From contig NZ_CP146069.1 of assembly GCF_037023735.1 (NCBI RefSeq), forward strand, positions 723,501 through 787,500: a stretch of DNA of 64,000 nucleotides, read 5' to 3'. The notes under the pieces were generated by a model. That model did no database searches, was not told the origin of the DNA, and saw only the letters and a program-made list of their open reading frames with translations. Source of the stretch: Roseovarius sp. S88. GTDB taxonomy: Bacteria > Pseudomonadota > Alphaproteobacteria > Rhodobacterales > Rhodobacteraceae. Below are positions 1-64,000 of the stretch, in pieces. Every line of letters begins with the position of its first letter. The stretch's first letter is position 1. The position numbers and the translations under genes are program-made.

Positions 1-2
1 AC

Positions 3-1421
3 AATGTCTGGGTGGCTGCCGGGTTCAACTCGATTGGCATTCAATCTGCGGGCGGCGCTGGCATGGCGCTGTCGCAATGGATGGATGCAGGTGAAAAGCC
101 CTTTGATCTGGGCGATGTCGACATCAGCCGCATGCAGCCCTTCCAGGGCAACAAACACTACCTTTTTGAGCGCTCAAAAGAGACCTTGGGCCTGCTCTAT
201 GCCGACCACTTCCCCTACCGCCAGAAAGCCACCGCGCGTGGTGTGCGGCGCACACCGTTTCATCATCACCTGCTCGAACGTGGTGCTGTCATGGGCGAGT
301 TGGCAGGGTGGGAGCGTGCCAACTGGTTTGCGCGGGAAAATCAGGACGCGGAATACCAATACAGCTGGAGCCGCCAAAACTTCTTCGACAATGTGCGCGA
401 GGAACACATGGCCGTGCGCCAGAATGTGGGCCTCTATGACATGTCCTCTTTCGGCAAAATTCGCGTCGAAGGCCCCGATGCCGAGGCGTTCATGAACTAT
501 GTCGGCGGCGGTGACTATTCGGTAGCGAATGGTAAAATCGTCTACACCCAATTCCTCAACAACACCGGCGGGATCGAAGCGGATGTCACGGTCACACGCC
601 TGAGCGAAACCGCCTATCTGGTTGTTACACCGGCCGCGACCCGTCTGGCTGATCAAACCTGGATGATGCGCCACAAGGGTGACTTCAACGTGGTGATCAC
701 AGATGTGACAGCTGGCGAAGGCGTGCTGGCTGTCATGGGGCCGCGCTCGCGTGACTTGCTCAAATCTGTGTCTTCGGGTGATTTCTCAAACGAGGTTAAT
801 CCATTTGGGACGGCTCAAGAGGTCGAGATTGGCATGGGCCTCGCCCGTGTGCACCGAGTCACCTATGTGGGTGAGCTTGGCTGGGAAATCTATGTTTCCG
901 CCGATATGTGCGGACATGTCTTTGAAACGATTGCCGAAGCCGGACATGATTTCGGCATGCGCTTGTGTGGCATGCATATGATGGACAGCTGCCGCATCGA
1001 GAAAGGCTTCCGGCATTTTGGTCACGATATCACGTGTGAGGATCACGTACTCGAGGCCGGGCTTGGCTTTGCGGTGAAAACTGCGAAACTGGATTTCATT
1101 GGGCGCGACGCGGTTCTGAAGAAGAAGGAAACCGGCCTGGAAAACCGCCTTGTTCAGTTCAAACTCACCGATCCGGGACCGCTCCTCTATCACAACGAAC
1201 CAATTGTACGCGATGGCGAGATTGTGGGATATCTCAGCTCCGGCAATTACGGCCACCACCTCGGTGGGGCCATGGGCCTGGGCTATGTCCCGTGCAAAGG
1301 CGAAACGGCGGATCAGGTGCTGGGGTCGTCGTATGAAATCGACGTGGCAGGCACACGGGTCAAAGCCGAAGCGTCCTTGCGTCCGATGTATGACCCAAAA
1401 TCCGAGCGCGTGAAGACCTGA
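3..1421 (+). CDS. GcvT-family FAD-dependent demethylating oxidoreductase, C-terminal part (5' truncated by window)
   Basis: The reading frame is open from the first bases of the window, so the N-terminal FAD-binding (DAO) domain lies outside it. The visible ~472 residues begin with the end of the FAD domain (VAAGFNSIGIQSAGGAG), then a linker of the FAO_M type, a GcvT folate-binding domain from about residue 125 and a GcvT C-terminal barrel over the last ~100 residues. This order is that of dimethylglycine dehydrogenase and sarcosine dehydrogenase relatives, which oxidise N-methyl groups and pass one-carbon units to tetrahydrofolate in the cytoplasm. The exact substrate cannot be read from the sequence. 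DmdA (DMSP demethylase) is a shorter GcvT protein without the FAD part, so it is unlikely. A short conserved element follows the stop codon. Confidence 0.85.
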   Translation, partial: NVWVAAGFNSIGIQSAGGAGMALSQWMDAGEKPFDLGDVDISRMQPFQGNKHYLFERSKETLGLLYADHFPYRQKATARGVRRTPFHHHLLERGAVMGELAGWERANWFARENQDAEYQYSWSRQNFFDNVREEHMAVRQNVGLYDMSSFGKIRVEGPDAEAFMNYVGGGDYSVANGKIVYTQFLNNTGGIEADVTVTRLSETAYLVVTPAATRLADQTWMMRHKGDFNVVITDVTAGEGVLAVMGPRSRDLLKSVSSGDFSNEVNPFGTAQEVEIGMGLARVHRVTYVGELGWEIYVSADMCGHVFETIAEAGHDFGMRLCGMHMMDSCRIEKGFRHFGHDITCEDHVLEAGLGFAVKTAKLDFIGRDAVLKKKETGLENRLVQFKLTDPGPLLYHNEPIVRDGEIVGYLSSGNYGHHLGGAMGLGYVPCKGETADQVLGSSYEIDVAGTRVKAEASLRPMYDPKSERVKT

Positions 1422-1431
1422 GCCGTTGAGC

Positions 1432-1458
1432 ATAGGTATTTGAAACAAGAAAGAAGCC
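1432..1458 (+). repeat. Recurrent 3'-flanking element, copy 1
   Basis: An AGGTATTTGAAACAAGAAAG-type sequence begins 11 nt after the stop codon of the GcvT-family gene. Related copies at 8034-8060, 23491-23515, 23527-23551 (inverted) and 55681-55707 share the pattern GGTATTT, a short variable spacer, CAAGAAAGAAG, each in the orientation of the gene that has just ended. Confidence 0.5.
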
Positions 1459-1496
1459 GGGGTGCGTTTTGCACTCTGATCGTGTAGCCCGGCGTC

Positions 1497-2141
1497 ATGA
1501 CAGACTATGCGCCGCCGGACACACCGCTTGATGTACTGCACGAGGATCACGAGCTTCTTGTGGTCAACAAACCTGCGGGTTTGTTGTCGGTACCGGGCAA
1601 GGGGCCCGAGCTGTCTGATTGTCTGCTGGCCCGCGTTCAGGAGGCCTTTCCAATGGCGCTTTTGGTGCATCGGCTGGATCGCGATACATCCGGCGTGATG
1701 GTGTTCGGCCAAACCCCGCATGCCCAGCGTCACCTTGGTCTGCAGTTTGAGAAAAGGCAGGTGAAAAAGACATATGTGGCCCGCGTTTGGGGCCGTTTGG
1801 AGCCCAAGACCGGAACCGTGGACTTGCCGCTCATTGTGGATTGGCCGAACCGGCCAAAGCAGATGGTGTGTCACAAGACAGGCAAACCCGCGATAACTGA
1901 TTGGCGCGTGCAACGCTATGGGCAGGATGAGACGCGGGTCAGGCTCATGCCCCAAACCGGACGCAGCCATCAGCTTCGGGTGCATATGCTGTCGCTTGGG
2001 CATCCGATCCTGGGGGATCCACTCTATGCCGAAGGTTCTGCACAAACGTTTGAGCGCATGATGCTGCATTCAGAGGAACTGCGTTTGCGTCATCCCGAGG
2101 GCGGCTTGGGCATGCGGTTTCGCGCGCCTGCACCGTTCTAA
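1497..2141 (+). CDS. RluA-family RNA pseudouridine synthase
   Basis: A 214-residue enzyme of the RluA family, which isomerises uridine to pseudouridine in rRNA and/or tRNA. It has NKPAG near residues 24-28 and the catalytic motif HRLDRDTSG at 59-67, with Asp61 the expected nucleophile. The later QTGRSHQLRVH and GDPLY motifs are also typical. There is no N-terminal S4 domain, and the compact size resembles RluA itself (23S U746 / tRNA U32) more than RluC or RluD. The exact target is inference. The stop codon overlaps by 4 nt, tail to tail, with the convergent kinase-like gene. Confidence 0.88.
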   Translation: MTDYAPPDTPLDVLHEDHELLVVNKPAGLLSVPGKGPELSDCLLARVQEAFPMALLVHRLDRDTSGVMVFGQTPHAQRHLGLQFEKRQVKKTYVARVWGRLEPKTGTVDLPLIVDWPNRPKQMVCHKTGKPAITDWRVQRYGQDETRVRLMPQTGRSHQLRVHMLSLGHPILGDPLYAEGSAQTFERMMLHSEELRLRHPEGGLGMRFRAPAPF

Positions 2142-3238
2142 GAGCTGCGCAGAACCCGGTCCGTGAGATTGAGCCGCTCAGCGATGATGGGTGTGAGGGT
2201 CGCGCAAAGCTCAGGCTCTGAATTCAAAATGATCTCAAGCTCATCCAGCCGATTGGTGGCGATCAACTGCAACATATCAAGACGTGGCGATCCATCCGCG
2301 TGGCGCGGCAGCGATGCAACCGTCTGGATCAGCTCAGGTTTGGGCGCAGGCGCGTGTTTTGCAATGGCCTCAGGCGTTTGTGTGGTCTCGACAAAGGCAT
2401 AAAGGCCAACACCTTTCGCGGGTAACGCAAAGGTGCAGAGCGCCACATCGCTGATCTCGGGCTGGGCCAGAAGCGCTTGACGCAAGGCAGGGCCATCCCG
2501 CTCAGCCCGATCCTCTGTGCCTTCGCCATCCGACCAGTTCATCACGCTCCGGGTGATGAAATTATACAGCCGCTTGCCCGTCGCCATCCAAATCCTTGAA
2601 GGCAGAGATTTCTGCGCCAGCATCCGACGCTCAGACGGTGTCAGCAGGTTGGGCGCATAGGCGAGTTTCTGTTTGAGCAAGTGCCGCAAATCTTCGCGCG
2701 CCTTGATCCGAAAAAGCTTGCCGCGATGGGCGTGAACTGAGGCCAGTTGAAAGTCAATCACTGCCGCGCGCCCATCGGGTGTCATCAGCCAATTCTGCGG
2801 CTTGGCAATGTCGTTATGCGTCACTCCGGCGCGGCGCATCTCCCGCAACAGCCGCCTGGCGTCGCGATACCACGCCGGGTCACTTGGTTTGGCCAATTGC
2901 AAAGGCGTGCCTTGCGTCCAGCTTCGCAAAAGACCAACCTTGTCGGCGCGCACCAGAACAGGACATCCTTCAATGCTCTGAACGGCCTTCAAGCCACGGA
3001 TTTCCTTGCGCGCCAGCCACCACGCCAAGGGCCGCGCGTAGATCGGAACACCGTCCAGTTTGCGCAGCACCACGGGAAACTCAGGATATCCTTCCAGCTT
3101 GCCCGAAATGGTTTCGGAAAAGACATCGCGCTTGTGCACCGTCTCAGGAAGGAACCGGGCTTTGGTCATATCCGGGGTGATCTTCATAAAACGCTGTTTA
3201 GAGGTATTGAGGCGATTGCGAAAGGTGGTGCGCCGCAC
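2138..3238 (-). CDS. Kinase-like protein fused to an AMP-binding-enzyme C-terminal-like domain
   Basis: A 366-residue protein with two visible parts. Residues about 55-210 look like a small RIO/LPS-kinase-type fold: the catalytic-loop motif HNDIAKPQN (141-149) and the metal-binding DFQ (162-164) stand in for HxDxxxxN and DFG. Residues about 250-345 resemble the C-terminal subdomain of acyl-CoA synthetases: an ALRQALLAQPEISDVAL segment, then a SLPRHADGSPRLDML segment, which matches the usual LPKTxSGKxxRxxLR core. There is no adenylate-forming N-terminal domain. The start is GTG, 3 nt after the GT11 stop, so it is the last gene of the glycosyltransferase run; an ATG at 3187 is an alternative. 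Phosphorylation of an LPS or glycan sugar is inferred from context only. Confidence 0.6.
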   Translation of the reverse strand: MRRTTFRNRLNTSKQRFMKITPDMTKARFLPETVHKRDVFSETISGKLEGYPEFPVVLRKLDGVPIYARPLAWWLARKEIRGLKAVQSIEGCPVLVRADKVGLLRSWTQGTPLQLAKPSDPAWYRDARRLLREMRRAGVTHNDIAKPQNWLMTPDGRAAVIDFQLASVHAHRGKLFRIKAREDLRHLLKQKLAYAPNLLTPSERRMLAQKSLPSRIWMATGKRLYNFITRSVMNWSDGEGTEDRAERDGPALRQALLAQPEISDVALCTFALPAKGVGLYAFVETTQTPEAIAKHAPAPKPELIQTVASLPRHADGSPRLDMLQLIATNRLDELEIILNSEPELCATLTPIIAERLNLTDRVLRSS

Positions 3239-3241
3239 GCA

Positions 3242-4099
3242 TCAGAGCCGTGTCCACCCATCCGGGATGAGATCCGGGTTGGATAGTTTGGGATCGTTAA
3301 ACCAGTTTTTTGGCGCGACGACGATCTTGTCAGGGTTCGGGTTCAACCACGCGCCCCACCATGAAAAGGTCGAGTTGGCGATGACATTATGCGCGCAAAG
3401 CGATTGCAGATGCATGTCAAAGTGACCGGTTTTTTCATCGTTGATGTCCACCACCACGGTCTCTTGCCCCAGGTCCAGATTGTCGCGCGCCCAGCCGGGA
3501 TCATTGGAAAACACGAAACAGGTAAGGTCTGCATCCAACCTGCTGTGCAGTGTTGACACAGCCGTGCGATAATACTCCGGTGTGCAGGACGCAAAGCTGC
3601 CCGAGGCAAGATAGTCACCCCGCCGCACATGGACGGCCACAGACACGTTTGCATCAGAAATCCTCGCGGCCATATCCGCATTCGATTGGTCAAGCTCGGT
3701 GGTGAAAACCAAATCCCTGCGCAATTGCGCAATATCCGACCCAAAATAGTTTTGCGATTGCCAATAACCGTGAAGGTAAATGTTTGGCCTCTGTGAGAAG
3801 AATCCTGAGTTGAAACCCAAACCGCGTTCGCGCACGAACCGAGGATTTTGACCAAAGGCACGCCAAAGATTGTAACGCAGCAGGCCATCGGACTTGGCGG
3901 GTGGAAGATCCGTTGCAATTTCAAACCGCGTGTTCCTAAAATGCGCAAAACAGTCGCCGCGATCCACGTTTCCTTCGCTGTAGCGCATATCCAGTTCCAG
4001 GGCACATCCCAATTTGTCCGCCAGGGCGCGTCCCGCCGCATATTGGAACAACCGATTGCCAGCGCCACCAAAAAGCCTCGAAACGATACGATCAGCCAT
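3242..4099 (-). CDS. Glycosyltransferase family 11, alpha-1,2-fucosyltransferase-like
   Basis: A 285-residue GT11 enzyme. Family motifs are clear: GGAGNRLFQYAAG (11-23), HGYWQSQNYF (110-119), the donor-binding HVRRGDY (157-163), and NSTFSWWGAWL near 243-253. GT11 members move L-fucose from GDP-fucose to the 2-OH of galactose (some act with other sugars) at the cytoplasmic face of the inner membrane during O-antigen or exopolysaccharide assembly. No GDP-fucose synthesis genes are in the window. It overlaps the upstream GT2 gene by 8 nt, which indicates translational coupling. The donor sugar is inferred from the family and is not proven. Confidence 0.85.
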   Translation of the reverse strand: MADRIVSRLFGGAGNRLFQYAAGRALADKLGCALELDMRYSEGNVDRGDCFAHFRNTRFEIATDLPPAKSDGLLRYNLWRAFGQNPRFVRERGLGFNSGFFSQRPNIYLHGYWQSQNYFGSDIAQLRRDLVFTTELDQSNADMAARISDANVSVAVHVRRGDYLASGSFASCTPEYYRTAVSTLHSRLDADLTCFVFSNDPGWARDNLDLGQETVVVDINDEKTGHFDMHLQSLCAHNVIANSTFSWWGAWLNPNPDKIVVAPKNWFNDPKLSNPDLIPDGWTRL

Positions 4100-4967
4100 T
4101 TGGGCCTCTTGCGATATTGCTCAGTTCATCTATCAATGCGGCCCAGGTTCCACGCAGATAGGCAAACCGTCGCGCCCTGTGCAGCGGCGAAAACACCACG
4201 GTCGGTGAGGCCGCTCGCATGATCGCGCGCGCCAGTGCACGCAGTACCGCGAAAGGCAGCTTGTGTTTGCGCATGGTATAAAGCCGCGAATACCCGGTAT
4301 GCCAGGCTTTGAACGCCTCGCCTGCAAGACGCGGGCCAGACGACGCCGCGCCTCCGACATGGTTGACCCGTGCTGCGTGCGAGACCATGAGCCGACCGCC
4401 TGCAAGACGCAATCGCGCGCCCAGATCATCGTCTTCGAAAAACAGAAAAATGTTGGGGTCAAATCCTTTGACCTCGCGAAACGCATCGATCCGTATCATC
4501 ACAGCAGCGCCATTTAGTGTGTAAATGTCCTTATCCTGGTCGGGGATGTCACCGGAAATGTATTCGGATTTGGGGATCAGGTCACTCTTGCGCTTGATCG
4601 CCGGTTGCCCATCACGCCCAATCAGAACCGGATTGATCGCCACGGCGTCCGGATGTGTCTCAGCCGTTTCTATCAGAGCATCCATCGTGCCCTCTTCCAA
4701 AGCAGCATCCGGGTTGAGGAACAAGACAAAGGGTGTTTGAACTTCTTCCGCACCACGATTGCAGGCGCGCCCAAAACCGAGGTTTTCCGCGTTTTCAATC
4801 AACTGCGCGCCATGATTTCTAGCCACAAGGCGGGTTGCGGCAATATCTGAAGAGCCATTGTCAACCACGATCACCGGAACTTTCTCCGGGCACGACGCCA
4901 GCATGTTTTCCAAAACGTCAGAGCTGTTGAAGCTGACGGTGACGATGCTGATCCGGTCATGGGTCAT
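4092..4967 (-). CDS. Glycosyltransferase family 2
   Basis: A 291-residue inverting GT-A enzyme. It starts with SIVTVSFNS, has VDNGSSD at 35-41 for nucleotide-sugar binding and NPDA at 85-88 in the position of the metal-binding DXD, and FFEDDDLGARLR near 175-186 as the catalytic-base region. This pattern is closest to rhamnosyltransferase-like (WbbL-type) GT2 proteins, but donor and acceptor cannot be assigned. It lies in the minus-strand glycosyltransferase run: its ATG overlaps the GT25 stop by 4 nt, and its 3' end overlaps the GT11 start. Confidence 0.85.
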   Translation of the reverse strand: MTHDRISIVTVSFNSSDVLENMLASCPEKVPVIVVDNGSSDIAATRLVARNHGAQLIENAENLGFGRACNRGAEEVQTPFVLFLNPDAALEEGTMDALIETAETHPDAVAINPVLIGRDGQPAIKRKSDLIPKSEYISGDIPDQDKDIYTLNGAAVMIRIDAFREVKGFDPNIFLFFEDDDLGARLRLAGGRLMVSHAARVNHVGGAASSGPRLAGEAFKAWHTGYSRLYTMRKHKLPFAVLRALARAIMRAASPTVVFSPLHRARRFAYLRGTWAALIDELSNIARGPNG

Positions 4968-5731
4968 GGCGTGTCGACACCGCTTGGCGCAGAGCTGCTT
5001 TGCGAAAATTTTGCAACTGCACGACGATACGAAAAACGCGCGATTTCCCGGTGCAGTCTCTCCCCCAATGACTTGCGGCTGTTTTGGATGGTTGAGCCAT
5101 CAAGCTGTTCTGAAATTGTGCGGATGCCCGATGGATATATGACCCCGGGCCGGAATCCAGTATACCAATGGCTTTGCACGAATGTATCGACCGGTCTGTC
5201 AAAGGTTCTGGATGCACCAAGAAGACGCTCTGCCGCGGCGCGACTGATCAATTGTGCCGACGCGCGAACGGGCGTCACATTGGGCAGTGTGAGTGAACAG
5301 CTGCCGATCTGGTCGATCAGCTGTGACGAGCCCTTTGCAGGACGGTTCTGAAGCTGAACATATCCCAGACGGGATACATGTAGCTGCGCAAGCTTTTGGG
5401 CATGGGCAAAGATATCGACCTCGACAGACACGTCATCTTCCAAAACAAGCCCCGCAGCCAGATCACGGCGCACAATCTCAGCCCAGATTTGCCTGTGTGA
5501 CAGGAAACAACCAATCTCCCCGGTTTTTAGAGCGAAAGGATAGGGTGGCTCAAAGATGTCTGCCTCGAGCGCGTCGTCCACATCCGCATGTGACAACGCG
5601 CTGCCATCCACAGCGGGCCAGATTTCTCCTTCAATCCCGCAGGTGTCCTTCGCATCCTGCAGCAGCCGCTGCGCATTCTCCCGCCGCGCCGTGGCACGGA
5701 CAAGATGCAGCACAAAGGCGTGGGTGGTCAT
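4964..5731 (-). CDS. Glycosyltransferase family 25 (LPS-type)
   Basis: A 255-residue member of the GT25 family, which includes LPS beta-galactosyltransferases. The N-terminus reads AFVLHLVRATARRENAQRL, the usual opening where the donor site lies. The signature EIGCFLSHRQIWAEI falls near residues 70-84 and the acidic LVLEDDVSVE near 95-104. Such enzymes add galactose or related sugars to LPS or lipooligosaccharide at the inner membrane. The stop of the upstream aldehyde dehydrogenase lies only 4 nt before its start, so the two are probably co-transcribed. The sugar specificity is unknown. Confidence 0.82.
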   Translation of the reverse strand: MTTHAFVLHLVRATARRENAQRLLQDAKDTCGIEGEIWPAVDGSALSHADVDDALEADIFEPPYPFALKTGEIGCFLSHRQIWAEIVRRDLAAGLVLEDDVSVEVDIFAHAQKLAQLHVSRLGYVQLQNRPAKGSSQLIDQIGSCSLTLPNVTPVRASAQLISRAAAERLLGASRTFDRPVDTFVQSHWYTGFRPGVIYPSGIRTISEQLDGSTIQNSRKSLGERLHREIARFSYRRAVAKFSQSSSAPSGVDTP

Positions 5732-5735
5732 GAGA

Positions 5736-7178
5736 TCACGCGCCCTCGGTCCAGCCGGAGACAGCCTTGACCTCTAGAAAATCTTCCAGCCCCCATTTGC
5801 CGCCTTCGCGCCCATTACCCGATTGCTTCATGCCGCCAAAGGGCGAACCAAGACCACGGCCCTGACCGTTCATCTCAACCATGCCAGAGCGCAATGCACG
5901 CGCAGCTCGATTGGCACGAGCCGGATCCGTGGTCTGCACGTAGTTGGTCAGCCCATAGGGCGTGTCATTGGCAAGCTGCAAGCCTTCTTCTTCGGTCTCA
6001 AAGGGAATGATCGACAGGACAGGTCCAAAGATCTCTTCGCGCGCGATGGTCATGTCGTTGGTCACATCCGCAAACACGGTGGGTTTGACAAAGAATCCAC
6101 GGTTTAGCCCATCAGGCCGGCCAGTGCCCCCGGCAACCAGACGCGCGCCTTCGTCGATGCCTTTCTGTATGAGGTCCTGAATCTTGTTGAACTGCACCTC
6201 ATTGACCACCGGTCCGATATGGCGACCTTCTTCAGAGGCCGGACCAACAGTGACCTTAGCCGCCAAGTCGGCTGCAGTTTCGACAGCTTCGTCATAAACA
6301 TCGCGCTGCACCAGCATGCGTGTGGGAGCGTTGCACGACTGACCTGTGTTGTTCATGCAATGCAGAACACCGCGTTTGACGGCCTTTTCGTCCGCATCTG
6401 CGAAGATCAAGTTTGCTCCTTTGCCGCCCAATTCAAGGCTGACCCTCTTAAGCGTGTCAGCGGCGTTTTTGGAAATCAACTTGCCCGCACGGCTGGATCC
6501 GGTGAAAGAGACCATGTCCACATCCGGATGCCCGGTCAGCGCCGTGCCCGCGCCTGCTCCGTCGCCATTGATGAGGTTGAACACACCGGGCGGCAGACCG
6601 GCCTCATCCACCATCTCGGCAAAAAGCATAGCTGAGAGCGGAGATTCTTCTGACGGTTTTAGCACCATGGTGCAGCCCGCGATAAGACCTGCAATCACCT
6701 TCAGAGAAATCTGGTTCATCGGCCAATTCCAGGGTGTGATCATTGAAACGACCCCCACAGCCTCGTGAATGATCCGGTCGTTTGGCGCGTGGTCTCCCAA
6801 AGGCTCGATCCAGTCGAACTCGCCTGCCGCCTTGATCAATGCACTCATATGCCACGTGCCCGCACCGACCTGTTGACTGCGCGCCATGTCGATGGGCGCG
6901 CCCATCTCCAGACTGATCGCCTGAGCCATCTCCTCGCCACGTGCCTCGTAAATATCGCGAAGCTTTTCGACGTAGCCCACACGCTCTGTCACCGGGGTTT
7001 GCATCCAGGACGCAAAGGCTGTCTTTGCCGCTGCTACAGCGGCATCCGTGTCGGTCTGACCGGCCATGGAAATGACCGCACAGGGTTCTTCATTCGTTGG
7101 GTTGATCACCTGATGATCCGTGCCCGAGACCGGATCCACCCACGCGCCATCAATGTAGAATTGTCTTTTCTCGATCAT
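5736..7178 (-). CDS. NAD(P)-dependent aldehyde dehydrogenase family protein
   Basis: A 480-residue ALDH-superfamily enzyme that oxidises an aldehyde to the carboxylic acid. It shows the MITPWNWPMNQ substrate/cofactor region, FTGSSRAGKLIS, the general-base motif SLELGGKGANL, and NNTGQSCNAPTRM with the catalytic Cys. The C-terminal EEIFGPVLSI and SPFGGMKQSGNGREGG motifs are intact. The ATG at 7178 is chosen because a CAGGAG Shine-Dalgarno sits just upstream and the MIEKRQFYIDGAWV opening is typical; a longer frame to 7235 adds nothing family-like. The substrate is unknown. It heads the minus-strand run leading into the glycosyltransferases, although a sugar-related role is not evident. Confidence 0.9.
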   Translation of the reverse strand: MIEKRQFYIDGAWVDPVSGTDHQVINPTNEEPCAVISMAGQTDTDAAVAAAKTAFASWMQTPVTERVGYVEKLRDIYEARGEEMAQAISLEMGAPIDMARSQQVGAGTWHMSALIKAAGEFDWIEPLGDHAPNDRIIHEAVGVVSMITPWNWPMNQISLKVIAGLIAGCTMVLKPSEESPLSAMLFAEMVDEAGLPPGVFNLINGDGAGAGTALTGHPDVDMVSFTGSSRAGKLISKNAADTLKRVSLELGGKGANLIFADADEKAVKRGVLHCMNNTGQSCNAPTRMLVQRDVYDEAVETAADLAAKVTVGPASEEGRHIGPVVNEVQFNKIQDLIQKGIDEGARLVAGGTGRPDGLNRGFFVKPTVFADVTNDMTIAREEIFGPVLSIIPFETEEEGLQLANDTPYGLTNYVQTTDPARANRAARALRSGMVEMNGQGRGLGSPFGGMKQSGNGREGGKWGLEDFLEVKAVSGWTEGA

Positions 7179-7339
7179 CTCACACTCCTGTTGTCCGGGG
7201 GACGTCGCGCCGAAGGCTGGACCATTTTTGCGCACCTAACCACTGGTGGCAAAGCTCTGCAAGTGCGCGGGTGTCAAATTGATATTCAAGGCGTATGCTG
7301 GCGCGACCGAATCCCCGACTGCCAAAGGAGAGTAAAGCC

Positions 7340-7993
7340 ATGGCTCTGCGCATCAATGACACCATCCCCAACCTCAACGTCACTACCGATCAGGGCAGTT
7401 TTGACCTGCATGACTGGATCGGCGACAGCTGGGCCATCCTGTTTTCTCACCCCAAGGATTTCACACCCGTATGCACCACCGAATTCGGTGCCGTGGCCCG
7501 GTTGACCGACGAATGGGAGAAACGTGGCACCAAGGTTATTGGCGTGAGCGTCGATGGCGTCGAAGACCACAAGAAATGGAAAGGCGACATCGAAAAAGCC
7601 GGTGGAGCACATCCCGGCTTCCCGATCATTGCCGATGACGGGTTGGAGATTTCCAAAGCCTTCGACATGCTGCCTGCCGAGGCTTATCTGCCCGATGGTC
7701 GCACCCCGGCCGACAGCGCTACGGTGCGCTCGGTCTTTATCATCGGACCCGACAAACAGCTCAAGCTGACCATGACTTACCCCATGACCGTGGGACGTAA
7801 TTTTGGCGAAGTCATGCGCGCGCTTGACGCCTTGCAGACAACGGTAAACCACGGCGTCGCAACCCCCGCTGACTGGACCGTGGGGCAGGACGTGGTGATC
7901 CCCCCCACCGTGAGCAATGAAGACGCGGCAGCGAAGTTTGGAGAGTATGACGCGGTTCTGCCGTATCTGCGTATGACCAAACTCCCCAGCTGA
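7340..7993 (+). CDS. 1-Cys peroxiredoxin (Prx6-type, AhpC/TSA family)
   Basis: A 217-residue thioredoxin-fold peroxidase that reduces hydrogen peroxide and organic hydroperoxides in the cytoplasm. The peroxidatic cysteine is in FTPVCTTEFG near residue 45, and no resolving cysteine of the 2-Cys classes is visible. The C-terminal 1-cysPrx_C region (TPADWTVGQDVVIPPTVSN) marks the Prx6 group. The ATG at 7340 has an AAGGAG ribosome site 8-9 nt upstream. It diverges from the aldehyde dehydrogenase gene across about 160 nt and is followed by a strong terminator. Confidence 0.92.
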   Translation: MALRINDTIPNLNVTTDQGSFDLHDWIGDSWAILFSHPKDFTPVCTTEFGAVARLTDEWEKRGTKVIGVSVDGVEDHKKWKGDIEKAGGAHPGFPIIADDGLEISKAFDMLPAEAYLPDGRTPADSATVRSVFIIGPDKQLKLTMTYPMTVGRNFGEVMRALDALQTTVNHGVATPADWTVGQDVVIPPTVSNEDAAAKFGEYDAVLPYLRMTKLPS

Positions 7994-8033
7994 TCAAAAC
8001 GGGTCAGGGCGAGGGGCCAGCCCCTCGCGCTCC

Positions 8034-8060
8034 CCGGGATATTTTCAGCAAAAAGAAAGG
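8034..8060 (+). repeat. Recurrent 3'-flanking element, copy 2 (diverged)
   Basis: A CGGGATATTTTCAGCAAAAAG-like sequence lies about 40 nt after the peroxiredoxin stop and runs into the terminator. It is the most diverged member of the GGTATTT/CAAGAAAGAAG set. Confidence 0.4.
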
Positions 8061-8093
8061 CCCGCACCTGAGATGGACAGGGCCTGTTTTTTT
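8058..8093 (+). terminator. Rho-independent terminator after the peroxiredoxin gene
   Basis: The arms AGGCCC (8058-8063) and GGGCCT (8080-8085) are followed by G and a run of seven T. A second GC-rich hairpin, GAGGGGC/GCCCCTC, lies just upstream at 8011-8026. Confidence 0.75.
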
Positions 8094-8110
8094 GCCTATC
8101 GCTCAATGCC

Positions 8111-9145
8111 ATGACACCTCGAACTGCATTTTACATCGGTGGCCAGTCCGTGCCACCCGGCACGCGCAAAACCATAGATGTGCCGGTCAGCACCCTATCC
8201 GATCACACCCCGGTCAATCTGGCGGTGCATGTCATCCACGGGCGTCGGCCCGGCCCGGTTCTGTTTGTTTCTGCAGCAGTCCATGGCGACGAGGTAATCG
8301 GTGTCGAGATTGTGCGCAGGCTTCTAAAGGCGCGGATGCTCGACCGGCTCGCTGGAACGTTGCTGGCCGTGCCCATTGTGAACAGCTTTGGATTTCATAA
8401 CCATTCGCGATACCTACCAGACCGGCGCGATTTGAACCGGTGCTTTCCCGGCGGCGCTCAAGGCTCAATGGCCTCTCGTCTGGCGCATATTTTCATGGAA
8501 GAGATCGTGCGCCGATCCGATGTCGGCATTGACCTGCACTCCGCCGCGATCCACCGGATCAACCTGCCGCAAATTCGTTTGACCCCGGACAATGAACGTC
8601 TACGCCATCTGGGCGAAGTCTTTGGCGCCCCAGTGATGATGCAATCCAAGCTCCGCGAAGGCAGCCTGCGCATAGCCGCAGAAGAAGAAGGTGTTGATGT
8701 CCTTCTCTATGAAGGGGGCGAGGGACTGCGCTTTGACGAATTAACCGTGCGCGCCGGGGTCAGCGGCTGTCTTCGGGTGATGCATGCGCTGGGCATGATT
8801 GGGGTCAAAGGCGTGCCCAAGGTCAAATCCAAACCTGTGCAGGCCGCCACATCGCGGTGGTATCGCGCGCCGGTCGGCGGCGTGTTTCGCGCCTATGTCA
8901 CCATTGGTGACACAGTCGAACCCGGCACCGTGCTGGGTGTGGTGTCCGATCCCATGGGCGAGACCGATTGCGAAGTCCACTGTGAAGAACAAGGCATCGT
9001 CATTGGTCGCTCAAACATGCCAGCGGTCTACGAAGGTGAGGCGTTGTTCCACATCGCCGAAACACCCAAGGCCGAGGCAGCGGCAGAAGGCGTCGCCGCG
9101 CATCTAGAGGCAGCCCCGCTTTATGATGAAGACGAAATACTCTGA
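8111..9145 (+). CDS. Succinylglutamate desuccinylase/aspartoacylase (AstE/AspA) family zinc hydrolase
   Basis: A 344-residue protein of the M14-related deacylase family. The zinc ligand motif SAAVHGDEVIGVE lies near residues 54-66 and the third ligand in VGIDLHSA near 138-145, with DLNRCFPG in between for substrate binding. A C-terminal beta domain (PVGGVFRAYVTIGDTVEPG) resembles the extra barrel of AspA/AstE-like proteins. Members hydrolyse N-acyl amino acids, and in roseobacters several act in ectoine or acyl-amino-acid catabolism; no such pathway genes lie nearby, so the substrate is open. No clear Shine-Dalgarno precedes the start. Confidence 0.82.
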   Translation: MTPRTAFYIGGQSVPPGTRKTIDVPVSTLSDHTPVNLAVHVIHGRRPGPVLFVSAAVHGDEVIGVEIVRRLLKARMLDRLAGTLLAVPIVNSFGFHNHSRYLPDRRDLNRCFPGGAQGSMASRLAHIFMEEIVRRSDVGIDLHSAAIHRINLPQIRLTPDNERLRHLGEVFGAPVMMQSKLREGSLRIAAEEEGVDVLLYEGGEGLRFDELTVRAGVSGCLRVMHALGMIGVKGVPKVKSKPVQAATSRWYRAPVGGVFRAYVTIGDTVEPGTVLGVVSDPMGETDCEVHCEEQGIVIGRSNMPAVYEGEALFHIAETPKAEAAAEGVAAHLEAAPLYDEDEIL

Positions 9146-9155
9146 ACCACATGAT

Positions 9156-9190
9156 GGGCCTGCCAGGATGCGATGGCAGGCCCAGGTTTT
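9156..9190. terminator. Hairpin terminator between convergent genes
   Basis: Perfect 10-bp arms GGGCCTGCCA (9156-9165) and TGGCAGGCCC (9174-9183) flank an 8-nt loop, with AGGTTTT following on the plus strand. It sits between the AspA-like gene and the convergent aquaporin gene and may serve both. Confidence 0.65.
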
Positions 9191-9202
9191 GGAGGGCGTG
9201 GC

Positions 9203-9886
9203 TTAGGCCTCACCATCCAAAACACCTGACCGGAAGACGATTCCAGCCAGAACGCCACCGATGATCGGGGCGATGATGAAAAGCCAGACCTGGCTCAGGG
9301 CTGTTGCGCCGGCAAACAGGGCTGGTCCAAAAGAGCGTGCCGGATTGACCGAGACGCCGGTGATGTTGATCCCGACCAAGTGAATGACAACAAGCGTCAG
9401 ACCAATGGCGAGCCCGGCCATCGCCGAAGGTGCACCTGCTCCTGTGGTGCCCAAAATGACGACAACGAAAAGGAATGTTGCGACCACTTCAAAGAGGAAC
9501 GCGGCCATCATCGTGTATTCGCCCAGGTATCCCGCGCCCCATCCATTCTGCCCCAGGCCGTTCTCGGCAACCGAATAATCCGCCTTGCCGCTGGCAATCG
9601 CCAAGAGAACCAGAGCGGCAACAATGGCCCCGGCCACTTGCGCGAAGATGTAGCCAATGGCCACGCCCATCTCCATCCGGCCTGCCGCAACTGCGCCCAG
9701 CGAAACCGCCGGGTTGATATGACAGCCCGAAACAGGGCCGATTCCGTAGGCCATGCCGATCAAGGCCAGACCAAAGGCAAAACTGATGCCTGTGAGGCCG
9801 ATATCAGCCCCGGCGATCACCGCAGCGCCGCATCCAAACAGCACCAGTGTGAATGTGCCGATAAACTCGGCCACAAGTTTGTTCAT
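9203..9886 (-). CDS. aqpZ: Aquaporin (MIP family, AqpZ-like)
   Basis: A 227-residue six-helix channel of the inner membrane. Both half-helix motifs are present: GCHINPAVSLG near residue 60 and GVSVNPARSFGPAL near 180. The short loops, His in the first NPA loop and the following Arg match water-selective AqpZ proteins rather than GlpF glycerol channels. The ATG at 9886 is set by GGGAGG seven nt upstream; the longer open frame to 10111 is not family-like. It is a single gene, convergent with the AspA-like gene. Confidence 0.88.
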   Translation of the reverse strand: MNKLVAEFIGTFTLVLFGCGAAVIAGADIGLTGISFAFGLALIGMAYGIGPVSGCHINPAVSLGAVAAGRMEMGVAIGYIFAQVAGAIVAALVLLAIASGKADYSVAENGLGQNGWGAGYLGEYTMMAAFLFEVVATFLFVVVILGTTGAGAPSAMAGLAIGLTLVVIHLVGINITGVSVNPARSFGPALFAGATALSQVWLFIIAPIIGGVLAGIVFRSGVLDGEA

Positions 9887-10004
9887 GGGTGTCCCTCCCG
9901 TTACGCAATCCGCCGCGAGCTGCGGCGTGTTCTGGGAACGACTATCGGTGCCGCCTTCGAGTGCGTAACGGGGAAATTGACGGGGTTTCGCACCCGCGGC
10001 GGGC

Positions 10005-10667
10005 TTAGCGGGTATGTTCGCTGTTCTGCGGTAGCAAGAAAATTGAGACCACAAGCAAACCAAACACCAGCTCGTAAACCTCCCACTTGCGATCCACGTC
10101 AATGATGGCAATCACCAGGCTGGCCAACACCGCCAGTATCGCGTGCCGCAGCCCGGGAACCGGAAGAGCAATGCGATTGACGAAATTCGTCACCCACCTG
10201 ATGCGCGGATAAAGAAGAGGTAAAACAACGAGGTACAGCAAAATGGTCGCGGTCAGAACTGGGCCAAACAGATGCTTGGTCATCGCCACACCACCGATTT
10301 CAATATTGTGCAAGGTGGTCTCATCCTGCCGGTTGATGGCTTTCATGGCCTCGCTGGTTTCCCAGCCGAAAATGCGCTGGCCCCAGGAGATTTCTTCACC
10401 TGCCCCAAAGAAAAACGCCAAGGCGTAGAAAAAGGTAAGCCCCACTGCCAGCTTCGTCGCCTTTCCTCGAAGCGCAAACCCGTTGCGCAGCAAAATCAGA
10501 CACGCCACGAACAGACAGATCGCCGTGCCGTATTCCACCAGCCCGTCCTCAGCCGCAAAGCGCAGCGAAAAGTAATCCGTGCTGATAAAGTAAATCGCAA
10601 CGGTGAGCACCAGCACGAGGCCGATGAGCGCCATAAGGCCTTGATCAATTCGCTGAAGCGCAGGCAT
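10005..10667 (-). CDS. Conserved integral membrane protein with an EEISWGQR motif
   Basis: A 220-residue protein with about six hydrophobic segments: residues ~9-30, 45-62, 72-90, 135-160, 180-197 and 203-215. Between the third and fourth lies a polar stretch with [23 protein letters not shown] and [11 protein letters not shown]. The clustered acidic and His residues look like a conserved functional centre, perhaps a metal or substrate site at the membrane surface. I do not recognise a characterised family. The start at 10667 is the first Met before the first membrane segment; the longer frame to 10853 would run into the mutL start. It is divergent from mutL. Confidence 0.6.
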
Positions 10668-10811
10668 GGGGGATCCGCTCTGGAAATTCCTGTTCCCGCT
10701 CAGATAGGCGAGGCAAGCCGCTGCATCAAGGAAATTGCGCGCTGCTTGGCAAGGAAATACCCATCCCATTGCCATTTCCGAATCGCACCAGACCATGCTA
10801 AGTCTTGTGGT

Positions 10812-12674
10812 ATGGAGCAGATAAAACCCCATATAGGCGATAACCGTCCTCAAATCCGACAGTTGGATGAGTCCGCGATCAACCGGATTGCCGCCGGTGA
10901 AGTGGTTGAGCGCCCGGCCTCTGCGGTCAAGGAACTTGTTGAAAACGCTCTGGATGCGGGTGCGGGTCGTATCTCAGTTGATATCGCGGACGGTGGGAAA
11001 ACTCTTATTCGTGTGAGCGATGACGGTTGTGGCATGACCGCAGACGACTTGCCGCTGGCGTTGAGCCGTCATGCCACATCGAAAATCGACGGCTCCGATC
11101 TGCTGAATATCCAAAGCTTTGGTTTTCGCGGAGAGGCCCTGCCGTCGCTGGGGGCCGTTGGGCGGTTGACCATTGCATCGCGAGCAGAAGATGCAGAGGC
11201 AGCTGAGATCACCGTCGCTGGCGGTGGCATGACTGCGGTTAAGCCCACTGCTCTTAACCAGGGTACCGTCGTGACCCTGCGCGATCTCTTTTACGCCACA
11301 CCCGCGCGGCTCAAATTCATGCGCACCGACCGGGCCGAGGCGCAGGCGGTCACGGATGTGATCAAACGTCTGGCCATGGCTGAGCCGTTTGTGGCCTTTA
11401 CCCTGCGTGATGTCTCGGAGGGTCGGGACCCCCGGACCGTGTTTCGCGCAGATGCAGAAACCGGCGATTTGTTCGAGGCCTTGCACGGACGGCTGTCACA
11501 GGTTTTGGGCCGCGAGTTCGCCGAAAACGCTCTGCGCATCGAGGCCACGCGCGATGGCCTGCACATGACGGGCTATGCCGCTTTGCCCACCTATTCGCGC
11601 GGCGCGGCGGTTGCGCAGTACATGTTCGTCAATGGCCGCCCCGTGCGGGACAAGATGCTCTATGGCGCCTTGCGCGCGGCCTATATGGACGTGCTCAGCC
11701 GTGACAGGCACCCTGTGGCGGCACTCTTTATCGACTGTGACCCGACCTTGGTGGATGTGAATGTGCATCCCGCCAAATCCGAGGTGCGCTTTCGCGATCC
11801 GGGACTGGCGCGGGGGCTGATCGTCTCGGGCCTGCGCCATGCCTTGGCCGAGGCTGGGCATCGCGCGTCATCCACCGTGGCAGAGGCCGCGATGGGGGCG
11901 ATGCAACCTGAACCCGCCGGCGCAAGGGTCTACCAGATGGACCGCCCCGGACCGGCCGCACGCGCCGCCAGTTATCAAGCGCAAGCACCACAACAGGCCC
12001 CCGGTTTTGCCGAAATGCAAACAGACTACTCCGCGCGGGTCGAGCCGGTCGTGATGGAAGCGCCTCAAGACCCGCAACATATCTCTCCGCAATCGCTCCC
12101 CCTTGGTGCGGCCCGCGCGCAAGTGCATGAGAACTACATCATCGCTCAAACTGAAACCGGCATGGTCATCGTAGATCAGCACGCGGCGCACGAACGTTTG
12201 GTTTATGAAAAGCTCAAACACCAGATGGCCAAGAATGGCGTGGCGACACAGGCATTGCTCATCCCAGAGATTGTCGAATTGAACACCGATGAGGCCGCGA
12301 CACTCCTTGATCTGGCCGACGATCTGGAGCGCTTTGGTCTCATCATCGAAGCCTTTGGGCCGGGCAGCATCGCGGTGCGCGAAACCCCCGCCATTCTTGG
12401 CACCTGTGAAGCCGAAGCCATATTGCGCGACATCCTTGACGAGATCACTGATACCGGCGGCAGTGAGGCGCTCAAAACCCGCATTGATGCCATCCTCAGC
12501 CGCGTGGCCTGTCACGGCTCGGTCCGCTCCGGCCGGCGCATGCAGGCCGACGAGATGAACGCCCTTCTGCGCGAGATGGAGGCCACACCCCATTCCGGGC
12601 AATGTAACCATGGCCGCCCCACATATATCGAGCTGAAACTCAGCGACATTGAACGCCTGTTTGGACGCACATGA
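10812..12674 (+). CDS. mutL: DNA mismatch repair protein MutL
   Basis: A 620-residue MutL. The N-terminal GHKL ATPase shows [33 protein letters not shown] and GFRGEAL. A Pro/Ala/Gln-rich linker covers about residues 370-430. The C-terminal dimerisation domain has [12 protein letters not shown], which fits the endonuclease motif DQHA-x2-E-x4-E, with ACHGSVRSG and [11 protein letters not shown] as further zinc/active-site motifs. This predicts that MutL itself nicks DNA, as in bacteria without MutH. The start ATG at 10812 is followed by [16 protein letters not shown], and the ribosome site is weak. Its stop overlaps the rmuC start (ATGA). Confidence 0.93.
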
Positions 12675-13840
12675 TCACCATCGACGGCACTCCTTATGCT
12701 TTAAACGATCCGCTCGTCCTGGCTGCTCTGGGGGGTCTGGCCGTGGTGCTCTTGATGCTCATTCTTCTATTCCTGTCGGCCCGCGCAGCCGGACGATCGG
12801 CCCGCGCTATGGCTCCACTGGCGATGCAGATGGGCCAACTCGGCCAGCGCGTCCAAGGCCTCGGCGACGGGCAGGAACGTCTCGCCGGGGGGCTGCATCA
12901 CGTCTCTGAGGCGCAGGCCCAAAGCCAGACGGCCATGCTGCAACTGATGGAAAAACGCCTCTCTGAGGTTTCGGGTCAGATGAACGAAAACCTGCAAGGC
13001 TCCGCCCGTCGCACGGCACAGACGCTGGGCGAGTTGCAACAGCGCCTCAAGGCCATCGACAAAGCGCAGGACAACATCACCAAGCTCTCGGGCGATGTGC
13101 TGACGTTGCAGGACATCTTGTCGAACAAACAAACGCGCGGCGCGTTCGGGGAAATCCAACTCACCGATATTGTGTCCAAGGCCCTGCCCAAGGACAGCTA
13201 CACGCTGCAGGCCACGCTTTCCAACGGCAAGCGGGCCGACTGCCTCATCCATCTGCCCAATCCCCCCGGGCCAATCTGTGTCGACAGCAAGTTCCCCCTA
13301 GAAGCCTATGAGGCGCTGCGCAATGCCACCAATGACTGGGAGGTCAACGAGGCCGCCAAGTTCCTGCGCACCTCCGTCAAAAAGCACATCAAGGACATCT
13401 CCGAGAAATACATCCTCGATGGCGAAACCGCCGATGGCGCGCTGATGTTCCTACCCTCCGAGGCGGTCTATGCCGAACTGCACGCCAATTTCCCCGATCT
13501 TGTGCGCGAAGGGTTCTCTGCACGCGTCTGGATCGTCTCGCCCACCACATGCATGGCCACGCTCAACACCATGCGCGCCATCCTCAAAGACGCCCGCATG
13601 CGCGAACAGGCAGGGGCCATCCGCCGTGAACTGGGCCTGCTCTTTGCGGATGTCGAACGACTGGGCACGCGGGTGGAAAACCTGGACCGGCATTTCGGGC
13701 AGGCGGCCAAGGACATCTCGGACATCAAGATTTCGGCCGACAAGGCCGGACGCCGCGCCCGCCGCTTGGATAACTTTGATTTTGAGGAACTGGCCCCGGA
13801 CACCGATGAAACGGTGGTCAAACTCACCAAAGACAGCTGA
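12671..13840 (+). CDS. rmuC: DNA recombination protein RmuC
   Basis: A 389-residue RmuC-family protein. The N-terminus has one membrane segment (residues ~11-35), followed by a long heptad-rich coiled coil (~50-140) and a conserved nuclease-like domain with [18 protein letters not shown] and [12 protein letters not shown]. RmuC limits DNA inversions and rearrangements in E. coli, and its core resembles PD-(D/E)XK nucleases. It is coupled to mutL by a 4-nt overlap, so the two maintenance genes form one operon. The SRP RNA gene follows on the same strand. Confidence 0.9.
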
Positions 13841-13874
13841 TCTTGCGAATCTCGTCCTGACCGCCTAGATAAAC

Positions 13875-13974
13875 GGTGAGAGGTTGGCGCGGGCGAGCGC
13901 CTCGCCAACCCGGTCAGGTCCGGAAGGAAGCAGCCGTAACGAGCCCCGCTTGGGTCGTTGTCCAGCCTCTCACC
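13875..13974 (+). ncRNA. ffs: Signal recognition particle RNA, bacterial small type (4.5S)
   Basis: The sequence contains the invariant domain IV tetraloop region GGTCAGGTCCGGAAGGAAGC followed by AGCCGTAAC. Flanking ends pair as a long hairpin (GGTGAGAGG at the 5' end with CCTCTCACC at the 3' end), giving about 100 nt. The RNA binds Ffh and directs ribosomes to the membrane. In many alphaproteobacteria it lies near dnaX, which is 3.8 kb downstream here. Confidence 0.93.
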
Positions 13975-13996
13975 TCTCACGACTTTGATGCACGCC

Positions 13997-14058
13997 GTAG
14001 GGCGGGGTTTCACCCCGCCATGTGAAACGCCCAATAGCCGGGGTGAACCCCGGCCTAC
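13997..14058. repeat. Pair of REP-like palindromes in inverted orientation
   Basis: Hairpin 1 has arms GGCGGGG (14001-14007) and CCCCGCC (14013-14019); hairpin 2 has arms GCCGGGG (14037-14043) and CCCCGGC (14048-14054). The outer ends GTAGG and CCTAC are also complementary, so the two units form a mirror pair like a BIME. It lies in the gap between ffs and the convergent histidine kinase gene. Confidence 0.6.
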
Positions 14059-14066
14059 ATCCAAAT

Positions 14067-14114
14067 CACAAACCTTACCAATGCATTAAAGCGTTTCGCG
14101 CGCGAAACATTTGA
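14067..14114. repeat. Intergenic element A, copy 1, with a 16-bp palindrome
   Basis: It shares CTTACCAATG, TTAAA, CGT and CGCGCG blocks, in the same order and spacing, with 15827-15874. The copy here includes the perfect palindrome GTTTCGCGCGCGAAAC (14093-14108). Both copies lie just 3' of minus-strand genes. Confidence 0.5.
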
Positions 14115-14127
14115 GTCAGGCTAACGC

Positions 14128-15498
14128 CTATTCCGCCGCGTGGCTAACCGACTTATTGGGTATCAATGGCTGCGTTGCGGTGTTGACTGCAAGCCGGTTC
14201 AATTCAATCGTGAACGTGGTCTCGACACCCACCTCACTTTTGTAGTCAATCGTTCCACCATGGGCTTCCAGGATCTTTTTGGAGATGCTCATGCCAAGGC
14301 CAGTGCCGCCATGGTCGCGTTTGTCGGGGCAGGCGACCTGTTGGAAAGGAGCAAAAACGATGTTCTTGGAATTCACCGGAATACCAACGCCTGTGTCGCG
14401 GATCAGAATTTTCGCCTTCGACCCGGATGTTTCGACATACACATTCACCACACCACCATCTTGAGAAAACTTGATGGCGTTTGACAGTACGTTGGACATC
14501 ACCTGCATCAGGCGTCGTGTGTCACCCTCCACCTGCACCAGTTCATCCGGAGTGTGCGCGGCGATGGTGATGTCCCGATCCCCACCAAGGGCGCGGTGTT
14601 CCGCGACCGCAGTGCGCACAAACTGAGCAAGATCAATGGTCGAAAGGTCGAGCGCCACCTCCCCGGATTTTAACGCCTGGAAATCCAGAAGATCGTTGAT
14701 CAGAACCGCAAGCCGATTGCCCCCTGCTTGGCCAAGCTTGGCAATGGTTTTGAGCTCGTTCGGCAACCTCCCGAACTTATCATCGTTCAGCAAATCGAGC
14801 GAGGCCTTGACGGAAGTGAGGGGTGTCCGCAATTCGTGGCTGACGATTGCGATGAACTGAGACTGCACTTTGTACGCATCAGTGACGCGATCCCGTTCGA
14901 TGCGCAGCTCCCGCAAATGCTTCAACCGTGCCATGTAGTTTTCAAGAAACTTCCGGGAACACTCGATCAGGAAATAGAGCACGAACAGGACAATGCCGAG
15001 CTGCTTCCAGAGATCGGAGTCCAGCGGCGGGCGCACGACCCAGATGTCATAGACCGGAATGAACACAAACGCTGCTGAATAGACGCAGAGACGGATAACT
15101 AGAATCCTAGGGATCTGGCAGGTGTTCATCGCAGAATAAAGTGCTGCGGCGAAGAGAAAGAACAAGGGGCCCATATGCAACGATGGGCCTTCGGCGAAGG
15201 CCATCAGGACAATATAGAGAACAATCGACATCGCACATAGTGCGGACGTGACGGACAGTTTGTTGAGATACCGTACCGCATCGCGCTTGTTTTTGCCGTC
15301 CCACGCCAGGACCCGTTTGGCGACGCAGTAATCCAGAGTTTCACAGATCTGACAAAAGGCGTAGCAAGCCAGTGCGGTTTGAATATTGATGTAGTAGGCC
15401 GCAAGAAGGGTCGCCCCGGCAAGGGTCGCCTGACGCTGCCAAAACAGCTCAAGACCCGATTGCGCAAAGTCCTTCAATTGCCGCTTGATTTGAATCAT
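14128..15498 (-). CDS. Membrane-bound sensor histidine kinase
   Basis: A 456-residue hybrid-free histidine kinase. Residues ~20-175 hold five or six hydrophobic segments with almost no periplasmic loops, a MASE-like sensor embedded in the membrane. A coiled linker leads to the HisKA domain with the phospho-acceptor in VSHELRTPLTS. The HATPase_c domain shows NVLSNAIKFS (N box), RDTGVGIP (G1) and GGTGLGMSISKKI (G2). No receiver or response regulator gene is adjacent, so the partner is unknown. The start at 15498 (MIQIKRQLKDF) is preferred over a longer open frame that has no sensor-like content. Confidence 0.85.
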   Translation of the reverse strand: MIQIKRQLKDFAQSGLELFWQRQATLAGATLLAAYYINIQTALACYAFCQICETLDYCVAKRVLAWDGKNKRDAVRYLNKLSVTSALCAMSIVLYIVLMAFAEGPSLHMGPLFFLFAAALYSAMNTCQIPRILVIRLCVYSAAFVFIPVYDIWVVRPPLDSDLWKQLGIVLFVLYFLIECSRKFLENYMARLKHLRELRIERDRVTDAYKVQSQFIAIVSHELRTPLTSVKASLDLLNDDKFGRLPNELKTIAKLGQAGGNRLAVLINDLLDFQALKSGEVALDLSTIDLAQFVRTAVAEHRALGGDRDITIAAHTPDELVQVEGDTRRLMQVMSNVLSNAIKFSQDGGVVNVYVETSGSKAKILIRDTGVGIPVNSKNIVFAPFQQVACPDKRDHGGTGLGMSISKKILEAHGGTIDYKSEVGVETTFTIELNRLAVNTATQPLIPNKSVSHAAE

Positions 15499-15876
15499 CG
15501 CAAGTCTCGGTGCCCTCTTGCAAAAGTGATCCGGACACACTGTCCTGCACGAGAAATCCACGGTCGTAGTCGCAAGGCGACATTGCGAAGCAAGACCCCA
15601 TTTCCTAGGCATCAATTGAGCAAAAACAGGGCAAAACGATGGTTCTCGAGGGCCGTGCACCAGAGGCAAAGACCGGCGTGAGGCGGTGGTTTGAAGGGAT
15701 CATGACGGAAAACGTGATTGCGTTGGGCCATCATATCGTAACGCTTGGGTGCGAATGACCTGTGGTCATTCATACGTCTCAGTACGCGTTAATTTCGGCA
15801 AGCCAAACCGCGAATTACGTTCAAAACTCAAATCTTACCAATGGGTTAAATCGTATCCCGCGCGGAAAACTTGCCC
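15499..15876. other. 378-bp gene-free stretch with an inverted repeat
   Basis: No convincing coding frame. It should carry the promoter of the histidine kinase gene on its left side. It contains a perfect 8-bp inverted repeat GAATGACC-TGT-GGTCATTC (15753-15771), which could be an operator or a small hairpin, and the second copy of intergenic element A at its right end. Confidence 0.5.
15827..15874. repeat. Intergenic element A, copy 2
   Basis: It aligns without gaps to 14067-14114 through AATCTTACCAATGGGTTAAA and the following CGTATCCCGCGCGG. The palindrome of copy 1 is imperfect here. It ends a few nt before the 3' end of the minus-strand phosphatase gene. Confidence 0.5.
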
Positions 15877-16362
15877 CTAAGCCCCCGCCAACGCCCAGTC
15901 CATCTGCTCGTCCGTCTCCACAGCACAAGGCCGCACAGCGCGCAGACGCCGCAGTGCCTCTTCCGCCACGTCGCCTGCCTCGACCATCAACCTCAGCGCG
16001 GCCATGCCCGACCGCCCACATCCGCCAAAGCAATGGATCAGTACCCGACCACCCCCCTGCAATGCTGACAGGGCCGTCTTGCTCGCCACGTGCCAATCGT
16101 CGATCTGTTTGGGGCGCGGTATGCTCAAATCCTCTACTGCAAAGTGGATCCAGCGCGTGCCGCTGTCCTGTATATCCATCCCCATATTGCCCAACCCATG
16201 GCTTACCTGCTCCGACGCCGTTGTCATCGTGATCACGAGCGCAGGCTTCCAGTCCTTGAGATGCGCCAGATCATCCGCCCATCGCCCACCACGTCCGGGC
16301 AAGGGCGCGATGCCCAGGATCCCACCCGCCACAGGCAACGCGTATATGACGAAATCTGACAT
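15877..16362 (-). CDS. Protein-tyrosine/dual-specificity phosphatase-like protein
   Basis: A 161-residue cysteine phosphatase. The P-loop signature C-x5-R is present as HCFGGCGRSG near residues 108-117, preceded by a possible general-acid Asp in HFAVEDLSIP. The fold resembles cyclin-dependent-kinase-inhibitor-3-like/DSP phosphatases found in proteobacteria, which remove phosphate from Tyr or other substrates. The ATG at 16362 is taken; a TTG directly before it is possible. It lies 12 nt downstream of the YpfJ-type protease gene and is probably co-transcribed with it. The physiological substrate is unknown. Confidence 0.75.
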   Translation of the reverse strand: MSDFVIYALPVAGGILGIAPLPGRGGRWADDLAHLKDWKPALVITMTTASEQVSHGLGNMGMDIQDSGTRWIHFAVEDLSIPRPKQIDDWHVASKTALSALQGGGRVLIHCFGGCGRSGMAALRLMVEAGDVAEEALRRLRAVRPCAVETDEQMDWALAGA

Positions 16363-16374
16363 CAAGTCTGACGT

Positions 16375-17217
16375 TCAAAGACGATTGGTCGAAAACGTAT
16401 CGCAGCTGCGCATGTCGCCTGTCTGAAACCCCGTTGCAAACCAGCGCGAGCGTTGTTCAGATGTGCCATGGGTGAATGTATGCGGCTGCGGTACCTTGCC
16501 TGCACGTTTCTGCAGGTGGTCATCTCCGATCATACGCGCCGCATTGAGCGCCTCTTCCAGATCACCGGGCTCCATCAACCCCCCAACCGCTTTGGCCCAG
16601 ATGCCGGACAGGCAATCCGCCTGCAACTCAAGCCGCACGGTTAGCGCATTGGCTTCGGTCTGGCCCGCCGCTTGCCGGGCGCGGTTCACCTCAGGCAGGA
16701 TGCCAAGCTCATTTTGCACATGATGTGCCACCTCATGGGCAATCACATAAGCCGCGGCAAAATCGCCTGAGGCGCCCAGTTGCCGCGACATTGTCGTGAA
16801 AAACTCAGTGTCCAGATAAGCCTTGCGATCCGCAGGGCAATAGAATGGACCGGTTGCCCCAGACGCGCCGCCGCAAGGGCTTTGGGTGACACCCGAGTAC
16901 AGCACCAGCGCCGGCGGGGTATAGTCACGCCCCACCTGAGCGGGAAAGATCTGCGACCAGACGTCTTCTGTCGTCGCCAGAACTTGCGAGGTAAATTCTG
17001 CCGCCCGCTCTTCTTCAGCGCTCAGCTGACGTGGTTCAGAGCTTTCTTGCTGCAAGCCTCCGTTTTGCAATAGCGGTGTAACATCGACACCGGCAAAATA
17101 AGCCACGGCCACAATCACCAACAACCCAATACCGCCGACACCAGCACCGCGTCGCGCTCCACCTGACCGTCTTCGATCTTCCACGTTGCGACTGCGCCTG
17201 ATCCCTCGTAACCGCAT
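16375..17217 (-). CDS. Putative neutral zinc metallopeptidase, YpfJ family
   Basis: A 280-residue membrane-anchored protein. A basic, Arg-rich N-terminus (residues 1-27) precedes one membrane helix at ~28-45, and the rest should face the periplasm. The zinc-binding HEVAHHVQ (HExxH) lies near residue 166 in AAYVIAHEVAHHVQNELG, and a second Glu-rich helix with ELQADCLSGIWA supplies the likely third ligand. These are the marks of the PF04228 family. The start has GGGGGG about 10 nt upstream. Proteolytic activity is a family prediction and has not been shown for most members. Confidence 0.85.
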   Translation of the reverse strand: MRLRGIRRSRNVEDRRRSGGARRGAGVGGIGLLVIVAVAYFAGVDVTPLLQNGGLQQESSEPRQLSAEEERAAEFTSQVLATTEDVWSQIFPAQVGRDYTPPALVLYSGVTQSPCGGASGATGPFYCPADRKAYLDTEFFTTMSRQLGASGDFAAAYVIAHEVAHHVQNELGILPEVNRARQAAGQTEANALTVRLELQADCLSGIWAKAVGGLMEPGDLEEALNAARMIGDDHLQKRAGKVPQPHTFTHGTSEQRSRWFATGFQTGDMRSCDTFSTNRL

Positions 17218-17328
17218 TCCAACATCCCCCCTACAAATGCTGGGATCATTAAAACAGGTCAGAACGGACCTGCCTAGAGAAAGAAATCAGCCCTCGCAGC
17301 GGTGTCTTGGAGGCTGTACGCTGGCTGC

Positions 17329-17700
17329 ATGGCAGAAGACAGTGAAACAGAAGAAAAGGCCAAGGTCCGCACGGAATGGGCTGCTGATCGTACGATCATG
17401 GCAAATGAACGGACGTTCAGTGCCTGGATGGGCACCGGCCTTGGCGCGGTTGGCGTGGCAATTGGTCTTAAGGCGGTCTTTGGTGCGTTCGAACCGACCT
17501 GGGCGGCCAAAATGGTGGCATCGCTGTTTTTGCTGATCGCCATCCTGATCTACTGGTCCGCACGCACTCAGGCCCGGAAAACCTTGATGCGGTTGAAGGA
17601 AAAAGACGCCGAACCGATGCCTGTTCGCAATTTCACGTTGCTTGCAACGGTGATGACCATCGCCACGCTCGCCACCGGGGCCATACTTTGGAGTCTTTGA
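17329..17700 (+). CDS. DUF202 (YidH-type) membrane protein
   Basis: A 123-residue protein with a charged N-terminus, the family motif ADRTIMANERTFSAWMGTGL at residues ~19-38, and three membrane helices (~35-55, 62-80, 100-120). DUF202 proteins are small inner-membrane proteins of unknown function. The ATG at 17329 gives the usual start just before the acidic N-terminus. It is divergent from the YpfJ-type gene and 73 nt upstream of dnaX on the same strand. Confidence 0.8.
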   Translation: MAEDSETEEKAKVRTEWAADRTIMANERTFSAWMGTGLGAVGVAIGLKAVFGAFEPTWAAKMVASLFLLIAILIYWSARTQARKTLMRLKEKDAEPMPVRNFTLLATVMTIATLATGAILWSL

Positions 17701-17773
17701 AGGACTTCGACGGTGGACCATCATCGGCGCGCATTCTAGGCTGGCACTCGACCGAATCCGCTAAAGATACATC

Positions 17774-19555
17774 ATGACCGAAACCCCCGACACCACCTAT
17801 CAGGTTCTGGCCCGGAAATACCGGCCCGAAACCTTTGCCGATCTGGTGGGGCAGGACGCCATGGTGCGCACGTTGCGCAACGCGTTTGAGGCCGACCGTA
17901 TCGCCCAGGCCTTTATCATGACGGGCATTCGCGGCACCGGCAAAACCACAACGGCGCGGATCATTGCCAAGGGGATGAACTGCATCGGGCCAGATGGGCA
18001 GGGCGGGCCAACGACGGATCCGTGTGGTCAGTGCGAGCATTGCACAGCGATCATGGAAGGGCGGCATGTCGATGTGCTGGAAATGGACGCCGCGAGCCGG
18101 ACGGGTGTGAATGACATTCGCGAAATCATCGACAGCGTGCATTACCGCGCCGCCTCGGCACGCTACAAGATTTACATCATCGACGAAGTGCACATGCTCT
18201 CGACCAGCGCCTTCAACGCGCTTCTGAAGACGCTTGAAGAGCCGCCGGCGCATGTGAAATTCATCTTTGCGACCACAGAAATCCGCAAGGTTCCCGTTAC
18301 GGTCCTGAGCCGCTGTCAGCGGTTCGATCTGCGCCGGATTGAACCGGAAGTGATGATCGCGCTTCTGCGTAAGATTGCTGATGCGGAAAAGGCGGAAATT
18401 GCCGAAGACGCGCTGGCTTTGATCACCCGCGCCGCCGAAGGCTCGGCCCGTGATGCCACCTCGCTTCTGGATCAGGCGATCAGCCACGGGGCAGGGGAAA
18501 CCACTGCCACTCAAGTGCGGGCCATGTTGGGCCTCGCCGACCGTGGTCGGGTCATGGATCTGTTTGATCTGATTATGAAGGGTGATGCGGCGGGTGCTCT
18601 GACGGAGCTCTCCGCGCAATATGCCGAAGGTGCTGATCCCATGGCAGTGCTGCGTGACCTGGCCGAGATCACCCATTGGGTTAGCGTGGTCAAGATCACG
18701 CCTGAGGCGACCGAAGACCCGACCATCAACCCCGATGAACGCACGCGCGGCGCGGCGATGGCCGAAGCCTTGCCGATGCGGGTTCTGACGCGGATGTGGC
18801 AGATGCTGCTCAAGGCGCTGGAGGAAGTGGCCAGCGCGCCTAATTCCATGATGTCCGCAGAGATGGCGGTCATCCGCCTGACCCATGTGGCTGACCTGCC
18901 CAGCCCTGAAGAGCTTGTCCGCAAGCTGCGAGATGCGCCACCGACCGGTCCAGCACAGGGTGGTCCAAACGGCGGCGGTCATGCACGATCCTCTGCGCCC
19001 GTGGCAACCGCCTCAGCAAGTCCCACACCCGCGCCGCGGACCAATGCGCCAGTGAGCCAGAGCCAGCCGCAGCCTAGCGGAGCCACCACTGCGCTGGCCG
19101 CGCAGTCCGAGACGGCGCTGGCGCATTACCCGACATTTGAGCATGTGGTCGAGCTCATCCGCGCGCATCGTGATGTGAAACTGCTGGTCGAGGTGGAAAC
19201 CTGCCTGCGCCTAGCGGCGTATCAGCCGGGGCGTATTGAATTTATGCCCACGGAGGCCGCGCCGAATGACTTTGCCCAGCGCCTTGGCGCGCGCCTGCAA
19301 AGCTGGACCGGCAATCGCTGGGCCGTTTCGATTGTCAATGAAGGCGGGGCTGAAACCATAGCTGAACGCCGCGATGCGGCGCAAAATGCGCTGGAGGCCG
19401 AAGCGCGCGAACATCCGATGGTGCAGGCTGTGTTCGCCGCCTTTCCCGAGGCCCGGATCGAGGCCATTCGCACGCCCGAAGACCTTGCCGCCGAAGCCGA
19501 GGTCGAGGCATTGCCGGAAGTGGATGAAGAATGGGACCCCTTCGAAGAGGATTGA
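17774..19555 (+). CDS. dnaX: DNA polymerase III subunits gamma and tau
   Basis: A 593-residue clamp-loader ATPase of the replisome. It has the Walker A motif GIRGTGKTTTARI near residues 50-62, four zinc-ligand cysteines between ~75 and 100 (C..CG.C..C), the Walker B/DExx motif IIDEVHML, and the sensor SRCQRFDLRR. Domain III is followed by an Ala/Pro/Gln-rich linker (~395-445) and a C-terminal tau-like region. No programmed-frameshift slippery run stands out. In many relatives dnaX is followed by ybaB-recR; here those genes are 38 kb away and a small membrane protein gene overlaps the dnaX 3' end instead. Confidence 0.95.
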   Translation: MTETPDTTYQVLARKYRPETFADLVGQDAMVRTLRNAFEADRIAQAFIMTGIRGTGKTTTARIIAKGMNCIGPDGQGGPTTDPCGQCEHCTAIMEGRHVDVLEMDAASRTGVNDIREIIDSVHYRAASARYKIYIIDEVHMLSTSAFNALLKTLEEPPAHVKFIFATTEIRKVPVTVLSRCQRFDLRRIEPEVMIALLRKIADAEKAEIAEDALALITRAAEGSARDATSLLDQAISHGAGETTATQVRAMLGLADRGRVMDLFDLIMKGDAAGALTELSAQYAEGADPMAVLRDLAEITHWVSVVKITPEATEDPTINPDERTRGAAMAEALPMRVLTRMWQMLLKALEEVASAPNSMMSAEMAVIRLTHVADLPSPEELVRKLRDAPPTGPAQGGPNGGGHARSSAPVATASASPTPAPRTNAPVSQSQPQPSGATTALAAQSETALAHYPTFEHVVELIRAHRDVKLLVEVETCLRLAAYQPGRIEFMPTEAAPNDFAQRLGARLQSWTGNRWAVSIVNEGGAETIAERRDAAQNALEAEAREHPMVQAVFAAFPEARIEAIRTPEDLAAEAEVEALPEVDEEWDPFEED

Positions 19556-19947
19556 CCGCGGCGCTGGCTCTGATCTGCTTGCCTCTGCCCGCTTTTGCCG
19601 AAGTGTGCGACAAGGTCCGCCCCGGTTGGGATGGCATGCCTGTGAGCATGTGGCAGGAGGCACTCTGGCTCTTCGGTAGCCCGGCAGCGCTCTTCCTGCT
19701 CTTCTGTTCGGCCCTTGTTTTTCGCTTCAAGAACAGCTGGGGTGCTTTGGCGGTTTTTGTCGGTTGGAGCTTCCTTGTCGGGGCCTTCACATTCTGGGAT
19801 CCAACAGGCGGCGTACGCGATGGTGCCATCGCCGAAGGATGCGTCGGCTCCCCAGCTGTTTTTGTCGTCGTTGTTTTGGTGATCTCCGTTGGGCTCTTGC
19901 TCTATACAGGAAAGCCCGACGCAGAGGACGAGAGCAGGCTAAATTAA
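19531..19947 (+). CDS. Small membrane protein overlapping dnaX, function unknown
   Basis: A 138-residue protein that begins 25 nt inside the end of dnaX. It opens with a signal-peptide-like segment (residues 1-23, ending AFA-EVC), then two or three membrane segments at ~43-62, 70-88 and 108-127, and an acidic tail. A Cys in the mature N-terminus (EVCDK) and another in EGCVGS might pair. I recognise no family. The overlap and shared strand suggest translation coupled to dnaX. Confidence 0.55.
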   Translation: MGPLRRGLTAALALICLPLPAFAEVCDKVRPGWDGMPVSMWQEALWLFGSPAALFLLFCSALVFRFKNSWGALAVFVGWSFLVGAFTFWDPTGGVRDGAIAEGCVGSPAVFVVVVLVISVGLLLYTGKPDAEDESRLN

Positions 19948-20102
19948 AGCTGACGGGATTGAATGCGCCGCCCAATGCGTCCGGCGGTCAACCTGAGGCA
20001 TCAGACAAAGGCCGGGCGCGCGCAACACTCACATAGTGCGCGGCGTTCGTCCAAAGGCTGTGAGGCAGGGTTTTGGCTCGAACGCTCTAACACCGTACAG
20101 GA

Positions 20103-20921
20103 TCACCCCTCCGCCGGAGCCACCGCCCGCTGATAGAGATGCCACGTGGTGTGGCCAAGGATTGGAAGGGTAAAGATCAAGCCCAGAAACGCCGGAACCA
20201 ATGACACCAGCATAGCAACTGCAATGATCGCCGCCCATGTGAGCATGACAGCCGGATTTTCCGTGACAACACGGATGGATGTTAACATGGCCGAGATGAA
20301 GTCAATGTCCCGGTCAAGGAGCATCGGCATTGCAACAGCAGTCACCGAAAACAGCACCGCCGACAGGGCTGCGCCGACGCAGGTGCCAATCGCAAGAAAC
20401 GTCCAGCCTTCTGGCGTAAAGAAAACCGTATCCAAGAACCCGTCCAAATCCGAGAAGGACGAGTCCTGCAGGATAATGACCAGCAATGTTCGGAACTGAT
20501 AAAACCACACCCAAAGAATGAACAGCGTGGCAAAGGCCATCCAACCCATCTCGCGATTGCGTTGATTGGCCATGACGGTGAGAATGTCCAGCCAGCCGAA
20601 GCTTTGCGCGTTCTGCAACCGGCGCGACATTTCATAGAGCCCAGCAGCGGCGAAGGGCGCTACCAGCGGAAAGCCGACCGCGGCGGGAACGATCATCCAG
20701 ACCTTTCCAAGCCAGAGCAGACACCATACAAAAAAGAGACCGAAAACAGCATAAAACAAGCCGAAAAAGCCGCTCATAACAGGGCGCGCCAGAAAGTCGG
20801 ACAACCCGGCCCTCAGCGACGCAGCGATATCGCCCGACGTGACCTTGTTGACTTTTGGCATGGACTGCGGGGGCGGCGTCAGGTCATCTGGTGGCGGAGA
20901 ACCTGAGGTTTTCGATGTCAT
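20103..20921 (-). CDS. DUF2189 membrane protein
   Basis: A 272-residue protein with a Pro-rich cytoplasmic N-terminus (residues 1-25) and about six membrane helices, matching the DUF2189 family (possible cytochrome c oxidase subunit I-like annotation in databases, without proven function). Typical features are the LRAGLSDFLARP opening, the FPLVAPFAAAGLYEMSRRL segment and the C-terminal GHTTWHLYQRAV. The ATG at 20921 has GGGAG ten nt upstream. It is divergent from the nitrile hydratase-like genes across about 305 nt. Confidence 0.8.
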   Translation of the reverse strand: MTSKTSGSPPPDDLTPPPQSMPKVNKVTSGDIAASLRAGLSDFLARPVMSGFFGLFYAVFGLFFVWCLLWLGKVWMIVPAAVGFPLVAPFAAAGLYEMSRRLQNAQSFGWLDILTVMANQRNREMGWMAFATLFILWVWFYQFRTLLVIILQDSSFSDLDGFLDTVFFTPEGWTFLAIGTCVGAALSAVLFSVTAVAMPMLLDRDIDFISAMLTSIRVVTENPAVMLTWAAIIAVAMLVSLVPAFLGLIFTLPILGHTTWHLYQRAVAPAEG

Positions 20922-21226
20922 GACATAGTACTCCCAAGGCAAGGCATTGCGCGCATCCGTTTTGCCAACAGACCCAAACGTGAAACAGACATCCCTCCCG
21001 CACATGCAAGTCTGCATCAGGTCAATCATAAGGACAAGGGGGGCATGTAGTGACACGGCCCCCTTGGCGGGCTTTCGTCGGACGGACATCATCGGAAGAA
21101 CGCACAGCGCGGTGAGTCTCAGGTTAATGTGCGACACGAGAATGTTTGGCTTCCGCAGAACGAACCTTGTCCAACACAGACCCTAAAGCCATTGCCTCCC
21201 GCGCCCTGCCATCCTAACCTCACGAC
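20922..21226. other. 305-bp divergent intergenic region
   Basis: It separates the DUF2189 gene (minus) from the nitrile hydratase-like operon (plus) and should hold both promoters. I see no coding frame with support, no strong hairpin and no known regulatory motif. Confidence 0.4.
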
Positions 21227-21565
21227 ATGACTGATACACCCGAACGCCGCTGGCATGATATGGGCGGGCAAGACGCCGGCCCGGTTCCGATGGAAGGGCA
21301 TGACTTTGCTCTTTGGGAGAAACGCATAGATGCCCTGATGGTGCTCTGCGGGGGCAAGGGGCTGTTCACCGTCGATGGCCTGCGTCGCGCGCTGGAAGAC
21401 ATGGGTGAAGAGGCGTTTGAAAAACACAGCTACTATGAACGCTGGATCGCCGCCACCAACCAGAACCTGATCGAAGCCGGCGTCTACACGCTCGAAGAGT
21501 TGGGCCAGCGGATGGAAGAAGTTGCTGCGCGCGGCCCAACTTACGGTGAGGCGCAAGGTGACTGA
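21227..21565 (+). CDS. Nitrile hydratase beta-subunit N-terminal half (thiocyanate hydrolase beta-like)
   Basis: A 112-residue protein that matches only the N-terminal half of nitrile hydratase beta: HDMGGQDAGPVPME, the WEKRIDALM segment, the RALEDMG segment and SYYERWIAATNQNLIEAGV line up with the helical part of that subunit. Databases often call such proteins 'nitrile hydratase accessory protein'. In thiocyanate hydrolase the beta subunit (ScnB) has the same relation to nitrile hydratase. It is the first gene of a tight three-gene operon and overlaps the next start. Whether the complex hydrates nitriles, hydrolyses thiocyanate or does something else cannot be told from the sequence. Confidence 0.8.
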   Translation: MTDTPERRWHDMGGQDAGPVPMEGHDFALWEKRIDALMVLCGGKGLFTVDGLRRALEDMGEEAFEKHSYYERWIAATNQNLIEAGVYTLEELGQRMEEVAARGPTYGEAQGD

Positions 21566-21833
21566 CGCGGTGATGCAAAAAGTTCGCATCAAATCCATGT
21601 TTCCTCCGGGCCATGTGCGCGCGCCCTACTATATCCGTGGCAAACTGGGCGAGATTGAGCGCGAGATCGGCCTGTTCGGAAATCCGGAACAGCTTGCCTA
21701 TGGCCTGAAAGCCGAAGACAAGACGCTCTACCGGGTGCGCTTCACCATGGCGGAGCTGTGGGGCGCAGAGGCGGAGACACCAACCGATACAGTTGACGTC
21801 GAGGTGTATGCCCATTGGCTGGAGGAGGCCTGA
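21558..21833 (+). CDS. Nitrile hydratase beta-subunit C-terminal half (SH3-like; thiocyanate hydrolase alpha-like)
   Basis: A 91-residue protein that matches the C-terminal SH3-like barrel of nitrile hydratase beta: VRIKSMFPPGHVRAPYYIRG, TLYRVRFTMAELWG and DTVDVEVYAHWLE. In intact beta subunits this follows directly on the domain encoded by the gene before, so the beta subunit is split here, as in thiocyanate hydrolase (ScnA). The GTG at 21558, 8 nt inside the upstream gene, gives VTDAVMQKVRIKS; the ATG at 21573 is an alternative. The stop lies 1 nt before the alpha ATG. Confidence 0.75.
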   Translation: MTDAVMQKVRIKSMFPPGHVRAPYYIRGKLGEIEREIGLFGNPEQLAYGLKAEDKTLYRVRFTMAELWGAEAETPTDTVDVEVYAHWLEEA

Positions 21834-21834
21834 C

Positions 21835-22500
21835 ATGCCACATGACCATCACGATCATGATCACCTGAGTTCCTCGGGCCATCCGTTTCGCGCCGACAAT
21901 GACATGGCACTGACCTATTGGCAGCGGATGGAAATCGCCGTGCGTGAGTTGCTGGTGGAAAAAGGACATCTTACTCCGGCTGAGATCAGTGCCCAGATCG
22001 AGGCGATGGATGCCCGAAGCCCTGCTGATGGCGCTGCTGTCGTTGCACGGGCCTGGGTTGATCCTGAGTTTAAGGCGCGGCTTCTGGACAATGCCGCCAC
22101 AGCGACGCGGGAGATGGGCTTTGACATCGGTCCGCTGAACCTGATCGCGGTGGAGAACACGGCCGAAGTGCATAACCTCATCGTCTGCACGCTGTGCTCG
22201 TGCTACCCGCGTAACCTTCTGGGGCTGCCACCTGATTGGTACAAGACCCGCGCCTACCGCTCACGCGCTGTGAAAGAGCCGCGCAAGGTCCTGCGGGAGT
22301 TTGGCGTGCAACTGCCAGAGAAGACACAAATCCGCGTGCACGATAGCACTGCTGACATGCGATATGTGGTCATCCCGGCGCGTCCGGAAGGCACGGGTGG
22401 GATGGACGAGACTGCGCTTACCAAACTAGTCACTCGCGATCTCGATGATTGGCACCGGGTTGGCGCGCGCCCCTGCGCAGGCTTGAGCCAAGTGGCGTGA
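21835..22500 (+). CDS. Nitrile hydratase alpha subunit (cobalt type; thiocyanate hydrolase gamma-like), 3' frameshift
   Basis: A 221-residue metal-bearing subunit. The His/Asp-rich N-terminus is followed by the metal site VCTLCSCYPRNLLGLPPDWY; CTLCSCY is the cobalt-type signature, in which two cysteines become oxidised in mature enzymes. GGAGGAGG lies just before the ATG. The usual C-terminal motif LVTRD-SMIG is broken: after VTRD the frame reads LDDWHRVGARP, but removing one base at about 22441 restores SMIGTGLARAPAQA and a stop at 22484-22486. The last ~17 residues are thus replaced, by mutation or sequencing error. It is the third gene of the operon, in scnB-scnA-scnC order. No activator gene of the P47K type is adjacent. 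Confidence 0.82.
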   Translation: MPHDHHDHDHLSSSGHPFRADNDMALTYWQRMEIAVRELLVEKGHLTPAEISAQIEAMDARSPADGAAVVARAWVDPEFKARLLDNAATATREMGFDIGPLNLIAVENTAEVHNLIVCTLCSCYPRNLLGLPPDWYKTRAYRSRAVKEPRKVLREFGVQLPEKTQIRVHDSTADMRYVVIPARPEGTGGMDETALTKLVTRDLDDWHRVGARPCAGLSQVA

Positions 22501-22543
22501 ACGCGTAAGGCTGTTGCCAAAGGTCTCTCAAGAAAGGCCGCGT

Positions 22544-23482
22544 ATGAGCGACGAGCAAACATCCGAAACTATTTCGCTAACCGAGCGTTTGATCGGTACA
22601 GCCTTGGTGGCACCCATCTGGATGTCGCGGCTTTTGCCATATCGCCTGCGCGTGCCATTCGTGGGCTGGGCGGCCTCCCGGCTTTTGGGACCGCTCGCCG
22701 GATACCGCCGCCGCGTGCGCGAAAACCTCGCTTTCGCCAGACCCGATTTGAACCATGAAACCGTGCGCGATCTGATGCTCAGCGTGCCCGATAATGCTGG
22801 GCGCAATATGGTTGAGCTTTATTCCCCCGAGTTTGCCGACTATGCCCGTAAATCACCCGTCATCGGCCCCGGCCTTCCCGATGTGCGTGCAGCCCGTGAA
22901 GCAGGGCGGCCGGTGATCTTCGTGACCGGGCATTTTGGATCCTTCAACGCCGCGCGGCTTGCGATGATGGAGCAGGGGTTCAACATGGGGGTGTTTTACC
23001 GCCCCATGGCCAATCGTCCGTTCAATGAGCATTACGTCAAGGCCATGGCATCCCTGTCGGAGCCGATGTTCGAGCAAGGGCGCAAAGGCATGATCCAGAT
23101 GGTCAAACACCTGCGCTCCGGCGGCGTGCTAGCGATTCTCAATGATCTTAACGCCCATGACGGTGTGCCGCTTGAGTTCTTCGGAAAACCAGCACTCACA
23201 TCGCTCGCAACCGCTGAAATGGCGCTAAAGTTCGACGCGCTTTTGGTGCCGGTCTGGGGGCTGCGCGATCCCGATGGGTTGCATTTCACCATCCACACCG
23301 AGACGCCCATTGCCCATTCCGACCCCGTCACCATGACCCGCGAATTCAACGCGCGCTTAGAGGCGGCCATCCGCGAGAACATGCATCAATGGTTCTGGAT
23401 TCACCGCCGCTGGAAAGACGGCACTGGCCCACTGGCGGACCGGGGTGCCAAGATTTTGGCAGACTTGGAAAGAAACGCCTGA
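22544..23482 (+). CDS. LpxL/HtrB-family lysophospholipid/lipid A acyltransferase
   Basis: A 312-residue acyltransferase of the LpxL superfamily. The catalytic HxxxxD-like motif appears as VTGHFGSFNAARL near residue 130 (the His-x4-D/N pattern is degenerate: H-FGSF-N), followed by YRPMANRPFNEHY and NDLNAHDGVPLEFFG, typical of the family. A weak N-terminal hydrophobic stretch suggests inner-membrane association. Members add a secondary acyl chain to Kdo-lipid A, and in alphaproteobacteria some act on ornithine lipid or other lysolipids. The start at 22544 has AGAAAGG upstream. The gene lies 43 nt after the nitrile hydratase alpha gene but seems unrelated in function. Confidence 0.8.
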   Translation: MSDEQTSETISLTERLIGTALVAPIWMSRLLPYRLRVPFVGWAASRLLGPLAGYRRRVRENLAFARPDLNHETVRDLMLSVPDNAGRNMVELYSPEFADYARKSPVIGPGLPDVRAAREAGRPVIFVTGHFGSFNAARLAMMEQGFNMGVFYRPMANRPFNEHYVKAMASLSEPMFEQGRKGMIQMVKHLRSGGVLAILNDLNAHDGVPLEFFGKPALTSLATAEMALKFDALLVPVWGLRDPDGLHFTIHTETPIAHSDPVTMTREFNARLEAAIRENMHQWFWIHRRWKDGTGPLADRGAKILADLERNA

Positions 23483-23490
23483 CAGTGTTT

Positions 23491-23551
23491 TGGGTATTTC
23501 TGACAAGAAAGAAGCCTGACGCACCTGCTTCTTTCTTGTTGCAAATACCCA
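23491..23551. repeat. Recurrent 3'-flanking elements, inverted pair forming a long hairpin
   Basis: Copy 3 (23491-23515, plus) and copy 4 (23527-23551, minus) face each other across an 11-nt loop. The arms pair over GGGTATTT and CAAGAAAGAAGC with only a 4-nt mismatch block between them. The pair sits between the stops of two convergent genes, so each gene has its own copy in its own orientation, and together they could act as a two-way terminator. Confidence 0.6.
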
Positions 23552-23579
23552 TGCCCACCGGATCACATGGCGGGCTTTA

Positions 23580-24467
23580 TCAGGTCCATTTCGCGACCGG
23601 CGGCAAGCTCATCAAAACCGCATCGGCATCATGACCTGTGGCCAGACCAAACTTGGTGCCGCGATCATAGACGAGGTTGTATTCGGCATAGAGACCGCGA
23701 TGCACGAGTTGGGTTTCCTTGTCTGCGTCAGACCAATTCTGTCCGCGGCGTTTTTCGACCAGCGGCACATAGGCTTTGAGAAACGCTCGGCCAATATCCT
23801 GTGTCAGGGCAAAATCGGCTTCCCAGTCGCCGGAATTCTGGTCATCCATGAAGATGCCGCCCACGCCGCGCGCGCGGTGGCGGTGCGGGATGTAGAAATA
23901 CTCATCCGCCCATTTCTTGAGATGCGGATAATGGTCGGTCCCATGCGGATCGAGATGGGCCTTTTGCGTGGCGTGGAAATGCGCTGTGTCCTCGTCATAC
24001 TCAATGCAAGGATTCAGGTCAGAGCCGCCGCCAAACCACCAGGCCCCAGGCGTCCAGAACATGCGTGTGTTCATATGCACCGCCGGCACATGCGGGTTTT
24101 GCATATGCGCCACGAGGCTGATGCCTGAAGCCCAGAAGCGTGGGTCATCTTCCATGCCAGGCACACCGCGCGCAGCCATGGCTTTTTGCGCTTGCGCGCC
24201 CAGGCTTCCATAGACTTCCGAGACATTGACGCCGACCTTTTCAAAGACCCGGCCGCCGCGCATGACACTCATCAAGCCGCCGCCTGCGTCAGAGTTATCG
24301 TCGCTGGCACGTTTGGTTTCCGAGACGTCAAACCGGCCCGGTGCGGCGCCAGCCATCGGCCCGCTGTCATGGCTGTCTTCGAGCTCCTCAAACGCGGCTA
24401 CAATGTCGTCGCGTAGCTGCCGGAACCAACTCGCCGCGCGGGATTTTTCGTCTTGCATCTTGCTCAT
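23580..24467 (-). CDS. hemF: Oxygen-dependent coproporphyrinogen III oxidase
   Basis: A 295-residue HemF that oxidatively decarboxylates coproporphyrinogen III to protoporphyrinogen IX in haem and bacteriochlorophyll synthesis. Typical motifs are GGGLMSVMRGGRVFEKVGVN, SLVAHMQNPHVPAVHMN, WWFGGGSDLNPC, YFYIPHRHRARGVGGIFMDD and YNLVYDRGTKFGL. The length is normal for alphaproteobacterial HemF. The ATG at 24467 is 7 nt beyond the stop of the upstream SDR gene, so they are likely one transcript. Confidence 0.95.
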   Translation of the reverse strand: MSKMQDEKSRAASWFRQLRDDIVAAFEELEDSHDSGPMAGAAPGRFDVSETKRASDDNSDAGGGLMSVMRGGRVFEKVGVNVSEVYGSLGAQAQKAMAARGVPGMEDDPRFWASGISLVAHMQNPHVPAVHMNTRMFWTPGAWWFGGGSDLNPCIEYDEDTAHFHATQKAHLDPHGTDHYPHLKKWADEYFYIPHRHRARGVGGIFMDDQNSGDWEADFALTQDIGRAFLKAYVPLVEKRRGQNWSDADKETQLVHRGLYAEYNLVYDRGTKFGLATGHDADAVLMSLPPVAKWT

Positions 24468-24474
24468 GCGCCCA

Positions 24475-25275
24475 TCAATGCGCAGGTGCGGCGACAGGGT
24501 CAAGCAGTGTTCGGCCGCCATCGATGGTCATGATCTGCCCGGTCATAAAACCAGACGCCTCGCTCGACAGATATTGCACCGCTGAGACAAGCTCGCTGGC
24601 CGAAGCAATCCGGCCAAGCGGGGTGTGGTCTTCAATGTCGGCGCGGTAGTCGGTGTTGTCGCGCAAGGTGTTCTGCAATGAGGCGCTCATAACGGATCCG
24701 ATGGCCACACCGTTGACCCGGATCCGATGTGGTGCCAGCGACACCGCCAGGTTCCGTGTCATCTGATCGAGAGCTGCCGTCGACACCGAGTAGCCCAGCA
24801 AGTCGGGATGTGTACGCCGTGCGGCAATCGAGGACAGGTTCACAATGGTGCCCACTGTGCCGTCTTCATCGCCATCGGCCTGTTTTATCATCCGCTTGGC
24901 CACAAGCTGGCTCAGGCGTAGAGGGGCCAGAAGGTTCTGATTGAGCGACAACTCCACCGCGTCATCATCTGGATTGAGAGGATCGGACGGCACCACCTGA
25001 CGCGAGGCATTGACCAGGATATCAACCTGCTCAAAGGCATCGATCGTTGCGGAAAGAAGGTTGGCCAACGTGAGCTTTTCGCGCAAATCCCCAGCAAAAT
25101 ACCGTTGCGCGCTGCCATCCTCGTTATTGCCCAACTCATGCGCAAGCTGCTTTTCGTCCATATCGGCGAACATCACGTTCGCGCCCTTGTCGACAAAATG
25201 CCGCCCAATGGCGAGGCCAACCCCGTTAGCCCCCCCGGTGACAATGGCGGTCTTACCGGAAATGGAAAATGACAT
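24475..25275 (-). CDS. Short-chain dehydrogenase/reductase family protein lacking the catalytic lysine
   Basis: A 266-residue Rossmann-fold protein of the classical SDR family. The cofactor motif TGGANGVG (13-20) and the Asp39 in FADMD suggest NAD(H). The NNAG motif is altered to VNASRQ (Asn89) and the catalytic Ser is in VNLSSIA. In the active-site YxxxK motif the Tyr is kept (Tyr162), but Lys is replaced by Thr (GYSVSTAAL). The C-terminal SSEASGFMTGQIMTIDGG is normal. Reduced or altered catalysis is inferred. It is followed 7 nt later by hemF. Confidence 0.8.
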   Translation of the reverse strand: MSFSISGKTAIVTGGANGVGLAIGRHFVDKGANVMFADMDEKQLAHELGNNEDGSAQRYFAGDLREKLTLANLLSATIDAFEQVDILVNASRQVVPSDPLNPDDDAVELSLNQNLLAPLRLSQLVAKRMIKQADGDEDGTVGTIVNLSSIAARRTHPDLLGYSVSTAALDQMTRNLAVSLAPHRIRVNGVAIGSVMSASLQNTLRDNTDYRADIEDHTPLGRIASASELVSAVQYLSSEASGFMTGQIMTIDGGRTLLDPVAAPAH

Positions 25276-25342
25276 CTCGCCTGTCTCTCCCGTTATGGCC
25301 TGCGCATCTCAAATCGCATTCTGCGCAGCCTAGTTCAACTTC

Positions 25343-26331
25343 TCAGCCTTTTCGAGCCGGATTTGCCGCCCACAGAATTTTGAACCGGTTGTCGCTTGCG
25401 TGGGTTTTGACATCACGGAAATTGACGCCCAGTTCGGCTTCATAGGGCAGGTGGCGATTGGCCACCATCCAAAGCTGGCCTTTTGGTTTGAGTGCTTCTG
25501 CGGCTGCCCGAATGAACGCGCGGCCAAGGTCCGGGTCACTGGCCCGACCGGTATGAAAAGGGGGTTCATGATCACCGTATCGAGCGGCTCGGGCGGCTGC
25601 CAGCGCGTGGCATCGGACCAGTGAAACGCGGCACGTGTGTCGGTGACATTGGTTCGCGCGCAGTCCAGTGCGGATTTCTCGGCTTCTACAAGATGAAGGC
25701 GTGTGATGGAGTCCCGTCGAAGCGCTTCGGCGCTGAGATACCCCCAGCCTGCGCCCAGGTCGGCCAGCAAGGCCCCAAGTTTTTGCGGCAGGTGATCGGC
25801 CAGGAACTGTGAGCCGGGATCAATCCCATCAGCAGAAAACACACCTGGTGCCGTGACAAAGCCGTCCTCAATTTGCGTTTGGTCGTTCAATTGCCAGTCG
25901 GTCAACTCCAGACCGCCATGGAACCAGAAAAGCTTGCCATGAGACTTTGACAAGGCCGGAGACACCTCGCACCGTGCACGACAAAGCTTGAGCACTGACT
26001 CAATGCCGTCCGTTTTGGCCCCATCTACGACCACCGGTCCATCGGTGAGGGATGAGGCCTGAGCGATCATGGCCAATGTGAGTGGTTTGGCGCGGGCGGC
26101 GAACACAATGGCTGCGGCATAGGGCCCGTCGGGTTCTGTGCCACAGTCAAACCCAAGCGCATCGAATGTGTCATGTACGGGCCGAAACCCGGTCAGGATG
26201 TGACATCTGCCTTTGTCCAGTGCGGATAGGTCGGTGCCAGACGCGGGGCGAAAGACGACCACACGTCCGGTGTCAGGCCAGGGCATATCGCCCGAAGACA
26301 ACGCCAGAGACAGCCGTGACGTCGTACTCAC
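25343..26331 (-). pseudogene. rsmC: RsmC-like 16S rRNA (guanine) methyltransferase, single-base frameshift
   Basis: A class I SAM-dependent methyltransferase with the RsmC two-domain plan: a degenerate N-terminal half and a C-terminal catalytic half with LLADLGAGWGYLS (SAM motif I). The catalytic NPPF motif is broken: the frame reads MNPLFIPVGPVTRT, but one more C in the five-C run (five G at 25560-25564 on the plus strand) gives MNPPFHTGRASDPDLGRAF. The restored frame continues through LWMVANRHLPYEAELG to a TGA at 25343-25345. The uncorrected frame runs on to 25330 with non-family residues. Either the gene is inactive or the run was misread. Family members methylate N2 of G1207 in 16S rRNA. 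Confidence 0.8.
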
Positions 26332-26332
26332 G

Positions 26333-26674
26333 CTATTCTTTTTCCATGGTGCATTGCAGAGGGTGCTGATGGCGGCGGGCGAAATCCATCACCTGCGCCA
26401 CCTTGGTTTCGGCGATTTCGTGGCTGAACACGCCAACAACTGCGACGCCTTTCTTGTGCACGGTCAGCATGATCTCAAACGCCTGGCTGTGCGACATGCC
26501 AAAGAAGCGCTCCAGCACCGCCACAACGAATTCCATAGGTGTATAATCATCATTCAAGAGCAGCACCTTGTACAAAGGTGGCCGCTTTGTCTTGGGCTTG
26601 GTGTCAACAACCACGGCAGCGTCTGTGCCGTCGTCCTCATCCCCTGGCCCAGCCATGATGACCAAGTCCGTCAT
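26333..26674 (-). CDS. clpS: ClpS adaptor of the ClpAP protease
   Basis: A 113-residue ClpS. After an acidic N-terminal extension (residues 1-30) the core reads [40 protein letters not shown] and [11 protein letters not shown], the residues that bind N-degron peptides and dock on ClpA. It directs N-end-rule substrates to ClpAP in the cytoplasm. The start at 26674 ([11 protein letters not shown]) is chosen over a longer frame with no family match. clpA is not in the window. Confidence 0.93.
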
Positions 26675-26844
26675 TGATCCCGTTAACCTACGCTGTGACA
26701 GCACGCTCGTGCAGCAGGTATATAACTTTCGCAGAGCGTGTGAAAAGGGGCGCAGGTCGTTGAATCGACCGCAAGTCGCCGATTCTCGCCTGTCGTGGCT
26801 GTGCAAAACGTCCGATTGGTCGTGAATGACGTCTTGCAGGTGAG

Positions 26845-27543
26845 CTACTTGAGCTGTGCCGCCGCCTCAACAAGGCCGATACCGTCTCGCCGTTGCAAGA
26901 CAACAACGATTGGCTGATCGCCCTGCGCGGGCACCGTCAGTCGAAGCGCTTCTTCACCGGTCCAACTTCCGACTTGCGCCATGTCCGTCACCACGTTGGC
27001 GTAGCTGATCGTGTGGCCCGCATTTTCGCCACGCGTGATGTTCACAGTGCTCTCAGGCCTGTAGCGCACCACGCGCACCGCCAATGGTTCCTCGAACTGA
27101 GTCATTGGCTCTGCCTCAATTAGCACATCATCACCAACGCGGCTCAGTTCTATATCAACCGTCGACGACGTCTGCAGGTGCCGGTTGATCATGTCGCTCA
27201 CGTCTTTGGGGCTGTTGCCGACCACATGTTCGCGTCCATTGATCACCATCTGAGGCGTGTAGATCATGCGACGTCCGTTTTCCGCGGCATAGGCGCGCTG
27301 GCGATCTGCGTGCCCGGGATGGGCAAAGCTGTCTTTCCAGCCGATATAATCCCAATAGTCGACGTGCAAAGCGAGGGCGACAACATCATCCCGCTTGGCC
27401 AATTCGTGCATGAACGCATCTGCAGGCGGGCAAGACGAACAGCCTTGCGACGTGAACAGTTCCACAACAACGGCCTTGGACTGCGAAAACGCTGGAACGG
27501 CCCATAGACCAACCGCAATTGCAAAAGCTATGATACGACGCAT
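26845..27543 (-). CDS. DUF1223 secreted thioredoxin-like protein
   Basis: A 232-residue exported protein. A signal peptide covers residues 1-20 (GLWAVPAFS). The mature N-terminus has [19 protein letters not shown] with a CSSC redox-like motif, followed by [18 protein letters not shown] and [16 protein letters not shown], the DUF1223 pattern. The family is thioredoxin-like and of unproven role. It is divergent from acnA across 220 nt. Confidence 0.85.
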
Positions 27544-27647
27544 CTGTCTGCCTCAAAGGTTTAGATTGTCACCCTAAACCCCATCTAAGACGAAACGATC
27601 AAAATAACCAATCAACGAATTGAGAGAAATATGTGAACTTCGTTACA

Positions 27648-27676
27648 TTGAAAATTTGTGTACAACGGTATACAAA
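27648..27676 (+). promoter_or_regulatory. Possible acnA promoter overlapped by an inverted repeat
   Basis: TTGAAA (27648-27653) and TACAAA (27671-27676) are 17 nt apart and could serve as -35 and -10. A 9-bp inverted repeat TTTGTGTAC-AACG-GTATACAAA (27655-27663 / 27668-27676, one mismatch) covers the spacer and -10, a layout expected for a repressor operator. The regulator is unknown. Confidence 0.45.
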
Positions 27677-27763
27677 TATTGCATCGCCACTCTTGAACGC
27701 ATGTTTCTTTTGGTTCAGAAGAATTTCAAACCACGACTGCACCGCTAGCGAAAGGATCGCCCT

Positions 27764-30451
<2,688 letters not shown>

Positions 30452-30461
30452 GACAATGTGA

Positions 30462-30488
30462 CACCCAGCGATGTAACATCGCTGGGTG
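30462..30488 (+). terminator. Hairpin after acnA
   Basis: Perfect 12-bp arms CACCCAGCGATG (30462-30473) and CATCGCTGGGTG (30477-30488) enclose a 3-nt loop. There is no U-run, so it may be a processing or mRNA-stabilising structure rather than a simple terminator. Confidence 0.55.
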
Positions 30489-30528
30489 GTCAACCTGGGC
30501 CACAAAGCCGACGAGAGGGGAACACCTA

Positions 30529-30963
30529 ATGAAGATGCAGTGCTGTCTTTTCCTTGCACTCGTTTTATCCCCCACGGCCATGGCGCAATCTATCGATTTC
30601 GGCGACGACAGTTCGGAATATGCCAATGACTTTGAATGCGATGACCGGCGATTTGTAGGCAACGGCATGGCAACCGGTCTTGATTGGGACGATGCCGGTC
30701 ACGATGCAACCGATTGCCGCCATGCCTATGAACTTGGAACGATAAAGCTGTGGAATCAGTCCAAAGCAAGCGCCGCGACCCAGTGCAGTGCCATAAGCTA
30801 TGGCGACGACACATCAGACTATGCACGGGACGGCACCTGCGACGACCCGCGATTTGAAGGTCCTGGGACAGACTCTGTTATGCTGCCTGATGAACTTGGC
30901 CGCGATGCCACAGATTGTAAAAAAGCCTGCGAGATGGGCACTGCGTTCATTCGAAATTACTGA
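30529..30963 (+). CDS. Secreted protein with two copies of a Cys/Asp-rich domain
   Basis: A 144-residue protein with a signal peptide (residues 1-19, cut after AMA). The mature chain has two ~50-residue repeats: FGDDSSEYANDFECDDRRF...HDATDC (24-63) and YGDDTSDYARDGTCDDPRF...RDATDC (91-130). Each has paired cysteines (37/63 and 104/130) likely to form disulfides, and each is rich in Asp, which could bind Ca2+ or another metal. I do not know a function. GAGAGGGG lies upstream of the ATG at 30529. It is followed by a convergent PAP2 gene. Confidence 0.75.
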   Translation: MKMQCCLFLALVLSPTAMAQSIDFGDDSSEYANDFECDDRRFVGNGMATGLDWDDAGHDATDCRHAYELGTIKLWNQSKASAATQCSAISYGDDTSDYARDGTCDDPRFEGPGTDSVMLPDELGRDATDCKKACEMGTAFIRNY

Positions 30964-31000
30964 GCCGCATGGCGCAAGACCGGGCGAGTGAAATCCCGCC

Positions 31001-31699
31001 TTACTCCCAGACAAATTGCATCACCTGCCGCACGGAATGAAACATCCGTGACAGTTCATAGGTGGCCAGAAACAAAAGCGGATACCCAATTGCCTCGCGC
31101 GCTTCAAAGAACGGGACAAGTCCCGATTTGTGGACCAATGCTTGCACAGGACGAAACAACAGAACTGACAAGGCAATACCAATCAGAATGCCAACCGCAA
31201 TGTCGCTAGGCCAGTGCAGGCCCACTGCGACCCTTGGCAGGCACACGATCAAGCCCGCATGCAAAAGCGCCACAACACCTGCACGCTTCGAGACCTGGAA
31301 CAACCCAACGGCAAGGGCAAAGAACAGTACGGCATGATCCGATGGAAAAGCGCTCCATTCTTCCAGCAAGCTGGTGTTGAGCCATCCCATGATCGAAATG
31401 CCAGCGTCCGGGTCATGCATTGGCCGGGTGCGAAAGGGCAGAACCGTCGCCAGGCCACGTGCCACTCCAATGGCAATTGCCCCTATCAGCAGGACACCTA
31501 CCAGCTTCTCACGCGCGGTCTGGCGCGTCTCGGCGTCAAAGGAGAACCAAAGTCCCCAGAACAGCACGATCGGCAGAAGGTTTTTGAGCACTTCACGTGT
31601 GAACAGGAAGAAGGTCCATGACACGCCTGAATTCGAAGCCGCCCACGCATTCAGTGCTCGGAGTATTTCGTAGTCCACACGTTGCTTTCTCTTGCCCAA
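31001..31699 (-). CDS. PAP2-family membrane phosphatase
   Basis: A 232-residue membrane protein with about six helices and the three PAP2 signatures: RGLATVLPFRTRP (a KxxxxxxRP-like motif), AFPSDHAVLFF (PSGH-type) and RVAVGLHWPSDIAVG (SRxxxxxHxxxD-type). Members remove phosphate from lipid phosphates such as undecaprenyl pyrophosphate or phosphatidic acid at the membrane. The lipid substrate is not clear. It is a stand-alone gene, convergent with the repeat-protein gene. Confidence 0.85.
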   Translation of the reverse strand: MGKRKQRVDYEILRALNAWAASNSGVSWTFFLFTREVLKNLLPIVLFWGLWFSFDAETRQTAREKLVGVLLIGAIAIGVARGLATVLPFRTRPMHDPDAGISIMGWLNTSLLEEWSAFPSDHAVLFFALAVGLFQVSKRAGVVALLHAGLIVCLPRVAVGLHWPSDIAVGILIGIALSVLLFRPVQALVHKSGLVPFFEAREAIGYPLLFLATYELSRMFHSVRQVMQFVWE

Positions 31700-31831
31700 A
31701 ACGTCTGCATATCGGTTCGAGTTTTGGGATTTGAGTCAATGAGTTGCTTGAAAAGGTCAAAAAGACTGCGGGATCACGCTTATCTCAAAAGGAGCTGTAA
31801 CTTGAAGAAGTTCGGACGCGGCGGTCTTTGT

Positions 31832-32590
31832 TCAGCGCTGTCTCAAAACCTGAAACGCCGCCGACGCGCCCCAGCCTGCCGCGATGGCAATGGCCAAAGA
31901 CATCAGCCCATAAACAAGCGGCATCTCACGTGAAAGATTGTAAAGCCAGCGCTCCAGTCCGACTTTCTGCACGTCAATCGTGGTCTCGAAGAGAGACACC
32001 ACTTTTCCCCGTCGAGTCAGAAAGATACGCGTCGGATAGATCCCCTCGGTCAGGTTAGACGGAAGCTTGATGGACGTGCGAAACAACGTCTGTTCGTCAA
32101 GCGCCACGGACCCTTCTTGAAGTGCGTAGATCCCATTGCCGGACCGGATACGAATGATCGCGTCTGTGAAAGACTGTGCATCCGCCACGCTTCTGGGTGC
32201 CCCCACCGAACGGATAGCCCGCGGGATCGTCACCTTGTGCCGCAAATCCTCAACATTCGATAGCACCTGATCCAAGGGCCCGGTGGTCGCAATCGCATAA
32301 AAACTTGGGGCTTCATCCACCTCAAGTGACTCTGTGTTGACCCAGATACCGAACCGCTTTTCCTTGCGGCGCACGACCACAGGTTCGGTTGGCCCGGCAA
32401 TGGCGACGATGACATCAAGTGGCTCCTCGGAAATTGGCGCCTCGCGCTTTACAGCGCCAAAGACAAGGATCTCTGAGCCATCAAAAGTGGCGGTGATTGC
32501 CACCTTGTCTTTGCTGAGGCCAAGCACCACTTCTTCGCTTGTAGCAGGCAGCGCAAGCACGAGGAAAAGAAGGATCATCAGCCTGCGCAT
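31832..32590 (-). CDS. TIGR02186-family membrane-anchored protein
   Basis: A 252-residue protein with a signal peptide (residues 1-18), a periplasmic beta-rich domain (GLSKDKVAITATFDGSEILVFG at its start) and one C-terminal membrane helix (~225-245). This matches TIGR02186, which is regularly found next to TauE/SafE permeases in alphaproteobacteria. The ATG overlaps the stop of the TSUP gene (TGATG at 32588-32592), so the two are translated together. A role with the permease in exporting sulfite or a related anion is inferred from the pairing. Confidence 0.8.
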   Translation of the reverse strand: MRRLMILLFLVLALPATSEEVVLGLSKDKVAITATFDGSEILVFGAVKREAPISEEPLDVIVAIAGPTEPVVVRRKEKRFGIWVNTESLEVDEAPSFYAIATTGPLDQVLSNVEDLRHKVTIPRAIRSVGAPRSVADAQSFTDAIIRIRSGNGIYALQEGSVALDEQTLFRTSIKLPSNLTEGIYPTRIFLTRRGKVVSLFETTIDVQKVGLERWLYNLSREMPLVYGLMSLAIAIAAGWGASAAFQVLRQR

Positions 32591-33504
32591 CAATGCCCCT
32601 CCACTGCGCCAATAGAGTAGAGCTCGGAGGGCATAATCAGCAGGTCCAGTGCCAGCTTGAAGCACACCGCAAGAACCATGATCGCGAGTAGGATACGGAG
32701 CTGTTCGGCTTTCAGCTTAGTCCCAATCGTTGTCCCGATCTGCGCGCCAATGACGCCGCCCACCAGCAACAGAACCGCAAGCGCGACATCGACCGTGAAA
32801 TTCGTCGTTGCGTGCAGCAAGGTGGTGAAGCCTGTCACGAAGATGATCTGGAAAAGCGACGTGCCCACAACAACCTTGGTTGGCATACCCAGAAGGTAGA
32901 TCATGGCCGGGACCATGATGAATCCGCCCCCGACACCCATGATTGCCGCGAGAATGCCGACACAAATACCGACGATAACGGGGGGAATGACACTGATATA
33001 GAGGCCCGATGTGCGGAAGCGCATCTTGAAGGGGAGCTTGTGAATCCAGTTGTGTTTCTTGCGCTTGGGCGGCGTGCCTGACTTGCTGCGGCGAATGGCG
33101 TTGAGGCTTTCGATGAACATCATCGCACCGATGATGCCGAGGAAAACCACGTAGCAGAGTTTGACCAGAAGGTCGACTTGCCCAAGCGATTTCAGGTAGT
33201 TAAAGACCACAACCCCGAGGGCTGCCCCGATGAGACCGCCAATCAGAAGGACCGTGCCCATTCGGAGGTCCACTGTCTTTCGTCGCAAATGCGCCAGCAC
33301 GCCGGAGAAAGAGGAGGCCACAATCTGATTGGCCTCGGTGGCGACGGCGACGGCAGGTGGAATGCCGATAAAGAACAACAGCGGCGTCATGAGAAAGCCC
33401 CCGCCCACGCCGAACATGCCTGATAACACGCCAACCAACCCACCCAGTCCAAGCAGGAGAAACGCGTTAACCGAAACCTCGGCGATGGGAAGGTAGATTT
33501 GCAT
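32590..33504 (-). CDS. TauE/SafE (TSUP) family anion permease
   Basis: A 304-residue inner-membrane protein with about eight helices in two homologous halves. Each half holds the family motif: GLGGLVGVLSGMFGVGGGFLM (N-terminal) and GILAAIMGVGGGFIMVP (C-terminal). TSUP proteins move sulfite, sulfoacetate or other organosulfur anions; sulfite export during taurine or other sulfonate catabolism is known for TauE. No sulfonate-degradation genes are in the window. It is coupled to the TIGR02186 gene downstream. Confidence 0.87.
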   Translation of the reverse strand: MQIYLPIAEVSVNAFLLLGLGGLVGVLSGMFGVGGGFLMTPLLFFIGIPPAVAVATEANQIVASSFSGVLAHLRRKTVDLRMGTVLLIGGLIGAALGVVVFNYLKSLGQVDLLVKLCYVVFLGIIGAMMFIESLNAIRRSKSGTPPKRKKHNWIHKLPFKMRFRTSGLYISVIPPVIVGICVGILAAIMGVGGGFIMVPAMIYLLGMPTKVVVGTSLFQIIFVTGFTTLLHATTNFTVDVALAVLLLVGGVIGAQIGTTIGTKLKAEQLRILLAIMVLAVCFKLALDLLIMPSELYSIGAVEGH

Positions 33505-33634
33505 GGCACGTCATAGACCTGTGCCTTTGGGATAATCAACCCAAGCAAACGCCTAGATCGCGTCAGGCCTGATCAATTTATGTGAACTGGCCTTACAGCG
33601 CGTGATTGGTTGGCTGTACCGGTTGGGGGTGTTG

Positions 33635-34270
33635 TCACCGCTCTGAACTGGCCAGTTTCCAGGCGGCAAAGACGAAGAATGCGCCGAGCGCTGCCTCGAT
33701 CCAGCGTCGCCCTTTGGCATAGGCCGCTCGGATATGACGGGTCGACATGGCAAGCGCCCAGGCCCCATGGCAGACAAAGGAAATCGTGAAAGCGCCCAAG
33801 ACAAAGAGGGCCACGACATCGAGGTTTGCCCCCTCCACCGCACCGATTGAGGCGATTGAGAGCCAAAAGGCGATGGCTTTGGGGTTGGTGGCCTGCAACA
33901 GGAAACCCGTTGCGAAGTGGCGGCTCATTGACTTGGCTTGCGTTTCCATGGACGTCAGAGTGGGCGGGTCAAGCGCTTTTCGAAATGCACCATAGGCCAG
34001 ATAAAGCAGGTAGGCGGCACCGATGATGCGCAAGGCTGTCATGGCCCATGCTGCTTGGGAGATTAGCAACCCCACTCCGAGCATCGTCAGCAGATTGATG
34101 GCCATGCTGCCCGTGGCAATACCAAGTGTGGCGACCATGGCCGGGGCGCGGCCCTGCGATGTGGCTATCCCGATCAACAAGGCGACGGACGGCCCCGGAG
34201 AGGACGCACCAACCACCAGAATGGCATAGGCCGCCAGAATGCCAGGCAGATAGACAAGAAGATCCGTCAC
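33635..34270 (-). CDS. LysE-family amino acid/metabolite exporter
   Basis: A 211-residue protein with about six membrane helices. The opening VGASSPGPSVALLIGIATSQG is the conserved LysE/RhtB signature near residues 20-40, and TGFLLQATNPKAIAFWLS is the second conserved segment. Family members export amino acids, homoserine lactones or similar metabolites by proton exchange. It starts with GTG that overlaps the SnoaL-like gene stop (GTGA), so the two are coupled. The substrate is unknown. Confidence 0.85.
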   Translation of the reverse strand: MTDLLVYLPGILAAYAILVVGASSPGPSVALLIGIATSQGRAPAMVATLGIATGSMAINLLTMLGVGLLISQAAWAMTALRIIGAAYLLYLAYGAFRKALDPPTLTSMETQAKSMSRHFATGFLLQATNPKAIAFWLSIASIGAVEGANLDVVALFVLGAFTISFVCHGAWALAMSTRHIRAAYAKGRRWIEAALGAFFVFAAWKLASSER

Positions 34271-34617
34271 TCGCCGCCGGTCCCCTTGAAGCCCACAATC
34301 CGGGTCAACAGGCCCGCTGCGTCCGTTTCTGCGAAATATTGGCCCAGCTGTTCCATGCCTCCGGGCATGGCGAACCGCACTGTTGCGCGCGTAACGCCGT
34401 CACGTGTTTCTGAGGCGATCACCTCGGCCGTTGCTCCCGGAGCCATCTGTGCAAACTGCGCCACATAGGCAGCGATGTCTTCCACGCCTTCAACGCCATC
34501 GGTTCTGGGATCGGCATAGCGTGCATTTTTGGCAACGGCCTTGGCAATCAAGATGAGTTGCCCTGCCGGGTCAGTTTCTGACCATGCGTCGAAAAATCCA
34601 TTCAAAGCGTTAGACAT
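34267..34617 (-). CDS. SnoaL/NTF2-like small protein
   Basis: A 116-residue protein of the NTF2-like superfamily: NGFFDAWSETDPAGQLILI, YADPRTDGVEGVEDIAAYV and the beta strands ending RIVGFKG fit the cone-shaped SnoaL fold. Such proteins bind small molecules, and some are isomerases or cyclases. AAAGGAG precedes the ATG at 34617. It is upstream of, and overlaps, the LysE-type gene, so it may act on what that protein exports; this is inference. Confidence 0.7.
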   Translation of the reverse strand: MSNALNGFFDAWSETDPAGQLILIAKAVAKNARYADPRTDGVEGVEDIAAYVAQFAQMAPGATAEVIASETRDGVTRATVRFAMPGGMEQLGQYFAETDAAGLLTRIVGFKGTGGE

Positions 34618-34687
34618 CGCCCTCTCCTTTGTCAGAGTCGCAGCCTAACGCAGATCAATACAGCTGTGTTCAGAAATGTTGGGTGGG

Positions 34688-36277
34688 TTAAACCGCCAGA
34701 TCCAAGGCCGCACTCAAAAGTGTCTTGGCATATTCGGTTTGCGGGTTGTTAAAGATATCCTGCGCCGAGCCGTATTCGACAATATCGCCCTGTTTCATGA
34801 CAATGACCTTATGACTCATGGCGCGCACCACAGCGAGGTCGTGGCTTATGAAAAGATATGCCAGCCCGTATTTGACCTGCAGGCGGCGCAGCAGGTCTAC
34901 GATCTGAACCTGCACCGTCATATCAAGGGCAGAGGTCGGTTCGTCCAGAACCACCAGTTTGGGGCGTAGGATCATGGCGCGGGCAATTGCGATACGCTGA
35001 CGCTGTCCGCCGGAAAACTCATGCGGGTAGCGGTCCATCATGTCAGGGTCCAGATCGACCTCCCCAAGCACTTCGGCCACAAGTTCACGTACCGGGCGGC
35101 CATCAGGATTGCCATGTACGCTCAGCCCCTCGGCAATGATCTGTTCACAGGTCATGCGCGGACTGAGGCTTCCAAATGGGTCCTGAAAGACGATCTGAAT
35201 GTCCGAGCGGCGGCGGCGCAGTTCCTTGGTGGACCAGTCGCGCATGTCTTGCCCGTCAAAACGCATCACGCCCTCAGATTCGATGAGCCGCATGAGTGCC
35301 AGCGCCAATGTGGTCTTGCCTGATCCGCTTTCGCCAACAATGCCCAGCGTCTCGCCAGCACGCACCGAGATTGTCGCCTCATTGACGGCCTTTACATGCC
35401 CGACGGTGCGTTTGAGAAATCCCTTTTGAATGGGAAACCAGATTTTCAGCTTGTCGGTCTCTACTAGAACCGGCGCCTTTTCCTCTACCGGATCAGGCGC
35501 GCCGGACGGGGCCGCGCTCAGCAGTTTCTTGGTATAGTCATGCTGGGGGTTGGCGAAAATGTCCTTGGTCGGGCCTGTCTCAACGATAAGACCATCTTTC
35601 ATCACGCAAACCCGGTCAGCGATTTTTTCCACGACGGCCAGATCATGGGTGATGAACAGGAGTCCCATCTGCTCTTCGCGCTTCAGCTCGGCCAATAGCT
35701 CTAGGATTTGCGCCTGAATGGTGACGTCAAGCGCGGTGGTCGGTTCATCCGCGATTAGAATATCGGGCTTGTTTGACAGGGCCATGGCGATCACAACGCG
35801 CTGTCTTTGCCCACCGGAAAGCTGATGCGGATAAGCGCCCAATCGGGTTTCGGGGTCTCGAATGCCAACGCGTGTCAGAAGCTCCAGAATGCGCGTGCGG
35901 ACCGCGTTGCCGGTCAGACCCTGATGCAGCTCAATGCTCTCGCGCAGCTGCTTTTCCAGTGTGTGCAGCGGATTGAGCGAGGTCATTGGTTCCTGAAAAA
36001 TGAAGGAAATGTCGTTGCCGCGCACAGTCATCAGGCGTTTTTCATCAGCACCGATCATTTCCTGGCCGTCATAGGTCACACTGCCTTCGACCATGGCGGA
36101 ACCGCCGAGCAAAGAAACCGTGCTGAGTGCGGTGATGGACTTACCACTTCCGGACTCACCCACAAGAGCAACTGTTTCTCCACGGTCTACGGTGAAGGAG
36201 ACGCCATGCACGCATGGTTTTACCTCGCCATCCTGACGGAAACTGATGCGCAGGTCTTTGACGTCCAGAAGGCTCAT
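34688..36277 (-). CDS. yejF: Peptide ABC transporter, duplicated ATP-binding protein (YejF-like)
   Basis: A 529-residue fused protein with two ATPase domains. Each has Walker A ([12 protein letters not shown] and [12 protein letters not shown]), the ABC signature ([12 protein letters not shown] and [12 protein letters not shown]) and Walker B ([12 protein letters not shown] and [12 protein letters not shown]). It energises the YejABEF-type importer for microcin C-like and other oligopeptides. It overlaps the yejE-like gene by 4 nt and is the last gene of the operon. Confidence 0.9.
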
Positions 36278-37383
36278 TCGAAGGTCTTCCTTGGGTCAAA
36301 GGCGTCGCGTACCCCCTCAAAGATGAAGACCAGAAGCGACAGCATGATGGCAAAGGTGAAGAACGCGGTGAAGGCCAGCCACGGCGCCTGCAGATTGTTC
36401 TTGGCCTGTAGCGTGAGTTCGCCCAGCGAGGGGGCCGAGGCCGGAAGACCGAAGCCAAGGAAATCGAGCGTGGCCAGAAGGCCGATTGTGCCGGTGATGA
36501 TGAACGGCAGGAAGGTGAGCGTGGCTACCATCGCATTGGGCAACATATGGCGGAACATGATGGTCATGTTGCTCACGCCAAGCGCCTTGGCGGCGCGCAC
36601 ATATTCGAAGTTGCGCGCGCGCAGGAATTCGGCACGCACCACGCCCACAAGTCCCATCCACCCGAAGGCGACCGTTATGGCGACCAGAAGCCAGAAACTT
36701 CGCGGCAGGATCGCGAAGAGGATGATGATCACATAGAGCTGGGGTGTGGAGGCCCATATTTCGATGACGCGTTGAAAGATCAGGTCGGTCTTGCCCCCGA
36801 AATAGCCCTGAATGGCGCCAGCAAATACACCGATAACTGACGAGAGTGCCGTCACGATCAGGGCGAAGAGCACCGAAAGCCGGAACCCGTATATCACGCG
36901 CGCCAGGACATCGCGCTTTGTGCCATCCGTGCCCAAGAGGTTTTGTTCATTAGGGGGCAGGGGGGCTGCGCCGGGACGATCTACGGGTGTGTCATAGCTG
37001 TAGCGAACAGGGGGCCAGAAGGTCCAACCTTTGGCGATGGCCTCGCCATTCACCTCGCCGTCCTGCGCATCCTCAATGATGCCCTCGGGATCGTCAAAAC
37101 AGTCTTCCAATCCGCCCGAGACAATCAGGCATTCCACTTCGGGGTCGCCATAAGGTGCCTCGGTGCGGAAATCGCCGCCAAACGCGGTCTCAGGGTAAAA
37201 CTTCAGGATCGGTGTGTAGTATTCGCCCCGGTATTGCACCAGCAGGGGCTTGTCATTTGCGATGAATTCAGCAGGCAGGGTGATCAGAAACAGGATCGAA
37301 AACAGGATCAGAGACCAATAGGCCCGACGGTTGCGCTTGAAGTTGCGCCAGCGGCGCTGGTTGAGGGGCGAAAGGCTTGGCAT
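36274..37383 (-). CDS. yejE: Peptide ABC transporter permease (YejE-like)
   Basis: A 369-residue inner-membrane permease. After one N-terminal helix (~20-42) there is a large periplasmic insert (~50-150), the usual mark of YejE/OppC-like proteins, then five helices with the EAA loop near AAKALGVSNMTIMFRHMLPN. The N-terminal LNQRRWRNFKRNRRAYWSL is typical of YejE. It is 2 nt downstream of the yejB-like gene. Confidence 0.9.
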   Translation of the reverse strand: MPSLSPLNQRRWRNFKRNRRAYWSLILFSILFLITLPAEFIANDKPLLVQYRGEYYTPILKFYPETAFGGDFRTEAPYGDPEVECLIVSGGLEDCFDDPEGIIEDAQDGEVNGEAIAKGWTFWPPVRYSYDTPVDRPGAAPLPPNEQNLLGTDGTKRDVLARVIYGFRLSVLFALIVTALSSVIGVFAGAIQGYFGGKTDLIFQRVIEIWASTPQLYVIIILFAILPRSFWLLVAITVAFGWMGLVGVVRAEFLRARNFEYVRAAKALGVSNMTIMFRHMLPNAMVATLTFLPFIITGTIGLLATLDFLGFGLPASAPSLGELTLQAKNNLQAPWLAFTAFFTFAIMLSLLVFIFEGVRDAFDPRKTFE

Positions 37384-37385
37384 GG

Positions 37386-38468
37386 CTACCCGGCCCTCTT
37401 CTCAAAGTCGATCCGGGGGTCGATGAAGACATACATCAGGTCCCCAAGGATCGCGACGACAAGTCCGATCAGTGTGGTGAGGTAGAGCGTGGCGAACATC
37501 ACGGGGTAATCCCGGCCAATCGCCGCCTCAAAGAAGAGCCGCCCCAGACCATCGAGCGAAAAGATCGTCTCGATGAGCAGACTGCCGGTGAAGAAGACAC
37601 CGATGAAAACACCCGGGAAACCGGCAATGACGATCAGCATCGCGTTGCGGAAAACATGCCCATACAGCACTTTGCGTTCGGACAAACCCTTGGCGCGGGC
37701 GGTCATGACATAGTGTTTCTTGATCTCATCGAGAAACGAGTTCTTGGTCAGCAAGGTGAGCGTCGCGAAGCTGCCAATGGACAGCGCCGTGATGGGCAGG
37801 ATGATATGCCAAAGATAGTCGAGCACCTTTCCGATAAGGGTGAAGTCCTCCCACCCATCCGAGGTCAGGCCCCGCAGCGGGAAGATCTGATAGTAAGAAC
37901 CGCCTGCGAAAAGCACCAGGAGCATGATGGCAAAGAGGAAGGCGGGGATGGCATAGGCGGCGATGATGATGCCGCTCGTCCATGTGTCAAACGGCGTGCC
38001 GTCGCGCATCGCCTTGCGGATGCCTAGGGGGATCGAGATGAGGTAAGAGATCAGCAGGGTCCAGACGCCCAGTGTGATACTGACCGGCATCTTGTCGAGC
38101 ACAAGGTCCACGACCTCGGTTTTGCGGAAGTAACTCTCGCCAAAGTCAAACCGCGCGTAGTTCCAGAGCATATTGAGAAAGCGTTCGAGGGGCGGTTTAT
38201 CGAGGCCAAATTGCTGTTCAAGCTCAGCAATGAATTCTGGCGGCAGACCGCGCGCGCCGACATAACCCTCGACCTCATCTGTGCCTAACCCGCCATCATC
38301 CTCGGCCCCGGCGAAACCGCCAAAGACGTCGCCTTGCCCTTGAATTTCGGCAATCGCCTGCTCCACCGGGCCACCGGGCAGGAACTGCACCAAAGCAAAA
38401 TTGATGATCATGATCCCAATGAGCGTCGGGATCACCAAGAGCAGACGTCTGAGGATATAGGCGCCCAT
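37386..38468 (-). CDS. yejB: Peptide ABC transporter permease (YejB-like)
   Basis: A 360-residue permease of the OppB/YejB group. It begins [20 protein letters not shown], has a periplasmic stretch with [19 protein letters not shown] specific to YejB-like members, and carries the EAA loop in [20 protein letters not shown]. About six helices are visible. It lies between the binding-protein gene and yejE in a four-gene minus-strand operon. Confidence 0.9.
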
Positions 38469-38536
38469 GCGGTGCTACGCGCCTCTCTGAGAGGCACGCA
38501 AAATACGTGGCCCTGTGCTGTCGCCCCCGTGCTGGC

Positions 38537-40474
38537 TCACTGCGCGCCCGCCTCCTTCAGCTTTTGTGCCTTATCTGCGTCATACCACCAGAAATCCAGT
38601 GTCCCCAGCGCAAAAGGCGGTATTTCTTCAGGATGGGCATATTGATCCCAATAGGCGACCCAATGATTGGGGGCGTAGCCATCGGGAATGAGGAAGAATT
38701 CATGGCGCAATGCCCGGTCCAAGGCCCGTATTGTCATGTTTTCTTCTTCTTTGCTTTCGGTCAGCAGGGATTTGGCAATGATTTCGTCCACCATAGGGCT
38801 GGCAAGCCCCGCAGGATTAAAGAGGCTGAATTCAGCGGCCTCTGAGCCAAAACGCTGTGCCAGACCCGTGCCGGTGCCCAGCAAAGACGGATAGCCATCG
38901 AACACCAGATCATAATCCCTGTCGCGCTCTCGGTCCGTGTATTGGGCGCTGTCGACAGACTCGACCGTCGCGTCGATGCCTGCGTCTTTCAGGCTGGAGA
39001 CAAAGTTTTCGGCAACTGCGCGGTTTGTAGGTGAGCCAGATGAATTCAGCAAGAAATTGAGGCTCAGCTGCTTTCCGTCTTGAGACCGAACTTTGCCCGC
39101 ATCATCGACAGTATAGCCCGCCTCTTCCAGCAGTTTCAGCGCTTTGCGCTTGTTCTTGCGTGTGATGAGGCGGTCTTCGTCACTTACATGTGGTACCCAC
39201 GGCTCTGTTTCCAGAACTTCAGCAGGTACCAAGTCTCCCAAGGACTGCAAAAATTCCAGTTCAGGGCCTTCAGGTGTGCCTGTTGCTTCTAACTCTGTGC
39301 CTGTCGAGAAGGAACGTTGTTGCTCATAGAGACCGTAAAGGAGTGATTTGTTTGTCCATTCAAAATTGAACAAGAGTGCAACAGCCTCGCGCACCCGCTT
39401 GTCCTTGAGCGGTTCCGAGCCAAGGTTGAATACGATGCCCGACATTGCAGGCGGCGCGCCGTCGGCAAGTTCTTCCAACTTGACCCAGCCGCGCTGAACC
39501 GCGGGGAAATCATAAGAACTGGCCCAGAGTTTTGGATCAGACTCCGTCCGGTACGTTACTTCTCCGGCCTTGAAGGCTTCAAAGGCGGCCGTGGAATCGG
39601 CAAAATACTCAAGTCGGATCGTATCGAAATTGTGCCGCCCTTTGTTGATGGGCAAATCCCAACCCCAGTAGTCAGGGTTTCGTTTGAAAACCACCCGTCG
39701 GTTTGGCTCTACTTCTTGCAAAATGTACGGGCCAGATCCCGGCGAAATCTCAAGCCGTGGTTCGTCCAGCCGTGCGCCTGTCTCTTCGTACCATTTTTTG
39801 GACCAGACCGGCACGCCACCGACCTGGTCAATGAGGCTACGGCGGGAGATGCCGTCAGCGAATGTAAACTTGATGGTGTGATCGTCGATCACCTCGACAC
39901 TTGGAATGCGCTTGCGCACCGCTTCGGCATAACTTTTGAGGCCCTGATCTAGAAGCAGGTTGTGAGAGAAAGCAACATCATGCGCTGTGACCGGGGTTCC
40001 ATCGGAAAACCGAGCTTCTGGGCGCATGTGGAAAATGACCCAGGACTTGTCTTCTGGATATTCGACCGTATGCGCCAAAAGACCGTACCCTTCGTCGTAA
40101 TCATCCGAGGGCAGGCTGCCTGCGCCGGCAAGTATCTCGCCCAAAAGGCTTTCATACATCACCGTGGAAAGTGCTGAGGCACGCCCATTCCGCGTGTAGG
40201 GGTTCATGGAGTCAAAACTGCCCGCGAGTGCTATGGAAATCTCGCCACCCTTTGGCGCGTCAGGGTTCACATAGTCAAAATGCGTGTAATCCTCGGGGTA
40301 GTTCAGGTCGCCAAAGAATGAATAGCCGTGGCTTTTGATGATCTTCTGGTCTTCGGCAAATGCCGTCCATGCGCTGAGGATCAGGATGGACAGGACCATC
40401 AGGGTTGTCGCAACGAAGCGAGGTTTTTGGCCGTCAAGCGCTCGGGACTTGGCCCGGCTGCGGGATCGGGTCAT
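38537..40474 (-). CDS. yejA: Peptide ABC transporter substrate-binding protein (YejA-like)
   Basis: A 645-residue periplasmic SBP of family 5. Arg-rich N-terminus plus hydrophobic segment (about residues 22-41, ending WTAFA) form the signal peptide. KSHGYSFFGDLNYPEDYTHFDYVNPDAPKGGE is the typical start of YejA, and the C-terminal NHWVAYWDQYAHPEEIPPF also fits. The ATG at 40474 is preferred because AAGGAG lies 7 nt upstream; the ATG at 40480 would be only 1 nt from it. It is the first gene of the importer operon. Confidence 0.9.
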   Translation of the reverse strand: MTRSRSRAKSRALDGQKPRFVATTLMVLSILILSAWTAFAEDQKIIKSHGYSFFGDLNYPEDYTHFDYVNPDAPKGGEISIALAGSFDSMNPYTRNGRASALSTVMYESLLGEILAGAGSLPSDDYDEGYGLLAHTVEYPEDKSWVIFHMRPEARFSDGTPVTAHDVAFSHNLLLDQGLKSYAEAVRKRIPSVEVIDDHTIKFTFADGISRRSLIDQVGGVPVWSKKWYEETGARLDEPRLEISPGSGPYILQEVEPNRRVVFKRNPDYWGWDLPINKGRHNFDTIRLEYFADSTAAFEAFKAGEVTYRTESDPKLWASSYDFPAVQRGWVKLEELADGAPPAMSGIVFNLGSEPLKDKRVREAVALLFNFEWTNKSLLYGLYEQQRSFSTGTELEATGTPEGPELEFLQSLGDLVPAEVLETEPWVPHVSDEDRLITRKNKRKALKLLEEAGYTVDDAGKVRSQDGKQLSLNFLLNSSGSPTNRAVAENFVSSLKDAGIDATVESVDSAQYTDRERDRDYDLVFDGYPSLLGTGTGLAQRFGSEAAEFSLFNPAGLASPMVDEIIAKSLLTESKEEENMTIRALDRALRHEFFLIPDGYAPNHWVAYWDQYAHPEEIPPFALGTLDFWWYDADKAQKLKEAGAQ

Positions 40475-40593
40475 GCGCATTCTCCTTATACTCACCCTGA
40501 TGTGGGATTTTATTCGCCTCTGGCAAGCTAACGGAGGGCCATGCCGGGATTCAAGCGCAGATCATCCGCTGTGAGGCTGCGGCCCTATCAAAC

Positions 40594-40632
40594 AAAAGAA
40601 AACCGCCCGTGCCGTCAGGAACGAGCGGTTCA
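40594..40632 (-). terminator. Rho-independent terminator after the diheme cytochrome gene
   Basis: Reading the minus strand, arms AACCGC (40630-40625) and GCGGTT (40606-40601) enclose a GC-rich loop and are followed by TTCTTTTGTTT. It lies 26 nt after the cytochrome stop. Confidence 0.7.
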
Positions 40633-40655
40633 ACTTTTGCTAGTGAGAGTAACGT

Positions 40656-41756
40656 TTACTGGCTGAGTGATCGAAGGTAGCCAATGACGTTGGCGCGCTC
40701 CGCCTCGTCTGAGACACCACGAAAGCTCATCTTGTTGCCAGGCGCGAATTCACGTGGGTTCTCCAGCCAGGCACTCAGGCGGTCCAGGTCCCAGACGCCG
40801 CCGACTTCAGTCATCGCTCCAGAATACTTGAAGCCTTCTACCGATGCCACCTCGCGGTCAACGATACCAACAAGATGAGGTCCGACGCGGTTTTGCTCTT
40901 TGTCGGCAACATGGCAGGCCGCGCATTTCTTGAACGACTTAGCGCCTGCGTCAATGTCGGCTGCAGCGACCAGGGCAGCAAAGCCGGTGTCACCGGCTGC
41001 TGCCTCTTCGGTTGCTTCTTCCGCGGCAGGTTCTTCAGCCGCGGCTTCTTCTTCGGTTGCCTCAGGAGCGGCTTCTTCCTCTGCGGGTTCCTCGGTTGCC
41101 TCTTCGGTCGCAGCTTCTTCAGTTGTTTCTTCGGTCGCTGCCTCTTCGGCTGCCGGTTCCTCAACGGCTTCTTCCGCCGCCGCTTCTTCCTCGGCGGCAG
41201 CAGGTACCACCAATTCGGTCATGGAACCGTCCGTGTTGTCGAGATAGGCAATCACGTTCACACGGTCCTGAATTTTTTTCAGACCCGCAAACCCCATTGT
41301 TGTGCCCGGTGCATAGCCTTTTGGGTTTTCGATGAACGCGTTCAGTTCTTCAGGCGACCAGTTTGCCACAACGGCGCTCAGCGCGCCGGAATAGCCAAAC
41401 CCTGCCACCGCGTCTACGTCACGGCCAACCACGCCATCAAGATGCGGTCCAGTCTTGTCGGAACCGTCCACAGCGTGACATGCTTTACATTTGCCAAACA
41501 CTTTTTCGCCAGCCGCGATATCTGCTGACGCGTAAAGTTCCGCAAAACTTGGGCCTTCCTCTACTTCGGCGGTCTCGGCGCCGCCATCGCCGGTGTCGAT
41601 GACATAGGCCGGGCCATGGTCATCCCCATGACCGCCCCCCATGGCGTACATTTCTTCCGCCACCCATTTGCCCAAAAGAAAGATCAGCAGCGCGCCGCAA
41701 AAGCCGCCAAGGATCTTTGTAAACGTCATTGTGTCAAGCATTGGCCCGTTTTCCAT
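40656..41756 (-). CDS. Membrane-anchored diheme cytochrome c with Ala/Glu linker
   Basis: A 366-residue protein with one uncleaved N-terminal helix (~12-35), then two class I cytochrome c domains facing the periplasm. Domain 1 has CKACH (90-94) and the Met ligand region GTTMGFAG; domain 2 has CAACH and GNKMSFRG. Between them lies about 70 residues made almost only of Ala, Glu, Thr and Pro in repeats such as EEAATEEATEEPAEEE. Each domain resembles cytochrome cy (CycY/CycM), which carries electrons between the bc1 complex and oxidases. The doubling and long acidic arm suggest a tethered electron shuttle. It is divergent from pheA. Confidence 0.85.
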   Translation of the reverse strand: MENGPMLDTMTFTKILGGFCGALLIFLLGKWVAEEMYAMGGGHGDDHGPAYVIDTGDGGAETAEVEEGPSFAELYASADIAAGEKVFGKCKACHAVDGSDKTGPHLDGVVGRDVDAVAGFGYSGALSAVVANWSPEELNAFIENPKGYAPGTTMGFAGLKKIQDRVNVIAYLDNTDGSMTELVVPAAAEEEAAAEEAVEEPAAEEAATEETTEEAATEEATEEPAEEEAAPEATEEEAAAEEPAAEEATEEAAAGDTGFAALVAAADIDAGAKSFKKCAACHVADKEQNRVGPHLVGIVDREVASVEGFKYSGAMTEVGGVWDLDRLSAWLENPREFAPGNKMSFRGVSDEAERANVIGYLRSLSQ

Positions 41757-41863
41757 GTGAATCTCTCGTCGCGTATCTATCCGCTTCCCCTTGAAGGGCG
41801 CAAGGTGTAGTTTCCGCGACCAATCGACCGCATTTCGGCATGGGACAGAACAGGCAAGAGAAG

Positions 41864-42697
41864 ATGACCAATCGCATCGCTTTTCAGGGCGAGCCAGGCG
41901 CATATTCGCACCAGGCTTGTAAAGAGACTTATCCAGACATGGAGCCCCATGCATGCCGCACCTTTGAGGATGCGATAGAGGCGGTGCGAACAGGCCATGC
42001 AGAATTGGCCATGTTGCCGGTAGAAAATTCCACTTTCGGGCGTGTGGCGGACATTCACCACCTGCTTCCATTTTCGGGTTTGCATATCATTGATGAGGCG
42101 TTTGTACGGGTTCACATCAATCTGCTCGCTTTGCCCGGTACGCCGCTCGAAAAGATCAAACGCGCCAAAAGCCACACGATGTTGTTGGGACAATGCCGTG
42201 ACTTTCTTGCGCAGAACGCCATTCAACGTGTCACTGGGGCGGATACCGCAGGGTCTGCCAGAGAGGTATCGCAGTCGGGCGATCCGGAAATGGCGGCCTT
42301 GGCCAGTGAACTGGCAGGCGAGATTTACGGTCTCGACGTGCTGGCACGGCATATCGAGGACGAAGGCAATAACACCACGCGGTTTTTGGTGATGTCTCGC
42401 GACCCTGATCTGTCGCGCCGTGGGTCTGATGGCATGATGACGAGCTTTGTCTTTCAGGTGCGCAACATCCCCGCCGCGCTTTACAAGGCGATGGGCGGGT
42501 TTGCCACGAATGGTGTCAACATGACCAAACTGGAAAGCTACATGGTCGATGGCAGTTTTTCCGCGACACAGTTCTACGCGGATATCGAAGGACATCCTGA
42601 GGACCCGGGTGTTGCACTTGCACTGGAAGAGCTGGGTTATTTTACATCCGAGCTGACTATGCTTGGGGTTTATCCCGCCGATCCTCGCAGACGCTGA
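41864..42697 (+). CDS. pheA: Prephenate dehydratase
   Basis: A 277-residue monofunctional prephenate dehydratase that turns prephenate into phenylpyruvate in phenylalanine synthesis. It begins NRIAFQGEPGAYSHQAC, has MLPVENSTFGRV and the catalytic TRF motif in NNTTRFLVMSRD, and ends with an ACT regulatory domain (SFVFQVRNIPAALYKAMGGF). The ESRP motif of the ACT domain is altered to ESYM (KLESYMVDG), as in several alphaproteobacterial enzymes. No chorismate mutase domain is fused. The ATG at 41864 has a purine-rich AAGAGAAG before it. Confidence 0.93.
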   Translation: MTNRIAFQGEPGAYSHQACKETYPDMEPHACRTFEDAIEAVRTGHAELAMLPVENSTFGRVADIHHLLPFSGLHIIDEAFVRVHINLLALPGTPLEKIKRAKSHTMLLGQCRDFLAQNAIQRVTGADTAGSAREVSQSGDPEMAALASELAGEIYGLDVLARHIEDEGNNTTRFLVMSRDPDLSRRGSDGMMTSFVFQVRNIPAALYKAMGGFATNGVNMTKLESYMVDGSFSATQFYADIEGHPEDPGVALALEELGYFTSELTMLGVYPADPRRR

Positions 42698-43025
42698 GCT
42701 CTGCTGCGCGCGCGGCGCCCCAAAGTCGTGGTTCCGCGCGGATTGTTACAGTTTTTCTCAGTCGACAGTGATCAGATAATCGTTCGACTCACAACCGAAC
42801 GAAACATTTTTCTTTTTTGACTTCAAGCGCTTGAGCGACTTTGGTCTCTTGCCGATCGTGGCGGCGTGAATGGAACATGCAGCCCGGTCACGGCGCTGTG
42901 CGACGCCGTGATACACGGTTCACGAAGCCCGGACCACATCTGTCTTATTGCCCGATCAGTCTCCATTTCATGCTCACAAGCGACGGATCACTCTCCGTCT
43001 TCACTTAATGAGCAAGGAGCATACT
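42698..43025 (+). other. 328-bp stretch: long leader of the repeat-protein gene
   Basis: No supported gene. On the plus strand it holds a hairpin CACGGCG-CTGTGCGA-CGCCGTG (42889-42910) and a weaker one GACGGA-TCACTC-TCCGTC near 42983-43000, and ends with AAGGAG before the ATG at 43026. It probably contains the promoter and 5' UTR of the small secreted protein. Confidence 0.4.
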
Positions 43026-43352
43026 ATGCGTACCTTTACAACAATTGCACTTACAGCCGTTCTGGCGACTCCGGTCGCGGCACTTTCCATCGTGGACGTT
43101 ATGACAGGCCCCATTGCCGTCAGCGAACTGAGCGTGGAAGAGCGCCAAGGCCAGATTGCGGAGCTGAGCGTGGAAGAGCGCAACGCTGTGCACGCGGAAC
43201 TAAGCGTTGAGGAACGCGAGAGCCTGCATGCGGAACTGAGCGTGGAAGAGCGCAACAACCAGTTCGCTGAATTGAAAATCAATGACCGCACAAAGCAGAA
43301 AAAAGGCGCAGCGCCGATTTTCGATACTGTGCTCGACACACAAATCGGTTGA
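43026..43352 (+). CDS. Small secreted protein built of five 12-residue AELSVEER repeats
   Basis: A 108-residue protein. Residues 1-20 form a signal peptide (TTIALTAVLATPVAA). Residues ~34-93 are five tandem 12-residue units with consensus xELSVEERxxxx: units start at 43125, 43161, 43197, 43233 and 43269 (36-bp period), the last one degraded to ELKINDRTKQ. The units are predicted helical and strongly charged. The function is unknown. AAGGAG lies 8 nt before the ATG. A strong terminator follows, so it is a single-gene unit. Confidence 0.7.
   Translation: MRTFTTIALTAVLATPVAALSIVDVMTGPIAVSELSVEERQGQIAELSVEERNAVHAELSVEERESLHAELSVEERNNQFAELKINDRTKQKKGAAPIFDTVLDTQIG
43125..43304 (+). repeat. Five tandem 36-bp coding repeats
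   Basis: Each unit opens with GAACTGAGCGTGGAAGAGCG or a close variant, spaced exactly 36 bp. The first four are near-identical in their first 21 bp; the fifth is diverged. The copies differ more in the second half of the unit. Confidence 0.9.
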
Positions 43353-43381
43353 ATTCATCACTCACGGAAAGAATTGAACCA

Positions 43382-43411
43382 AAGGGCCATCTTCGGGTGG
43401 CCCTTATTTGC
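43382..43411 (+). terminator. Rho-independent terminator after the repeat-protein gene
   Basis: Perfect 8-bp arms AAGGGCCA (43382-43389) and TGGCCCTT (43398-43405) with loop TCTTCGGG, followed by ATTTG. Confidence 0.7.
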
Positions 43412-43453
43412 GTCAAACGCATGACAAGAGGGATGTGTTGCAGACGACCCGTG

Positions 43454-43921
43454 TCAAACCATCGCTTTGAAGCGGTCCTCGACCTCTTTGGCATATGCCG
43501 CCACTCTCAGTGCAAACCGACGCGTCAAATTTGTGCGCGCGAGCTTCAAGGATTGAAGTAATAGCCGCGCACTCAGCGTTTTTGGTTTGACGAAAATTTC
43601 AACGGACATCCGCGTGCGCCGACGTGACAGGGCTACAAGGTCAATCATCATGTGACCTGCAAGATTTGCAGAACTGGATTCGACCACAAGACAGTTGGGC
43701 GCGTCGTAATCCGTCATTTCCAGTCGCATATCCCGGCGTTTTCCGCGCAACATAAAAGACGTTTGCCAGGCCATTCCGATGCCTCTTTGCTCCTGGTCAT
43801 CGACCCTTTGAACCTCTGCCCCCCGTCGCATGGCGGACCTTTCCAGAGCTGGAAAATCCGAAATTTGGGAAAATACGTATTCGATGGGCGCTTCAATATC
43901 CTCGCGCTCGACGAATTTCAT
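43454..43921 (-). CDS. SRPBCC-fold (START/Bet v1-like) protein
   Basis: A 155-residue protein that opens FVEREDIEAPIEYVFSQISDF, the typical first strand and helix of SRPBCC ligand-binding proteins, and ends with the long C-terminal helix (LARTNLTRRFALRVAAYAKEVEDRF). These proteins bind hydrophobic ligands, and some act as cyclases or coenzyme Q chaperones. No specific role can be given. It lies downstream of nudC on the same strand, 56 nt away. Confidence 0.7.
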   Translation of the reverse strand: MKFVEREDIEAPIEYVFSQISDFPALERSAMRRGAEVQRVDDQEQRGIGMAWQTSFMLRGKRRDMRLEMTDYDAPNCLVVESSSANLAGHMMIDLVALSRRRTRMSVEIFVKPKTLSARLLLQSLKLARTNLTRRFALRVAAYAKEVEDRFKAMV

Positions 43922-43977
43922 CTGCTGGCCTCGTCCCTTAACCCATTCGGAGTGGTGTTTTTCACCTGTTTACCTTT

Positions 43978-44946
43978 TTATAACGTATCGGCAAGCCAGT
44001 TGCGCAGCAAAAAATGCGCGATCGCTCCTTTTCGGGCGGGCAATATGTTGGGATTTTCACCAGCAAAGGCGTTTGCGATGTCTTCTCGCGTGGCCCAAAT
44101 TGCGTCTTCAATTTCCGAAGGATCAATGCGAATTTCATCCGAGAGCGCCTGACCCCAGCATCCAAACATTAAAGATGCAGGGAAAGGCCAGGGCTGGCTG
44201 GCCAAATAGCCAACCTCGCCCACGCGAATGCCGGCCTCCTCCATGACTTCACGCCGCACAGCGGCTTCCATGGTTTCACCAGAGTCTATAAAGCCTGCGA
44301 GAAGCGAATACATTCCGTCTGGCCACCCGTGGGATCGTCCCACCAGAACTCTGTTTCCATGGGTGATCAACATGATGACCACAGGGTCGGTCCGAGGAAA
44401 ATGTTGCCCGCCGCAAGACCCGCACACACGTTGCCAGCCAAATAGAGTGATCCCGGTCGCCGCACCGCACCGTGCACAGAATTGATGCGTCGCGTGCCAA
44501 CCGAGCACCGCCTTGGCTGCTGCCGCAAGTTCCGCATCGCGAGGTGACAGGCGGGTCATTATGCGGCGCAGCTCCGCAAACACTTGTGACTGACGCAAAT
44601 CGGGGTGTGTCTGTTCACTCTGGTCAATAAACCCACCCAGGCTTTTAGGGTCGAGGCCTTCGGGCGTCCAGTTTGTCAACTCATAGGCCAAAACAATCCG
44701 ACCATCGTCTTCTCGACCAAGCAAGACCGGACCTTCGGTGTCTTGAGCAAGCAAAGGATGCTCGGCGTCCAGGCGCACCAGCGCATCCAGATCCGGAGCG
44801 TTCACCAAAGGTTTGCCGCGCCACAACAAAATCGCCGACGCCTGGCCGGTGTTGATCATAGCTTGGACATCGTCAGGTCTCATCCGCAGTTCAGCGCAAC
44901 GATCAAGGCCAGAGCCTCCGAATGTGACGGTTTCAGCATGTCGCAT
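43978..44946 (-). CDS. nudC: NADH pyrophosphatase / NAD-capped RNA hydrolase NudC
   Basis: A 322-residue Nudix hydrolase that cleaves NADH, and NAD caps on RNA in E. coli. A zinc ribbon with CARC and CGSC is followed by HFPRTDPVVIMLI. The Nudix box GFIDSGETMEAAVRREVMEEAG is complete (G-x5-E-x7-REVxEE-x-G). The NudC-specific SQPWPFPASLMFG follows. The ATG at 44946 has GGAGG upstream. The N-terminal domain is of normal length. Confidence 0.92.
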   Translation of the reverse strand: MRHAETVTFGGSGLDRCAELRMRPDDVQAMINTGQASAILLWRGKPLVNAPDLDALVRLDAEHPLLAQDTEGPVLLGREDDGRIVLAYELTNWTPEGLDPKSLGGFIDQSEQTHPDLRQSQVFAELRRIMTRLSPRDAELAAAAKAVLGWHATHQFCARCGAATGITLFGWQRVCGSCGGQHFPRTDPVVIMLITHGNRVLVGRSHGWPDGMYSLLAGFIDSGETMEAAVRREVMEEAGIRVGEVGYLASQPWPFPASLMFGCWGQALSDEIRIDPSEIEDAIWATREDIANAFAGENPNILPARKGAIAHFLLRNWLADTL

Positions 44947-45102
44947 GACCTGACCTCCGTGCACGGAGGTGCCATGTTCAACATCGGCAGGCAAGCGCTT
45001 TTGCTGATCTCCCATATGGAGACAAGCTGATAATCTTTGCAACTTAAGGTGTATTGCGCTATCTTACCTTCGCGGGACAGACACATTTAGAAAATTGAGA
45101 CG

Positions 45103-47061
45103 TTGGCGAACAGACTGAGCACTTATGCGTACTTGGACGCGGTCACTTGGCCGTGGCCAGAAGGGCCTGCGTATCCCGCGCCTGCAGTCGCGCGCGATCA
45201 AGGTTCTCGACATATTTGGCTGCGCATCCTTGGTACTACGGACATTCACGGTCATGTTCTGCCCTATGATTATGCAAGCAACACACCTGACGGTGGATTT
45301 GGACTTGCTCGCATTGCGACGCATGTGAAAACAGCCAGAGCCGAAGCTAAAAACACTTTGTTGTTCGACAATGGTGACTATTTGCAAGGCTCACCGCTCA
45401 CGGATATAGGAACGCGCCCCGAAAATGGCTGGACCGGCGCAAATCCGGTTATACAAGCCATGAACCATGTGGATTATGATGCGGCCACACTTGGCAACCA
45501 CGAATTCAATTTCGGCCTGGACTGGCTGATCCAAACCCTGAAGCAGGCTCGTTTTCCGCTTGTCTGTGCAAATGCTGTTCTTGACCGGCATCCGCGGGAT
45601 CCAACGCAAGACAAAACGCTGTTGCCGCCATTCGTTTTGCTGGACCGCACGTGTATGGACAATGCAGGCGCGTACCATCAGCTCAAGATTGGTGTGATCG
45701 GCGTGGTACCAGAGCAAATACTGCAATGGGATCAGGACAAGCTATCCGGACGCCTTGATGTCCGTGACATGGCGGAAACGCTTTGCGCCTATATACCAAA
45801 AATGCGAAGCGCAGGCGCACAGGTCGTTGTTGTGCTGGCGCATACTGGCATTGGTGACGGTGACAACACGCCCGGACAGGAAAATGCGGGCCTCGCTTTG
45901 GCGCAGATACCTGGCGTCGATGCAATGCTGACCGGGCACACACACGGGGTTTTCCCGGACCCGTTGGAATACGCCGAAAATCCTGCAATCTGTTCATTGA
46001 AGGGGACGCTCGCAAATATCCCTGCAGTGATGGCTGGATTTCGTGGCTCGCATCTTGGTGTAATCGATCTCAAGCTCGTGCCTCAGGAAAACGGCTGGCA
46101 TGTCTCAACCCACTCTTCAAAAACCTGGTCTGTGCAGGAATCACGGGCGGAACCCGACACCGAACTGTCCAAACTTGTAAAAACGGCGCATGACGCCACT
46201 TTGCAGCATACGTCTCGGGTTGTTGGCCACACGCACGCGCCGATCCACAGCTATCTCAGTCAGTTTCGTCCCGAACTGGGACAATACCTAGTTATGGCGT
46301 GCAAGCGAAATGCTTTGGAACGGGCACTGGCCGACACGGCTTTTGCGCATTTGCCAGTTTTGTCTGTCTGCGCGCCGTACAAGACCGGTGGGTCCGGTGG
46401 GCCGGACTACTACACGGATATTCCTGCGGGTGACCTATGCATGCGCAATATTGCTGACCTCTATCCCTTTCCCAACACCCTTGTTGGGTTGCGTGTGCGA
46501 GGAGTTCAGCTCGTCGAATGGCTTGAGCGCGCGGCGTCCGGGTTTCAACAGGTTGAACCAGGGCGGATTTTCCAGCCCCTTTGGAACCCGAGTTTTGTTG
46601 GGAACACCTTTGATACGATCTGTGGAGTACACTACACCATCAACCTCACACAGCCCGCACGGTATGATCAAAATGGCTCTATCGTAAACCCCGATACGCG
46701 CCGCATCGGGAGTTTATGCTACCAAGATCAACCGGTCACCGACGCGGATGAATTCGTCCTGGCGCTCAAAAGCTTTCGCGCCTTCAGCACCGGTATGTTT
46801 GCCCCACCGGATGCCAACAGTCTGGTATATAGTGGGCGAGAATTGGTCCGCGACTTACTGGTGGACTACATTCAGTGCTATGGCTCCAAAAGTGCATCCC
46901 CAATCAAGCCGTCCTGGACGTTCTTGCCAGTAGAAAATGCGTCTGTTTATTTGGATACTGGCCCTGGGGTTATGAACCACCCCAAAGATATTGAGGCTAT
47001 TTCAGCCAAAGTTTTGGACAAAACGGACAGGGGGTTTTTGCGGTTGGAAATCCCCCTATGA
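45103..47061 (+). CDS. CpdB-like 2',3'-cyclic nucleotide phosphodiesterase / 3'-nucleotidase
   Basis: A 652-residue two-domain protein of the 5'-nucleotidase family. The metallophosphatase domain shows GTTDIHGHVLPYDY, FDNGDYLQGSPL, LGNHEFNFGLDWL and the LTGHTHGVFP metal motif. The C-terminal nucleotide-binding domain has YPFPNTLVGLRVRG and the later aromatic stacking region. Unlike E. coli CpdB, no signal peptide is visible, and the open frame begins at TTG. It may be cytoplasmic, or the true start may differ. It would release nucleosides from 2',3'-cyclic nucleotides, products of RNA decay. Confidence 0.8.
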   Translation: MANRLSTYAYLDAVTWPWPEGPAYPAPAVARDQGSRHIWLRILGTTDIHGHVLPYDYASNTPDGGFGLARIATHVKTARAEAKNTLLFDNGDYLQGSPLTDIGTRPENGWTGANPVIQAMNHVDYDAATLGNHEFNFGLDWLIQTLKQARFPLVCANAVLDRHPRDPTQDKTLLPPFVLLDRTCMDNAGAYHQLKIGVIGVVPEQILQWDQDKLSGRLDVRDMAETLCAYIPKMRSAGAQVVVVLAHTGIGDGDNTPGQENAGLALAQIPGVDAMLTGHTHGVFPDPLEYAENPAICSLKGTLANIPAVMAGFRGSHLGVIDLKLVPQENGWHVSTHSSKTWSVQESRAEPDTELSKLVKTAHDATLQHTSRVVGHTHAPIHSYLSQFRPELGQYLVMACKRNALERALADTAFAHLPVLSVCAPYKTGGSGGPDYYTDIPAGDLCMRNIADLYPFPNTLVGLRVRGVQLVEWLERAASGFQQVEPGRIFQPLWNPSFVGNTFDTICGVHYTINLTQPARYDQNGSIVNPDTRRIGSLCYQDQPVTDADEFVLALKSFRAFSTGMFAPPDANSLVYSGRELVRDLLVDYIQCYGSKSASPIKPSWTFLPVENASVYLDTGPGVMNHPKDIEAISAKVLDKTDRGFLRLEIPL

Positions 47062-47073
47062 GCACAGCGGTGC

Positions 47074-47451
47074 CTACATCGTTTCAAGGCAATGGCGCCG
47101 AAAGGCACGTTTGAGCATATCCAGCTCGTCACGCAGGAGTGTCACCTCCGCGCGAATATCATAGCTGAGTGCATCACCTGACATCAGTGCAAAACTGCCC
47201 AGCGTTTCTTCGGTTCCAGCATCCAGTATGACGAAGGTTTGCACGCCGTCGGCAATCCGGTCTACAGGGATCGGCACGCGCAGGACCCAACACTCTTCTT
47301 CCTTGTTTTCCCGCAATTCAACGTTAGGCACAGGTTCTTGCAAATGCGTCACGATGACTTCTGGCACGGCGAGCTCTGCGCCTTCGTTCGTCAAGGCCCC
47401 TTCCCAGACCCCTTCAAAGAGGCGCGTCTTGGTCAATGTCCATGCCGTCAT
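47074..47451 (-). CDS. Conserved hypothetical protein
   Basis: A 125-residue soluble protein that I do not assign to a family. It has an N-terminal beta-rich stretch (LFEGVWEGALTNEGAELAVPEVIV), a central IPVDRIADGVQTFVILD segment and a C-terminal basic helix (VTLLRDELDMLKRAFRRHCLE). No membrane segment or signal is visible. CAGGAG lies before the ATG at 47451. It follows the DUF6478-like gene by 15 nt on the same strand, so the two may work together. Confidence 0.6.
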   Translation of the reverse strand: MTAWTLTKTRLFEGVWEGALTNEGAELAVPEVIVTHLQEPVPNVELRENKEEECWVLRVPIPVDRIADGVQTFVILDAGTEETLGSFALMSGDALSYDIRAEVTLLRDELDMLKRAFRRHCLETM

Positions 47452-47466
47452 GCCATGCTCCTGTGT

Positions 47467-48231
47467 CTAGAATTCTGCCCGGGGTCTGCGACTGAAGGTC
47501 AGATCGCGCAAGATCACCTGACTCATTTGTGGATTCTCGAAAATCAGGTCGATCCAGCCGCGTTCGATGCGCTTTTCATTCAGCTTGGTATAGGCCAGAT
47601 CAAATTCGACCATGGTCTCTTCTTCGTGCAAGGGCAATTCACGCACAATCTGTTCGGTGTTGGGCCCGTGCTTGATGTTAAGTCGGGCAAAGATTTCGAG
47701 TGGTTTTTCCATCTCGACGATTGTGTCCATGCGAATGAGGTGGCGGCGTTGCAGTCCAATCACAGACTCATCGGGCAAATCAAGAACCAAGGATAGGAAG
47801 GAGCCGTCAAAACTAAACACATCCATGCGCAAACCGAATGGGGCCAGATCGGCCTCCCGCGTGTTACGTAACTGTCTGAGTGTCAGCTCGGAATGCTGGC
47901 AGTCGTGAAACAGCGTCAACTCTTCGCCCAACTGCGTCTTGCTCTGCACCGAAGACCGGCCAGGGACGGCCAATGGTTCGCGCCACGCTGCGGGACGCCA
48001 GGACCAGTCCGTGCCATGCGGCTTGGGAAAGGCGCTTGAGCCAATCATTGGCAGAGTCAGTCGCTGATCCGCCTGCGAAATGAATTCGTTCAGAAAATAC
48101 CGCAGTTCCTGCGCACGAGACCGTTCACGCCGGAGTTCAGACAGCCGCAAGTCGGAGGCCTTGGCCACCGTGTTGCGCCATTTCTGCACGCCGCGTCGCT
48201 CGGCGACCCAATCCAAAGGCGAACGTTTCAT
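47467..48231 (-). CDS. Conserved protein of the DUF6478 type
   Basis: A 254-residue soluble protein. A basic, helical N-terminus (WVAERRGVQKWRNTVAKASD) is followed by a segment with GTDWSWRPAAWREPL and a C-terminal beta-rich part (LSLVLDLPDESVIGLQRRHL). I link it with modest certainty to the DUF6478 family of Rhodobacterales, whose role is unknown. It is the first gene of a two-gene minus-strand unit with the 125-residue hypothetical protein. Confidence 0.6.
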   Translation of the reverse strand: MKRSPLDWVAERRGVQKWRNTVAKASDLRLSELRRERSRAQELRYFLNEFISQADQRLTLPMIGSSAFPKPHGTDWSWRPAAWREPLAVPGRSSVQSKTQLGEELTLFHDCQHSELTLRQLRNTREADLAPFGLRMDVFSFDGSFLSLVLDLPDESVIGLQRRHLIRMDTIVEMEKPLEIFARLNIKHGPNTEQIVRELPLHEEETMVEFDLAYTKLNEKRIERGWIDLIFENPQMSQVILRDLTFSRRPRAEF

Positions 48232-48382
48232 CGGTTGTTTGCCCGGTCCATTTCCTAGAGAACCGCTCTTATATGCCCCATGCCTCTTTGCATAGCATTA
48301 ACCCGGATTTGGAAACAATCCATTCTGACGCAGAGTTACGCGCCCATATTGTCCGGCGAGCGCACGAAGATCGAGGTTGCGC

Positions 48383-50110
48383 CTAAAGATCCGCGTAAAC
48401 ATGCCGCTCGGCTTCGGCACCGGGATGCGTGACAGCCCCTTTGTAGGTCTCTCCCACAAGCTGCGCATATTTCCATAGCGCGCCAGAGGCGTAAATCGTC
48501 TCGCGCGGCCCGGCCCAGGCGTCTTTACGCTTGGCCAAGTCATCATCGCTTAGATCAACACTCAATTCACCGGTGATGGCATTGATGGTAATGACATCGC
48601 CATCCTGAATAAGTGCAATCGGCCCGCAATGCGCCGCCTCTGGGCCAACATGGCCTACGCAGAAGCCTCGTGTCGCACCCGAAAAGCGCCCATCGGTGAT
48701 GAGCGCGACTTTCTTGCCCATGCCTTGGCCCGAAAGTGCAGCGGTGGTGGCCAGCATCTCTCGCATGCCCGGCCCGCCCGCGGGACCTTCGTTGCGGATG
48801 ACGATCACTTCGCCCTCCTTGTAGGATCGCATCTTCACGGCCTCAAATGCCTCTTCCTCGTTCTCAAAGACACGCGCAGGACCGGAGAAGACCTGCTCTT
48901 CTTCGCTCATGCCTGCGACCTTCACGATGGCGCCTTGCGGGGCAAGGTTGCCCTTGAGGCCAACGACACCACCGGTCTTGGTGATGGGTGACGCGGCGGG
49001 ATAAATCACTTGGCCGTCGGCTTCACGTTCGATCAAGTCAAGCTCTTCGCCCATGCTGCGCCCGGTTGCGGTAATGCAATCCTCATGGATCATACCGATT
49101 TTACGCAGCTCTTTCATGACCACCGGCACGCCGCCCACCTCGTAGAGGTCCTTGGCCACATACTGTCCACCGGGTTTGAGATCGACGAAATAAGGCGTGT
49201 CCTTGAAAATCTCGCAGACGTCATCGAGGAAAAACTCAAGCCCAGCCTCATGCGCAATCGCAGGCAGGTGCAACCCGGCATTGGTGGAACCCCCTGTGCA
49301 GGCCACCACGCGTGCGGCGTTCTCCAGGCTCTTGAGCGTGACCACATCCCGCGCGCGAATGCGCTTTTCGAGCAGATTCATCACCGCCTCACCCGAAGCG
49401 GTGCCATAGGCATCGCGCGACTCGTAAGGCGCAGGGGCACCAGAAGAGTTCGGCAGTGCCAAACCCACCGCCTCAGAAACACAGGCCATGGTATTGGCTG
49501 TGAACTGTCCGCCACAGGCCCCTGCGGACGGACAAGCGACCTTTTCCAACGCCGTCAACTCCTCGTCCGAATTGGCCCCGGCCTGATGCCGCCCCACGGC
49601 CTCAAACACATCCTGAACTGTGACGTCCTTGCCCTGGAACCGACCCGGAAGGATGGAACCGCCATACATGAAGACGGACGGTACGTTGAGGCGCACCATC
49701 GCCATCATCATACCGGGCAAGGATTTATCGCAGCCCGCAAGCCCCACAATCGCGTCATAGCAATGACCGCGCATGGTCAATTCCACAGTGTCGGCAATCG
49801 CCTCGCGGCTGGCCAGAGAGGACCGCATGCCCTCGTGCCCCATGGCGATGCCGTCTGTGACGGTGATGGTGGTAAATTCCCGCGGCGTGCCGCCGGCTTC
49901 CTTGACGCCCATCTTGACCGACTGCGCCTGACGGTTGAGCGCGATGTTACATGGCGCTGCCTCATTCCAGCAGGTGGCCACACCAATGAGAGGTTGGTGA
50001 ATCTCATCCTCAGACAGGCCCATTGCATACATGTATGACCGATGTGGCGCGCGGGCGGGACCCTCAGTTACATGGCGGCTAGGTAGAGTTTTCTTGTCGA
50101 ATTTGGTCAT
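48383..50110 (-). CDS. ilvD: Dihydroxy-acid dehydratase
   Basis: A 575-residue iron-sulfur dehydratase of branched-chain amino acid synthesis that makes the 2-oxo acids from 2,3-dihydroxyisovalerate and its homologue. The Fe-S cysteines are in [23 protein letters not shown] and [16 protein letters not shown]. The C-terminal [12 protein letters not shown] and [21 protein letters not shown] are also typical. The ATG at 50110 has GGAGG just upstream; the longer frame is not family-like. There are no other ilv genes in the window. Confidence 0.95.
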
Positions 50111-50381
50111 TGGGGCCTCCCTGGCGTGTGTTGCAGATGGTCTAGGCCAGAGGGGGGAAATGGGCAAGCGTGGAGGACGGAAAACGTAGTGGACGGGCTA
50201 ATGCCGCGTAGATTGACCAGACTTTGTGAAGGTGATCGTGCAATCCTGAGACCAACAGTTTCACTTGCAGTCGGCAACGACCTGCATAGTAGACCAAATT
50301 GAATTCGTGCTTTACGACGTGTGTCGTGCCGAGGACGCTAATCGAAGCTAAAACTTCCATTGTCATAGGACATTGACCGAC
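50111..50381. other. Gap between ilvD and a doubtful small ORF
   Basis: No supported gene in these 271 bp. The left end should hold the ilvD promoter (minus strand). Two overlapping open frames on opposite strands in 50142-50729 show no recognisable content. Confidence 0.4.
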
Positions 50382-50717
50382 ATGCGCATTGATACAGCTG
50401 AACCGCATCGTTTGAGGCAGTCATTCTACCGAACTTCTGATCTTGGCGTCGCCGAATTGAACACCAAACCCTATGTCGCGGCTGTGCTGCAGGGGTATTG
50501 CCTCAAGGCGCGTGATGGTGCGGGCATCTGCGGTGTCCCAAACGTGGGGCAGGGCAACGTTGCGCCCAATCAAACGAATTTCAATGCTGAGACCGCCCCA
50601 CACGATCAACTGCTGAGCTGGACTGGCCGCGAAACCAGCGTTGCCGTTCTGCAGAATAGCAACAAGGTCTGGGCAATTCAGACGCGCTGCGGGGTGCCAA
50701 GGCAAGACCGGATATGA
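50382..50717 (+). CDS. Doubtful small ORF coupled to the M24 gene
   Basis: A 111-residue frame (MRIDTAEPHRLRQSF at its start) whose TGA overlaps the ATG of the M24 gene (ATGA), the usual sign of coupling. There is no recognised family and only a weak AGGA 12 nt before the ATG. A competing minus-strand frame covers the same bases. It may be a real short gene or chance. Confidence 0.3.
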   Translation: MRIDTAEPHRLRQSFYRTSDLGVAELNTKPYVAAVLQGYCLKARDGAGICGVPNVGQGNVAPNQTNFNAETAPHDQLLSWTGRETSVAVLQNSNKVWAIQTRCGVPRQDRI

Positions 50718-51865
50718 AGATGTTCGCACAACGCTTGCAAGGTCTGCGCGCGCGCATGCGCGACACGGGTATGGATGTTGCTCTGATAACTGACGAGGAC
50801 AATGTATATTACCTAACGGGTTATTTCGATTACCTGCACATGGACTTTGGGCGTCCGACGGTCCTGATTGTGCGCGCCGAGGGTGAGACGTTGCTGGTCA
50901 CCCCCACGATTGACTTAAACACAGCGCAAGCCACGGCGCATGTGGACCGCATTTCGGCTTGGAACGATGGCATGGGCGAAGAGTGGCGGGCTGAGTTACC
51001 AGGTGCACTCAAGACGGCCCAGACGGTTGGGATAGAGCTGGAACGCATGCCGCCGCTTGTGCGCACGTATATCGACGAATTGGTTTCGCTCGAAAAACTG
51101 ATCAACGCCTCGCCGATATTGGCGGATATGCGCATGATCAAGTCCTCTCAAGAGCTTCAACTCGCGCGACATGCCGGTCAGGTGGCCAACGCGATGATGC
51201 AGGCCGGGCGCGACGCGATTGCCGATGGGACCCCTGAATACGAGGTGGCACTCGCCACGACTCAGGCCGGGACACGAAAAGCAGCAGAGTTATTGTCAGC
51301 GTATTATGATGATCGCGACATGTCGCCAAATACGCATTTCTTACAGATCATGGCGTCGGGCGACACCATAACCAAAACGCATCACCGCGCCACTACCCGT
51401 ATCATGCGGCGTGGCGAGCCGGTCTTTCTTTGTTTTTGTGGCATGACCAATTTTCATCGCTTCAAGCTGGGGTTTGATCGCACGTTCTGGATCGGTGACA
51501 TCGGTGAAAAGTTGCAAGAGAAAGTCTATGAAGTTGCGGTTGCCAGCCAGGCGGCGGCGTTGGATGCGCTCCGTCCAGGCGTGACAGCAGAAAGCGTTCA
51601 CGCCGCTTATGCCGAAGTCATCCAAAGCGCGGGTTTCGAATATCCGTTCCGATGCGGGCGCGCGACGGGATTTAGCTTTTTGGAACAGCCGCAATTGGTC
51701 ACCGGTGACAAAACGGTGTTGAAACCGGGCATGGTGCTTGCGGTGGATGGCTCGGTGTCGGTCGACACGTTTCGCGCGCAGGTCGGCGACAGTGTAATCA
51801 TCACTGAAGACGGCTGGGAAGCCGTGACAGAACATCCAAAATCTGTGAGTGATGTTATTCTTTGA
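50714..51865 (+). CDS. M24-family (creatinase/Xaa-Pro peptidase-like) protein with degenerate metal site
   Basis: A 383-residue protein with a creatinase-type N-terminal domain (residues ~1-135) and a pita-bread C-terminal domain. The M24 metal ligands are D, D, H, E and E. Here the expected GHGxG becomes RCGRATGFSF, the first Glu region reads VLAVDGSVSV and the last reads RAQVGDSVIITEDG, so His and one or both Glu seem lost. This points away from a standard dinuclear peptidase and toward a non-metal or inactive relative; creatinase itself lacks metal but keeps other residues. The substrate is unknown. Confidence 0.7.
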   Translation: MKMFAQRLQGLRARMRDTGMDVALITDEDNVYYLTGYFDYLHMDFGRPTVLIVRAEGETLLVTPTIDLNTAQATAHVDRISAWNDGMGEEWRAELPGALKTAQTVGIELERMPPLVRTYIDELVSLEKLINASPILADMRMIKSSQELQLARHAGQVANAMMQAGRDAIADGTPEYEVALATTQAGTRKAAELLSAYYDDRDMSPNTHFLQIMASGDTITKTHHRATTRIMRRGEPVFLCFCGMTNFHRFKLGFDRTFWIGDIGEKLQEKVYEVAVASQAAALDALRPGVTAESVHAAYAEVIQSAGFEYPFRCGRATGFSFLEQPQLVTGDKTVLKPGMVLAVDGSVSVDTFRAQVGDSVIITEDGWEAVTEHPKSVSDVIL

Positions 51866-51871
51866 CAGACC

Positions 51872-51908
51872 CCAAAAAGACAAACCCCCGAAGCATCTGC
51901 CCGGGGGT
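51872..51908 (-). terminator. Rho-independent terminator after rpsU
   Basis: On the minus strand, CCCCCG (51907-51902) and CGGGGG (51890-51885) form a stem and are followed by TTTGTCTTTTT. It lies between the M24 gene and the rpsU stop. Confidence 0.8.
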
Positions 51909-51944
51909 CGTCATGACAAATATCCGTAAAAGACGGCTACGGTA

Positions 51945-52151
51945 TTAAAGCATACCTTCGCGCTGAGCCTTTTTCCGCGCCAGTTTGCGGGCACGGCGAA
52001 TGGCCTCGGCCTTTTCGCGGGCGCGTTTTTCGGACGGTTTCTCGAAATGTTGCCGAAGCTTCATCTCGCGGAATACGCCCTCACGCTGCAGTTTCTTTTT
52101 CAGGGCACGAAGCGCCTGATCGACGTTGTTGTCGCGAACACTGACCTGCAT
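51945..52151 (-). CDS. rpsU: 30S ribosomal protein S21
   Basis: A 68-residue basic protein, [20 protein letters not shown] at the start and the [19 protein letters not shown] segment later, typical of S21. It helps mRNA binding at the 3' end of 16S rRNA. The gene is divergent from coq9, an arrangement seen across alphaproteobacteria, and ends at a clear terminator. Confidence 0.96.
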
Positions 52152-52265
52152 GTGGTTGTCACCACCTTTCTAGGTTAAAGTTGCATAAGATTGCAGGAAG
52201 TGGCCGTATAGCAAAGGCGTTCTAGCTTGTCTAGGGCCGCAACTGTTGACATTGGAGGCACTACG

Positions 52266-52949
52266 ATGGCCGATCAGGACATCAAGCAAACCCTTTTGGA
52301 CGCCGCCAAGCCGCATGTGCCATTTGACGGCTGGAGCGAGGCAACGTTTCGTGCTGCCCAGAAAGATGCCAGTATCAGCCCGGGTTTGGCGACGGCGGCC
52401 TGCCCGCGCGGGGCGGTCGATCTGGCGATGGCGTTTCATGAGGAAGGCGACGAAGCGATGCTCGCTCTTCTGAAAGAGGCTGATCTGAGCCAGATGCGCT
52501 TTCGCGACAAGGTGACAGCGGCTGTGCGGTATCGGTTGGAGGCGGTGGATGATAAAGAGCTGGTGCGACGCGGTGTGACCCTCTTTGCCTTACCGCACTA
52601 TGCTTTTGAGGGCGCACAGGCGATCTGGACAACATGCGACCACATCTGGACAGCGCTGGGCGATCGCTCTGATGACGTGAACTGGTACACCAAGCGCGCC
52701 ACCCTCTCCGGCGTTTACTCGGCGACTGTGCTCTACTGGCTGGGCGACGAAAGTGAGGGGCATGAAAAAACCTGGGCGTTCCTTGATCGGCGCATTGAGG
52801 ATGTGATGCAGTTCGAAAAGGTCAAAGCCAAGGCGCGCGACAACAAGCTGATCGATGGTTTGATGAAGGGGCCGTTATCCTTTTTGAACCGGATCAAAGC
52901 ACCGTCAGGCACATCCCCAACAGGTATGCCGGGTCGCTGGAGCCGCTGA
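52266..52949 (+). CDS. COQ9-family ubiquinone biosynthesis protein
   Basis: A 227-residue protein with the COQ9 pattern: LLDAAKPHVPFDGWSEATF, MRFRDKVTAAVRYRLEAV, and the C-terminal ATVLYWLGDESEGHEKTWAFLDRRIEDVM. COQ9 is a lipid-binding partner of the COQ7 hydroxylase in ubiquinone synthesis; the bacterial role is inferred from this. GGAGG precedes the ATG at 52266. It is divergent from rpsU and is followed by a quinone oxidoreductase gene. Confidence 0.87.
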   Translation: MADQDIKQTLLDAAKPHVPFDGWSEATFRAAQKDASISPGLATAACPRGAVDLAMAFHEEGDEAMLALLKEADLSQMRFRDKVTAAVRYRLEAVDDKELVRRGVTLFALPHYAFEGAQAIWTTCDHIWTALGDRSDDVNWYTKRATLSGVYSATVLYWLGDESEGHEKTWAFLDRRIEDVMQFEKVKAKARDNKLIDGLMKGPLSFLNRIKAPSGTSPTGMPGRWSR

Positions 52950-53009
52950 CGACAGGTTCTTTGCAAACCTGACGCAGACTGTTACCACCGGGTTCGTGGA
53001 GGGCGCAGT

Positions 53010-53993
53010 TTGCCTCAGATGATGCGCGTAGTTGAGATCACCAAACCCGGTGGCCCAGAGGTTCTGGTGCCGTCAACCCGGCCCATTCCTCAACCAGGTC
53101 ATGGTGAAGTGGTGATCAAGCTGGCCTATGCCGGTGTCAATCGCCCCGACGCGCTACAACGGGCCGGGCTCTACGATCCGCCCAAGGGCGCCAGTGACCT
53201 GCCCGGTCTGGAAGGCGCAGGAGAGGTCGTTGCAGTTGGGCCCGGGGTCTCAGACGTTGCCGAAGGTGATCTTGTGTGCGCGCTTTTGCCCGGCGGCGGT
53301 TACGCTGAATACGCTACCACGCCTGCCGCCCAGTGTTTACCTGTTCCCAAAGGATTGAGCCTCAAACAAGCGGCTTGTTTGCCCGAGACGTTTTTTACCG
53401 TCTGGACCAATGTCTTTCAGCGCGGATGCCTACGCGCTGGTGAGCGGTTTTTGGTGCATGGGGGATCTAGCGGCATTGGCACTACGGCCATTCAAATGGC
53501 CCGCGCCTTTGGGGCCCGGGTTTTTGCCACTGCGGGGTCCGAAACAAAATGCGCGGTCTGCAAAGAGTTGGGCGCAGAACAGGCGATCAACTACCGTGAA
53601 CAGGAGTTCGTCGAAGTGCTGCGCGACTTGGGCGGTGCCCATCTTATCCTGGATATGGTGGGCGGTGCATATCTTCCGCGCAATCTGGATGCACTGGCAG
53701 ACGATGGGCGTCTCGTTCAGATTGCATTTCTTCAAGGGCCAAAGATTGAGGTCAATTTTACCCAGATCATGACTCGCCGCCTTTCAGTGACAGGATCGAC
53801 ATTGCGTCCGCAATCACCCTTGGCCAAGACACGCATCGCACAGGACTTGCGACGTCATGTCTGGCCGTTGATCGAAGCCGGGCGCGTTGCCCCGATTTTG
53901 GATTCTGAGTTTGTGCTGGCGGAGGCCGCCAAAGCCCATACCTGGATGGAAAGCTCTGAACATATTGGCAAAATCGTCCTGAAGGTGGTTTGA
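53010..53993 (+). CDS. NAD(P)H-quinone oxidoreductase, MDR family (PIG3-like)
   Basis: A 327-residue zinc-independent medium-chain reductase. It opens MRVVEITKPGGPEVLV, has YAGVNRPDALQRAGLYDPP, and the cofactor motif VHGGSSGIGTTAIQMARAFG, characteristic of the PIG3/QOR group that reduces quinones with NADPH. GGAGGG lies 7 nt before a TTG at 53010 (used here), and 15 nt before the ATG at 53019; both are plausible. It is in line with coq9 and 3 nt ahead of the sialidase-like gene. Confidence 0.87.
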   Translation: MPQMMRVVEITKPGGPEVLVPSTRPIPQPGHGEVVIKLAYAGVNRPDALQRAGLYDPPKGASDLPGLEGAGEVVAVGPGVSDVAEGDLVCALLPGGGYAEYATTPAAQCLPVPKGLSLKQAACLPETFFTVWTNVFQRGCLRAGERFLVHGGSSGIGTTAIQMARAFGARVFATAGSETKCAVCKELGAEQAINYREQEFVEVLRDLGGAHLILDMVGGAYLPRNLDALADDGRLVQIAFLQGPKIEVNFTQIMTRRLSVTGSTLRPQSPLAKTRIAQDLRRHVWPLIEAGRVAPILDSEFVLAEAAKAHTWMESSEHIGKIVLKVV

Positions 53994-53996
53994 GAC

Positions 53997-55115
53997 GTGG
54001 GGGCGGCGCAGATCCTCATTCTGGGCCTTGCGGGTCTGAGTCTGTTTTTGAGCGCCGTCGCAATCCGCCGCGACACGCCTTTGACTTGGCGTTTCGCCGC
54101 GCCCAAAGGAATTCCCTCTCAAGGCGCGCCCAAATTCGCTACGGTATTTGAGCATGACATCACCAAAGGGCAGGCGCACGCGCCGTCCTTGATCATCACA
54201 GACACTGGTTTCGATCTGCTATGGTTCGAAGGCTCCGCCGAGGCGCAGGCGGACGTAGACATCTACCATGCCCGGTTTGAACACGACAGTGAAGGTTGGA
54301 AGGCCGTAGACCAAGGTCCCTGCATCACACGTGCAGGCCTCGGCGATGTGATGGAGCCGGAGCAGCTTGTTGTCACATTAGGCAACACGATTGAAAACGA
54401 AGCCCATCCTGGCCACGTCTTCGCCACTGCCGTGTCGGTTGGTGGCTGGGCGATGGCCTCGGTTGCGGATGTCAAACTTGGCGCAGATGGCCCAGTTTGG
54501 GCGCGCAAACTGAATCTTTCGCCTTTTCTTAATCGGTCGCATCTTGTGAAAACCCCGATGGTGGCATTTGCCGATGGTAGTCATGGTTTGCCAGCTTACT
54601 TCGAGATGGGGCCCACTCATGGCATCCTGGTGCGTTTTGATGAGACCGGGCGCGTGCGAGATACGGCACCGATGCGCGGTGCGGGCAAACCCATCCAGCC
54701 GATGATTGTTCCCCTGACTGACACGCGCGCTGTCGCGTTCCTGCGCGATTTTAATCCTTCGGGTCACCTGCTGCGCTGTGACACAACAAACGGTGGGCAA
54801 AGCTGGTCCGAGGTCATGCCAATGGACATGAACAACCCAAGCGCGCCCGTGGCCGCGTTGCCGCTGGCAGAGGGGCGAATTCTAATGGCAGCCAATGATG
54901 AGCGGGCTCCAAATGATCGCTTGAACCTGTTGTTGTCCGAAGACGAGGGCGCAACCTTTCGTGTGATCAAAGAACTTGCACCACAAGGCGCGGGCGCACG
55001 GTATCCGATGCTGCGTGCATTGACCGATGGGACCATACTGTTGACCTATTCTATCGGCAACAAAACGGGTCTCCGGGTTATTGCGCTCAACCTGGATTGG
55101 GTCGGGACGCAATGA
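53997..55115 (+). CDS. Sialidase-like six-bladed beta-propeller protein
   Basis: A 372-residue protein with an N-terminal membrane segment or signal (residues 4-25), then a propeller with sialidase (BNR_2) features: AHAPSLIITDTGFDLLWFEG, NRSHLVKTPMVAFADG and Asp-box-like NGGQSWSEV and DEGATFRVI. Such proteins may cleave or only bind glycans; the Arg triad of true sialidases cannot be confirmed by eye. The start is GTG at 53997. Its stop overlaps the next gene (ATGA). The two make a pair, perhaps at the cell envelope. Confidence 0.75.
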   Translation: MGAAQILILGLAGLSLFLSAVAIRRDTPLTWRFAAPKGIPSQGAPKFATVFEHDITKGQAHAPSLIITDTGFDLLWFEGSAEAQADVDIYHARFEHDSEGWKAVDQGPCITRAGLGDVMEPEQLVVTLGNTIENEAHPGHVFATAVSVGGWAMASVADVKLGADGPVWARKLNLSPFLNRSHLVKTPMVAFADGSHGLPAYFEMGPTHGILVRFDETGRVRDTAPMRGAGKPIQPMIVPLTDTRAVAFLRDFNPSGHLLRCDTTNGGQSWSEVMPMDMNNPSAPVAALPLAEGRILMAANDERAPNDRLNLLLSEDEGATFRVIKELAPQGAGARYPMLRALTDGTILLTYSIGNKTGLRVIALNLDWVGTQ

Positions 55116-55663
55116 CAAGGCTTGGCGTTAACATATCCATGGCGATTGTTTTGGGATGGGTCATGTTCGCCCTGGCAGACCTTGTTTTGCCTGCATGGGT
55201 GGCCTTGGTGGCGGCGATAACGGTTGGCATGCTCAGCGTTAGCGTTTTGCGAAGAACCGTCGCAATTGGCGGAGTTGTCGCGCTTCTGGCTCCGTTTGGC
55301 GTCATGCTTCCGGCCTTGGCGCTGCGAGATGTCGCCGTCGCCTTCGGGGCACCCATTCCGGGATTTTCTACGCCGGAGATTGCTGTCTTTTTGATGCTCT
55401 ACACCGGTTTTCTTGCGTCTGTCTATGGCAAGGTTCCCATTGAACTTTATCGATATGGGTATGCGCCGAAGCCTGTGGGACTCATGGTGTTGGCCTTGTG
55501 TGCTTACAGTTTTGCCACTGGCAATTGGTTTTTGGCTGTCGTGACTGTCACTGCACAAAGTTTCTGGACGCTACGCTTGGGCAGCAGCAACTGGTTCGAC
55601 CACATGCTGCATGTGCTGCTCTGGCCAGCGGCACTTTGGGCGCTGATCGCCCGCGTGTTCTAA
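55112..55663 (+). CDS. Membrane protein coupled to the sialidase-like gene
   Basis: A 183-residue hydrophobic protein with about six membrane helices. Charged loops are short: PIELYRYGYAPKP and GSSNWFDHMLHVL. No known family. Its ATG overlaps the sialidase-like stop, so translation is coupled. A GC-rich hairpin and a copy of the 3'-flanking element follow. Confidence 0.6.
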   Translation: MTRLGVNISMAIVLGWVMFALADLVLPAWVALVAAITVGMLSVSVLRRTVAIGGVVALLAPFGVMLPALALRDVAVAFGAPIPGFSTPEIAVFLMLYTGFLASVYGKVPIELYRYGYAPKPVGLMVLALCAYSFATGNWFLAVVTVTAQSFWTLRLGSSNWFDHMLHVLLWPAALWALIARVF

Positions 55664-55664
55664 A

Positions 55665-55707
55665 GGCGGCCCGCCGCCCATTTGGGTATTTTTGACAAGA
55701 AAGAAGC
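55665..55707 (+). repeat. Hairpin plus recurrent 3'-flanking element, copy 5
   Basis: Arms GGCGG (55665-55669) and CCGCC (55674-55678) are followed by the best-conserved copy of the element, TTTGGGTATTTTTGACAAGA and then AAGAAGC, 18 nt after the stop of the membrane protein gene. The T-rich part could make this a terminator. Confidence 0.6.
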
Positions 55708-55708
55708 A

Positions 55709-56338
55709 CTAGCGGATGGGCTCGAACTGCGCCTTTGAAAGTTGGCAATCGCGGATCACATCGCGCCCGCAAGGCAGCGGATCAAGCTCTTTGGAGAGGC
55801 ATATACGCACTTCCTGAATATAGTCGGCGCGGCAGGTGACCGTCACCATGTCGCGCGTCAGGTCAGGGTTTGCATTGAGGAAGGCTTGTTCTACAACGGA
55901 TGCCGGGAGTTTGACCGCGTCGCGCAGTTTTCGGAACACCTCGGGGCGCGCAATACGGGCATAAGCCTCTCGGCTGAGCGCATAGTAATCAGGGGCTGAC
56001 AGTCCCGAGCATGAACCATGCTTGCGCCATTGATACCAAGCCAATCCTGCGCTTCCCATGATGTCGCTCATCTCGCGTGTCATGCGGCGCGTTGGCGTGC
56101 GCTCTGCAGTTTGGCAATGGGCCGGCCAGCCGCGATGGTACTGCGGCCAGAGCCCGTGCAGCACCCAGCCGTGGTCTTCGGCGGCATCGCATTGCGCGGC
56201 CCCGCGAGCGTCGCCTTCGAGTGCGCACCAATTGGGCGACCAGCTTAGCGACAGAACGTAGTAGTCGAACTCACCGGGCCTATTGTTGTCGGCGAGGACC
56301 GCGGATGACATGAACAGGAACACAAAAAACGCGCGCAA
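55709..56338 (-). CDS. Ribonuclease T2 family protein
   Basis: A 209-residue secreted RNase. A signal peptide covers residues 1-16 (VFLFMSSAVLA). Both active-site segments are complete: LHGLWPQYHRGWPAHC (CAS I, catalytic His) and WYQWRKHGSCSG (CAS II, His and Lys). Cysteines are placed for disulfides. It would cut RNA through 2',3'-cyclic intermediates in the periplasm or outside the cell. The start is TTG at 56338, with AAAGAG upstream. It is convergent with the sialidase-like unit. Confidence 0.88.
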   Translation of the reverse strand: MRAFFVFLFMSSAVLADNNRPGEFDYYVLSLSWSPNWCALEGDARGAAQCDAAEDHGWVLHGLWPQYHRGWPAHCQTAERTPTRRMTREMSDIMGSAGLAWYQWRKHGSCSGLSAPDYYALSREAYARIARPEVFRKLRDAVKLPASVVEQAFLNANPDLTRDMVTVTCRADYIQEVRICLSKELDPLPCGRDVIRDCQLSKAQFEPIR

Positions 56339-56473
56339 CAGATCACTCTTTCATTTTGGTCTTGTCCCGACTATATACGCGCCAAGTTCCCCGACAACGG
56401 AAACCCGTCCCGGAGACCTCCGGGACCGCCTTTTCCAGGCGACGGGACAGATTTGCGCCAAGGAGATGCCGCG

Positions 56474-57229
56474 ATGTCAAAGCCATTGATGACCAAAGCC
56501 ACCGCTGTTTGGCTGGTGGACAATACTACGATCAGCTTCAAACAGATTGCCGATTTCGTTGGCCTGCATGAATTGGAAGTGCAAGGCATAGCCGATGGCG
56601 ACGTCGCGACTGGTGTCAAAGGGTTCGACCCGATTGCCAACAATCAATTGACGCAGGAAGAAGTTGAAAAGGCCGAGAAAGACCCGCTGCATAAGTTGAC
56701 TTTGAAGTTTAACCCGGCGGCCGTGGGCGAGGAAAAGCGCCGCGGTCCACGGTATACGCCTTTGTCGAAACGTCAGGACCGCCCAAATGCGATCCTGTGG
56801 TTGGTGAAGTTTCACCCAGAGCTGGTGGACAGTCAGATTGCCAAGTTGGTCGGCACCACCAAGCCCACGATCCAATCAATTCGTGAGCGCACGCATTGGA
56901 ACATCTCAAGCATGGAGCCGGTGGACCCAGTGGCACTAGGGCTATGTAAGCAAAGCGAGTTGGACGCCGTCGTGCAAAAGGCCGCCGCCAAAAAGGCCAA
57001 GGAAGGCGCGGCGATGGATGATGACGAGCGCCGCAAGCTTCTGAGCACGGAACAAAGCCTTGAGGCGGATGCAGAGCCGCGCATTCCAACAGCAATTGAA
57101 GGGCTTGAGACCTTCAGTCTTGGCAATGAAGAGCCGGAAGAGCCCGAGAAAGAGTTCGACGCTGAAAGCTTGTTCAACCTGCCTGCGAGTGGAGATGATG
57201 AAGATGGGAATGAAGACGATAAGTCCTGA
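56474..57229 (+). CDS. trcR: TrcR-type cell-cycle regulator (DUF1013)
   Basis: A 251-residue protein with the DUF1013 pattern: TKATAVWLVDNTTISFKQIA, DFVGLHELEVQGIADGDVA, then RQDRPNAILWLVKFHPELVD and VGTTKPTIQSIRERTHWN, two helix-turn-helix-like parts. The C-terminus is acidic and disordered. Characterised members in alphaproteobacteria are called cell-cycle transcriptional regulator TrcR. AGGAG lies 8-9 nt before the ATG at 56474. It is convergent with recR. Confidence 0.87.
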   Translation: MSKPLMTKATAVWLVDNTTISFKQIADFVGLHELEVQGIADGDVATGVKGFDPIANNQLTQEEVEKAEKDPLHKLTLKFNPAAVGEEKRRGPRYTPLSKRQDRPNAILWLVKFHPELVDSQIAKLVGTTKPTIQSIRERTHWNISSMEPVDPVALGLCKQSELDAVVQKAAAKKAKEGAAMDDDERRKLLSTEQSLEADAEPRIPTAIEGLETFSLGNEEPEEPEKEFDAESLFNLPASGDDEDGNEDDKS

Positions 57230-57231
57230 AA

Positions 57232-57825
57232 TTAAAGGGACTTACGCGCGTTCAAGGCAGCGCTGATCGTACCTTCGTCCAAGTAATCCAACTCACCTCC
57301 AATGGGCACACCCTGTGCCAAGGAGGTGAGTGTGACACGGGTCTCTAGTTGATCGGCGATGTAATGTGCCGTGGTCTGACCATCGACCGTGGCGTTGAGG
57401 GCCAGGATTACCTCGGTGATGTGTTCCGTCTGAACCCTGTCTACGAGCTTGGGAATGCGAAGTTGTTCCGGGCCGATCTGATCCAAAGCTGACAGAGTAC
57501 CGCCCAGCACGTGGTAGCGTCCCTTGAACACCGCCGTGCGCTCCATCGCCCAAAGATCGGCCACATCTTCGACCACGCAAATCAAGCCATTGGCCCGTTT
57601 TTCCGAGGCGCAGATGTCGCAAATGTCGGTGGTTCCGATGTTGCCGCAGTTGAGGCATTCGCGGGCTGAGGCAGCGACCTGTTGCATCAAATCGGCCAAA
57701 GGCGTCAGCAAGAGTTCGCGTTTTCGGATCATATGGAGCACAGCCCGCCGGGCCGAACGCGGGCCCAGACCGGGCAGTTTGGCCATCATCTCAATGAGGG
57801 CATCCAGAGCGCGGGTGGAGTTCAT
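57232..57825 (-). CDS. recR: Recombination mediator RecR
   Basis: A 197-residue RecR, acting with RecF/RecO at gapped DNA. It has the HhH motif [16 protein letters not shown], the zinc finger [16 protein letters not shown], and the Toprim core [14 protein letters not shown] and [16 protein letters not shown]. It lies 16 nt downstream of ybaB, the usual ybaB-recR pair, but dnaX is far away. Confidence 0.95.
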
Positions 57826-57841
57826 GCACGAGACCCGTGCC

Positions 57842-58186
57842 TTAGAACGGCAGCTTCATGTCCTTGGGAAGGCCCATCCCCTCGGTGATCTTGCCCATCT
57901 CTTCCTGGGCTTTTTCAGAGGCCTTAGTCTGAGCATCCTTGATGGCAGCAAGTATCAGATCTTCCACAACTTCCTTGTCGTCTGAGTTGAAAATCGACGG
58001 GTCGATATCGAGGCCTTTAAGCTCTCCTTTGGCCGTGCAAGTGGCCTTGACCAGCCCGGCACCGGATTCGCCTGTGACCATCAGGTTGTGCATGTCCTCC
58101 TGCAGCGAAGCCATCTTCTGCTGCATCTCTTGCGCGGCCTTCATCATCTTGGCCATGTCGCCCATTTGGCCCAATCCTTTGAACAT
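57842..58186 (-). CDS. ybaB: YbaB/EbfC nucleoid-associated protein
   Basis: A 114-residue DNA-binding protein: [32 protein letters not shown], and the C-terminal [16 protein letters not shown] are typical. The coiled N- and C-terminal helices form a tweezer dimer that binds DNA. The ATG at 58186 has GGAGA upstream; the longer frame is not family-like. It is upstream of recR in the same unit. Confidence 0.93.
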
Positions 58187-58488
58187 ATCGATCTCCGGGG
58201 TTTGAATACGGTTGGAGTCTAGATACGGGGCAGGGCAGAGCGGGGCAAGGGGCGGATGAGCGCGCATCGCGTGATTCTAAATCTAATCTCTTTATTTTGC
58301 ACGGAACCATACTTTTGTTTTGCGTCGGTTTCAAAACCCGCGCCGCAGTGTTCCGCAACAATCTGTTTTGTGAGATAGGACGTACCCATCCCTTCAACGC
58401 CATTTGCCGTAGCGGTTCAGATATCACGTAGATACTTTGAGCAATGGCCCAGTCGTTGGCGTTTGTCGATCTGCCTGGATTTCTTGTG
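58187..58488. other. 302-bp gap between ppaC and ybaB
   Basis: Nothing coding is supported here. It should hold the ybaB-recR promoter on the minus strand. I see no clear terminator after ppaC. Confidence 0.4.
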
Positions 58489-59409
58489 TCACACCGCCAA
58501 ATTCGGGATGATCTGTTTCTTGCGGCTCATGATGCCGGGCAGGACAACGGCGTTGCCGCTCACGGATGCGCCAAAGCTTTTCTCGGCGACAGTTTTGACC
58601 AAGTCGTTGGGCACCAGAAGTGTGGCTTCTTCCTTGAGGATGTCCACGACGAAGAGCAGGACCTGATCGACGCCGTCCTCGGCGGCCACATCCGACATGG
58701 AGGCCATCAGGCTATCCTTGCGGTTGAGCACCATGTCGGGCGCCGTGGTTTCCAGAACGGAGACGCGGAATTTGGTGTCACCGACGCCGTATTCCTTGCT
58801 GTCCATGCGCAACAGCTCGGCATCGGAAAAGGCGCTGACATCGGATTTGGCGGCGAACATGTCTGAGGCGTAGTCCGAGATCGAAATGCCCAGATCCGCA
58901 GCCAGTTTTTCGGCCACGGTGCGGTCATGGTCCGTCGTGGTGGGCGAGCGGAATTCCAGCGTGTCGCTGAGAATGCAGGTGAGTGCCGCGCCTTTGGCCC
59001 AGTCGGGCATTTTGGCAGCGTCGTCGCCCATCAGATCGACCATGATCGTCGCGGTACAAGCCAGCGGGCGCACGGTGATGTCGATGGGGCCTTTGGTCTC
59101 CAGACCTCCCACCAGCTTGTGGTGGTCGATGATGGCCTGAACATCCGCGCCGTTGATATTGGCAGGAAGCTCGGCGGGATTGTTGGTGTCGACAATCACG
59201 CAGGGCTGATCATCGGCCACATCCTCGATGATGCGCGGCTTGGGCAGGTCCCATTTTTCCAGCATGAACGCGGCTTCGGTGTTTGGCTCTCCCAACAGAA
59301 CCGCTTCGGCATTACCACCTTGGACCTCGTTGAGATACCACGCCCAGAGGATGGGGGATCCGGTGCTGTCGGTGTCGGGGGATTTGTGGCCAAATACGAG
59401 CGTGGTCAT
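58489..59409 (-). CDS. ppaC: Manganese-dependent inorganic pyrophosphatase
   Basis: A 306-residue family II pyrophosphatase of the DHH superfamily, which splits PPi in the cytoplasm. Motifs are VFGHKSPDTDSTGSP (metal ligands His and Asp), VDTNNPAEL, the central IIDHHKL, and the C-terminal DHHA2-like end with SRKKQIIP. There are no CBS regulatory domains. It is a single gene, divergent from the DUF2161 gene. Confidence 0.94.
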   Translation of the reverse strand: MTTLVFGHKSPDTDSTGSPILWAWYLNEVQGGNAEAVLLGEPNTEAAFMLEKWDLPKPRIIEDVADDQPCVIVDTNNPAELPANINGADVQAIIDHHKLVGGLETKGPIDITVRPLACTATIMVDLMGDDAAKMPDWAKGAALTCILSDTLEFRSPTTTDHDRTVAEKLAADLGISISDYASDMFAAKSDVSAFSDAELLRMDSKEYGVGDTKFRVSVLETTAPDMVLNRKDSLMASMSDVAAEDGVDQVLLFVVDILKEEATLLVPNDLVKTVAEKSFGASVSGNAVVLPGIMSRKKQIIPNLAV

Positions 59410-59504
59410 GGACGGGTCCTGTACCTTGAATGAAAGAATTTGCGCGCCTTATAGGCGGGCTTTGAGGGCTTGTCACCCACCCCGGCTGCGGCCAAATTGC
59501 ATGC

Positions 59505-60164
59505 ATGTCTCATCTGCGTGAAACTGACCTCTACCCTCCTGTCAAAGCGTGGCTGGAAGGTCAGGGCTATGAAGTGAAATCCGAAGTGGGTGTGGCGGAT
59601 GTCGTTGGGGTGAAGCTGGCGCAGGACCCGGTGATTGTTGAGCTGAAAACCGGGTTTTCTCTGACGCTTTTGCAACAGGCCGTGGCGCGGCAGGCGGTGA
59701 CCGATCATGTCTATGTCGCTGTTCCGCGCTGGAAGGGCAAGGCGGGCTGGCGCACGTTCAAAGCCAATGTGGGGTTGTGCAGGCGTCTGGGACTGGGGGT
59801 ACTCAGCGTGCAGGTCAAAGACAGCTCGCTTCAGGTGCATTGCGATCCCGCGCCATTCAAACCGCGCAAATCCAAAGTGAAGCAAGCGCGTCTGATCAAA
59901 GAGTTTACAGCACGCGACGGTGATCCAAATCTCGGTGGTACGCGAGGCCAGGTTCAGACGGCCTATAAGCAGGATGCAGAGAAATGTGCGGCCTACCTTG
60001 CACAACATGGTCCGTGCTCGGGGGCTGAGATTGCCCGGGAAACCGGTGTCACACGGGCCACGCGGATCATGGCGGATAATCATTCCGGCTGGTTTTTTCG
60101 TGCGGCACGGGGTGTGTATGCGCTGAGCGAGGCCGGGCTTAAAACGCGAAGGGGTCAGCCCTGA
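59505..60164 (+). CDS. DUF2161 PD-(D/E)XK-type phosphodiesterase-like protein
   Basis: A 219-residue protein. The N-terminal part has YPPVKAWLEGQGYEVKSEV, then VADVVGV and VIVELKTGFS, which fit the D-x(n)-ExK core of PD-(D/E)XK nucleases (Asp in VADVV, ELK in IVELKTG). A C-terminal winged-helix-like segment follows (CSGAEIARETGVTRATRIM). This is the DUF2161 pattern. Activity is predicted only. The stop shares a base with the next start (TGATG). Confidence 0.8.
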   Translation: MSHLRETDLYPPVKAWLEGQGYEVKSEVGVADVVGVKLAQDPVIVELKTGFSLTLLQQAVARQAVTDHVYVAVPRWKGKAGWRTFKANVGLCRRLGLGVLSVQVKDSSLQVHCDPAPFKPRKSKVKQARLIKEFTARDGDPNLGGTRGQVQTAYKQDAEKCAAYLAQHGPCSGAEIARETGVTRATRIMADNHSGWFFRAARGVYALSEAGLKTRRGQP

Positions 60165-60856
60165 TGCGCGATCTGGCTTTGACGCTCGCCCTTGCTCCGA
60201 TCCTCATCCCGCAGGTCGCCTGGGTTCGCTTTCGCGCCGCGTGCTTGCAAGAGGCCTCTGGGCCGCGTGAGGGCGTCGCGGGTAACGGTCCGCCCTTGCG
60301 GCTATTGGTCTTGGGCGACAGTTCGGCCGCGGGAGTAGGTGTGGCGCATCAAGAAGACGCGCTGATCGGGCGGTTGGTGGCGCGTCTGGCGCAGCGCTAT
60401 CAGGTCAGCTGGCGACTGGCTGCGCGCTGTGGGGCAACCACGACAACAGTGTTGCGGAATCTGGAAACAGAGCCCAAAGCCCGGTTCGACATCGCGGTAA
60501 TAGCTTTGGGCGTGAACGATTCCAAAAATGGTATGTCGCGCAGCCGGTGGCAGAAAAATTACAAAGACCTGATCATGCTTTTGCAAAGGCGCTTCGGCGT
60601 GCGTGAAATCTATGCCACCGCTGTGCCGCCGTTGGGGGCGTTCCCGCTTCTGCCGGCACCTCTTCGTACTGTGCTGGGGCGCCGCGCGACTCTTTTTGAC
60701 GGGGACCTGCGCGGCATTGCGGCGGATCAAGATGCTGTGCAATATGTGCCGTTTGACTTTCCAATGGACACAAATCTGATGGCAGAGGATGGGTTTCATC
60801 CCGGACCGGTGATCTATGATCGCTGGGCGGCGCGTGTGGCTGAGATGATAACCTGA
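60164..60856 (+). CDS. SGNH/GDSL hydrolase
   Basis: A 230-residue esterase-like protein. A hydrophobic N-terminus (residues 4-20) suggests export or membrane attachment. Block I LVLGDSSAAGVGV holds the catalytic Ser, block III GVNDSKNG the Asn, and block V EDGFHPG the Asp-x-x-His. It may hydrolyse esters, acyl groups or acetylated sugars. It is overlapped by 1 nt with the DUF2161 gene. Confidence 0.83.
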   Translation: MRDLALTLALAPILIPQVAWVRFRAACLQEASGPREGVAGNGPPLRLLVLGDSSAAGVGVAHQEDALIGRLVARLAQRYQVSWRLAARCGATTTTVLRNLETEPKARFDIAVIALGVNDSKNGMSRSRWQKNYKDLIMLLQRRFGVREIYATAVPPLGAFPLLPAPLRTVLGRRATLFDGDLRGIAADQDAVQYVPFDFPMDTNLMAEDGFHPGPVIYDRWAARVAEMIT

Positions 60857-60922
60857 CGGCTCGACATTCCTAATCCTGCGATGCAGGTTGAAGCGATCCC
60901 TTTCGAGACAAGGAGAAAGCCC

Positions 60923-61774
60923 ATGCTATGTCGGATCGGCGTGATTGAGATTTGGCGCGCGCTTGATCTCTATGGTCCATTTCTGGCGCCCGAAGAGTTG
61001 TTCCCGACGGCGGGGCGGGATGTGGCCCATGTGATTGAGACGCATGTTCCGGGGGGCGTTTGTGCCAAAACCGGAGGGCTTTTGATGCCGGTGCAGGGGT
61101 TTTTGCTCAAGACACCGGATCATGTGATCCTGATCGACACCTGCGTGGGCAATCACAAGACCGCGCCCAGCTTTCCGGATTGGCATCAGCGGGATGACAC
61201 ACGGTTTCTGGCCGGACTGACTGCTGCGGGGATCGGGCCTGGTGATGTGGATTACGTGCTCTGCACACATCTGCATGTGGATCATGTGGGGTGGAACACG
61301 CAGCTTGTGGATGGTCGTTGGGTGCCGACATTCCCGAATGCCAAATACCTGTTGCCCAAGGCGGATGAACCGTATTATCGCGAAAACGCGCAGGCCATGT
61401 ATCAAGAAAGCATTTTGCCGGTTGTCGAGGCCGGGCAAGCGGAGTTCGTTGAGGGCGCGCATGCCCTTGGCGACCACGTGACGCTTATGCCGACCCCTGG
61501 CCATACAGCGGGGCATGTCTCGGTCCTGATCAAGGATGGCAGTAAAGAGGCGATCATCACCGGGGATGCCATCCATTCTGCGGCGCAATGCTGGCATCCT
61601 GAGTGGCATTTCAAATTCGATCAGGATGCGGAACAGGCGGTTGCGTCCCGGCGCGCCTTGCTGGAGGCTGCGTGCGAGGCAGATCGGCGCGTGTTGGGCA
61701 CGCATTTTCAGCTGCCGTCGATTGGCAGGGTGCGCGCCAAGGGGGATGTGTTTGCGTGGGACGACGATGTGTGA
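60923..61774 (+). CDS. MBL-fold metallo-hydrolase
   Basis: A 283-residue metallo-beta-lactamase-fold protein with the metal motif CTHLHVDHVGW (HxHxDH) near residues 107-117, PTPGHTAGHVSV with the next His, and IITGDAIHS with the bridging Asp. It resembles the N-acyl homoserine lactonase/AttM-like broad group, but the substrate is not assigned. The ATG at 60923 (MLCRIGVIEIW) is chosen since AAGGAG lies 7 nt before it; the ATG at 60881 has none. Confidence 0.84.
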   Translation: MLCRIGVIEIWRALDLYGPFLAPEELFPTAGRDVAHVIETHVPGGVCAKTGGLLMPVQGFLLKTPDHVILIDTCVGNHKTAPSFPDWHQRDDTRFLAGLTAAGIGPGDVDYVLCTHLHVDHVGWNTQLVDGRWVPTFPNAKYLLPKADEPYYRENAQAMYQESILPVVEAGQAEFVEGAHALGDHVTLMPTPGHTAGHVSVLIKDGSKEAIITGDAIHSAAQCWHPEWHFKFDQDAEQAVASRRALLEAACEADRRVLGTHFQLPSIGRVRAKGDVFAWDDDV

Positions 61775-61777
61775 GAA

Positions 61778-62374
61778 CTAGAGCGGCGGTTTAAGCGAAG
61801 CTCCGATGTCATAGGCCCTGTCCAGCAAGGCCGTGCGCCGCGCGTCGGATCCGGTTGACCCATTCAGGATCTGCAAGTCGCGTCGTTTGAAGCCAAAATA
61901 GCCAAACGTGCCTTTCATCCAGGCGGTGTCGAGTGCCGCCAGATAGCCTTCTGTTTCCATTTCGTCCGAACGCGCCCCGGCAGGGATCAACAGAACGCCG
62001 GTGCGCGGGCGCTGCAGCGATTTCTCGGGATCGTCGAGCTGATCATAGGCCCAACCCCAAGACCAGACCCGGTCCACCCAGCCCTTGGTCATCGCAGGCA
62101 TGCCCCACCAGAAGAGTGGGAAGACAAAACAAATCGCATCCGCCCGAGCGATGCGCGCCTGCTCTTTTTGCGCATCCTCAGGCGCAGTCTCGCCGTCATC
62201 GGCCTCGATGTCGGCCATGGACCAACGGGGGTCGAACCCTTCTGCATGTAGATCCACCAGTTCGACAGAGTGCCCAGCGGCCTTGGCTCCTGACATGAAC
62301 TGCGCCGCCACAGCAGCGCTAAACGACGCCGGGTTGGGATGGTCAAGAACAATCAGGACATGCATGGCGTACAT
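61778..62374 (-). CDS. NAD(P)H-dependent oxidoreductase, flavodoxin-like fold (NQO1/KefF type)
   Basis: A 198-residue flavoprotein. VLIVLDHPNPASFSAAVAA binds the FMN or FAD phosphate, and FPLFWWGMPAMTKGWVDRVW is the family's second conserved block. Such enzymes reduce quinones, or act as KefF-like partners of K+ efflux systems. The start at 62374 or 62365 cannot be decided; neither has a strong ribosome site. It is convergent with the MBL gene (3 nt apart). Confidence 0.83.
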   Translation of the reverse strand: MYAMHVLIVLDHPNPASFSAAVAAQFMSGAKAAGHSVELVDLHAEGFDPRWSMADIEADDGETAPEDAQKEQARIARADAICFVFPLFWWGMPAMTKGWVDRVWSWGWAYDQLDDPEKSLQRPRTGVLLIPAGARSDEMETEGYLAALDTAWMKGTFGYFGFKRRDLQILNGSTGSDARRTALLDRAYDIGASLKPPL

Positions 62375-62471
62375 CTTGCGCAGCTCACTCTGCTTGTGAA
62401 GTGCTCGCAACGAAAAATTCTGGGTACGAATTGTTCTACAAAGCGTGCGCGGCAGCGGTGCGCACAAGAAG

Positions 62472-62548
62472 TGGCGGACCGAGGAGGATTCGAACCCCCG
62501 ACCCCCTGATTCGTAGTCAGGTACTCTATCCAGCTGAGCTATCGGTCC
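62472..62548 (-). tRNA. tRNA-Arg (anticodon ACG)
   Basis: A 77-nt cloverleaf on the minus strand. The 5' end GGACCGA pairs with TCGGTCC before GCCA, so CCA is encoded. The anticodon stem CCTGA/TCAGG holds the loop CTACGAA, with anticodon ACG. The T arm has GGTTCGAATCC. The wobble A is normally changed to inosine by TadA. Confidence 0.96.
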
Positions 62549-62605
62549 GTCGGATCAGGCATCTAGACCCTCGTGCCGGGCAATGCAAGAGGGTTTGGGA
62601 AAATC

Positions 62606-64000
62606 TTAGGCGGCAGAGACTTCGCCGCGCGGCATAGAGATGCGGAAGGTTGTTCCGGTCTCGTCGCTGAGTTCCAAGTCCAGGGTGCCGCCGTGACCAC
62701 GGATAAGTTCTGCGGCAATCGACAAGCCCAGCCCTGTGCCGCCTTTTGTGGCGCCGCCTTGGAAGGGTTGAAAGAGGTGTTCTTTGGCTTTGGCGGGCAG
62801 GCCGGGGCCAGTGTCGGACACACAGATTTCCCAACTTTCAGGAGTCTCTTCTGCAGAGATAACAATCTCGCCCGGGCTTCCCGTGTTTACAATCGCCTGG
62901 CGCGCATTGCGCACGAGATTGGATATGACGCGATAGATCTGCTCAGAGTCGCCGCGAAGTTCAAGCGTTGCTGGGATATCCTCACCAAAACTGACATCCG
63001 CGTCTCCCACCGCCAGACGTTCGCTTTCGATCACGTCTGAGACAATATCGATCAACATGAATCGGCTGAGCGTCGGGGCCTGTTCCTCGGCCTTGCCATA
63101 GGCCAGGGTGGATTCGCAGAGATGCACAGCGCGCGTGATCGAATTGACCAGCTTGGGGGCCATGCGTTTGACGGCGGGGTCTTCGCTCATCTCGATGCGA
63201 TCGGTAAAGAGCTGCGCCGAGGTGAGGATGTTGCGCAGATCGTGACTGATCTTGGCCACGGCTCCGCCCAACTGCGCCAGGCGCTCACGCTGCTTGAGCG
63301 AAGCGGTCAGCTGTTGCTGCATGGATTTCAGCGCCTCTTCCGCCTGAAGTATCTCGGTGGTGGTCGAGGACGGCTCAATGATGCGACGCGCATCATCCGG
63401 TGCTTCAGCATAAACCTTCATATGGCCCACAACCCGACGGATCGGTTTGACCAGGAAGCCGCGCACAGCCAGAAAGAGCAGGGCAGCCGTCACGACAGAG
63501 ATGACCGCAGAGAGTACAAGGATGCGCAGACCATAGTCCAGCATTGCCGCCCGGAGTGGCGCGCTATCGACCGTGACCTCAATCAGCAGGCCACCCATAT
63601 TGGACGGCTCACCAATCACACGAATAATCTCATCATCGGGTTGCATCAGGAAGCGCAGAGAATCCTGGATAAGTGTTATGGGTGTCGGGTCTCGCAAGTC
63701 GTACGTCTCTGAGATCGCAGAGGGCAAGGGCGCGGACAGCACGAGTTGGCGCGCCTCATCGCGACGCAGAACGACGTTGTAAACACCTGCATTGAAAAGA
63801 AGCTCTTCCTGAAGATCGGCTGAGATCTGATCATCGGCCAGAAGCGCCAGCGAGGCAATTTGTGCGCGATCCAGTCGGTCCATCAGGAATTCCTGCCGGA
63901 AGCGTGCAATAGAGGGAACAAAAATCAGGATTTCTGCCAGCATCACAAAGATGACTGTCAGGATAAGAAATCGTCCTGAAAGTGATCTGAGAAACTGCAT
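62606..64000 (-). CDS. Sensor histidine kinase (start at window edge)
   Basis: A 464-residue kinase. The frame begins with ATG at the last base of the window; the true start may be this one or further upstream. A first membrane helix (~10-30), a periplasmic domain (~35-160), a second helix (~160-185) and a HAMP-like linker lead to a long helix and the phospho-acceptor motif ISHDLRNILTSAQ. The HDLRN motif is a variant of the usual HELRTP. HATPase_c motifs follow: NLVRNARQAI, SDTGPGLP and GGTGLGLSIAAEL. The signal and the partner regulator are unknown. Confidence 0.85.
   Translation of the reverse strand: MQFLRSLSGRFLILTVIFVMLAEILIFVPSIARFRQEFLMDRLDRAQIASLALLADDQISADLQEELLFNAGVYNVVLRRDEARQLVLSAPLPSAISETYDLRDPTPITLIQDSLRFLMQPDDEIIRVIGEPSNMGGLLIEVTVDSAPLRAAMLDYGLRILVLSAVISVVTAALLFLAVRGFLVKPIRRVVGHMKVYAEAPDDARRIIEPSSTTTEILQAEEALKSMQQQLTASLKQRERLAQLGGAVAKISHDLRNILTSAQLFTDRIEMSEDPAVKRMAPKLVNSITRAVHLCESTLAYGKAEEQAPTLSRFMLIDIVSDVIESERLAVGDADVSFGEDIPATLELRGDSEQIYRVISNLVRNARQAIVNTGSPGEIVISAEETPESWEICVSDTGPGLPAKAKEHLFQPFQGGATKGGTGLGLSIAAELIRGHGGTLDLELSDETGTTFRISMPRGEVSAA

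Follow-up and report, generated by a model that had tools for sequence, protein, structure and literature searches.

The window, a 64,000-nucleotide stretch of the Roseovarius sp. S88 genome, carries three closely spaced genes of nitrile hydratase type, all on the forward strand. Gene 1 (21227-21565; 112 aa) corresponds to the N-terminal half of the beta subunit (betaN; AnhD/ScnB-like), with PF21006 NHase_beta_N as its sole Pfam domain (E 1.2e-20). Gene 2 (21573-21833; 86 aa) corresponds to the SH3-like C-terminal half (betaC; AnhE/ScnA-like), with PF02211 NHase_beta_C as its sole Pfam domain (E 3.4e-19). Gene 3 (21835-22500; 221 aa as read) encodes a cobalt-type nitrile hydratase alpha subunit (PF02979, E 1.6e-75). 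Both beta domains are encoded at the locus, in separate genes. For gene 2, the ATG at 21573 gives 86 aa and an alternative GTG at 21570 gives 87 aa; a TTG at 21522 opens its longest frame, of 103 aa. The gap between genes 1 and 2 is 7 bases (4 with the GTG start), and that between genes 2 and 3 a single base. The host genome (3.64 Mb, 99.48% complete) has a single alpha gene.

The NCBI model for the full-length beta subunit, TIGR03888, matched gene 1 at model positions 3-101 and gene 2 at 143-226, and neither gene reached its cut-off. The two halves align with 3qxe_B at 5-92 and 136-218, respectively, and gene 1 also aligns with 2dd4_B at 46-141. Gene 1 has Arg53, Arg54 and Glu57 within the conserved beta helix Arg-x-x-x-Glu, and gene 2 carries the GHxR motif. 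The alpha subunit has a His-rich N-terminus and the metal motif CTLCSC at residues 118-123, which in the sequence continues as CTLCSCYPR (residues 118-126; 22186-22212, forward strand). The best PDB match of alpha was 2dpp_A (E 1.8e-58); the match to ScnC had an E of 1.5e-42. With TIGR01323 it scored 234.3 bits, 15.6 bits short of the equivalog cut-off of 249.85. An assignment as ScnC was rejected, the score with TIGR03887 (thiocyanate hydrolase gamma) being 178.7 bits against a cut-off of 291.45.

A first-pass annotation of this DNA had described a beta subunit split into N-half and C-half genes, followed by a cobalt-type alpha, in the gene order of thiocyanate hydrolase. Both points were confirmed: PF21006, PF02211 and PF02979 each fall in a gene of their own, and all six loci above the ScnC cut-off are likewise betaN-betaC-alpha. 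The lengths given there were 112, 91 and 221 residues, and the first and last stand; no start of gene 2 gives 91. The subunits had also rightly been called shorter than ScnB, ScnA and ScnC (157, 126 and 243 residues in chains 2dd4_B, 2dd4_A and 2dd4_C).

Purifying selection acts on all three genes. For genes 1 and 2, dN was well under dS in comparisons with five relatives; values for gene 2 were 0.22-0.30 for dN and 1.4-3.0 for dS, the latter near saturation. For gene 3, dN was well under dS against four relatives, and the fifth gave no dS. Past the residues TRD, the window alpha reads LDDWHRVGARP..., and all ten aligned relatives read [S/C/A/H][M/L]IG. In a DNA alignment with five relatives, the window had one extra base. 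The last 19 residues of alpha (22441-22500, forward strand) are probably out of frame, judging from these alignments. The extra base would be either a real frameshift or a sequencing error, and this copy of the gene may be impaired. That a shift in this tail, kept in all ten others, has recently inactivated a three-subunit nitrile hydratase in the window is very unlikely: the shift comes after the metal motif and the remainder of the alpha domain, no stop interrupts genes 1 and 2, and a sequencing error would explain the extra base equally well.

Spread and neighbourhood of the split layout

PF02979 matched in 136 of the 248 genomes in the Rhodobacteraceae sample. Every listed place was retained except 12 fragments of at most 60 bits, and the resulting 137 family loci were sorted with HMMs built from the window's genes. 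They comprised 39 split loci (the window included), 92 fused loci, two with alpha only, one with a broken beta (L095) and three without a full alpha. The order betaN-betaC-alpha was found in all 39 split loci, and alpha preceded beta in 91 of the 92 fused ones, the exception being L089.

At class level, matches were obtained in 142 of 385 genomes, and the best 29 further loci were all split. The best 80 named loci out of at least 593 matches included 71 split, four with the order betaC-alpha-betaN, two 'other', three with alpha only and none fused; both this set and the class set were chosen by similarity to the split alpha, and their proportions are not representative of the whole. The two 'other' loci (L238 and L272) also have betaN and betaC on separate frames. 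Named holders of the split layout include Roseovarius, Jannaschia, Thalassovita, Litoreibacter, Yoonia and Albimonas. The layout also occurred in other alphaproteobacterial families and in another order of the phylum. Outside the Alphaproteobacteria, it was found in Streptomyces and Planktothrix, and in bins labelled Chloroflexi, Rubrobacter, Betaproteobacteria and SAR324, labels that can be wrong.

Several loci deviated from the usual arrangement. A cupin-like gene lies between betaN and betaC in L042, L047 and L059, and a lysozyme-like gene in L052, both named from the look of their sequences. The cupin-like gene of L042 was matched by no other locus at E 1e-8. Because other genes intervene in these four loci, the beta halves are independent genes. 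Five loci had the order betaC-alpha-betaN, with betaN in the activator's place: L246, L248, L260, L271 and L305, the last on plasmid p2 of Rhizobium ruizarguesonis, where the three genes are followed by an aquaporin gene and have CbtA/CbtB genes upstream, on the opposite strand. In L263, a tandem pair of betaN genes precedes betaC and alpha, leaving one copy potentially available as a chaperone. L175 has a classic activator together with alpha, betaN and betaC and falls inside the fused group of an 87-row alpha tree; its beta was either split a second time, independently, or frameshifted.

Neither an amidase nor an aldoxime dehydratase gene lies beside the window locus. The host genome has three amidase-family genes, all away from the locus, and its searches for Dehydratase_hem and CbtA gave no match. 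The split operon of A. rubi adjoins an amidase gene, and cobalt/nickel transporter genes are found near the split operons of Streptomyces NBC_01176 and R. ruizarguesonis. Such neighbours fit a metabolism from nitrile to amide to acid and a need for cobalt. Directly downstream of alpha in the window is an LpxL-like acyltransferase gene (22514-23482). Homologues were found near 51 of 170 split loci and none of 112 fused loci, a comparison biased by flank length, as only 20 fused loci exceed 5.3 kb against 111 split loci. With flanks so unequal, and the neighbourhood probably reflecting plain synteny in Rhodobacterales, the gene was rejected as a clue to the substrate.

Activator genes

Classic nitrile hydratases depend on a betaN-like activator. 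With a Pantoea activator as query, 110 of the 112 fused loci and none of the 170 split loci were matched; the split set contains duplicates of some genomes and many loci whose flanks extend only 1.5 kb. A profile built from 106 activators matched all 112 fused loci, a partly circular result, and nothing extra in the 170 split loci. With a betaN profile, 169 split loci had one betaN and L263 had two.

The same picture was obtained for the whole host genome. Gene 1 was the sole betaN match above the cut-off; the only other hit was the alpha N-terminus, which was weak (E 0.003). The activator queries matched gene 1 alone, below any cut-off, and gave no other candidate. Gene 1 was also rejected as an ordinary activator, scoring 13.6 bits with the activator model TIGR03889 (cut-off 46).

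The sensitivity of these searches was controlled on thiocyanate hydrolase loci. In five of the six (L279-L283), a betaN-like gene of ~141 residues lies downstream of the thiocyanate hydrolase gamma gene, and both the Pantoea query and the profile missed it. Its copy in L280 reached no Pfam or NCBIfam cut-off. This gene is likely the thiocyanate hydrolase activator. When it was itself used as query, those other split loci that it hit were matched via their own betaN. There is no recognisable activator in the window locus or in the genome, by tests that miss distant activators.

Diagnostic residues and phylogeny

Residues were counted over distinct rows (151 split, 110 fused and 6 ScnC), with betaN missing from the alignment for one split row. 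Directly behind CTLCSCYP, 148 of 151 split rows and all six ScnC rows have Arg or Lys, and each of the 110 fused rows has Trp, Phe, Leu or His. Directly behind the invariant beta Arg, a basic residue (Arg or Lys) stands in 145 of 150 split rows, 6/6 ScnC rows and 5/110 fused rows, the fused rows having mostly His there. Both sites were basic in 142 of 150 split rows, in every ScnC row and in none of the 110 fused rows. In the window, these are alpha Arg126, which aligns with Arg136 of 2dd4_C, and Arg54 of gene 1; Leu52-Arg53-Arg54 of gene 1 aligns with Arg90-91-92 of 2dd4_B. The two basic positions presumably line the substrate pocket. Searches of the open-access literature, with partial coverage, found no statement of a basic pair common to split enzymes and thiocyanate hydrolase, and nothing relevant on the pocket arginines of the latter.

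Conservation was also counted at other positions. All 158 split rows kept the invariant beta Arg (Arg53) as well as the GHxR His and Arg, and 150 kept the Gly. The site of Glu57 was Glu in 158/158 split and 111/112 fused rows, and Asn in 6/6 thiocyanate hydrolases, of which five have Tyr at the His site of GHxR. Read from the alignment, the window is nitrile hydratase-like at the Glu57 and GHxR His sites. The His-rich alpha N-terminus was rejected as a split-specific trait, since N-termini with four or more His were no commoner in split (95/151) than in fused rows (86/110).

Two trees were built by a quick method from sampled loci, one of alpha (87 rows) and one of all three parts (77 rows), both with the root unknown. 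The fused enzymes clustered together, with L175 at 99 (starred) in the alpha tree and alone at 100 (starred) in the three-part tree, where the clade includes Rhodococcus, Streptomyces, Pantoea and the archaeon Haladaptatus. No statement that fused enzymes form one clade was found in the open-access literature, which was partially covered. The window grouped at 99 and 100 (starred) with split rows from Rhodobacterales, outside the six ScnC rows, which formed one starred group in both trees. Because some divergent split rows fall beside the fused clade (six in the alpha tree, one in the three-part tree), the split rows do not necessarily form a single clade. In the quick three-part tree, ScnC was nested (97, starred) with split rows of Streptomyces and Rhizobium. 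The best tree that kept the 50 split rows together without ScnC improved on it by 5.6 log units, and the two were not separated by an AU test (p 0.56). A tree of betaN and activators, with only 91 columns, showed three separate groups and does not root the history. Since the root is unknown, fusion and fission are indistinguishable.

These results bear on whether the enzyme hydrolyses thiocyanate or another small anion, acting like thiocyanate hydrolase though outside its family. Such an activity would match the shared three-gene order and the basic pair formed by alpha Arg126 and gene 1 Arg54. The pair is not independent evidence of function, however, because the trait tracks the tree and may reflect inheritance. 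The score with the gamma model is far below the cut-off, the Arg triplet of thiocyanate hydrolase is Leu-Arg-Arg in the window, its Asn is replaced by Glu57, and the window lacks the extra downstream betaN-like gene. We regard a thiocyanate-type activity as improbable.

It is exceedingly unlikely that the window's beta was locally broken from a normal fused beta by a frameshift or nonsense mutation and that the locus is decaying. The alpha tail does look frameshifted, and two loci of classic order, L095 and L175, do have a locally broken or split beta. A local mutation is nevertheless disfavoured because the split is common, occurs in the same order in all 39 family loci and is accompanied by dN far below dS in each gene. 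Moreover, split loci have no match to the classic activator, other genes can stand between the beta halves, and split alphas lie outside the fused clade. The first-pass annotation had reserved the local reading for the case that close relatives encode an unsplit beta or that alpha groups within classic nitrile hydratases. Close relatives proved to be split as well, and the window alpha falls outside the fused-beta clade, so not within the classic enzymes.

Proposed enzyme and comparison with known systems

We consider it likely, from the domains and residues encoded, that the betaN, betaC and alpha chains form a cobalt (III) nitrile hydratase that replaces the usual alpha-beta pair. The locus represents a conserved and probably functional lineage of three-subunit cobalt nitrile hydratases. 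The chains would assemble as (betaN-betaC-alpha)2, and alpha cysteines 118, 121 and 123 would bind Co(III) and become oxidised. The metal centre would then add water to a nitrile, giving the amide. By analogy with AnhD of S. canus, gene 1 may double as a cobalt and subunit-swapping chaperone, and therefore no separate activator would be needed.

A wider scenario is rather unlikely. Three-gene enzymes would be the older and broader half of the superfamily, with betaN originally both subunit and cobalt chaperone. All classic nitrile hydratases would descend from one event that joined one betaN copy to betaC and turned a second copy into a dedicated activator, and thiocyanate hydrolase would be one specialised three-gene member. 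The basic pair would then mean that small or anionic cyano compounds are the substrates of many marine three-gene enzymes.

Three-gene and fused enzymes separate cleanly and differ at the two basic residues, which makes it possible to test where the activator and thiocyanate hydrolase came from. Nitrile hydratases encoded by three genes are common and easily missed, as plasmid records call betaC an 'SH3-like domain-containing protein'. Their seeming independence of an activator matters for enzyme production in other hosts.

The published locus of Streptomyces canus CGMCC 13662 has the order <anhD><anhE><anhA> without an activator gene (PMC7329996). The enzyme is described there as a cobalt-type AnhD2E2A2 complex of ~93 kDa, with subunits of 10.41, 11.35 and 21.33 kDa and with AnhD as a metal and swapping chaperone. 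It hydrates acetamiprid and is almost inactive on indole-3-acetonitrile (PMC7329996). A further paper terms it a novel three-subunit enzyme with the key residues AnhD-Glu56 and AnhE-His21 (PMC13243292). In a 2012 phylogeny, the beta of Roseobacter sp. CCS2 was put aside as it 'appeared truncated' (PMC3323583), an appearance perhaps due to its being split. Six nitrile hydratase gene orders have been reviewed, and the S. canus layout is not named in the available portion of that review (PMC7193024); the available portions of PMC7321127 and PMC10098168 mention no split beta. In the open-access literature, partially covered, no three-gene enzyme was found announced for the Roseobacter group.

The S. 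canus enzyme is, by its published description, one of the closest known systems to the window locus, though it comes from a different phylum: AnhD-AnhE-AnhA corresponds to betaN-betaC-alpha, with small subunits, cobalt and no activator. By position, AnhD-Glu56 and AnhE-His21 likely correspond to Glu57 of gene 1 and His14 of gene 2. The AnhD start taken from a primer in PMC7329996 (MARINDVG, as translated here) differs from those of the two Streptomyces split loci in the present set. The earlier suggestion of a third, smaller type of the family in Rhodobacterales must be abandoned, with the same layout present in other alphaproteobacterial families, Streptomyces, Planktothrix and bins of other phyla, and with subunits of such sizes already in print for S. 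canus. The window locus belongs to an already known, little studied three-subunit layout and is not a new third type.

Thiocyanate hydrolase (ScnB-ScnA-ScnC, PDB 2dd4) shares with the window the split beta, the gene order, CTLCSCYPR and a basic pair in the beta helix. It differs in its longer chains, third arginine, Asn and downstream activator-like gene, and the window lies outside the ScnC group. Toyocamycin nitrile hydratase (ToyJ-ToyK-ToyL) is a further system with three subunits. Classic cobalt nitrile hydratases have a fused beta, an activator and Trp or Phe after CTLCSCYP, whereas the window has two beta genes in another order, no activator and Arg at that site; with these enzymes the window shares the alpha domain, the metal motif, the beta Arg and Glu, and two residues of the GHxR motif, His and Arg.
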